The notes below the pieces were generated by a model. The model saw only the letters and a program-made list of their open reading frames with translations. It ran no database searches and was not told where the DNA came from. The translations under genes were made by a program, and so were the position numbers. From a virus, in the IMG/VR virus record IMGVR_UViG_3300034019_000557, positions 1 to 25,247 of that record: a stretch of 25,247 bases of DNA; one strand, given 5' to 3'. Position 1 is the stretch's first letter; the number at the start of each line of letters is the position of its first letter. Of the stretch, positions 1 to 25,247 are shown piece by piece.

Positions 1-125
1 CCCCCCTGTCGTTGGTTTTCACGCGTCAAAATGCATTCCTACAGAGTAAATCCCCACTCTATATGATATGTGTTGTAAACTGTTATGGCCAACGTACTCA
101 GCCGCAGCCGCTTGCAAGGGCCGTC

Positions 126-155
126 CAAACGGAGCGCGACGGGATGGTCCGTTTG
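126..155. repeat. Inverted repeat CAAACGGA / TCCGTTTG
   Basis: CAAACGGA at 126-133 is followed after 14 bases by its exact reverse complement at 148-155. It lies in the non-coding left region and has no T tract, so it is not an intrinsic terminator. It could be a protein-binding site or a small stem-loop; function unknown. Confidence 0.45.
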
Positions 156-434
156 CTGGTCGGAGAGCGTCGATTGACGGGCCACGAGGGCCACGGAGCG
201 GGGTGGCTGACGGCTCACATACACGCACGCGGTGATTGTATACAATCCAAGGGACGTAACGCATTTACTTCGTACACGAACTATCTCCACCGCACGCCCG
301 CACTCGCCCGCACTCCGCAGCACGTCCCACAGTCACGCCTCTCGTGCACTCACCGAGCCGCACTCACTCGCACGCACGCACTCACCAGGCACGCACGCAC
401 TACGCACTTTTCTTTGCCTATCGTCACTTTTTTG

Positions 435-465
435 TTGCTTACTTGTGCAAAGCGCCGTATTTTTG
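435..465 (+). promoter_or_regulatory. Candidate promoter for the rightward gene cluster
   Basis: TATTTTTG at 458-465 fits the Bacteroidota -7 consensus TAnnTTTG, with TTG 20 bases upstream (435-437). Read as a sigma-70 site it is weaker: TTGCTT (435-440), 17-base spacer, TATTTT (458-463). The first start codon is at 474, so a transcript from here would be almost leaderless. It is placed where a promoter for the six rightward genes is needed, but single short matches of this kind arise by chance. Confidence 0.25.
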
Positions 466-473
466 CCCTCGTA

Positions 474-667
474 TGAATAACACATCACTAATCGACTCCC
501 TAAACGCAGAGCTCCAATCAGCACAAGCGGAGCTACTTGCACTCCGCACGGCGGGCACGCTTGGTCTGAAGATCACAGAGGCTTATTTGCGTATTCTACA
601 CGCAACAAACGCCTTGATGGCCTACAGAGTCGCCGTGTTAGAGCGTGCTTGCGTAACACTAGCCTAA
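474..667 (+). CDS. Small helical protein, unknown function
   Basis: This 64-residue protein begins MNNTSLIDSLNAELQSAQAE and is predicted to be almost entirely alpha-helical, with a heptad-like N-terminal half (Leu/Ala/Glu spacing) suggesting a short coiled coil. I chose the ATG at 474 because upstream in-frame sequence (from 344) is the low-complexity His/Thr/Arg repeat region, while the composition becomes protein-like exactly here. No Shine-Dalgarno sequence precedes it. It is the first gene of the rightward cluster and is followed by other tiny proteins. No family is recognised. Confidence 0.5.
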
Positions 668-691
668 CCTTAACCAACCCAACCCAAACTT

Positions 692-868
692 ATGATCGCT
701 AATATCGTTACCATCTCAACCTACTGCCCACAATATCAGGCATTTGAGGAGCGCCAAATCTGGCTCAATCGTCGCTACCGTCTCACCTACAGAGGAGCGC
801 AACGCATCATCAGTAAATCCCATCCATCATCAATCGTAACTCGTATTGAGACAGCAATCTACGCCTAA
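692..868 (+). CDS. Small basic protein, unknown function
   Basis: A 58-residue protein starting MIANIVTIST. It is Arg/Tyr-rich in the middle (residues 27-38 contain NRRYRLTYRGAQ) and has a predicted pI well above 7. There is no signal peptide or membrane segment. It sits 24 bases after the preceding gene and 5 bases before the next one, on the same strand, supporting expression as part of a cluster. The leader is A/C-rich (repeated AACC words) with no Shine-Dalgarno sequence. No family is recognised; the charge would suit a nucleic-acid-binding accessory factor, but that is inference. Confidence 0.5.
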   Translation: MIANIVTISTYCPQYQAFEERQIWLNRRYRLTYRGAQRIISKSHPSSIVTRIETAIYA

Positions 869-873
869 ACCTT

Positions 874-1017
874 ATGACCATCGAATCCATGAATACCCTC
901 GAACACATTGCATACGTACGACTTGCACTCATGCTCGCATCTGCGGGCTGCGTGCTCATCGCAGCTTCCCTTTGGGCGTCAATCTATTGTGACTGGCGCA
1001 AAAGCAATCGCAAGTAA
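874..1017 (+). CDS. Small single-pass membrane protein, unknown function
   Basis: A 47-residue protein with one clear hydrophobic segment at about residues 16-38 (ends IAASLWASIY) followed by a short basic tail (DWRKSNRK), so the C-terminus is probably cytoplasmic by the positive-inside rule. An internal Met at residue 6 is an alternative start. It follows the preceding stop by 5 bases and has an A/C-rich, SD-less leader. Small membrane proteins in early phage clusters can act in exclusion or host takeover, but nothing here shows which, and no family is recognised. Confidence 0.45.
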   Translation: MTIESMNTLEHIAYVRLALMLASAGCVLIAASLWASIYCDWRKSNRK

Positions 1018-1050
1018 CAACCTCAAACCTAACATACTACAAAAAACCAT

Positions 1051-1656
1051 ATGAACATTACACTATCACAACCATCGAAAATGCCATGCCAAGGATGGTC
1101 AATCCCTGCTCTCGCATGTAAGACAGGCTCCAAGCTCGCACAAGTCGTTGGATCCGTTTGTCATGGCTGTTACGCTTTGTCGGGCTTTTATCGCATGCCA
1201 AACGTCCAACGTGCGCTTCAGCAACGCCTTGCAATGATGGATTCGCCCGAATGGGTGCCAGCGATGATTGCCAAGATTCGCGACACGGAGAAAAGCGGTT
1301 TCTTCCGTTGGTTCGATAGTGGGGACCTTCAGAGCATTAAGACGCTGAAAGCAATCGTCCGCATCGCTATCGCTTTGCCAGAGATACAGTTTTGGCTCCC
1401 CACAAAGGAGTACGGCATCGTCTCCGAGTACGTTGAATTGTTCGGCTCATTCCCTCCAAACCTTACCGTGCGTCTCTCCGCTTATATGGTCGACAAGGCT
1501 GGTCCCAACAGCCTAGCAGAAGGGTTGGGCGTCACCACAAGCGAAGTCTCATCAACGGCGGGTACATGTCCGGCGCCTACGCAAGGAAACAAATGCGGCG
1601 AGTGCCGGGCATGCTGGAACAAAGACATTCAGACTGTCACCTATCGCCTGCACTAA
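1051..1656 (+). CDS. GP88-family phage protein
   Basis: This 201-residue protein resembles the gene-product-88 family found in many phages (first described from mycobacteriophages), whose biochemical role is unknown to me. Family hallmarks seen: an N-terminal QPSKMPCQGWSIPA stretch, the cysteine motif CHGCYALSG at 37-45, RWFDSGDL at 86-93, a strand region around EIQFWLPTKE, and a C-terminal cluster C173, C182, C185 and C188 (KCGECRACW) with a final TYRLH. The six or more conserved cysteines suggest a zinc or iron-sulphur site; the CxxC-Tyr-Ala motif recalls radical-SAM-like proteins, though the canonical CxxxCxxC is not present. It is the only sizeable gene of the rightward cluster. The leader is A/C-rich with no SD. 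Full-length for the family as far as I can judge. Confidence 0.75.
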   Translation: MNITLSQPSKMPCQGWSIPALACKTGSKLAQVVGSVCHGCYALSGFYRMPNVQRALQQRLAMMDSPEWVPAMIAKIRDTEKSGFFRWFDSGDLQSIKTLKAIVRIAIALPEIQFWLPTKEYGIVSEYVELFGSFPPNLTVRLSAYMVDKAGPNSLAEGLGVTTSEVSSTAGTCPAPTQGNKCGECRACWNKDIQTVTYRLH

Positions 1657-1660
1657 GCTC

Positions 1661-1828
1661 ATGAAACGCTACAAACTTACATACGCTGACCGATACTGCT
1701 ACGCGCAATGCAATGGCACTCGCATTATTGAAGCTGATTCAAACGAGTTTGCTCGTGAGCTTGCTTTGGAATGGCTAAGAGCCCACGGAGGAATTGAGGG
1801 CCTTCTCTGGTCACTTATTGAGGAATAA
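1661..1828 (+). CDS. Small protein, unknown function
   Basis: A 55-residue protein beginning MKRYKLTYADRYCYAQCNGT. The first half looks like a beta-strand pair with aromatic residues, the second half (EFARELALEWLRAHGG) like an amphipathic helix. It starts 4 bases after the GP88 stop codon, so it is probably translationally coupled to it. No signal peptide or membrane segment. No family is recognised. Its position suggests work alongside the GP88 protein, but that is only inference from adjacency. Confidence 0.5.
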   Translation: MKRYKLTYADRYCYAQCNGTRIIEADSNEFARELALEWLRAHGGIEGLLWSLIEE

Positions 1829-1831
1829 TCG

Positions 1832-2044
1832 ATGAACTACAAAATCCAAACTGCCGCCTGCTATGGCTGGGCTGACCTTAAGGAATGTGACAACGATTCG
1901 GACATCTATGTTGCCTGCACATTCGCAATCAAATCCGAAGCCGAATCAGAGCTTGCAGATATCCTAGATGGCTGCGACGGCTCGCCCGACGATTGGCGCA
2001 TCGTGCCAGCTGACATGCCAGCCGATTGTGACATCTACGAATAA
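1832..2044 (+). CDS. Small acidic protein, unknown function
   Basis: A 70-residue, strongly acidic protein (many Asp/Glu, ending MPADCDIYE) that starts MNYKIQTAACYGWADLKECD. A beta-hairpin followed by a helix (KSEAESELADIL) is plausible, similar in plan to the preceding 55-residue protein. It begins 3 bases after the previous stop; GAGGAA lies upstream of the start codon, the only SD-like sequence in the cluster. It is the last rightward gene and is followed at once by an intrinsic terminator. Small acidic phage proteins sometimes mimic DNA or inhibit host enzymes, but nothing here demonstrates that. Confidence 0.55.
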   Translation: MNYKIQTAACYGWADLKECDNDSDIYVACTFAIKSEAESELADILDGCDGSPDDWRIVPADMPADCDIYE

Positions 2045-2050
2045 CCAAGC

Positions 2051-2083
2051 GCCCCTAGGTTACGCGCCTAGGGGCTTTCTTTT
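2051..2083 (+). terminator. Intrinsic terminator ending the rightward cluster
   Basis: A perfect 9-bp stem, GCCCCTAGG (2051-2059) with CCTAGGGGC (2067-2075), closes a 7-base loop and is followed on the plus strand by TTTCTTTT. The reverse direction lacks a T tract, so it should stop only rightward transcription. It lies exactly between the convergent rightward and leftward gene sets. Confidence 0.9.
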
Positions 2084-2086
2084 GCC

Positions 2087-2269
2087 CTAATTCCGCCCCA
2101 CTCCTCGCACCTCTCGCGCAACCCTGCGCAGGCTCGCCAGCAATGTCGCGAGCTGGCGCGCCAACATCCTTTCCCGCCTATGTGATACCTCATACATGCT
2201 CCGCCATTTCGCGGCCTCACTCGCATAAAACTCGGCCTCTTCCTCTAGGGCTTCGCAATCGTCGCACAT
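2087..2269 (-). CDS. Small helical protein with N-terminal CxxC
   Basis: A 60-residue protein starting MCDDCEALEEEAEFYASEAA, acidic at the front and Arg-rich at the back (RRVAREVRG), predicted to be one long helix or coiled coil. I chose the ATG at 2269 rather than 2323 because GAGAA sits just upstream and the overlap with the previous gene (stop at 2245) is then short. It is the last gene of the leftward array. The CxxC could bind metal as a dimer or be chance. No family is recognised. Confidence 0.5.
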   Translation of the reverse strand: MCDDCEALEEEAEFYASEAAKWRSMYEVSHRRERMLARQLATLLASLRRVAREVRGVGRN

Positions 2270-2508
2270 AAGTCGTTCTCTAGCAGCGCGATGCGAACAT
2301 GCTGCGCTTGGATGATGCGCCAATACCGCTCGGTAAGATCGCGCAGGTCCAAAAGCTCATTTGCCAAGTCAATCCCGTTCGGTAAAACCAAATTTGAATT
2401 TGGAATCTCCAAAAGCAATTTCGAATCTAGCTTGAAATTTGGAAGGCTGACTTCTGATTTACAAGGTAGACCGGCCATCGCATCACTCGTTTTCAATCGT
2501 TCCAACAT
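2245..2508 (-). CDS. Small protein with C-terminal coiled coil, unknown
   Basis: An 87-residue protein beginning MLERLKTSDA. Residues 48-80 (DLANELLDLRDLTERYWRII and following) form a clear amphipathic helix or coiled coil. The middle part (about 20-45) is Leu/Asn/Lys-rich and is encoded by an AT-rich patch with inverted repeats, unlike the flanking GC-richer DNA. The ATG at 2508 gives a 26-base overlap with the stop of the preceding HTH gene; a longer frame from 2586 would overlap that gene by over 100 bases. No family is recognised. Confidence 0.5.
   Translation of the reverse strand: MLERLKTSDAMAGLPCKSEVSLPNFKLDSKLLLEIPNSNLVLPNGIDLANELLDLRDLTERYWRIIQAQHVRIALLENDLCATIAKP
2388..2403. repeat. 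AT-rich palindrome CCAAATT-TG-AATTTGG
   Basis: A perfect 7-bp inverted repeat with a 2-base spacer, inside a small coding gene. The word AATTTGAATTT (2391-2401) recurs exactly at 4080-4090 in another inverted repeat. Further AAATTT-containing words flank it (to about 2440). Confidence 0.5.
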
Positions 2509-3067
2509 GTTCGTCTTGGGCTTTCGGCGGCTTAAGGGCCGCCATGAAAGCGGCAGAGATGTCGTTATTCGTGTGCAAATGCACATGTTGGTGCAGCTGA
2601 TCCGGCACCTTGTTCTTCTCTAGGTTAGCATACTTGTCCAAGGTGATCCCCAGAGCCAGCACTGCGTCCTTGGCGGACATCTCCGGCATAAGCTCCATGA
2701 CCCGCTGCGCAGCGCCATCGATCACCGATTGTAGCTTGGCCTTCAAGTTTGTATTGAAGTACGCATTACGGAATTGCGAATCCATATCCAGCGCACTTAC
2801 CTTGATCTCATCTACACTTCGCTCGGAGATACCGAGCTGCATGGCAATGGCTCTCGAGTGTTGCCCGGTGATGAACAGATCGAGCACCTTCTTCTGTATC
2901 TCCGGTGGAATGCCCGCAAGCGCCCCTTGTCCGTTCACTTTCTCCATTACAACCCCAGGCACATGCTTCTCGATCTTCACGCCACTCAACCCGGCAAGCT
3001 GCCGTGCCCTGCTCTCGGGGGAGCGGTACACGGCGTTGCGCTTCTTGCGCTTTGGTGTCTCGCTCAT
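2483..3067 (-). CDS. HTH protein, possible terminase small subunit
   Basis: A 194-residue protein with a very basic N-terminus (SETPKRKKRNAV), a helix-turn-helix at about residues 53-90 (IPPEIQKKVLDLF, then SRAIAMQLGISERSVDEIK), and a helical C-terminal half with a segment (AKDAVLALGITLDKYANL) resembling the oligomerisation region of many phage small terminases. In that role it would recognise packaging sites and recruit the large terminase ATPase, which is not in this window. The start is MSET at 3067, using the ATGA overlap with the preceding gene. A transcriptional regulator is the main alternative, and I cannot separate the two from sequence alone. Confidence 0.5.
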   Translation of the reverse strand: MSETPKRKKRNAVYRSPESRARQLAGLSGVKIEKHVPGVVMEKVNGQGALAGIPPEIQKKVLDLFITGQHSRAIAMQLGISERSVDEIKVSALDMDSQFRNAYFNTNLKAKLQSVIDGAAQRVMELMPEMSAKDAVLALGITLDKYANLEKNKVPDQLHQHVHLHTNNDISAAFMAALKPPKAQDEHVGTIENE

Positions 3068-3924
3068 ACCCCACAAAGCCCCTCACATTCGTTTCCAAAC
3101 ATATCAAGCTGCCCAGCGTCTTCTTCAGTGGACAAGTCGACATCCTCAAGCGGGACGCACGACCTGTGCAGCCAAGGGACGCTTCTCATCTTGTCTGTTT
3201 CTGCTTTTGTGCGCTGCAATTCTTTCTCGACTCGCACGGCCTCAGTAAAAGCTTCTGGCTCGTGTTCCTTAAGTCGTCGCCACTCTTTATTTGAGTGGAA
3301 CGGGCAATACGAACATGCACTTCTTGGTGGCTCAGGAAACCCGCGCTGCTTTAACCAAGCGATACAATCGTGACGGCGCATCTCAAGCTCAACCAACGGC
3401 CACCGATGTTGCGTCCACTTGTCGCGACTTGGTTTCATGCGTTGAATCTCATCGTAACTGATGCCAATGAATTGAGTGATTTGCACCTGTTTTTCACCTC
3501 TTTTGATGCCACAAAGCCGCCTCAAATTCTTAAGAATTGGTGCAATTTTGTAATCTGCTGTGCAGGATCTGCCGAGTAAGCCAATGCTGCCATCCGGTGC
3601 CTGCATAAATGCTGGAATTGTGCTTTTAGTCCATACCCTGCCATCTTTGGCAGTCCGAAACGCCATCATGTCAGTGGTCATGTTCCCACGAGTCACTCGA
3701 TGCACCGGAAATGGAAGCTGTTTCTCAAGCCAATCAAGCCATGTGTATACAGATTTTGGCTCCGCTTGAGTGTCAGCAAAGATGGCAAAGTCCGGCATTG
3801 GCGCGATCTCTCCAACTGCTGCCATGAGCGCAAGCGTGCTGGACTGCACGCCTGCACCCAAATTAAGCACATTCCATTTAGTGGTCGGCGGTGGCTGACC
3901 GTTAAGTGAAAGCATTATACTCAC
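3064..3924 (-). CDS. PP-loop ATPase, PAPS-reductase/adenine nucleotide alpha-hydrolase type
   Basis: A 286-residue protein with an N-type PP-loop, NLGAGVQSS at 21-29, followed by FADT at 49-52, as in PAPS reductases, ATP sulphurylase-like and thiolation enzymes that adenylate their substrates. Later cysteines are notable: C121 (RSCTADYK) and the CSYC pair at 204-207 (SACSYCPFHSN), plus C256 and two near the C-terminus. One cysteine plus CxxC is reminiscent of TtcA- or DndC-like proteins that hold an iron-sulphur cluster. GTG at 3924 is preferred: GGAGGA lies 6 bases upstream and GTG overlaps the previous stop; ATG at 3915 is less well spaced. Such proteins are common in phages with uncertain roles; sulphur assimilation or nucleic-acid thiolation are both possible. 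Confidence 0.75.
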   Translation of the reverse strand: MSIMLSLNGQPPPTTKWNVLNLGAGVQSSTLALMAAVGEIAPMPDFAIFADTQAEPKSVYTWLDWLEKQLPFPVHRVTRGNMTTDMMAFRTAKDGRVWTKSTIPAFMQAPDGSIGLLGRSCTADYKIAPILKNLRRLCGIKRGEKQVQITQFIGISYDEIQRMKPSRDKWTQHRWPLVELEMRRHDCIAWLKQRGFPEPPRSACSYCPFHSNKEWRRLKEHEPEAFTEAVRVEKELQRTKAETDKMRSVPWLHRSCVPLEDVDLSTEEDAGQLDMFGNECEGLCGV

Positions 3925-4166
3925 TCTCGCTCCTCCATGAATGACAAGTCCTCAGCCGTGATCCCGGTGATGTCGCCAAAGGCAGCCTCACGGATGGCCT
4001 GGAGCTGCATGTAGTAGTGATCCGCCTTGAGCGCGATGCGAAGCTGGATGTCAGCTTCCTCTTCACGTTCCTTTTTCAAAATTTGAATTTCATTTTTCAA
4101 TTTTGAAATCTCCTCTTCAGCCTGAAGCAGGAGCATCTCTGTGGCTATGGCTTGTTCTGGTGTCAT
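3921..4166 (-). CDS. Coiled-coil protein, unknown function
   Basis: An 81-residue protein whose residues 8-45 form a classic charged coiled coil (LLLQAEEEISKLKNEIQIL and on). It starts with the ATGA overlap of the preceding gene and ends in GTGA overlap with the PP-loop ATPase, implying tight translational coupling with it. Its 3' part carries the GGAGGA that serves the ATPase start. The Lys/Asn/Ile section is encoded by an AT-rich inverted repeat (4074-4108). No family is recognised. Confidence 0.6.
   Translation of the reverse strand: MTPEQAIATEMLLLQAEEEISKLKNEIQILKKEREEEADIQLRIALKADHYYMQLQAIREAAFGDITGITAEDLSFMEERE
4074..4108. repeat. AT-rich 10-bp inverted repeat
   Basis: TTTCAAAATT (4074-4083) and its exact reverse complement AATTTTGAAA (4099-4108) flank 15 bases. 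It lies within the coiled-coil gene and shares the 11-mer AATTTGAATTT with the repeat at 2388-2403. Confidence 0.5.
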
Positions 4167-4468
4167 TTTTGTTTAACGTACTCTAGTCCGGCCTCGTCTA
4201 AAAGCGCATACAACCGCTTAGCCTCATCTTTCCACGAATGCTTACGCTCGATTAACGGCATGCCAACCAGCGCCCGCAGCCTGTTCATGGCTTTCATGCC
4301 TACCCAGATGACCTGTTGGTTGTGCTCAAGTGCGTAGCGAAGCTGCTCCATGCTGCGGATGTTGAGCTTCTCGATGTACCGGGCCATCTTGAAGTCGAGG
4401 GGCGCACACCCGCTGAGTTGCTCCATTCGGTACACCCACAACTTGCGTCTGTTCTCAAACGGCCTCAT
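4163..4468 (-). CDS. Small protein with helix-hairpin-helix-like region
   Basis: A 101-residue basic protein. Residues 31-70 (IEKLNIRSMEQLRYALEH, then IWVGMKAMNRLRALVG) look like a helix-hairpin-helix or RNA-polymerase-alpha-CTD-like unit: a helix beginning with an L-x-I-x-S-x-E-x-L-R pattern, then a turn with Val-Gly-Met-Lys and another helix. Such units bind DNA without sequence specificity. This is pattern resemblance only. Stop and start codons overlap with both neighbours (ATGA on each side), so it belongs to the leftward array. Confidence 0.55.
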   Translation of the reverse strand: MRPFENRRKLWVYRMEQLSGCAPLDFKMARYIEKLNIRSMEQLRYALEHNQQVIWVGMKAMNRLRALVGMPLIERKHSWKDEAKRLYALLDEAGLEYVKQK

Positions 4469-4656
4469 TTCCGAGTCTCCTCATGTTTAATCGCGTCCCA
4501 CATGCAATCAGCTTCAAGCTGGTGATACTTAGCCAACAGACGCAGCACGCAAATGGCTGTCGTGTCCTCGTCGCTCTCGGCAAAGTCTTCAACATATGAG
4601 GCAATGCGCCCCAGCATCTGTGAATGCTCCTTGAGTTTCTCGATGTTGTCGCTCAC
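4465..4656 (-). CDS. Small acidic helical protein, unknown function
   Basis: A 63-residue protein starting (M)SDNIEKLKEHSQMLGRIAS, helical, with an acidic patch ESDEDT near residue 30. I chose GTG at 4656, which overlaps the previous TGA as GTGA and has GGAGG upstream; an ATG six codons earlier would lie over the SD. Its start region is an exact 22-base copy of the start region of the neighbouring 102-residue gene. No family is recognised. Confidence 0.5.
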   Translation of the reverse strand: MSDNIEKLKEHSQMLGRIASYVEDFAESDEDTTAICVLRLLAKYHQLEADCMWDAIKHEETRK

Positions 4657-4669
4657 TTCTGCACCTCCT
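4648..4669 (-). repeat. Direct repeat copy 1: SD/stop/start junction
   Basis: These 22 bases are identical to 4953-4974. Read leftward the repeat carries GGAGG, the last codons of one gene (Val-Gln-Lys-stop) and the GTG-Ser-Asp start of the next. Confidence 0.85.
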
Positions 4670-4961
4670 CCCATTTGCCTAGTGTCCGCAGAAACGCCTC
4701 TGCGCGTTGGCGGGCTGTGGCGCGAAAGTAAAACAGTCCATTTTTATTTACAAGCTGCTCAATGTAATGCGCCATAACAAACATGTTTGTTTGACTGAGC
4801 GTATTCTCCGCCTCATGCATCGCGTTTAGGTCGGTGCAGTAGTCTGGCAATTTGGCATGTTGGGTAACAAAAAAGCCTTTATCGTTAAGTTTAACTTTTC
4901 TGCATGGCTTCTTTAATCCGCACGCCTCCGCAATCGCTGCGTTGATTTGTTCGTCGCTCAC
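4653..4961 (-). CDS. Phage ABA-sandwich-like protein, copy 1
   Basis: A 102-residue protein of the small phage type with an N-terminal (M)SDEQINAAIAEACG helix, a central DLNAMHEAENTL motif and a C-terminal AEAFLRTLGKWEE motif. This layout fits the phage ABA sandwich domain seen in many phages (function unknown). It is paralogous to the 97-residue protein at 7540-7833: the start, the DLNAM motif and the C-terminal motif align. The start is GTG at 4961, overlapping the previous TGA, with AAGGAGG upstream. The last residues EVQK are also the last residues of the upstream gene, because of a 22-base direct repeat. Confidence 0.65.
   Translation of the reverse strand: MSDEQINAAIAEACGLKKPCRKVKLNDKGFFVTQHAKLPDYCTDLNAMHEAENTLSQTNMFVMAHYIEQLVNKNGLFYFRATARQRAEAFLRTLGKWEEVQK
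4664..4699 (-). repeat. Imperfect repeat shared with 7551-7586
   Basis: 33 of 36 bases match 7551-7586, including an uninterrupted 17-mer (4683-4699 and 7570-7586). Both copies encode the C-terminal LRTLGKW-type end of two paralogous genes. Confidence 0.8.
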
Positions 4962-4974
4962 TTCTGCACCTCCT
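4953..4974 (-). repeat. Direct repeat copy 2: SD/stop/start junction
   Basis: Exact copy of 4648-4669, again spanning the SD, stop and GTG start at a gene boundary. Two identical junctions 305 bases apart suggest duplication or recombination at gene borders. Confidence 0.85.
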
Positions 4975-5212
4975 TCTGCGTCAGCTTATACGCCTCAGCC
5001 AACACAAGGTCAGCGTCAAGCAGTGCAGCCCGGTCTTGCGCAGATGCTGAGTTAGCGTCGTAGTGACTCAGCAGCCTATGCTTGAGCTGCTCGATCGCTG
5101 ATGCCGCCTGTACGGCAAGATGCCTGTGCATGATAAGCTCGGCCTTAAGGTTGCCGATCATCTCGGCCTGACGGTTGTGTGCGTCCATGTATTGTTGTAG
5201 TTGTACGCTCAT
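4958..5212 (-). CDS. Coiled-coil small protein, unknown function
   Basis: An 84-residue protein starting MSVQLQQYMDAHNRQAEM, predicted helical through its length with Ala/Leu-rich heptads (residues 14-60). I chose the ATG at 5212 because it overlaps the preceding stop as ATGA; the frame continues upstream to 5305 but over the previous gene. It ends EVQK, like the following gene. No family is recognised. Confidence 0.5.
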   Translation of the reverse strand: MSVQLQQYMDAHNRQAEMIGNLKAELIMHRHLAVQAASAIEQLKHRLLSHYDANSASAQDRAALLDADLVLAEAYKLTQKEVQK

Positions 5213-5532
5213 GCTGCGAATTTGACTCCCATTCGACGGTGTGCAGTCTTGTTCTCGTACCCGATGCTGATTAATGCATCGATCATCTCCTCGTTCGAGG
5301 GCCACATTTCCTTGCGAAAAGTGCTAGGATGTGCTCGGAGCCACATGTCCATTTCCGGCCAACGGTTCGGCACCGTCTTGTCTGCAAAGTAATCCCACCA
5401 CACGATCTGCGCCACAAACACTTGCAGCTTCACCGGCAGTTCCATAATCCGGCTCTGCCATTCCCGTGGATCGACCAGTCTCAACCTGCCTACCCAGCCG
5501 TTCGATTGTCTTTTTGTATTCCTGATTCTCAT
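5209..5532 (-). CDS. Small Trp-rich protein, unknown function
   Basis: A 107-residue frame. From about residue 20 it looks like a genuine globular protein: DPREWQSRIMELP, then FVAQIVWWDYFAD, then WPEMDMWLRAHP, with many tryptophans and a conserved-looking IVWWDYF core seen in small phage proteins of unknown function. The first 20 residues look out of frame. The start is uncertain: ATG 5532 has no SD; ATG 5445 (78 residues) would avoid much of the overlap with the coiled-coil gene 5324-5605. A frameshift joining the two frames is another option. Confidence 0.55.
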   Translation of the reverse strand: MRIRNTKRQSNGWVGRLRLVDPREWQSRIMELPVKLQVFVAQIVWWDYFADKTVPNRWPEMDMWLRAHPSTFRKEMWPSNEEMIDALISIGYENKTAHRRMGVKFAA

Positions 5533-5605
5533 TTGTTAGTCGTTTGTTTTCTTGTGTTAGTACATGGATGCGCTCCATGAGCGATTCGATTAATTGAGCA
5601 CTCAT
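5324..5605 (-). CDS. Coiled-coil protein, C-terminus doubtful
   Basis: A 93-residue frame whose first 46 residues are a convincing coiled coil (IESLMERIHVLTQENKRL and on). After about ETGRST the translation turns into Gly/Ala-rich text typical of a wrong frame, precisely where the overlapping Trp-rich frame (5209-5532) becomes protein-like. Either two genes overlap by some 200 bases, or a frameshift (natural or a sequencing error) joins this coiled coil to the Trp-rich domain. It starts with an ATGA overlap after the 28-residue membrane peptide. Confidence 0.45.
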   Translation of the reverse strand: MSAQLIESLMERIHVLTQENKRLTNENQEYKKTIERLGRQVETGRSTGMAEPDYGTAGEAASVCGADRVVGLLCRQDGAEPLAGNGHVAPSTS

Positions 5606-5688
5606 TCTCGGTCGAAGATGTAGCCCAGCGCCAATGCTAGAATGCTTAGTATAGCAATAGCAACTTGTATTTTAGGTGGGTTCTTCAT
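5602..5688 (-). CDS. 28-residue membrane peptide
   Basis: MKNPPKIQVAIAILSILALA begins this peptide, which is one transmembrane helix (residues 8-24) with a basic front and the short tail YIFDRE. It fits exactly between neighbours: its start overlaps the end of the zinc-ribbon gene (5672) and its TGA overlaps the next ATG as ATGA. That spacing is the main support, because so short a frame could be chance. Function unknown. Confidence 0.5.
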   Translation of the reverse strand: MKNPPKIQVAIAILSILALALGYIFDRE

Positions 5689-5830
5689 TCTTCTTTTGAC
5701 TTTCTTTAGCATCACACTCAGGGCAGAACCAGTCTCCCCAAAAGTCTTGAGTCAAATCTTCCCGGCAGTACCAGCAGACTGGATGCTCGTCTTTGGGGTC
5801 GCTGTCCCCGGGGAATCCTGTGCTGATCAT
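5672..5830 (-). CDS. Small zinc-ribbon protein
   Basis: A 52-residue protein with two CxxC pairs, CWYC (19-22) and CPEC (36-39), spaced as a zinc ribbon (rubredoxin-like knuckles), with aromatic residues between them. The start at 5830 is well supported: GGAGGT upstream and ATGA overlap with the preceding stop. Zinc ribbons of this size in phages usually bind nucleic acid or a protein partner; which one cannot be told. Confidence 0.65.
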   Translation of the reverse strand: MISTGFPGDSDPKDEHPVCWYCREDLTQDFWGDWFCPECDAKESQKKNEEPT

Positions 5831-6054
5831 CGGCGACCTCCGTTGTATTCGTACATGGCTGACACCGCAAACACGGCGCTTGAGATAAACAACGCAAGCA
5901 GCACGACTGCTTCCCACAGTTCTTGAGCGAAGTAGGCAATGGCTAGTCCATCTAGAATCGCAAGTGTCGCAAATGCCCAGAGGTAGGGCAGTGCTTTGTT
6001 TGAGTTGTCGGGTTCAAGTTTCATATATGACTGGTAGTGTTTTACTTTATTCAT
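5827..6054 (-). CDS. Two-pass membrane protein, unknown function
   Basis: A 75-residue protein with a polar N-terminus (MNKVKHYQSYMKLEPDNSNK), then two hydrophobic segments at about residues 26-42 and 48-65, and a short basic tail. ATG at 6054 overlaps the stop of the helicase C-half gene by 8 bases; an in-frame extension to 6135 would lie over that gene. It is not next to the lysis cassette, so a holin role is not suggested by position. No family is recognised. Confidence 0.55.
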   Translation of the reverse strand: MNKVKHYQSYMKLEPDNSNKALPYLWAFATLAILDGLAIAYFAQELWEAVVLLALFISSAVFAVSAMYEYNGGRR

Positions 6055-6631
6055 TGTGGAATGTTGCTGTTTTGCCATGGAAACGCAGATTTGCACTGAC
6101 GCCACACGGGCCATTTCGTTGGATGGGTATGCCAATCTCGCGAAACTCTGCGTCGTCGGACAGCTTCACAACCATCACGGCTGTGGCGTCTTGTCCGATT
6201 GCGCGGCTTTCACGAGCTTTACCCTGTTCATTTAGTTGCGTAATTGAGATGACTAAGCAACCTAATTCGATGCCAAGTAAGCGCAGACTCCGGCTGACCT
6301 CGGCCACTTCACGCTCACGGCTGCTGTCCTTGCCTAGGTCGCACCTGACAAGCTGGATGTAATCCACGAACAGCACGCCCAAGCCATCCGGCGACTTCGC
6401 CATAGCCCGTGCAGTAGCGCAGATGTTGGCGATGTCATAGAGATCGTCGCGCACCACTAGACGGCTGTTATTAAGCTTCTGGATGGCACCGTGGACGCCT
6501 CGTATGTCGCGCTCGTGCTTCGCACCTTCAGCGAGGGTGCGCAGGCTGACGCTGCCCAGCCGGGCGACAAGCCGGTCGATGATTTGGTTAGCTGGCATCT
6601 CCAAAGAGATGACGAGGATTCCTTTGTTCAT
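6047..6631 (-). CDS. dnaB: DnaB-type replicative helicase, C-terminal half (split gene)
   Basis: 194 residues covering the RecA-like ATPase core of DnaB from just after Walker A onward. Seen: H1a region ILVISLEMP (5-13), Walker B VLFVDYIQL (86-94), motif 3 SITQLN (129-134), the GQDA segment, and QRNGPCG (171-177) near the arginine finger. There is no Walker A in this protein. Walker A, with the N-terminal domain, lies in the separate gene 8921-9631. The first residues MNKGILVISLEM continue exactly where that protein stops (IANLINE) when both are laid on E. coli DnaB. The start ATG overlaps the mom-like stop as ATGA. The two products would have to associate to make a working hexameric helicase. 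GC is about 62% in a sample stretch (6301-6360). Confidence 0.9.
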   Translation of the reverse strand: MNKGILVISLEMPANQIIDRLVARLGSVSLRTLAEGAKHERDIRGVHGAIQKLNNSRLVVRDDLYDIANICATARAMAKSPDGLGVLFVDYIQLVRCDLGKDSSREREVAEVSRSLRLLGIELGCLVISITQLNEQGKARESRAIGQDATAVMVVKLSDDAEFREIGIPIQRNGPCGVSANLRFHGKTATFHNE

Positions 6632-7314
6632 AATAAGCGCATCTGCGTGTCGATTTTTGCCGATGCATCATACCGTTTGGTGTCTCCCTTTGGATATGGC
6701 TCAACGGTGTACTTCAACGCACTCCGCATTTGTTTCTTTTGTTTATTGTTGCCGCAGAAGTAAATATATCTGTGCTTTCTGGATCTTTCCTTTAAGTAAA
6801 AAGCATCTCCGTACTTTTCTCGCATCCAAGCTGCCCTATTTTCTTTGCCGCGACTTTCATCTGCAATTGTTGCTCCGTGAAGATGTTCTAGGCCTTTAAT
6901 TGCCCAATCTGTTCTTTTTGCCGAAAGGCCAGTGTATAAAAAGTTTGTGGCTTGATAAACGTAGCCAACATGTCCCTGTTCTAGATCAGCATAACTAACA
7001 ACAATCAGTGGCTTTGGCAGCATAGATAAAGATCTTCCAACTAAAATGCTTGCAAGGTTTTTCATGCTGTTGCAACAGAGCCTGTTTAGCTCAACCACAT
7101 GGCTTTCCCATACTTCCCCGCAAACTCCAGACCTTAATGATGAGCTTGCTGGAGTTCCGTAAGTGATAACACCCTGAAGTTTACTGTCTTGCCAAGCTCC
7201 AAAAGCGTAAGATATTGGACAAAGCCTTCTTGCGTAATGACGATTTAAAAGCCAAGGCTCCGCTTCAGTTGCAGAGATTTCAGTGACAACAATATCCACA
7301 TTATCGTGTTCCAT
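6628..7314 (-). CDS. mom: Mom-like DNA adenine modification protein
   Basis: A 228-residue protein resembling phage Mu Mom and relatives, GNAT-fold enzymes that convert DNA adenine to N6-carbamoylmethyl-adenine and protect phage DNA from host restriction. Seen: NRHYARR (24-30), SYAFGAW and GVITYGTPASS, VELNRLC (74-80), VSYAD (106-110) and GHVGYVYQATNF (114-125), the order and spacing I know for this family. The start at 7314 has AAGG upstream and a 14-base overlap with the previous gene; frame extends to 7362. It lies between the two helicase halves and is AT-richer (37% GC at 7021-7080) than the helicase, a sign of recent acquisition. No com-like regulator was recognised nearby. Confidence 0.8.
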   Translation of the reverse strand: MEHDNVDIVVTEISATEAEPWLLNRHYARRLCPISYAFGAWQDSKLQGVITYGTPASSSLRSGVCGEVWESHVVELNRLCCNSMKNLASILVGRSLSMLPKPLIVVSYADLEQGHVGYVYQATNFLYTGLSAKRTDWAIKGLEHLHGATIADESRGKENRAAWMREKYGDAFYLKERSRKHRYIYFCGNNKQKKQMRSALKYTVEPYPKGDTKRYDASAKIDTQMRLL

Positions 7315-7543
7315 TACCTGGCCTTGCAGACGTGTGACTATGCTGCCCCGTGTACGGCTCAAGCAGATACTTCACCTCGATAAGATCCGTCGATTGATTC
7401 TCCGGCAGAAGCATAAGCGCCTCCATCTTCGAGCCGAGTGCAGCCTTCTCGCCGATGGCGATGATGTCCTGCGTCTTCTTGGGGCGCGGCAGCTCCACGT
7501 TTTGCAGCACGTTAGTACGGCGGATGAGTACCCAGTCGCTCAT
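7301..7543 (-). CDS. Small protein, unknown function
   Basis: An 80-residue protein beginning MSDWVLIRRTNVLQNVELPR, then a region with an IIAIGEKAALGSKM segment and a C-terminus rich in Thr/Ser/Arg. The start at 7543 is well supported by AAGGAGG and an ATGA overlap with the upstream gene. The first residues MSD match those of several other genes in this array. It lies inside the segment separating the helicase halves. No family is recognised. Confidence 0.55.
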   Translation of the reverse strand: MSDWVLIRRTNVLQNVELPRPKKTQDIIAIGEKAALGSKMEALMLLPENQSTDLIEVKYLLEPYTGQHSHTSARPGNGTR

Positions 7544-7833
7544 GGTTGTGCCTCCTTCCACTTGCCTAATGTCCGCAGAAACGCCTTTGCCTTTTCTCGC
7601 GCAGTAGCATGGCAGATGTCTTGCATGAAACTGGCTAAGTGCATTAAGTAGATCCTCCACTGCTGCATGTTCAGCGTTTTCTCCGCCAGATGCATGGCGT
7701 TAAGATCATTTGCCCAATCCCACAATTCGTCGCAAGTGCAGTCAATGCCGTTGGCCGTCCACACATAGACGCCGTCTTCCTTGCGCCAGCCCATAGCGTC
7801 AGCCATGGCTACGTTAATCTCGTCGTCGCTCAT
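7540..7833 (-). CDS. Phage ABA-sandwich-like protein, copy 2
   Basis: A 97-residue paralogue of the gene at 4653-4961: MSDDEINVAMADAMGW at the front, ANDLNAMHLAEKTL in the centre and AKAFLRTLGKWKE at the end. Over the last 36 bases of homology 33 are identical in the DNA, indicating a recent duplication or gene conversion. ATG at 7833 overlaps the nuclease stop as ATGA, with GGGAGGA upstream. It matches the phage ABA sandwich layout; function unknown. It differs from copy 1 in having extra Trp and Cys (DCTCDELWDW). Confidence 0.65.
   Translation of the reverse strand: MSDDEINVAMADAMGWRKEDGVYVWTANGIDCTCDELWDWANDLNAMHLAEKTLNMQQWRIYLMHLASFMQDICHATAREKAKAFLRTLGKWKEAQP
7551..7586 (-). repeat. Imperfect repeat shared with 4664-4699
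   Basis: Second copy of the 36-base segment encoding the C-terminal end of the two paralogues, 33 of 36 bases identical. Confidence 0.8.
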
Positions 7834-8609
7834 GCTTCCTCCCATCTTCTTGGCAGCATCACGCGCATCGTTGGTGGACCGGGCCACACGTCTTGATCGA
7901 GGCACAGTTTGTACTGCGATAAAGTCACGTCCAACTGGTCATTGGCCAAATCAATCAACTCGGTTGACGCCTTCACCCACTGGCTCAAGTAAGGTGCTTG
8001 CATGTCGACGACCAAGAAGTAAAAGTCAATGTCCTCTTGGCCGGTGATCCGCTCCAGACCGTAGGTGTACCAAGCAGCTTGCTTATCGTAGCCGAAACCA
8101 AAGAACTTGTGGTCGAATTTAGACCAGTCACTGGTCGTCTTTAAATCGACAATCGCCGGACGACCCTTAATTTCAGTAATCATGTCCGGCCTGCCTTTAC
8201 ACTGAATACCGTCGCGCTCCCAGAACATGGACGCTTCGATAATCTTGTTAGCTGTGACCATCTCAAGCAACGGCTCTACAGCCGCACAGGCACCCTCTAC
8301 ACGCGCCCCTTCGTCTTCGTTGAGGATGACTTTACCAAGGTTCTCTTGGCAAAAGTTCTCCCATGTCAGCTTGCCCTCCTTGGTGCGCCGATCACACGCT
8401 GGAGCGATAGCGTATTCACAGCGGCCCTCAAGAGCGAGGCTGTGGACAAGTGTGCCAAGCTCCATCTCGCGGGAGGGCTTCCACTCTTGGCTTTCCTTCC
8501 ACTTGTAGTACGACGGACACACGGCGAATGCGTCCAGGCTGTGTTTACTCAGGCCGTGCATTGCACGGTACTTTGTCATTTCCCAATCGTAGTGTATTTC
8601 GTTTTTCAT
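7830..8609 (-). CDS. PD-(D/E)XK exonuclease, RecE/lambda-exo-like
   Basis: A 259-residue nuclease of the PD-(D/E)XK type (DUF3799/RecE-like phage nucleases). Catalytic pattern seen: H56 in GTLVHSLALE, D142 in KGRPDMI, D155-x-K157 in VDLKTT, and the Q177 motif GYDKQAAWY. These enzymes degrade one strand of double-stranded DNA ends in phage recombination, normally with an annealing partner; no Erf/RecT/Red-beta protein was recognised here. The start is ATG 8609, 4 bases after the preceding stop; the frame is open to 8747 but only through the upstream gene. C33 (AVCPSYYKW) is typical of the N-terminal helix of such proteins. The gene lies between the two helicase halves. Confidence 0.85.
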   Translation of the reverse strand: MKNEIHYDWEMTKYRAMHGLSKHSLDAFAVCPSYYKWKESQEWKPSREMELGTLVHSLALEGRCEYAIAPACDRRTKEGKLTWENFCQENLGKVILNEDEGARVEGACAAVEPLLEMVTANKIIEASMFWERDGIQCKGRPDMITEIKGRPAIVDLKTTSDWSKFDHKFFGFGYDKQAAWYTYGLERITGQEDIDFYFLVVDMQAPYLSQWVKASTELIDLANDQLDVTLSQYKLCLDQDVWPGPPTMRVMLPRRWEEA

Positions 8610-8613
8610 TTTG

Positions 8614-8928
8614 TTATGGGTTGATTTCAAGCGCACCACAGCCAACGATCCTGCCAGCTCCGTCGCGAATGAGTTTTGTTGGACTCGCCAAATCTTTCCT
8701 GTGCGGAAGTGCAGTTCGCACATAGCCCGGCACAATGTAAAGTACACCTTTAATTGGATCCGGCAGGTTGCTCACACGAGCGTCCTTGCAGCACATTATG
8801 GGGACACCGTCTATGTCGTCCACCTTAGACAAGTGTGAGTGTACTTTGACTGAGTTTCCGCTAGGCTCGACGATACCATAGCCAGTGATGACTATGTCGT
8901 GAGGGGTAAGGTTGATAAGCTTATTCAT
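8614..8928 (-). CDS. LTPH-motif phage protein, unknown function
   Basis: A 104-residue, beta-rich protein starting MNKLINLTPHDIVI, with PSGNSVKV, NLPDPIKGVLYIV and a C-terminal ASPTKLIRDGAGRIVG segment. The N-LTPH-D-I pattern followed by P-SG and a late RD-GR-IVG is one I recognise from small phage and prophage proteins without assigned function. Its ATG overlaps the stop codon of the helicase N-half (AATGAATAA), so it is the first gene of the inserted segment. Full-length. Confidence 0.7.
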   Translation of the reverse strand: MNKLINLTPHDIVITGYGIVEPSGNSVKVHSHLSKVDDIDGVPIMCCKDARVSNLPDPIKGVLYIVPGYVRTALPHRKDLASPTKLIRDGAGRIVGCGALEINP

Positions 8929-9631
8929 TTATTAAGTTTGCAATGATGTTGAGTGCCAGCATGGTTTTGCCGGACTTAGTTTCGCCACCGATGACGACAA
9001 AGTCTCCGTAGCGTATCGGGCAGATGTTGTCGATAGCGGAGTAGCCGGTTTTGATCCGCATAGATTCGTCATCGCCAGTCTCGTAGCGTGTCAGCGCATT
9101 AAGCAAGAGCGCCTTCGTATCCATGACTTTCGGTGGGGCCAGTTCACGGGACAGGCTCTCAACCTTCATCACGACATCACTTAACAGCTCCGGCGTCTGC
9201 TGCGTCTGGTCGCCGATAGCCATGAGCGTCTCGTAAGCAACATGCTGCAAGGTGCGACGCTTGGCCGTGGACTTGACTATCTCGATGAGGTCACCAATTG
9301 CTGACGCAATCGGCATGAGCGTGTAGAGCTCGCTCAGTTCGTGGAATTGCACCTGAGGCAGCGTCTCGCGTACTTTCTCAAATACGACACGGATCTCCGA
9401 GCTGGCGTTGCGGCTCTGCTGCTGCAAGATGATCTCGCATACTCGGTGACTGAGCGGATCGAAGATGTCTGACACCTTGAAGTTTTTCTCCGAGATGTGA
9501 TGCAAGAACACCTCTGGATGGTTCAGCGCAATCGACGCTATGCCACGTTCAGCCTCGCTCGCGGTTGGCACCACCGTGTCGGGTGGCAACTCTACAGGCT
9601 TACGCCTACCAGCTTTCTTGGGTGCTTCCAT
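8921..9631 (-). CDS. dnaB: DnaB-type replicative helicase, N-terminal half (split gene)
   Basis: 236 residues holding the DnaB N-terminal domain (SEAERGIASIALNHPEVF, then the FDPLSHRVCEIIL helix), the linker helix and the start of the ATPase core, with Walker A GGETKSGKT at 215-223. The protein ends 13 residues later at ALNIIANLINE, before H1a, Walker B and all later motifs. The missing part is encoded by 6047-6631, with five genes between. No intein-like sequence follows Walker A, so protein splicing is not suggested. The N-terminal KKAGRRK is basic. The start overlaps the previous gene by 26 bases. Confidence 0.9.
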   Translation of the reverse strand: MEAPKKAGRRKPVELPPDTVVPTASEAERGIASIALNHPEVFLHHISEKNFKVSDIFDPLSHRVCEIILQQQSRNASSEIRVVFEKVRETLPQVQFHELSELYTLMPIASAIGDLIEIVKSTAKRRTLQHVAYETLMAIGDQTQQTPELLSDVVMKVESLSRELAPPKVMDTKALLLNALTRYETGDDESMRIKTGYSAIDNICPIRYGDFVVIGGETKSGKTMLALNIIANLINE

Positions 9632-10154
9632 TTGATGCCATTAAAGTGTCGCGCTTAAGAAGCGTCTTGATTGGCGTACGCACCATTGACGATGCACGGG
9701 ATAGCCAACCGTTGAGGTAGCGTCCCATGCCGCGCTGGGTCTTGCGTCGCAAAGGATCGGCTTCGATCCAGGCGTGGGCTTTGAGCAACTCTACTTCGAC
9801 GGTTTTCTCGCCATAGATGATGACGAGATCCTTCATCAAGCGCGGCGGCACCTGCCAGTCTTTTCCGTCTTGAGTCTGGAATGTCATGTTGTACATGCTC
9901 ATCGTCTTACCTGACTCGGGGTCTTGGCAAAGCTCGTCCACCATTTCCTTCACGGACGTGTACCGCTTACCTGACGACTCGAGCTCTTTGTTCGTGACGA
10001 TGCACATGGCGTCAGCCAAGTCCTGTGCAGGCTGTACCGGCTCAGGCGTCACAGGTGATTCTGGCTCGCTAACGATCTGGCATGGCTCCTCGAGAGGGAC
10101 GACCAGCTCGACTTTGGTGCCGGATTTGTAGCTAATGTTAATGCTTATGTTCAT
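9606..10154 (-). CDS. Putative replication accessory protein next to helicase
   Basis: A 182-residue protein. The N-terminus is beta-like (NISINISYKSGTKVELVVPL), followed by a Pro/Glu-rich linker (28-45), a helical middle, and a C-terminal part (about 124-155: LLKAHAWIEADPLRRKT, GMGRYLNGWLSRA) typical of phage replication initiator or replisome-organiser proteins. It directly precedes the helicase N-half with a 26-base overlap, as helicase loaders and initiators often do. That assignment rests on the C-terminal motif and position only. The upstream 83-residue protein carries a similar C-terminal motif. Confidence 0.45.
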   Translation of the reverse strand: MNISINISYKSGTKVELVVPLEEPCQIVSEPESPVTPEPVQPAQDLADAMCIVTNKELESSGKRYTSVKEMVDELCQDPESGKTMSMYNMTFQTQDGKDWQVPPRLMKDLVIIYGEKTVEVELLKAHAWIEADPLRRKTQRGMGRYLNGWLSRASSMVRTPIKTLLKRDTLMASNGSTQESW

Positions 10155-10389
10155 GTTTTTGATATTTCAATGATCTCATCAACCAACAGATTAGAAAACG
10201 AAACACTAATTTTTTCTCCCGTTGTCTGCTGCGATTCTTACGCAACCAAGCCGATGCCTTAAGAAGTTCATATTTCAGATCCAACTTGCTTGAGTATCCC
10301 TCAATCAAAGCCTGCACACGATCATCCTCAATGCAGTACACGCCATCCTTTGCCTCAAATTCTATTGTTTTTAATTCTTCGTTTGTCAT
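10138..10389 (-). CDS. Small protein with same W..RFL..WL C-terminus
   Basis: An 83-residue protein from ATG 10389 (MTNEELKTIEFEAKDGVYCI); GTG 10419 would add ten residues. The C-terminal part ELLKASAWLRKNRSRQ, RFLICWLMRS parallels ELLKAHAW and GRYLNGWLSR of the next gene, so the two are probably related parts of one replication unit. The tail is Lys/His-rich (KYQKHEHKH). It overlaps the next gene by 17 bases. Neither start has a Shine-Dalgarno sequence. Confidence 0.5.
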   Translation of the reverse strand: MTNEELKTIEFEAKDGVYCIEDDRVQALIEGYSSKLDLKYELLKASAWLRKNRSRQREKKLVFRFLICWLMRSLKYQKHEHKH

Positions 10390-10436
10390 TTGGTAAATGT
10401 GTGCGTTGTGCAGGCGCACCCCTGCATGGTGCAGAA

Positions 10437-10769
10437 TTACTTAAGCCCGTCCATCCCATCCCTGAGCAGCCGGAAGAACAACTCAGCATTCATCGTGACA
10501 AGCCAAGGCGTCCTGTTTTTTTTATGAGCAACGATCCACGGCTTTCCGGCGCCATCACGTTCTGCCTGCTCAGTGGCCTTGATGAGGTTGAGGTTCTCGA
10601 CAAACTTCACCTCTTGGTGTAGTCCGCGCAGCTCCTCACACACCACATCCGGGCTGTCGCCACCTCCGGCAAACTGTTGCCCACGACGGGCCGTGAAGCC
10701 CGCCGCACGCAACTCGTCGCGCCAGAGGCGTTCTCCACGGCAGCCTTTAGCCCTGCTGTTTATTGGCAT
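10437..10769 (-). CDS. Hjc-like Holliday junction resolvase / PD-(D/E)XK endonuclease
   Basis: A 110-residue protein starting MPINSRAKGCRGERLW. It has the layout of archaeal-type Hjc resolvases and related phage endonucleases: a basic N-terminus with a Gly-Glu motif (E13), RRGQQFAGGG, D41 in SPDVV, and E53-V-K55 in HQEVKF. It would cut branched DNA made during recombination or before packaging. ATG 10769 overlaps the end of the HTH gene by 23 bases; the longer frame from 10859 runs wholly across that gene and is rejected. Confidence 0.75.
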   Translation of the reverse strand: MPINSRAKGCRGERLWRDELRAAGFTARRGQQFAGGGDSPDVVCEELRGLHQEVKFVENLNLIKATEQAERDGAGKPWIVAHKKNRTPWLVTMNAELFFRLLRDGMDGLK

Positions 10770-10926
10770 CTCGTTTGACTTGGAGCCAATGGTTAACTTC
10801 CTCAAGCGAAAAGCGCAAGCAGCGCGGGCTGATACGGTGATGAGGAATCTTACCTTCACGCGCCCACTTCAGGACAGTCTGAAGTGAGACGTTTGCGAGC
10901 TGGGCAATATCTTTGGCTTTTACCAT
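10747..10926 (-). CDS. Excisionase/MerR-type HTH protein
   Basis: A 59-residue protein, MVKAKDIAQLANVSLQTVLK at the start, then WAREGKIPHHRI and RFSLEEVNHWLQ: the standard winged-helix arrangement of excisionase-like HTH_17 proteins (recognition helix around 13-22, wing at about 25-38). Such proteins bend DNA, regulate transcription or act in excision; no integrase was found in this window. Its ATG overlaps the SSB stop by 7 bases, and its end overlaps the resolvase start, so it is translated in series with recombination genes. Confidence 0.75.
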   Translation of the reverse strand: MVKAKDIAQLANVSLQTVLKWAREGKIPHHRISPRCLRFSLEEVNHWLQVKRDANKQQG

Positions 10927-11561
10927 TTGAGATCGTCCTCCTCTAGTTCAGGTGCTTCTTCCTTCGCTGCCTTCACCTGCGCTGAGGGGAATGCCTTCGC
11001 AAAGCCCGCACGATCTGCGGAGATAAACAAGCTGGTCGCGATAGCCTGGAGATGCTCAGGCGAAAGCGCCTTAACCTCTTTGCCAACCCATTCGGCTGCT
11101 TTGATAGCTTCAGCCATAAGCTGTGCAGCCTGAAAGAGCGCACGCTTGGCATCAGCCACAGTCAGCGACACAGGTGACGAAGCCTGCACAGGCTTGCGTG
11201 GGCCTGCCACTGGTGACGCGCCGCTTGCGTCATCAATGATGGCAGCCTTGTCGGTGACCTTCAACTCGTTCTCGCCGGAATGAGTGGATGTCTTTACTGA
11301 CAGGCCCTCAAGGCCCTTCTTGCCAGCTTGTGACTTGATGGTCACCATCTGGCCTTTGAGATCTCCCATCTCGTCTGGCAGCCAGAATGAGGCCTTGCAC
11401 TCGCCAGTGGCATCTTGGACTACCGCGTTCTGTACGCGCCATTCACCAAACTTACCCTGACCAGTACGGGGTGGGTAAACCGTCTTGATTGTGACTCTGA
11501 TCTCACCGATGACGCTGCCGTCGGCAAGGTTCGCTAAGTCTGCAATTGTTGCTACTTTCAT
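10920..11561 (-). CDS. ssb: OB-fold single-stranded DNA-binding protein
   Basis: A 213-residue protein with an RPA-like OB fold at about residues 4-95 (IADLANLADGSVIGEIRV, GEWRVQNAVVQDATGECKAS, LKGQMVTIKS), a Ser/Pro/Ala linker, a helical region (about 133-175), and a short acidic tail EEAPELEEDDLKW ending in an aromatic residue. Acidic C-terminal tails of this type in SSBs recruit replication and repair proteins. The protein would coat single-stranded DNA during replication and recombination. It begins the recombination block: HTH and resolvase follow with overlaps. A 70-base gap upstream contains a palindrome and may hold control signals. Confidence 0.75.
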   Translation of the reverse strand: MKVATIADLANLADGSVIGEIRVTIKTVYPPRTGQGKFGEWRVQNAVVQDATGECKASFWLPDEMGDLKGQMVTIKSQAGKKGLEGLSVKTSTHSGENELKVTDKAAIIDDASGASPVAGPRKPVQASSPVSLTVADAKRALFQAAQLMAEAIKAAEWVGKEVKALSPEHLQAIATSLFISADRAGFAKAFPSAQVKAAKEEAPELEEDDLKW

Positions 11562-11600
11562 TTTTGTTAAGTTTCATCGATGGACCATCCACCGAATGCC

Positions 11601-11618
11601 AGCAACGTACACGTTGCT
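11601..11618. promoter_or_regulatory. Palindrome upstream of ssb, candidate operator
   Basis: AGCAACGT and ACGTTGCT are perfect 8-bp arms separated by 2 bases, in one of the few real gaps of the leftward array (11562-11631), about 40 bases before the ssb start. A second short palindrome, GATGG-A-CCATC, lies at 11579-11589. The tight spacer favours a dimeric protein-binding site over a hairpin. TTTCT follows on the plus strand, too weak for a rightward terminator. Confidence 0.4.
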
Positions 11619-11631
11619 TTTCTACGCGCAA

Positions 11632-11904
11632 CTACTTTTTTGCACGAATTTCATCATCATCGTCATCATCCTCATCATCACACTCTTCTGACCAAGAATG
11701 CTCTAGCACACGTTCTTGGTGCATGAGATGGATGTGGCGATCACGAGCAAAACGGTTGCCCCAACCGGCCTCGTAGCGATCCGTGTTGTCGTTATCAAGT
11801 TCGTTCTGCGCCTGCACCAGGATCTCGCCGCACTCAAAGTACTCAGACAAAATGTCTTTTGCACGTTGGATGATGGCTTGGCGTTCAGATTCTTGCGGGC
11901 TCAT
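11632..11904 (-). CDS. Small protein with Asp-rich tail
   Basis: A 90-residue protein, MSPQESERQAIIQRAKDILS at the start, helical in the first half, followed by an Arg/His/Trp-containing region and a strongly acidic run (residues 74-85, almost all Asp/Glu) before the end IRAKK. It begins with an ATGA overlap after the HTH gene. Asp runs of this kind occur in proteins that mimic DNA or bind basic partners; no family is recognised. Confidence 0.55.
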   Translation of the reverse strand: MSPQESERQAIIQRAKDILSEYFECGEILVQAQNELDNDNTDRYEAGWGNRFARDRHIHLMHQERVLEHSWSEECDDEDDDDDDEIRAKK

Positions 11905-12158
11905 AGCTTGTAATGTACCGTGGGGATAATCCTGCCGTCACACGTTTTGTGCAAAAATGTCTGTGCGGCAGCCTTGTTTCGATTAAGGACATTACGCGCC
12001 GCAGTTCTGCCCATGTTTAGGCGTTGAGCAATTTGAGTGAGCGTGTACCACCCCGGAGGAGCACACTTTGCGTGCAGAGTTTCGGCAAGCTGCGCGAGCC
12101 AGTCTCCCTTTACACGGGGAGCCGGAAGCTTCCGTCTTTTGTTTCTTTTGTCAGCCAT
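11901..12158 (-). CDS. HTH DNA-binding protein
   Basis: An 85-residue very basic protein. After a Lys/Arg-rich front (ADKRNKRRKLPAPRVKGDW) comes GWYTLTQIAQRLNMGRTAAR (37-56), a clear helix-turn-helix whose recognition helix would be MGRTAARNVLNR, then a beta-like C-terminus (IIPTVHYKL). It overlaps the phosphoesterase gene by 49 bases in another frame, longer than usual, but the HTH is outside the overlap. It is probably a regulator or DNA-binding accessory protein. Confidence 0.6.
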   Translation of the reverse strand: MADKRNKRRKLPAPRVKGDWLAQLAETLHAKCAPPGWYTLTQIAQRLNMGRTAARNVLNRNKAAAQTFLHKTCDGRIIPTVHYKL

Positions 12159-12862
12159 ACAATTGTCTCATTGTCAGTATATTCACCCCACGCCCAACCT
12201 CGACTCCATGCGGTGGTTGCGATTCTATTCTCCGCATAGCCAGCCATTTCGGGATCTCCTAGCCACCCAACAGAGTAGCCAGTCACCCCTTTAATGCGCC
12301 GACCTTCAGCGATTTGTACACGGTGAATGTGGCCCATGACAAGCTTGGTGTACCGTCCGTGACACATACGCTCGGCGGAATCCCGCAGCGCATTCTCGCT
12401 GTGAAGATAGCCGTGCTGGAAAAGAGCATCGCCTAACCCAACAAAGCCGATTTTGAGCTTGTAGTCGTACACCTTGCACTTAATCGACTTGGCTCTGTCG
12501 TGGATCTGGTGGTACACACGAGTCGCAAGTGCAGAGATGATTGCTTTGGGATGGCTCATCAGCGTGACCAGCCGGGCCTCGTGATTGCCGAGCAGGTAGT
12601 GCTGTGGACGTAAAGCGGAGATAAACGCTAGACCGTCGTTAAGGTCCGCCTCAGGATTGACGGTAGCGTCGTGACTATCGTTAGTGATAGCGCCACTGCG
12701 CAGGCACGTCATGTCGATGGCATCGCCCAGATGCAGCACCGTGTCCGGCTTCCACCGATCACGAAAGCGAAGGACTTCCTTGAGTACAGCCTGGTCGGCC
12801 ATGAAGCCGTGGCTGCATGATACTGCAAGGAAGCGTTTCCACTTCCGTGTTATGTTCGCCAT
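12110..12862 (-). CDS. Calcineurin-like metallophosphoesterase
   Basis: A 250-residue enzyme of the two-metal phosphoesterase fold. Motifs seen in order: SCSHG (15-19), LGDAID (45-50), GNHE (92-95), FQHG (148-151) and GHIHR (177-181). The first motif, normally D-x-H, reads C-S-H: the first metal-binding aspartate is replaced by Cys or Ser, all others are intact. Relatives in phages include lambda-type protein phosphatases and SbcD-like nucleases. Given SSB, resolvase and nuclease in the same array, a DNA or RNA processing role is plausible but not shown. Confidence 0.8.
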   Translation of the reverse strand: MANITRKWKRFLAVSCSHGFMADQAVLKEVLRFRDRWKPDTVLHLGDAIDMTCLRSGAITNDSHDATVNPEADLNDGLAFISALRPQHYLLGNHEARLVTLMSHPKAIISALATRVYHQIHDRAKSIKCKVYDYKLKIGFVGLGDALFQHGYLHSENALRDSAERMCHGRYTKLVMGHIHRVQIAEGRRIKGVTGYSVGWLGDPEMAGYAENRIATTAWSRGWAWGEYTDNETIVWLTKETKDGSFRLPV

Positions 12863-12865
12863 AGG

Positions 12866-13021
12866 CTATTTCTTGCGCTTAGCAGCGGCCTGCTGACGAG
12901 CAGCATCCTTCTGTACGCGATAAGCGATTGCCACAGCCTGCTTCTGTGGTTTGCCAGCGCCGATCTCGCGCCGGAGGTTTTCAGTGAAAGCTTTGTCGGA
13001 TGCGGAGTGCTTGAGTGGCAT
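12866..13021 (-). CDS. Small basic KQAVAIA protein
   Basis: A 51-residue protein, MPLKHSASDKAFTENLRREI at the start, then GAGKPQKQAVAIAYRVQ and an Arg/Lys/Ala tail. The pattern (basic start, N-L-R-x-E-I, GKPxKQAVAIA) is common in small phage proteins without known function (DUF6496-like as I recall). It sits 3 bases before the phosphoesterase start and 4 bases after the large virion gene. The high charge suggests binding to nucleic acid, perhaps in the virion. Confidence 0.65.
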   Translation of the reverse strand: MPLKHSASDKAFTENLRREIGAGKPQKQAVAIAYRVQKDAARQQAAAKRKK

Positions 13022-13025
13022 ATAA

Positions 13026-15242
13026 TTATTTTGATTGTTTCAGTTCTCGTTTAATTGCGCCAACAATATCTTTAGTTGCCTTATCCTTGGCTTCTTGTTC
13101 ACTTCTAAAAATGCCAACAAGTCGTCCATTGGAATCAAAAAGCTTATGAGACGTGTCGCTTTTGCTGACAATCTTCATTCCATTTACACCATCGGACAAC
13201 ACATATCCATCTCCAAGAGCCTCGCGACTGCTAGTCTTGTCCATGAAGGCAACAGGCATCTTCTTGCGCTCGATGTCACTAATTGCCTGTTGTTGCATCG
13301 TAGACTGCATAGCCTGAGTAATGCGCTTGGATAGCGCAAATTCTTCAGGTGAGCCAGCAGCAACTTTTGGCATTTTTAGCAGCAAATTGCGAACGCCTGG
13401 GGTTTCGTACAAACGTCCTAGTCCGTATGTAGCGCCTGCTACAAGGGCCGTACCAGCAAATCCGAGCGAATGCCCAATCATGCCAGCTATTGTTGGCAAT
13501 AACAGCTTTTGTCCAGTAGAAGGATCGTAATTAAACTCTCCAGCTCTTTTTGTAAGATTTAAATATCGAGTAAGCCCATCAATCGCGTTTTTGTCTGCGC
13601 CACTAAAAAATATGCCAGTTTGTTTTTCTGCGCTTCCAAGATTTCCAAGAAATTGCACAGGAGAAAGTTGCTTTGTTTTGTTATCTAAAGACCTAGTCGC
13701 AACGTCTTCAAGAATAGCAGCGCGAGCAGAGGCTTGGCCCTTAGCATCAAGATTTTTATACAGCAACTCAACTTCGCTTTTAGATTTACTAAACAGTAAT
13801 TTACTAGCAATTTCTTTATTTACAGTTCCTTTATTTAAGGCTGCTCTAAGTGCGGCGTCGTCTAGCTCTTTTGCCATTTCATGCAAATTAGTATTTGCAG
13901 ATTCCCACGCATTTCTATCACGCCCGCTAGCTTCAATGAAATCTCCTAGCTCTTGCTTGATTGCTCCATATACACGATCCATTGATTTGCCCGCCAATCC
14001 TTTAATTGACGCTAAATTTGGATCATCTAATAAGTCTCCAGCAAGTTTTAAATTGGCAGCTACCTGAGATGCTGTTTTCCCTTGAATCCCACTTTTAAAC
14101 GATTCAAGCTCCGTAATAACTGAAGCAAGTCTATTTGGATTTACACCATTAAGGAACTTAATTTCGTCATCAATTGCTTTGACTGCGTTTGCAGTTGAAA
14201 CTGTAACTCCAGTGCTATCAAGATCCTGCAAAATTCCTTTAACAATACTTGTGTTGGCAGAAAGTTCTGCTGCTCTTGTGGCGTTAAGGTTGGCAGTAAC
14301 ATCGCGAATTGCGTCACCTCCAACGGTTGCACTAAACTGACCAAGTAAATCTTTAACAGCTTGAGTTCTTTCTTCTGATTGCTGAACAAGTGCGGCTCTT
14401 CCTCCAACAGCTTCTCGCACGTCTTGCATTCTGCGACTTAACGGACCGCCAGGCTGAAGAACATCGGATGTACGAACAAGTCTTCCGGCAGACTCAGCCT
14501 CTGATATGGCTTGCGCAGTTTCTGCGGCAGTCATGCCTGCAACCGATGGACCTGTTGTTGGGGTTCTTGCCCCAGCAAGTTTTCCAGCAGCTAACCCGCC
14601 AGTCAGTCCTCCAACCAAGGATGCTGCAATCTGACCCTTTGTGCCTGCTCCCATTTCTTCAGCAAGATACCTTGCCCCTTCCGCTGTGGCTCCACCGGCA
14701 GCAGCGGCGGAAAGCTGTTGCAACGGCTTTTCTGCTAGCACAGCTCCAATCTTGCGTGCGGTTGCAGATGCAGCGCCTTTAAGCACATTCCCAATTCCAA
14801 TGCCAGCAGCAGTGGATGCCACAGAACTCCCGACGGATTCTGCAATACGCCCAGCTTCTGTGCTAGTTGGGTCAAGGCCCATCCGAGTGAACAGCTCACC
14901 AAAAAGCTCAGTAGGTGTTTTTAAATCAGTGCTCAGGAAGTGGTTCATCCCAAGCACCAATGGATCACCTATAAGCTGGCCTGCGGCAACGGCGGTTGCT
15001 CCCATTGCAGCCCCACCAGGAATAGGGCTTAGTAAGCCAGCAGTGGCACCTAGGGCAACTGGCCCCATTCCACGAGCTAGTCCACGAGCAACGTCTGCTG
15101 TTTCGCTAGTAGGCTCCTGCGCTGCCGTGGGCTGGCGCGAGCTTTGAGCGTATTGATTTACAGTTTGAGTGATTTGCTCAGTAGTTGCTTGGTCTGGAAA
15201 CTCCAGTATGGTGCCATCAGGCAGTACAGCTTCTTGTGGCAT
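13026..15242 (-). CDS. Large internal virion / ejection protein candidate
   Basis: 738 residues. It begins MPQEAVLPDGTILEFPDQAT, a start typical of large internal virion proteins of podovirus-like phages, then has long Ala/Gly-rich hydrophobic stretches (about 55-95 and 130-225) that may insert into membranes, and a helical C-terminal half rich in Lys/Asn/Ser. Similar proteins are ejected with the DNA. No lytic transglycosylase motif was seen. Base composition changes within the gene: 58% GC near the 5' end (15001-15060), 28% in the middle of the 3' half (13741-13800). Function is inferred from position and composition. Confidence 0.55.
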   Translation of the reverse strand: MPQEAVLPDGTILEFPDQATTEQITQTVNQYAQSSRQPTAAQEPTSETADVARGLARGMGPVALGATAGLLSPIPGGAAMGATAVAAGQLIGDPLVLGMNHFLSTDLKTPTELFGELFTRMGLDPTSTEAGRIAESVGSSVASTAAGIGIGNVLKGAASATARKIGAVLAEKPLQQLSAAAAGGATAEGARYLAEEMGAGTKGQIAASLVGGLTGGLAAGKLAGARTPTTGPSVAGMTAAETAQAISEAESAGRLVRTSDVLQPGGPLSRRMQDVREAVGGRAALVQQSEERTQAVKDLLGQFSATVGGDAIRDVTANLNATRAAELSANTSIVKGILQDLDSTGVTVSTANAVKAIDDEIKFLNGVNPNRLASVITELESFKSGIQGKTASQVAANLKLAGDLLDDPNLASIKGLAGKSMDRVYGAIKQELGDFIEASGRDRNAWESANTNLHEMAKELDDAALRAALNKGTVNKEIASKLLFSKSKSEVELLYKNLDAKGQASARAAILEDVATRSLDNKTKQLSPVQFLGNLGSAEKQTGIFFSGADKNAIDGLTRYLNLTKRAGEFNYDPSTGQKLLLPTIAGMIGHSLGFAGTALVAGATYGLGRLYETPGVRNLLLKMPKVAAGSPEEFALSKRITQAMQSTMQQQAISDIERKKMPVAFMDKTSSREALGDGYVLSDGVNGMKIVSKSDTSHKLFDSNGRLVGIFRSEQEAKDKATKDIVGAIKRELKQSK

Positions 15243-15244
15243 AA

Positions 15245-16483
15245 TTAGTCTTGTATAGGCATATAAGCGCCACCCTTCATTTCAAAACGAATGCGCTTAG
15301 GCTTTTCTGAAGTAGGGGCCGATGGAGTTTGTGGAGTTACTCTTTTTCCTTCAAGCTCAGCCTCAAGGCCAGACTTAAACAAAGGAAGCGGTTTAAGCCC
15401 GGACACTCGTCCAAACCATTCTGGGGAAGAGGAAGCTTCAAGCTCAGAAATTCTTTCGTTTCTAACGCTTGCAATGCTATTGTAATTCCCTTTAATTTTT
15501 TCAATGTAATCATCTGGACGAGCAATGAATCCTGACTTTTTAGGGTCTGCAAGATACGTCATCAAATTATTTACATTTGCCGCTCCTCCTGGCAGTGTTT
15601 GAGCCCACAACTGGTAATCTCCAAGTTCTGGGGCTCCAAGGAAAAACTCACCAATCTGCATTGCATCTGTTCCGCCAGTTCCTGAAGACTGCGTAAGCTT
15701 TGGAATCATCAACTGTAGCCGCTCTCTCTTTTTATTGGGATCTTTTTCTTTTTCAGCAGCAGTAACCTCTTTGTAAACAATCTTTGACATGTCCCTTATT
15801 TTTGCAAGGTTGTCAATTTGAGGAATGATTACCTTTGCAGATGCACTGTCATCGAATGACTTAAGGTCTTCTGGATTAACGTATGTATCAATGGTATCTT
15901 TTAAAGTCCTAAAGATAAGATCTCTATCTCTTGGATTTTGCTGCGCCATTCGAAATGCATTCTGTTGCGCTTTTGCAATTTTTTCTCTAACGGCTTGCCT
16001 GCGGCTTTCATGTTGCCGCTCTGGATACATTGGAGCCTGCTCTGGCTGTGCCATCTCCTGTGGCGCAGTTGTCTGCGCCTGGGTAGTTGGCTGGGCAGTA
16101 GGCGGCATAACTGCCTGTTCCGGTCCAAAGTCTCCACCAGATCCGCTATAACTGGTATCCATCGGAGCATTTGCTAAATTGTACTTAGCCATCTCCTGTG
16201 GAGTTAACTGCTGTGCTTGCTGTGGCGCGGCGACGGGAGCATTTGGTATATTATATTGAGCAAGCTCTTCTGGAGTTAGTTGCACTACCCGCTTGGGAGA
16301 GGCGTATGCGTACAAAGCCTCCTGTTGAGGAGTTAGTGGATAACCCATGTTTGGGTCGGAAAGATCTTCTGAAGGCGGCAAAACAGGTTGCTGTGCCCTT
16401 GCAAAATAATTATCAACCACTGTAGCCAATGGCCGAGCAGGTATTCTAGGAATATCTTCTGAAATGTAGTCGGAGAATGGCAT
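15245..16483 (-). CDS. Virion protein with Pro/Gln-rich repeats
   Basis: 412 residues. The first third is disordered and Pro/Gln-rich with a degenerate repeat: YPLTPQQEALYAYASP (48-63), QLTPEELAQYNIPNAPV (68-84) and QLTPQEMAKYNLANAPM (92-108), a short helix-forming unit. The rest is mainly helical (EVTAAEKEKDPNKKRERLQL, around 240-260) with no enzyme motif. It lies between two other candidate internal virion proteins, 2-12 bases from each, so an ejection or scaffold-like virion role is likely. No family is recognised. Confidence 0.5.
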   Translation of the reverse strand: MPFSDYISEDIPRIPARPLATVVDNYFARAQQPVLPPSEDLSDPNMGYPLTPQQEALYAYASPKRVVQLTPEELAQYNIPNAPVAAPQQAQQLTPQEMAKYNLANAPMDTSYSGSGGDFGPEQAVMPPTAQPTTQAQTTAPQEMAQPEQAPMYPERQHESRRQAVREKIAKAQQNAFRMAQQNPRDRDLIFRTLKDTIDTYVNPEDLKSFDDSASAKVIIPQIDNLAKIRDMSKIVYKEVTAAEKEKDPNKKRERLQLMIPKLTQSSGTGGTDAMQIGEFFLGAPELGDYQLWAQTLPGGAANVNNLMTYLADPKKSGFIARPDDYIEKIKGNYNSIASVRNERISELEASSSPEWFGRVSGLKPLPLFKSGLEAELEGKRVTPQTPSAPTSEKPKRIRFEMKGGAYMPIQD

Positions 16484-16494
16484 GTTAAAAAAAG

Positions 16495-17322
16495 TTATTG
16501 TCTAAAAAATGATTGATGCGCAGCCCCATAATCTACACCTCCACCCCCTCCGCCACCCATACGTTCCATTGCAGGAGCGTTTCTTAGCCGCTGCAACTGT
16601 AGCTGCCTGCCAAAGTCTACATTTCCAGCGCCAGCTCGTGATAGCATTGGTAGTGTTTGCTGTAGGTATTGTGCGCCTTCAATTGTGCCAAGCGTGTCCT
16701 TGTACTTCATCAAAGCATCAACCTGCTCTTGTTTTACTCCAGGATACAATGCCTCACGAACAGTAGGATCTTTAAGCGTGCCTTCTAAAATGCGATTGCT
16801 TTTATTTGCCGACTGTACGTCCTGAAAGTAAGACCCAATTGCACCAGCGATTGCTTGTTGTGGCATAGCACTACCACCGCCTCCGCCTCCGCCTCCAGCT
16901 CCTCCACCCATTGCTCCCATAACTGCACTGTTAATCAAAGAACCCGTAACTCCTCTTCCTAAAGCGCCAGCAGTAGTGCTCAATCCACCAGCAAGCCCTT
17001 TAACGTTCGGAGCAACCGACCCTGCACCTGTAAAAGCCCCAAGCGCACCTTTGCCAAAAGTAGATAACCCAGCGCCAAGCCCGCCCGCCATTGCCCCCGG
17101 AGCAGCTAAAGCAGCAGCTCCACCTGTAAGTGCCGTTGCTCCAACTAAAATTGCCATATTTTGCAACGCCTTTTTTTTCTGCCGCTTTTGTTCGGCTATA
17201 GCATCTTCTCTATTTTCAATGCCAGCCTGCCCCGCTCCCATTCTTGAGTACGCACTGGCAATTTGACTGGCAATTTCTTGCGGGAAATAATCTCCAGCGT
17301 TAACTTGTGAAAATCCTTGCAT
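16495..17322 (-). CDS. Gly/Ala-rich virion protein candidate
   Basis: 275 residues. After a charged helix (GIENREDAIAEQKRQKKKAL) comes a long hydrophobic Ala/Gly segment (about 55-150) including a run of glycines, then a helical domain (QDVQSANKSNRILEG and on) and another Gly run near the end. Hydrophobic Ala/Gly segments after basic helices are typical of phage ejection proteins that enter the host envelope. The gene sits in the virion block between two similar genes. No specific family is recognised. Confidence 0.5.
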   Translation of the reverse strand: MQGFSQVNAGDYFPQEIASQIASAYSRMGAGQAGIENREDAIAEQKRQKKKALQNMAILVGATALTGGAAALAAPGAMAGGLGAGLSTFGKGALGAFTGAGSVAPNVKGLAGGLSTTAGALGRGVTGSLINSAVMGAMGGGAGGGGGGGGSAMPQQAIAGAIGSYFQDVQSANKSNRILEGTLKDPTVREALYPGVKQEQVDALMKYKDTLGTIEGAQYLQQTLPMLSRAGAGNVDFGRQLQLQRLRNAPAMERMGGGGGGGVDYGAAHQSFFRQ

Positions 17323-17334
17323 ATAAATAACAGG

Positions 17335-19482
17335 TTAAACAATTTCACCGTTTTCGCGGATGAACGGCACATCCTCGCCAAGCAAATCAAAGACATTCAT
17401 CCAAAATCCTTCAACTGGCTTAAACACCCAGCCGTGTTTGTTCTGGCCGTAGTACCACTTGGCAAATGACACTAGCGGATCTGCAAACAGTTTAGACACC
17501 GTAAACTTAAACAATTTAGACTTGCGCATCAAGGGCACAAACACTTCTGCCAGCTTGTAGTAGCCACGACGATTGCGCGGCGTCACATGCTCGTCTCTGT
17601 AGCGGCGGACAACTTCATCCATCACGCCATTCCCGTAGCGAGCCTCTAGCATAATAAAGCAGCATAGGCCTCCACCACCGCCACCTGAAGGTTGGCTTGC
17701 TCTTCCTTGTAGGTATGAGGCAGCAAAGTTTGCTTGGTTGCTATACTGACTCATCGTGTTTTGATAAGGCAGCATGTTCAGCCCGGTAATCACAGGATTA
17801 GTCGGGTTAGCAATGTTTAGCCCGGCTTGAGCGTACTGATTCTGCGCTTGGTTAGCAGACGTGCCATAAGCGCCCTGTGTTGGCGGCACATTAAAATATG
17901 CGGCCATCGCTGGGGCCAGCGCCTGTTGTTGTGTGCCAAGAGTGCTTGCGGCAATGTTAGCCGCATTTGACTGTAGCGTGTTTGCAGCCTGCAAGCGACC
18001 AGACTCGGCTTCTCCTCTGGCAAGAGCTTGACCAAACTGTTGGCCCTGAATAGCAGCTTGTTGTTGCTCTCTAGTAGCAGCTTGACCAAACTGTTGGCCT
18101 TGTGCGCCTAATTCGTATTGCTCGGCTCCTGCTTGTCTGGCGTATGTCTGTGCCAAAGCTGGCTGATACAAATTGGAAATTGTGCCCATTGCCTGTTGGG
18201 CAGCAGCCTGACGCTCACGATACCGTTGGTTTGCGAGCTCTTCCCGATTGAGTACTTCCGAGGTGATTGCCTGCGGGCCAAGAGCCATTCCACGGGCAGC
18301 GTAAGCCTCGCGAGCAGCTTGGGTGGCCAGACGTTCTTGTTCTGGCGTTAAAGATCTTCCAAGGGATAGGTCCAAGTTGATTTGCTGGCCAAGACGCTGC
18401 GCTCCCTCCTTAACTCCGGGCATTGCCCCCATGTATTGGTTTACAAGGTTTTGATCAATCGTGCCAAGATCGGATTGTAACTGTGGACCTGCAACCTTAC
18501 CAAGCTCTTGGCCATAGGTTGGCCCTGCTACCTGTTGCTCAAACGCAGTAAGCTGTGGTGCCTGTGTGGCTTTTTGTGCCATCTGCGAGCCAAGCTGTCC
18601 AAGCGACTGTAGAGTCTGCTCTGCGCCCGGCATTTGAGATAAATACTGCTCGCTGTACTGCGGCATCAACTCTTGGTACTGCCCCAACTTGCCCCGCTGA
18701 ATAGCTTGGTTAAAGAGCGTGTCTGCGCGTGCCGCCAGCTCGGCAGTAGGAATGTTGGCAAACCGAGCGTCGTATTGAGCAAGCGTCTGTTGTTCTGCTG
18801 CGGTAAGTTCGGGCTTACTGCGAAGCGCACTAACTTCAGGCGTGTCTGTTGCAGCCTGAATGTTCTTGATCATCTGCTCGCGTTGAGCCTGACCTGTGAC
18901 CTGAGCTAGCTGCGGTGCGTATTGCAGTTCAAGGTTTGCCGCCTCTCCTAAGACGGCCTTCATGGCATCTACGTTCTCTTGTAGAATAGCCTTTGTGTCG
19001 GGAGGCTGAAGAGACTTGGCGTATACAGCTAGCTGTCCGATGGTGGGCGTGTCTTTGTCTCCGGGCTTTTTGCCCAAGGCAGCGTAAGCAGTTGTGCTGC
19101 CTGTCTTATAAGAGGACTCAAGTAATTTGAGCTTTTCGCCAGCTAAAGCTCTGACTTCAGCAGAATAACTTCCAGAATCAGATATGATTTCTTGTAATCT
19201 ATTCTTAGAATCTAAATATAAGTTATTCCACTGAGAAAGATATTCTCCGTCCCTTGCTTTTTCTGATTGTAATTTTGGAAGTGCTATTTCGTTAACTTGT
19301 TTTAAAAAATTGCGCTGTTTTTCGCCAAGCGTCATTGCAGATTGTTTTTTTACATATTCTGCACTTGGAACCCAACGAGTTCCATCATATGTGTATCCGC
19401 CTTGAGTTTGCCCTTCTTTCGGCGTTCCACTAAAAAGGGCGCTATATGGCCCTAAATATGTAGCAAGAGTAGGTTCTGCCAT
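17335..19482 (-). CDS. Large Gln/Ala-rich virion protein with C-terminal CFI-box-like domain
   Basis: 715 residues. The N-terminus (YDGTRWVPSAEYVKKQSA) is followed by a very long helical Gln/Ala/Leu-rich body. After a poly-Gly linker the final 110 residues form a distinct domain beginning LCCFIMLEARYGNG and continuing VVRRYRDEHVTPRNRRGYYK, LVPLMRKSK and FAKWYYGQ. It recalls the CFI-box C-terminal domain (CFIATAAYG...RxFRD...P) found on many bacterial proteins. Its role is unknown. Composition differs along the gene: 32% GC at 19201-19260, 55% at 18541-18600, so the N-terminal portion may have a separate origin. Confidence 0.55.
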   Translation of the reverse strand: MAEPTLATYLGPYSALFSGTPKEGQTQGGYTYDGTRWVPSAEYVKKQSAMTLGEKQRNFLKQVNEIALPKLQSEKARDGEYLSQWNNLYLDSKNRLQEIISDSGSYSAEVRALAGEKLKLLESSYKTGSTTAYAALGKKPGDKDTPTIGQLAVYAKSLQPPDTKAILQENVDAMKAVLGEAANLELQYAPQLAQVTGQAQREQMIKNIQAATDTPEVSALRSKPELTAAEQQTLAQYDARFANIPTAELAARADTLFNQAIQRGKLGQYQELMPQYSEQYLSQMPGAEQTLQSLGQLGSQMAQKATQAPQLTAFEQQVAGPTYGQELGKVAGPQLQSDLGTIDQNLVNQYMGAMPGVKEGAQRLGQQINLDLSLGRSLTPEQERLATQAAREAYAARGMALGPQAITSEVLNREELANQRYRERQAAAQQAMGTISNLYQPALAQTYARQAGAEQYELGAQGQQFGQAATREQQQAAIQGQQFGQALARGEAESGRLQAANTLQSNAANIAASTLGTQQQALAPAMAAYFNVPPTQGAYGTSANQAQNQYAQAGLNIANPTNPVITGLNMLPYQNTMSQYSNQANFAASYLQGRASQPSGGGGGGLCCFIMLEARYGNGVMDEVVRRYRDEHVTPRNRRGYYKLAEVFVPLMRKSKLFKFTVSKLFADPLVSFAKWYYGQNKHGWVFKPVEGFWMNVFDLLGEDVPFIRENGEIV

Positions 19483-19490
19483 ACGATTAA

Positions 19491-20168
19491 TTAGTTAAAT
19501 GATCCCCAGTGTGCAACTTGGGTTGGGTTATCTTGAAGAGCAACAAAAACAAACTCTTGGGTGCCGCTCGTGGCTGTAGCTGTTACTATGTTTGTGGCAA
19601 CTGCGCTTGGTTGAAAGTTGATCGTGGCGCTGCCAGAAAATGCCACTTTAAAGTTAAACGTTGCACCATTCTTGCAGGTTCCCGGCAACTTAATTGTCTG
19701 CACAGCAGGAGCAGTTAGAGTATACTTGTAGAACTGCGAGAATGCAGTGGACGTCGTTAGTGTCTGAGTAGCCGTGCCAGACAGTGATGCCGTAGCAAAC
19801 GATGCTAGCGGCGCAGCAGCGAGGGTGATCGCTCCAGCAGCGTTGGTGACAGTCAGATTGGATCCAGCAGTCAGCGTTGCCTTTGTAAACTGACTGGTAG
19901 TCGTGTTGCCGATTAGAAGCTGCCCATTTGTGGCCGGAGATAGAGTTCCGTTTACAGCCTGACTAAGCGTTGCACTTCTTAATGCGCCACCAGTCACGAT
20001 GGCAATTTGGGCAGATGAAAGCGAATTAACTTGCGAGGTAGCAATTGCAGCTTGATCTGTAATAGATCCCGGCAACAAGGCCGCATTGTCTACATGCGCA
20101 TTTAAGTTATCAATTGTTACAGTAGGGCTACCTGCTGAATAAGTTGTTCCTTTTTGAATTTGAGCCAT
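19491..20168 (-). CDS. Tail fibre-like / virion-associated beta protein
   Basis: 225 residues, Ala/Thr/Ser/Asn-rich with alternating hydrophobic pattern (TLTAGSNLTVTNAAGAITLA, QTIKLPGTCKNGATFNFKVA), typical of phage fibre or virion decoration proteins with repeated beta strands. Few charged residues. The start is supported by AGGAG just upstream. It follows the tail gene with 2 bases between. The N-terminus IQKGTTYSAGSPTVTIDNLN resembles the starts of fibre proteins in phages and occurs with similar wording in neighbouring structural genes. Confidence 0.55.
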   Translation of the reverse strand: MAQIQKGTTYSAGSPTVTIDNLNAHVDNAALLPGSITDQAAIATSQVNSLSSAQIAIVTGGALRSATLSQAVNGTLSPATNGQLLIGNTTTSQFTKATLTAGSNLTVTNAAGAITLAAAPLASFATASLSGTATQTLTTSTAFSQFYKYTLTAPAVQTIKLPGTCKNGATFNFKVAFSGSATINFQPSAVATNIVTATATSGTQEFVFVALQDNPTQVAHWGSFN

Positions 20169-20170
20169 AA

Positions 20171-22090
20171 TTACTCCTGACTAATCATCGGACGGCTGGC
20201 ACTAATAGCATGAACAGTAATTCCTTTCAAGGATGGTCTGCCGTATAAAAAGTTTACAGTAAAGTCCACTGACGACCCCCTCATTGCTACTCTAGGGCGA
20301 AGTGTTCCATCTGAGTTTCCAGCAAAGTTGTAGAGCAAAATCTGCTGCGAAGAGTCTGGGTCGTGCGTTGTGGCCGTTAAAGACAACACGTCATTCAATA
20401 CGTTGCTAAACTGAAACTCTGCGCGGCTGTATCGCTTTTCTGCCAGTGAATTAAATGTAAACTCTCTAGTGCGAACAATAGATGTTATTTGATTAATAAC
20501 TCCTCCAGAATTTAAGTCTTCAGGCAAATTAAATGGTAATATTGCTCCTTCGCCTCCTTGATAGATATCTCCGTTTTCTCTCTCTCCCTCAAGAAAAATG
20601 CCTCCAAACTCTTCAGGAATACTCCCATTAAAGTTGGTCAGAATAAACAACCTACGCTGATATTCATACAGCGAAACAACTAAGTTATCTGCATTTAATC
20701 CATGTGGATAAACATCAATGCTTTCCCAGTTTTTATTAAGAAGATTGTATATAAGTATCCTATTGTTCCGACTCTGAATAGGACTTGGATCAATTGCTTC
20801 GATAACGGGAACTGCAATGTAAAACCTGTTGTCGTAATAATTAGCAACTGAGTTGGCAACAAGGCTGTAGTCAAGATTTTCAAAGAAGTCAGCAATAGGC
20901 TCACTTAGTGGCATCGTGTTCCCGATCACCTTAAGGTCAAGCTGTGGCGTCAACAGATAGACACCCTTTGCTGACAAGAACAAGACGTACTGCCCAGCAT
21001 TCACAATAGTCCTGCGAGCCAAGCACCCAAGCTGATTGGTAATGACTGTGATTTGGCTTTTACTTGGAACTGTAATGTCAAACCGAGGGTCAATGTACGC
21101 TAGGTTGATCGAGTTGCGCATGAACACCAAGAACTGGTTCTCGATCCATGGCAGGAATCCAACGATTGAATCGTTTCCTCCTTGGTTGATCAAAAAATCG
21201 TTTAACTGAAGGTCAAACTGCTCAGACAAGATGTCGCTAACAAAGATCTGCTGGTTTGCTCCCTTAATGACTAATCTGTTCTGAAAGTAGATCCCAAAGT
21301 CCGCCGGCGGAACAGATACAGTCAAAAATGTAAGTGCAGTGCCACTGCTTGGATTTGTGTACTTCTGAGATGCCACACTAAACGTCAGTGTGTTTGAGTC
21401 CCAGATTAGCGGAGGCTTGCCGCGCACTGTAGTGAACCCTGTAAGGGCTGTGTTGGCCGTAAATAAAACTCCAGTTGTATTTGTGAACTGGTATGTAAAC
21501 GTGCTTGCCCCGGTTGCCGTGATGACATAATTGCCATCAAGTGCCGATTGAGTCCTAAATGTGCTCGATCGTATAGTGACCTCGTTGCCGGTAGAGTAGC
21601 CGTGCGGAGCAGTCGTCGTAACAGTAATCGTACCGGTAGCGCCAATGCCAATATCTGGGTTAGTGACGCTTGCCGTAAAGATAGTAGAGTCAGCCTGTCC
21701 TCGGAAGATATACAACTTATTCAGAGCCTGCACAGCATCTGCTACACCGCCAGCCGCTATGGTTCTTGATGTTGGAAAGTTGTAGGGTCCAAGCAGTACA
21801 GCGGCTGAACCAGCCTGAGTAGGCCGATATAGATACATGCTGCCTGTAAAGATCAGCACAATGTTATCCCGACCAGCAGAGTCAATCCAAACGGCGGACC
21901 CCACCATTGTCAAATCATCAAGGTCGGTACTTGTAAGTCGCTGACAGCCCTTTCTTGGCTGTGCAATCCCCCTCTGTAGCCTTACATTCTGAGCAGCCTG
22001 AAGAATCCCTTGCGGCAAGTTTGCAGGGTCAAGCCTACTGGCAAAGCCAATATAGCTGTTGTCGGATTCAGCTTGTGGTTGTGACGGCAT
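20171..22090 (-). CDS. Tail nozzle/hub-type virion protein
   Basis: 639 residues, almost all beta. The N-terminal part, FASRLDPANLPQGILQAAQN followed by VRLQRGIAQPRKGCQRL, is characteristic of podovirus tail proteins (gp10/gp12-like stabilisation or nozzle proteins), where it precedes a beta-propeller. Later sections with regular strand spacing (NIVLIFTGSMYLYRPTQ, QYVLFLSAKGVYLLTPQLD, RFYIAVPVIEAID) are consistent with propeller blades. It would form part of the tail tube below the portal. The start overlaps the previous stop as TAATG. Confidence 0.6.
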   Translation of the reverse strand: MPSQPQAESDNSYIGFASRLDPANLPQGILQAAQNVRLQRGIAQPRKGCQRLTSTDLDDLTMVGSAVWIDSAGRDNIVLIFTGSMYLYRPTQAGSAAVLLGPYNFPTSRTIAAGGVADAVQALNKLYIFRGQADSTIFTASVTNPDIGIGATGTITVTTTAPHGYSTGNEVTIRSSTFRTQSALDGNYVITATGASTFTYQFTNTTGVLFTANTALTGFTTVRGKPPLIWDSNTLTFSVASQKYTNPSSGTALTFLTVSVPPADFGIYFQNRLVIKGANQQIFVSDILSEQFDLQLNDFLINQGGNDSIVGFLPWIENQFLVFMRNSINLAYIDPRFDITVPSKSQITVITNQLGCLARRTIVNAGQYVLFLSAKGVYLLTPQLDLKVIGNTMPLSEPIADFFENLDYSLVANSVANYYDNRFYIAVPVIEAIDPSPIQSRNNRILIYNLLNKNWESIDVYPHGLNADNLVVSLYEYQRRLFILTNFNGSIPEEFGGIFLEGERENGDIYQGGEGAILPFNLPEDLNSGGVINQITSIVRTREFTFNSLAEKRYSRAEFQFSNVLNDVLSLTATTHDPDSSQQILLYNFAGNSDGTLRPRVAMRGSSVDFTVNFLYGRPSLKGITVHAISASRPMISQE

Positions 22091-22347
22091 TAAGAAATGA
22101 GCTTACTCAACTTGTCTACAATGCGCTGAAGATCGTCACGCAGCTCGATCATGCGCTCGTTGTGCATGTCTTCACCTTCTTCTTCGCCCATGTCATCTTC
22201 ATACTCACCTTCTTCTTCACCATAGCCGCATTCAGAGCAGCAGCCGTTCTCTTCCAAAGGAGACTCGCACTCAGGGCAGGACTTCTTTCTGGATCCCATA
22301 GGACTTCCAAGAATCATCAATAAAGTTTTAGCATCAGTTTTAGGCAT
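22090..22347 (-). CDS. Zinc-ribbon protein with acidic linker
   Basis: 85 residues: a zinc ribbon made of CPEC (24-27) and CCSEC (36-40), a strongly acidic segment (about 44-60, Glu/Asp/Gly), and a C-terminal helix (RMIELRDDLQRIVDKLSKLI) with heptads. It lies between the endolysin and the tail protein, reading into the latter with TAATG. A scaffold-like or chaperone role in assembly is possible; no family is recognised. Confidence 0.6.
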   Translation of the reverse strand: MPKTDAKTLLMILGSPMGSRKKSCPECESPLEENGCCSECGYGEEEGEYEDDMGEEEGEDMHNERMIELRDDLQRIVDKLSKLIS

Positions 22348-22351
22348 ATAG

Positions 22352-22828
22352 TTAGGCGATTAAAGATTGTCCTTTCCCCCGGCGAACACACAGGTCAGCA
22401 AGAGCGTAAGGAGTATTGTACTCAAAATGAGGCGCATCATAAAGTTTCTTGAAGTTGCCGCCCCATCTAAGGTTGTGCTTTGCGCACAGCGTGGAGACGT
22501 GTTTATGCATAAGATCCGCTGTCCTTTTGTCAGCGGGTGTCCCGTCATCCATGTACACGTTACCTTTGAAAACTCCGCAGTCGATGGCAAGTCCGAAGTT
22601 GTGCATGGATGAACCTGGCTTGGCGTTGGTGACGATTGGCCCAGGTGATGTGCGCCCCTTGGCGTATAGCACCGCTTGATCTTCCCAAGAGCGAAGACCA
22701 GAGATTGCTTTGTAATCCAAGCCTTCCTTTGCCACCAACTCTTTAGCTTCCAGCAAAAACTCCGTAAATGCATCCTGAACTTCAGGAAGCAGGCTCTTAA
22801 TGTGTTTTGCTGACCGCTCGTCAATCAC
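22352..22828 (-). CDS. M15-type peptidase endolysin (VanY/T5-lysin-like)
   Basis: 158 residues. Signature of zinc D-Ala-D-Ala or L-Ala-D-Glu peptidases: SGLRS (43-47, with the substrate arginine), SMHNFGLAID (74-83) giving H76 and D83, and H134 in DAPHFEY, the third zinc ligand. It cleaves peptidoglycan cross-bridge peptides for lysis. No signal peptide, so a holin is needed, and two candidates precede it. I chose GTG 22828, overlapping the holin stop as GTGA with GAGAA upstream; the frame upstream to 22933 is the holin gene in another frame. Confidence 0.85.
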   Translation of the reverse strand: MIDERSAKHIKSLLPEVQDAFTEFLLEAKELVAKEGLDYKAISGLRSWEDQAVLYAKGRTSPGPIVTNAKPGSSMHNFGLAIDCGVFKGNVYMDDGTPADKRTADLMHKHVSTLCAKHNLRWGGNFKKLYDAPHFEYNTPYALADLCVRRGKGQSLIA

Positions 22829-22980
22829 CGTTTCTCGTTGCGGATAACGTCGATCGTTCCAAGGATGGTTAGCGCGGCGGCACCAACAGCATCGACGTGG
22901 CCAGTCTTTACGCCGAATCCAGCTAGAACCCATTTAAGAAGCCCGAGCCAAGTAGATGGTTGCTTGAGATACTCTTTCAT
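22825..22980 (-). CDS. Small holin-like membrane protein
   Basis: 51 residues: MKEYLKQPSTWLGLLKWVLA, then a Gly/Ala-rich second hydrophobic stretch (about 30-45: AVGAAALTILGTIDVI) and a charged end RNEKR. The layout (S/T-W after a short basic front, two weakly hydrophobic helices, ending in a charged I-R-x-E-K) is common in phage holin or holin-associated proteins. It lies immediately upstream of the endolysin with translational coupling, which is the main support. It was found between neighbours and has no large competing frame. Confidence 0.6.
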   Translation of the reverse strand: MKEYLKQPSTWLGLLKWVLAGFGVKTGHVDAVGAAALTILGTIDVIRNEKR

Positions 22981-22981
22981 A

Positions 22982-23161
22982 TTAGTCGTTGAGTTGAGCG
23001 ATTCGTTCCCAAAGTTTGAGCCTGTCTTGCTCGCACTCGGAGATCTTCACTTCTAGTTTGTTTAGTTTACTGTGCAAATAATACAGCGCCAGCGCCAGCA
23101 AAGATACCGTCAGGCCTTGTTCAAATATGTGGTTCAAAACCTTTGTAATGAACTCGTCCAT
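22982..23161 (-). CDS. BhlA/UviB-like holin or spanin-like protein
   Basis: 59 residues: one N-terminal membrane helix (about 16-29, GLTVSLLALALYYL) and a charged coiled coil (30-58: LNKLEVKISECEQDRLKLWE). This arrangement fits BhlA/UviB-type holins, and also an inner-membrane spanin, though it is short for the latter. It starts 2 bases after the stop of the previous gene and ends 1 base before the next start, within the lysis cassette. Confidence 0.6.
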   Translation of the reverse strand: MDEFITKVLNHIFEQGLTVSLLALALYYLHSKLNKLEVKISECEQDRLKLWERIAQLND

Positions 23162-23163
23162 AC

Positions 23164-23310
23164 TTACTTCTTTTTAGCTGTCTTGGCTGATTGTCTAAAT
23201 GCCTTTGCAGTTGGCGCACCCTTGCTGCCGGGTTTACGCATCTTCTCCTTGCTGCCAGCAGCGATCCGCTCGCGTTTGGCGTGGATGTTTGAGTAGAGTC
23301 CCTTCTTCAT
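23164..23310 (-). CDS. Small very basic phage protein (KKGLY type)
   Basis: 48 residues, MKKGLYSNIHAKRERIAAGS at the start, then KEKMRKPGSKGAPTAKAFRQ and a Lys/Ala tail. I recognise the pattern K-K-G-L-Y-x-N-I-H-A-K-R and RKPG-x-KGAPT as a common small basic protein of environmental phages, of unknown function. It is close to 35% Lys/Arg/His, suiting a DNA-binding virion component. It lies 4 bases after the DUF6321 gene and 2 bases before the next start. Confidence 0.7.
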   Translation of the reverse strand: MKKGLYSNIHAKRERIAAGSKEKMRKPGSKGAPTAKAFRQSAKTAKKK

Positions 23311-23314
23311 AAAG

Positions 23315-23575
23315 TTAGCACTTCCAGCGTCTCATGCTTGCCTTGGCCCGTTCAGCCGGGCCTTTGGCCTTGGCAACAACTCCAGCCATTCTAGCACAGA
23401 ATGACTTCTTGCGGCCAGCATCAGCCTTTGTCTTTGGGTTGGGGGCAGGAGCCTTGAGGTTGCTGCCCGTCTCGCGGTTGTACTTGGCGCGTCCTTTTGC
23501 CGTCAGCCCTGCACCTTTAGACACGGGCAGCTTCTCGCCGCGACCAACGGACAGGGAGGTGGATTTCTTTGGCAT
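23315..23575 (-). CDS. DUF6321-like basic phage protein
   Basis: 86 residues: LSVGRGEKLPVSKGAGLTAK (8-27), GRAKYNRETGSNLKAPAPNP (28-47), then KKSFCARMAGV. This matches the DUF6321 pattern (K-G-AGLTAKGRAKYNR, N-LKAPAP, K-SFCARM), small basic proteins of phages with unknown function. The longer frame to 23755 runs over the fibre gene; ATG 23575 follows the fibre stop by 1 base. It is part of a run of basic small proteins between fibre and lysis genes. Confidence 0.75.
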   Translation of the reverse strand: MPKKSTSLSVGRGEKLPVSKGAGLTAKGRAKYNRETGSNLKAPAPNPKTKADAGRKKSFCARMAGVVAKAKGPAERAKASMRRWKC

Positions 23576-23576
23576 A

Positions 23577-25247
23577 TTAGAAGTAGGTTGTAATAATTGC
23601 TGCGCCGGACCCGCCATTTCCACCTGCTCCACTGTTGCCAACGCTATCAACAGATGCTGCCCCTCCGCCTCCCCCTCCTCCGGGGAATCCTCCATTTCCG
23701 CCATACCCTGAATCTCCAGTAACTGAAGAAGCTCCACTTCCGCCGCCGGATCCACCTACAGGGCCGCCACTCAATGGCAATGATGGCATATCAGTTCCAT
23801 TTCCTCCGGCTGACGCTATTGCAGTAGGGCCGGGACTGCCAGCGGCTCCACCAGCGTAACCAAGCAAAATTACGCGCCCTCCACTTCCTCCAGCAGAGTT
23901 GACGTTTCCAGTAGTAACCCCAGCTCCTGATGCCCCACTTCCGGCTGCACTTGCCGCACAAGTTGACGCAGATCCACTAGGAGTGCCATTTACGCCCAGT
24001 GACCCACTTGCAGATGCGGATGCCCCGTTATTGCCACCATGTCCCCCTCCGCCACCAGACCCTTGCGAGGCTGTCCCGGCTGCTCCGGCTGCTCCTCCCG
24101 GTATAACTACATGCGTTCCAAACGATGTTTGACCACCAGCTCCTCCATTGCTTCCGTTAGTGCTATTAGCACTAGTGCTTGCTGCTCCAGTTCCTCCGCC
24201 GCCTATAGTTACAACTTCAGTTGCTCCAATGGCGCTTGCATCAAGCCAAAAATCAGCAATCTGTCCAGATCCGCCTCCCCCACCTCCGCAGCGCACAGTT
24301 CCTGCTGCTCCCTTTCTTCCAGATCCTCCACCTCCACCTCCAGACCAAAGTTGAACTCGCACAACCCGTGCTCCTGCTGGCTTTGAATAATTGGCAGTTC
24401 CAACAGTTGAAAATGTTTGAACATTTGGCGAACGGAAAGACACCAGCGATACAGCCGTAACCTGCCCGAGGTTGTTGACCGTCAACGATGGAATCTGCGA
24501 AGTGCTGCCGTAAGTTCCAGTCGGGTCGGGCGAAAGCGCAGCAATAGATAGCGTTCTGCTTGCTGAAAGATTGCCCCCTCCAGTAAGTCCTGTGCCAGCA
24601 GCAACACTCACCTCAGACATTGCCAGCTTACTTAGCGAGATGGCAGCATTAGTCGCAACATCTTCGTTGAGCAACTTCGATGCTGGAGACTGAAACACGC
24701 CGTTAATGACCTTTACGAGGCCACTGCCACCAACAGATGGGACCGTAGTGTGAACGTGCGCAGGTTGCGTTGCGCCAAAGTTAAACGTAATCGTCCTGTT
24801 GTTCTGCGTCGCTTTCCCTAAGAACTGGATGTACAGACGGTCACTTGTTGAAACAGTAGTCTGCGGAATCACCACAGACGCGATGTATTGCGCTGTTACC
24901 GTTGGATCGTAGATTGAGATGTCGTCTGAGGTGGCAAGCAGCGTAGCGGTTGTTCCGTCGTACTTAAACACCTTAAGCTGGACGATTGTCTGATTTGACG
25001 TAGTTCCAGTTGAGGACGCCCAGAAGTTAAAGTCAAACAACCCGGCGGGGATGGTTGTGATAAACGGGTCTAGGACATCAGTAACAAAGTGGACTACCAA
25101 GTCATATCCAGTTGTAGACAAATCACCAGATGTATAGCTTGTGCCAGTTGTGTCTGATACGCGGCCAAGTTCTTTAACAATGGTTGGCGTTGTTGGCAGC
25201 CCGGTTGTTGGGGCATCTGCTGCCGTATTGTAGTTGAAGAAGAACGC
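23577..25247 (-). CDS. Tail fibre with glycine-rich C-terminal domain (5' end cut)
   Basis: At least 556 residues; the frame is open through the right window edge, so the start is missing (a TTG at 25121 is internal to the open frame). The first part is beta-rich (TIVQLKVFKYDGTTATLLAT, RLYIQFLGKATQNNRTITFN), then NLGQVTAVSLVSF, as in repeated fibre modules. From about coordinate 24422 a glycine-rich domain follows: VQTFSTVGTANYSKPAGARV, then LWSGGGGGGSGRKG and many GG(S/A)GG segments to the end, consistent with a poly-Gly-II sandwich receptor-binding tip. It is the last known gene before the basic proteins and lysis cassette. Confidence 0.75.
   Translation of the reverse strand, partial: AFFFNYNTAADAPTTGLPTTPTIVKELGRVSDTTGTSYTSGDLSTTGYDLVVHFVTDVLDPFITTIPAGLFDFNFWASSTGTTSNQTIVQLKVFKYDGTTATLLATSDDISIYDPTVTAQYIASVVIPQTTVSTSDRLYIQFLGKATQNNRTITFNFGATQPAHVHTTVPSVGGSGLVKVINGVFQSPASKLLNEDVATNAAISLSKLAMSEVSVAAGTGLTGGGNLSASRTLSIAALSPDPTGTYGSTSQIPSLTVNNLGQVTAVSLVSFRSPNVQTFSTVGTANYSKPAGARVVRVQLWSGGGGGGSGRKGAAGTVRCGGGGGGSGQIADFWLDASAIGATEVVTIGGGGTGAASTSANSTNGSNGGAGGQTSFGTHVVIPGGAAGAAGTASQGSGGGGGHGGNNGASASASGSLGVNGTPSGSASTCAASAAGSGASGAGVTTGNVNSAGGSGGRVILLGYAGGAAGSPGPTAIASAGGNGTDMPSLPLSGGPVGGSGGGSGASSVTGDSGYGGNGGFPGGGGGGGAASVDSVGNSGAGGNGGSGAAIITTYF

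What the first reader, a model, noticed from the sequence alone, without database searches (positions are those of the whole stretch)
6047..9631. DnaB-type helicase encoded in two pieces by genes 2.3 kb apart
The N-half (8921-9631) ends at ALNIIANLINE, 13 residues after Walker A GGETKSGKT. The C-half (6047-6631) begins MNKGILVISLEM and holds every later motif (Walker B, SITQLN, QRNGPCG). Laid on E. coli DnaB the two abut in the loop between Walker A and H1a with no lost core. Both halves are intact frames. Five same-strand genes lie between: LTPH protein, PD-(D/E)XK nuclease, ABA-sandwich paralogue, unknown 80-mer, mom-like gene. No intein sequence is visible. Fractured phage helicases with split inteins are known; one without an intein, carrying modification and nuclease genes at the break, would be a two-subunit ATPase.
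Basis: partly seen in the sequence, partly recalled or inferred. Interest (0 to 1): 0.85.

Follow-up and report, generated by a model that had tools for sequence, protein, structure and literature searches.

The report
Phage helicase made from two genes
A group of uncultured phages encodes its DNA-unwinding ring helicase as two separate proteins, with the ATP-binding loop on one and the rest of the ATP-splitting site on the other, and nothing visible to join them, so the motor is most likely built from two chains.

Summary
The N-half (9631-8921, minus) and C-half (6631-6047, minus) tile a DnaB helicase with no missing residue: by structure alignment they cover E. coli DnaB 24-251 and 252-465. 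Of 78 distinct N+C pairs among the relatives fetched, 78 are split and none is fused. The nearest in-frame ATG of the C-half lies 8 residues before SLEM in 78 of 78; the N-half ends 11-37 residues after GKT, 13 in 44 of 78. In 35 virus records searched whole, only the pieces are found and no complete DnaB. No intein or intron was found at the break. Both halves are under purifying selection (dN/dS 0.05 and 0.04); the split family is one group in both trees. LTPH and exonuclease VIII-like genes lie between the halves in 78 of 78. Best reading: two chains assemble without covalent joining into a DnaB-type ring ATPase with a composite active site; assembly and activity are inferred. Spliceless split phage enzymes are known (Aeh1 NrdA, phage 25 gp43); my searches found no such DnaB helicase. 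New variant of a known kind.

The parts
8921..9631 (-). N-half of DnaB-type helicase, 236 aa: helical N-terminal domain, linker, first RecA-core strand, Walker A (GGETKSGKT) and helix A, then stop
   Evidence: phrog_19 154-377; PF03796 2-44, under cut-off; AlphaFold model residues 18-236 align to 24-251 of E. coli DnaB 6qel_B (Z 13.8, rmsd 8.7); its N-terminal domain Z 16.6, rmsd 2.1 over 148 residues with 7t22_A
6047..6631 (-). C-half of DnaB-type helicase, 194 aa: SLEM, Walker B (VDYIQL), SITQLN, ARES, QRNG motifs
   Evidence: PF03796 49-255, E 1.1e-30; phrog_19 381-580; model pLDDT 87, residues 1-194 align to 252-465 of E. coli DnaB 7t22_A, Z 19.5, rmsd 1.9 over 191 residues
8614..8928 (-). 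LTPH protein (104 aa), start overlaps the N-half stop by 8 nt
   Evidence: phrog_30542, unknown function; a member lies between the halves in 78 of 78 pairs
7830..8609 (-). DUF3799 PD-(D/E)XK, exonuclease VIII-like; start at 8609 inferred, mechanical ORF 7830-8747
   Evidence: PF12684 E 4.3e-22; phrog_412 exonuclease VIII E 8e-57; between the halves in 78 of 78 pairs
7540..7833 (-). small protein P121; start inferred, ATGA overlap with the exonuclease stop
   Evidence: no Pfam or PHROG match; variable among relatives
7301..7543 (-). 80-residue protein P119; start inferred
   Evidence: no Pfam match; the joint P119/P121-type cluster lies between the halves in 77 of 78 pairs
6628..7314 (-). Mom-like DNA modification gene; start inferred; its stop overlaps the C-half ATG (ATGA)
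   Evidence: PF25680 E 4.6e-39; phrog_1384; in 8 of 78 pairs by tblastn, 6 by clustering
9606..10154 (-). gene directly upstream of the N-half, 26-nt overlap, function unknown
   Evidence: tblastn match upstream of the N-half in most of the 78 pairs; no Pfam match

Best explanation
The two genes encode the two chains of one DnaB-type replicative helicase. The N chain carries the helical collar domain, the linker and the first strand, P-loop and helix A of the RecA-like motor. The C chain carries the rest of the motor: the glutamate of SLEM, Walker B, the QLN motif, the RES loop and the arginine of QRNG. The chains fold against each other without a covalent bond, so that the C chain's sheet is completed by the strand and helix supplied by the N chain, and six such pairs form the ring. 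ATP would be held by the P-loop of the N chain and cleaved by residues of the C chain, with the neighbouring C chain giving the arginine finger. Shown: the split, its exact place, its conservation, no other DnaB in 35 virus records, no intein or intron found at the break. Inferred: assembly, ring, ATPase and unwinding. The roles given to single residues are recalled from DnaB structures.
For: Complementary tiling with no lost residue: E. coli DnaB 24-251 and 252-465; with profiles of split rows only, 11-227 and 233-432 of 2r6a. 78 of 78 distinct pairs split, 0 fused; nearest ATG of C 8 residues before SLEM in 78 of 78, in 20 of these with a stop codon directly before it. Of 35 virus records searched whole, 33 have both pieces; of the two with one piece, G012 ends 232 bases after it and G032 ends 1,286 bases beyond it, less than the smallest gap seen (1,323). 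Purifying selection on both, median dN/dS 0.053 and 0.039. The motor fragment in the N chain is its most conserved stretch: 17 of 27 columns invariant in residues 205-231 against 33 of 209 elsewhere (counted, 17 sequences). Distances of N and C at nonsynonymous sites are correlated (0 of 999 permutations as high) more than N with the exonuclease that lies between them (bootstrap difference 0.06 to 0.45). Split rows are one side of a branch in both trees, support 100/100 and 99/97.
Against: No binding, ATPase or unwinding data, and no model of the complex could be made (one chain per prediction). The N-C correlation is not clearly above N-LTPH (interval -0.04 to 0.24), outside the window clade N-LTPH (0.65) is as high as N-C (0.62), and on synonymous distances N-exonuclease (0.63) exceeds N-C (0.55), so co-evolution is suggestive only. 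The N-half match to the DnaB N-terminal family is weak by sequence (PF00772 E 0.03), and the split-only N profile scores RecA chains (P-loop part only) slightly better than DnaB. The fold matches rest on alignments A5 and A6, which included DnaB rows from genome contigs. In the lone N chain pLDDT is 63-65 in the linker and 73-85 in the motor fragment.
Confidence: 0.85

Rival explanations
1. The halves are joined after synthesis by protein trans-splicing with a split intein, as in fractured phage genes described by Dassa et al. 2009 (recalled).
For: DnaB/gp41-type helicases are hosts of split inteins (recalled). Four of 36 records have intein matches, all under the cut-off and 7 kb or more from the helicase.
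Against: The N chain stops 11-37 residues after GKT, 13 in 44 of 78, and the nearest ATG of the C chain is 8 residues before SLEM in 78 of 78; in 20 of 78 a stop right before that ATG leaves no room at all for an intein C part, while in the other 58 the frame upstream is open and a longer start cannot be excluded by frame alone. No intein match at the break.
Confidence: 0.02
2. The gap is removed at the DNA or RNA level (programmed excision, group I/II or trans-splicing intron), giving one mRNA and one chain.
For: Programmed excision of elements inside genes is known in other systems (recalled).
Against: No Rfam match in the window at E up to 0.1. The longest word shared by the two break sites is 7-11 bases in 10 loci, within each locus's background maximum. 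No fused form among 78 pairs. The gap, 1323-3785 nt, holds genes under selection in the same direction.
Confidence: 0.03
3. The two proteins no longer work together: for instance the N chain decoys host primase or loader and the C chain acts on host DnaB.
For: The NTD could bind primase as in DnaB (recalled); a lone C model folds with high confidence.
Against: Each chain keeps residues that are useless without the other: Walker A in N; SLEM, Walker B and QRNG in C. In the 35 virus records neither occurs alone except near a record end.
Confidence: 0.08
4. Assembly artefact or frameshifted pseudogene.
For: The window is one virus record of 25,247 bases.
Against: Same break in 78 distinct pairs from many datasets; no stop inside the N frame in 78 of 78 (two, L070 and L144, begin at a record edge) and C frame complete in 70 of 78, the other 8 cut by an end of the locus or record; dN/dS 0.04-0.05.
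Confidence: 0.01

Closest known systems
DnaB replicative helicase (E. coli DnaB, B. stearothermophilus DnaB 4ESV, phage P1/P7 Ban, SPP1 G40P)
   Same: Same domains in the same order and the motor motifs; C model Z 20.4 with 4esv_C over 190 residues, N model Z 16.6 with 7t22_A over 148
   Different: Two genes and two chains; break between helix A of the P-loop and the SLEM strand; a shorter loop between QLN and RES; other genes between
Fractured phage genes with split inteins (Dassa et al. 2009; gp41-1 and gp41-8 helicases) - recalled, paper not held
   Same: DnaB/gp41-type helicase broken in two with other genes in between (recalled)
   Different: No intein found on either side; the constant genes between are an exonuclease VIII-like gene and small proteins without a named family
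Aeh1 NrdA (nrdA-a/nrdA-b) and Aeromonas phage 25 gp43A/gp43B (passages read in PMC2988022 and PMC3653736)
   Same: A phage replication enzyme split into two polypeptides that work without splicing; phage 25 gp43 parts co-purify and have polymerase activity, Aeh1 NrdA is functional (PMC2988022 passage)
   Different: Different enzymes; broken by a homing endonuclease or an untranslated spacer; here one break kept across a whole phage group
Lake Erie contig 140,939_contig_26474 in PMC10343443 (passages and section 22 read)
   Same: [quoted passage not shown] may be this arrangement, unrecognised
   Different: Sequence not seen here, so the link is a guess

Membership tests
DnaB-type replicative helicase | Helical N-terminal (primase-binding type) domain | tested here: met
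   N model to E. coli DnaB NTD, Z 16.6, rmsd 2.1, 148 residues; PF00772 only E 0.03 by sequence
DnaB-type replicative helicase | RecA-like motor with Walker A, SLEM, Walker B, QLN and QRNG motifs | tested here: met
   GKTM in N in 78 of 78; in C: SLEM 78, Walker B 75, TQLN 74, RES 74, QR[NS]G 72 of 78, where 8 of the 78 C frames are cut off
DnaB-type replicative helicase | One polypeptide | tested here: not met
   Split in 78 of 78 pairs
DnaB-type replicative helicase | Hexamer, ATPase and 5'-3' unwinding | not testable with these tools
   needs proteins; no complex prediction on hand
Fractured gene with split intein | Intein N and C parts fused to the two halves | tested here: not met
   short N tails, and in 20 of 78 no residue before the C-half ATG; no PF14890 match at the break in 36 records
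Gene split by a free-standing homing endonuclease | Homing endonuclease gene in the break | tested here: inconclusive
   no known homing endonuclease family matched in the window's break; the constant genes are LTPH, exonuclease VIII-like and P119/P121-type, of which the small ones have no named family, and the variable genes of the other loci were mostly not tested
Gene split by a free-standing homing endonuclease | Two polypeptides assemble without splicing | not tested
   inferred here; known for Aeh1 NrdA and phage 25 gp43 (PMC2988022 passage)
Intron-split gene | Group I or II intron at the break | tested here: not met
   no Rfam match in the window at E up to 0.1

The most novel reading that the evidence does not exclude
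The split is an adaptation, not a scar: the phage's ring helicase is a twelve-chain motor that is put together around DNA from collar chains and motor chains, so that it loads by assembly and needs no ring-opening loader, and the downstream place and overlapping start of the C gene set when unwinding begins.
Probability: 0.15. Interest if true: 0.92.

Novelty: new variant of a known kind. Interest (0 to 1): 0.72.

Why it matters
A RecA-fold motor whose P-loop and catalytic glutamate sit on different proteins would be a natural test of how such a fold can be cut and still work, and of how ring helicases load. The break is in the nucleotide-binding core, not at a domain border, and has been kept through a whole phage group. 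It also matters for annotation: such phages look as if they had two helicase fragments and no complete one. It is a natural split point for a two-part helicase that does not rely on an intein.

Tried and rejected
Fused relatives: none seen in the loci returned, but each kept only the best 80 (22 of 102, 26 of 106, 47 of 127, 38 of 118, 39 of 119 and 40 of 120 relatives not shown), so a distant fused cousin may be hidden there. A pattern scan for a KSGKTM-like stretch followed 19-25 codons later by LEMP gave two contigs, L334 and L335; neither has an open frame with both SGKTM and LEMP, and their best similarity to the halves is short and weak (E 4e-4 to 0.008), so they are not close fused cousins. 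In genome contigs (139 relatives, best 80 kept) the one close hit, L150, is also split; the other 79 are of at most 38% identity and have GKT and SLEM in one frame. INPHARED: C-half 493 records, all under 60% identity; N-half 11 records at E up to 0.01, all under 60%; no close isolate in that collection.

Loci with the N-half alone: 13 besides L002 (a piece of the window); at most 2,323 bases follow the N-half in them, within the range of gaps seen, so they tell nothing against the pairing.

PDB searches with A5 and A6 include DnaB rows from genome contigs and match DnaB by construction; the split-only profiles A1 and A2 are the fair test.

Counting rules: one search examined 244 sequences (243 loci and the window), kept those with both halves and the N stop inside the locus, and removed repeats; the window itself falls together with L083. 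Three of the 78 (L074, L079, L082) have their best LTPH match downstream but also an LTPH member between the halves. Searches used 58 loci picked by hand from the 78; all 58 had the six genes compared.

Literature: searches were seen as listings (61 and 62 showed 15 of 16 and 15 of 19, 72 and 84 showed 8 of 191 and 6 of 30); none of the titles or abstracts listed reports a DnaB helicase split without an intein. Passages were read in PMC10343443, PMC2988022, PMC3653736 and PMC7765530, one short section in PMC10343443. Dassa et al. 2009 is not held and is cited from memory.
Full report
WHAT IS THERE. On the minus strand, 9631-8921 encodes 236 residues that end ...GGETKSGKTMLALNIIANLINE and stop; 6631-6047 encodes 194 residues that begin MNKGILVISLEMP. 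PHROG 19, a DnaB-like helicase family, is matched at 154-377 by the first and 381-580 by the second. Pfam DnaB_C is matched at 2-44 (E 2.8e-4, under its cut-off) and 49-255 (E 1.1e-30). The N stop overlaps the start of the next gene and the C start overlaps the stop of the Mom-like gene (ATGA), read. The window is a 25,247-base virus record and no other DnaB_C match was found in it.

THE BREAK POINT. In 79 DnaB proteins of genome contigs that are in one piece, the number of residues between GKT and SLEM is 21 in 57. In the window it is 13 + 8 = 21. AlphaFold models (N: pLDDT 81, pTM 0.59; C: pLDDT 87, pTM 0.81) align to E. coli DnaB: N residues 18-236 to 24-251 of 6qel_B, C residues 1-194 to 252-465 of 7t22_A and others. 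For N the full-length alignment has a high rmsd (8.7, Z 13.8, 194 residues), presumably because the two domains sit differently; the N-terminal domain alone gives Z 16.6, rmsd 2.1 over 148 residues with 7t22_A. For C, Z 19.5, rmsd 1.9 over 191 residues with the same entry, and 20.4 with 4esv_C. The alignments behind the models included DnaB rows from genome contigs. Profiles made only of split rows also hit PDB DnaB: 2r6a 11-227 with N (E 7.6e-7; RecA chains score a little better, but over the P-loop only) and 2r6a 233-432 with C (E 1.9e-23; best Vibrio cholerae DnaB, 7.1e-27).

CONSERVATION OF THE SPLIT. Scans of IMG/VR with each half and with alignments and one of genome contigs gave 78 distinct pairs with both halves: 78 split, 0 fused, both on one strand, 1323 to 3785 nt apart. 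Identities to the window run from 48 to 100% for N and 63 to 100% for C. These come from lists capped at the best 80, so more distant relatives were not seen. No stop lies inside the N frame in 78 of 78 (L070 and L144 begin at a record edge); the C frame is complete in 70 of 78 and cut off in the other 8. The nearest in-frame ATG of the C chain lies 8 residues before SLEM in 78 of 78; in 20 of these a stop codon stands directly before it, in the other 58 the frame upstream is open for some way. The N chain ends 11 to 37 residues after GKT, 13 in 44 of 78. Of 36 records searched whole with DnaB_C, 35 are virus records: 33 have both pieces; G012 has N alone and ends 232 bases after it; G032 has C alone and ends 1,286 bases beyond it, less than the smallest gap seen; none has a complete DnaB. 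The 36th is a Pedosphaera-labelled MAG, which has a complete DnaB on another contig besides the split C-half; its N-half was not listed in that search but is on L150.

NO JOINING DEVICE FOUND. The N tails are short and 20 of 78 C chains have no residue before the ATG. The intein splicing family gives four matches under its cut-off in 36 records, 7 kb or more from the helicase. Rfam finds nothing in the window at E up to 0.1. The two break sites share no repeat beyond background in the 10 loci tested.

SELECTION AND CO-EVOLUTION. Among 36 loci of the window's clade (of 58 used) the median dN/dS is 0.053 (N) and 0.039 (C), lower than exonuclease 0.064, LTPH 0.064, the gene labelled OB 0.090 and RusA 0.138. 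N and C nonsynonymous distances correlate at 0.665 (0 of 999 permutations as high), more than N with the exonuclease that lies between them (0.39), OB (0.36) or RusA (0.44), with bootstrap intervals above zero. The difference from LTPH is not significant; on synonymous distances N-exonuclease (0.63) exceeds N-C (0.55); and among the 22 loci outside the clade N-LTPH (0.65) equals N-C (0.62). I take this as mild support only. The strongest constraint in N is on the motor fragment (17 of 27 invariant columns against 33 of 209, counted).

ORIGIN. With 29 split, 20 genome-contig and 6 named-phage sequences, split rows are one side of a branch in the C tree (100/100) and the N tree (99/97), on long stems (3.45 and 4.05 changes per column). 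One old break is the simplest reading. Long branches make the nearest relative uncertain.

SURROUNDINGS. LTPH and the exonuclease VIII-like gene are between the halves in 78 of 78 and the joint P119/P121-type cluster in 77 of 78. The rest varies: Mom in 8 of 78 by tblastn (6 loci by clustering), and in 18 of 78 a protein whose one example tested matches part of a DNA methyltransferase family (phrog_1008, E 1.2e-11). So the space before the C gene seems to hold exchangeable DNA-modification genes. A near-complete relative (G006, 43,920 bases, the same genes at both ends) has a major head protein (phrog_1328, E 5.3e-41) and no complete DnaB; its terminase and portal are my reading of the sequence, not a family match, and I did not scan it for primase or polymerase.

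MECHANISM. Most likely the two chains assemble non-covalently as one DnaB protomer. That the SLEM glutamate is catalytic, that QRNG gives the arginine finger and that RES contacts DNA is recalled knowledge of DnaB structures, not a result here. Ring formation, ATPase and unwinding are inferred.

WHAT IS KNOWN. Split phage enzymes that work without splicing are documented: passages of PMC2988022 say that the split nrdA of Aeh1 encodes a fully functional reductase and that split 43A and 43B of phage 25 co-purify and have polymerase activity; a PMC3653736 passage reports split reductase genes in 16 of 128 phage genomes. Fractured helicase genes with split inteins are recalled from Dassa et al. 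2009, not held. The listings show no DnaB helicase split without an intein. PMC10343443 reports a Lake Erie contig with 'DnaB', a hypothetical protein and 'T4 gp41 helicase' together, which may be the same arrangement unrecognised; its sequence was not seen.

VERDICT. Real, conserved and most likely functional: a new variant of a known kind (spliceless fractured phage enzyme), new, as far as my searches show, in the enzyme and in the place of the cut.

Noticed in passing
window 6628-7362; relatives L012, L016, L070, L083, L104, L122 (Mom) and 18 loci incl. L028:4465-5310: The slot just before the C-half holds exchangeable DNA-modification genes: Mom in some relatives; in 18 of 78 another protein, of which the one example tested is partly methyltransferase-like.
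   Followed up: partly
G009:C1:3281-4126, G013:C1:1828-2637, G014:C1:12275-12475, G003:C1:12910-13113: Intein splicing-domain matches under the cut-off in long frames (713-900 aa) of four relatives, away from the helicase.
   Followed up: no
window 3064-3924: Phosphoadenosine phosphosulfate reductase-like gene (phrog_424, E 2.6e-44).
   Followed up: no
window 1051-1656: Gene product 88 family protein (PF17338, E 7.2e-26).
   Followed up: no
L150 (JAFMIZ010000069.1, 13,460 bases): A split-helicase contig binned in a Pedosphaera (Verrucomicrobiota) MAG; a weak host lead, since it may be a free phage contig.
   Followed up: partly
L325 and L327 (ends of G006): The same two genes appear at both ends of the record with small differences, as in a circularly permuted genome or a join of two strains.
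   Followed up: no
L074, L079, L082 N-halves: N chains with 37 residues after GKT instead of 13, adding a tail after helix A.
   Followed up: no
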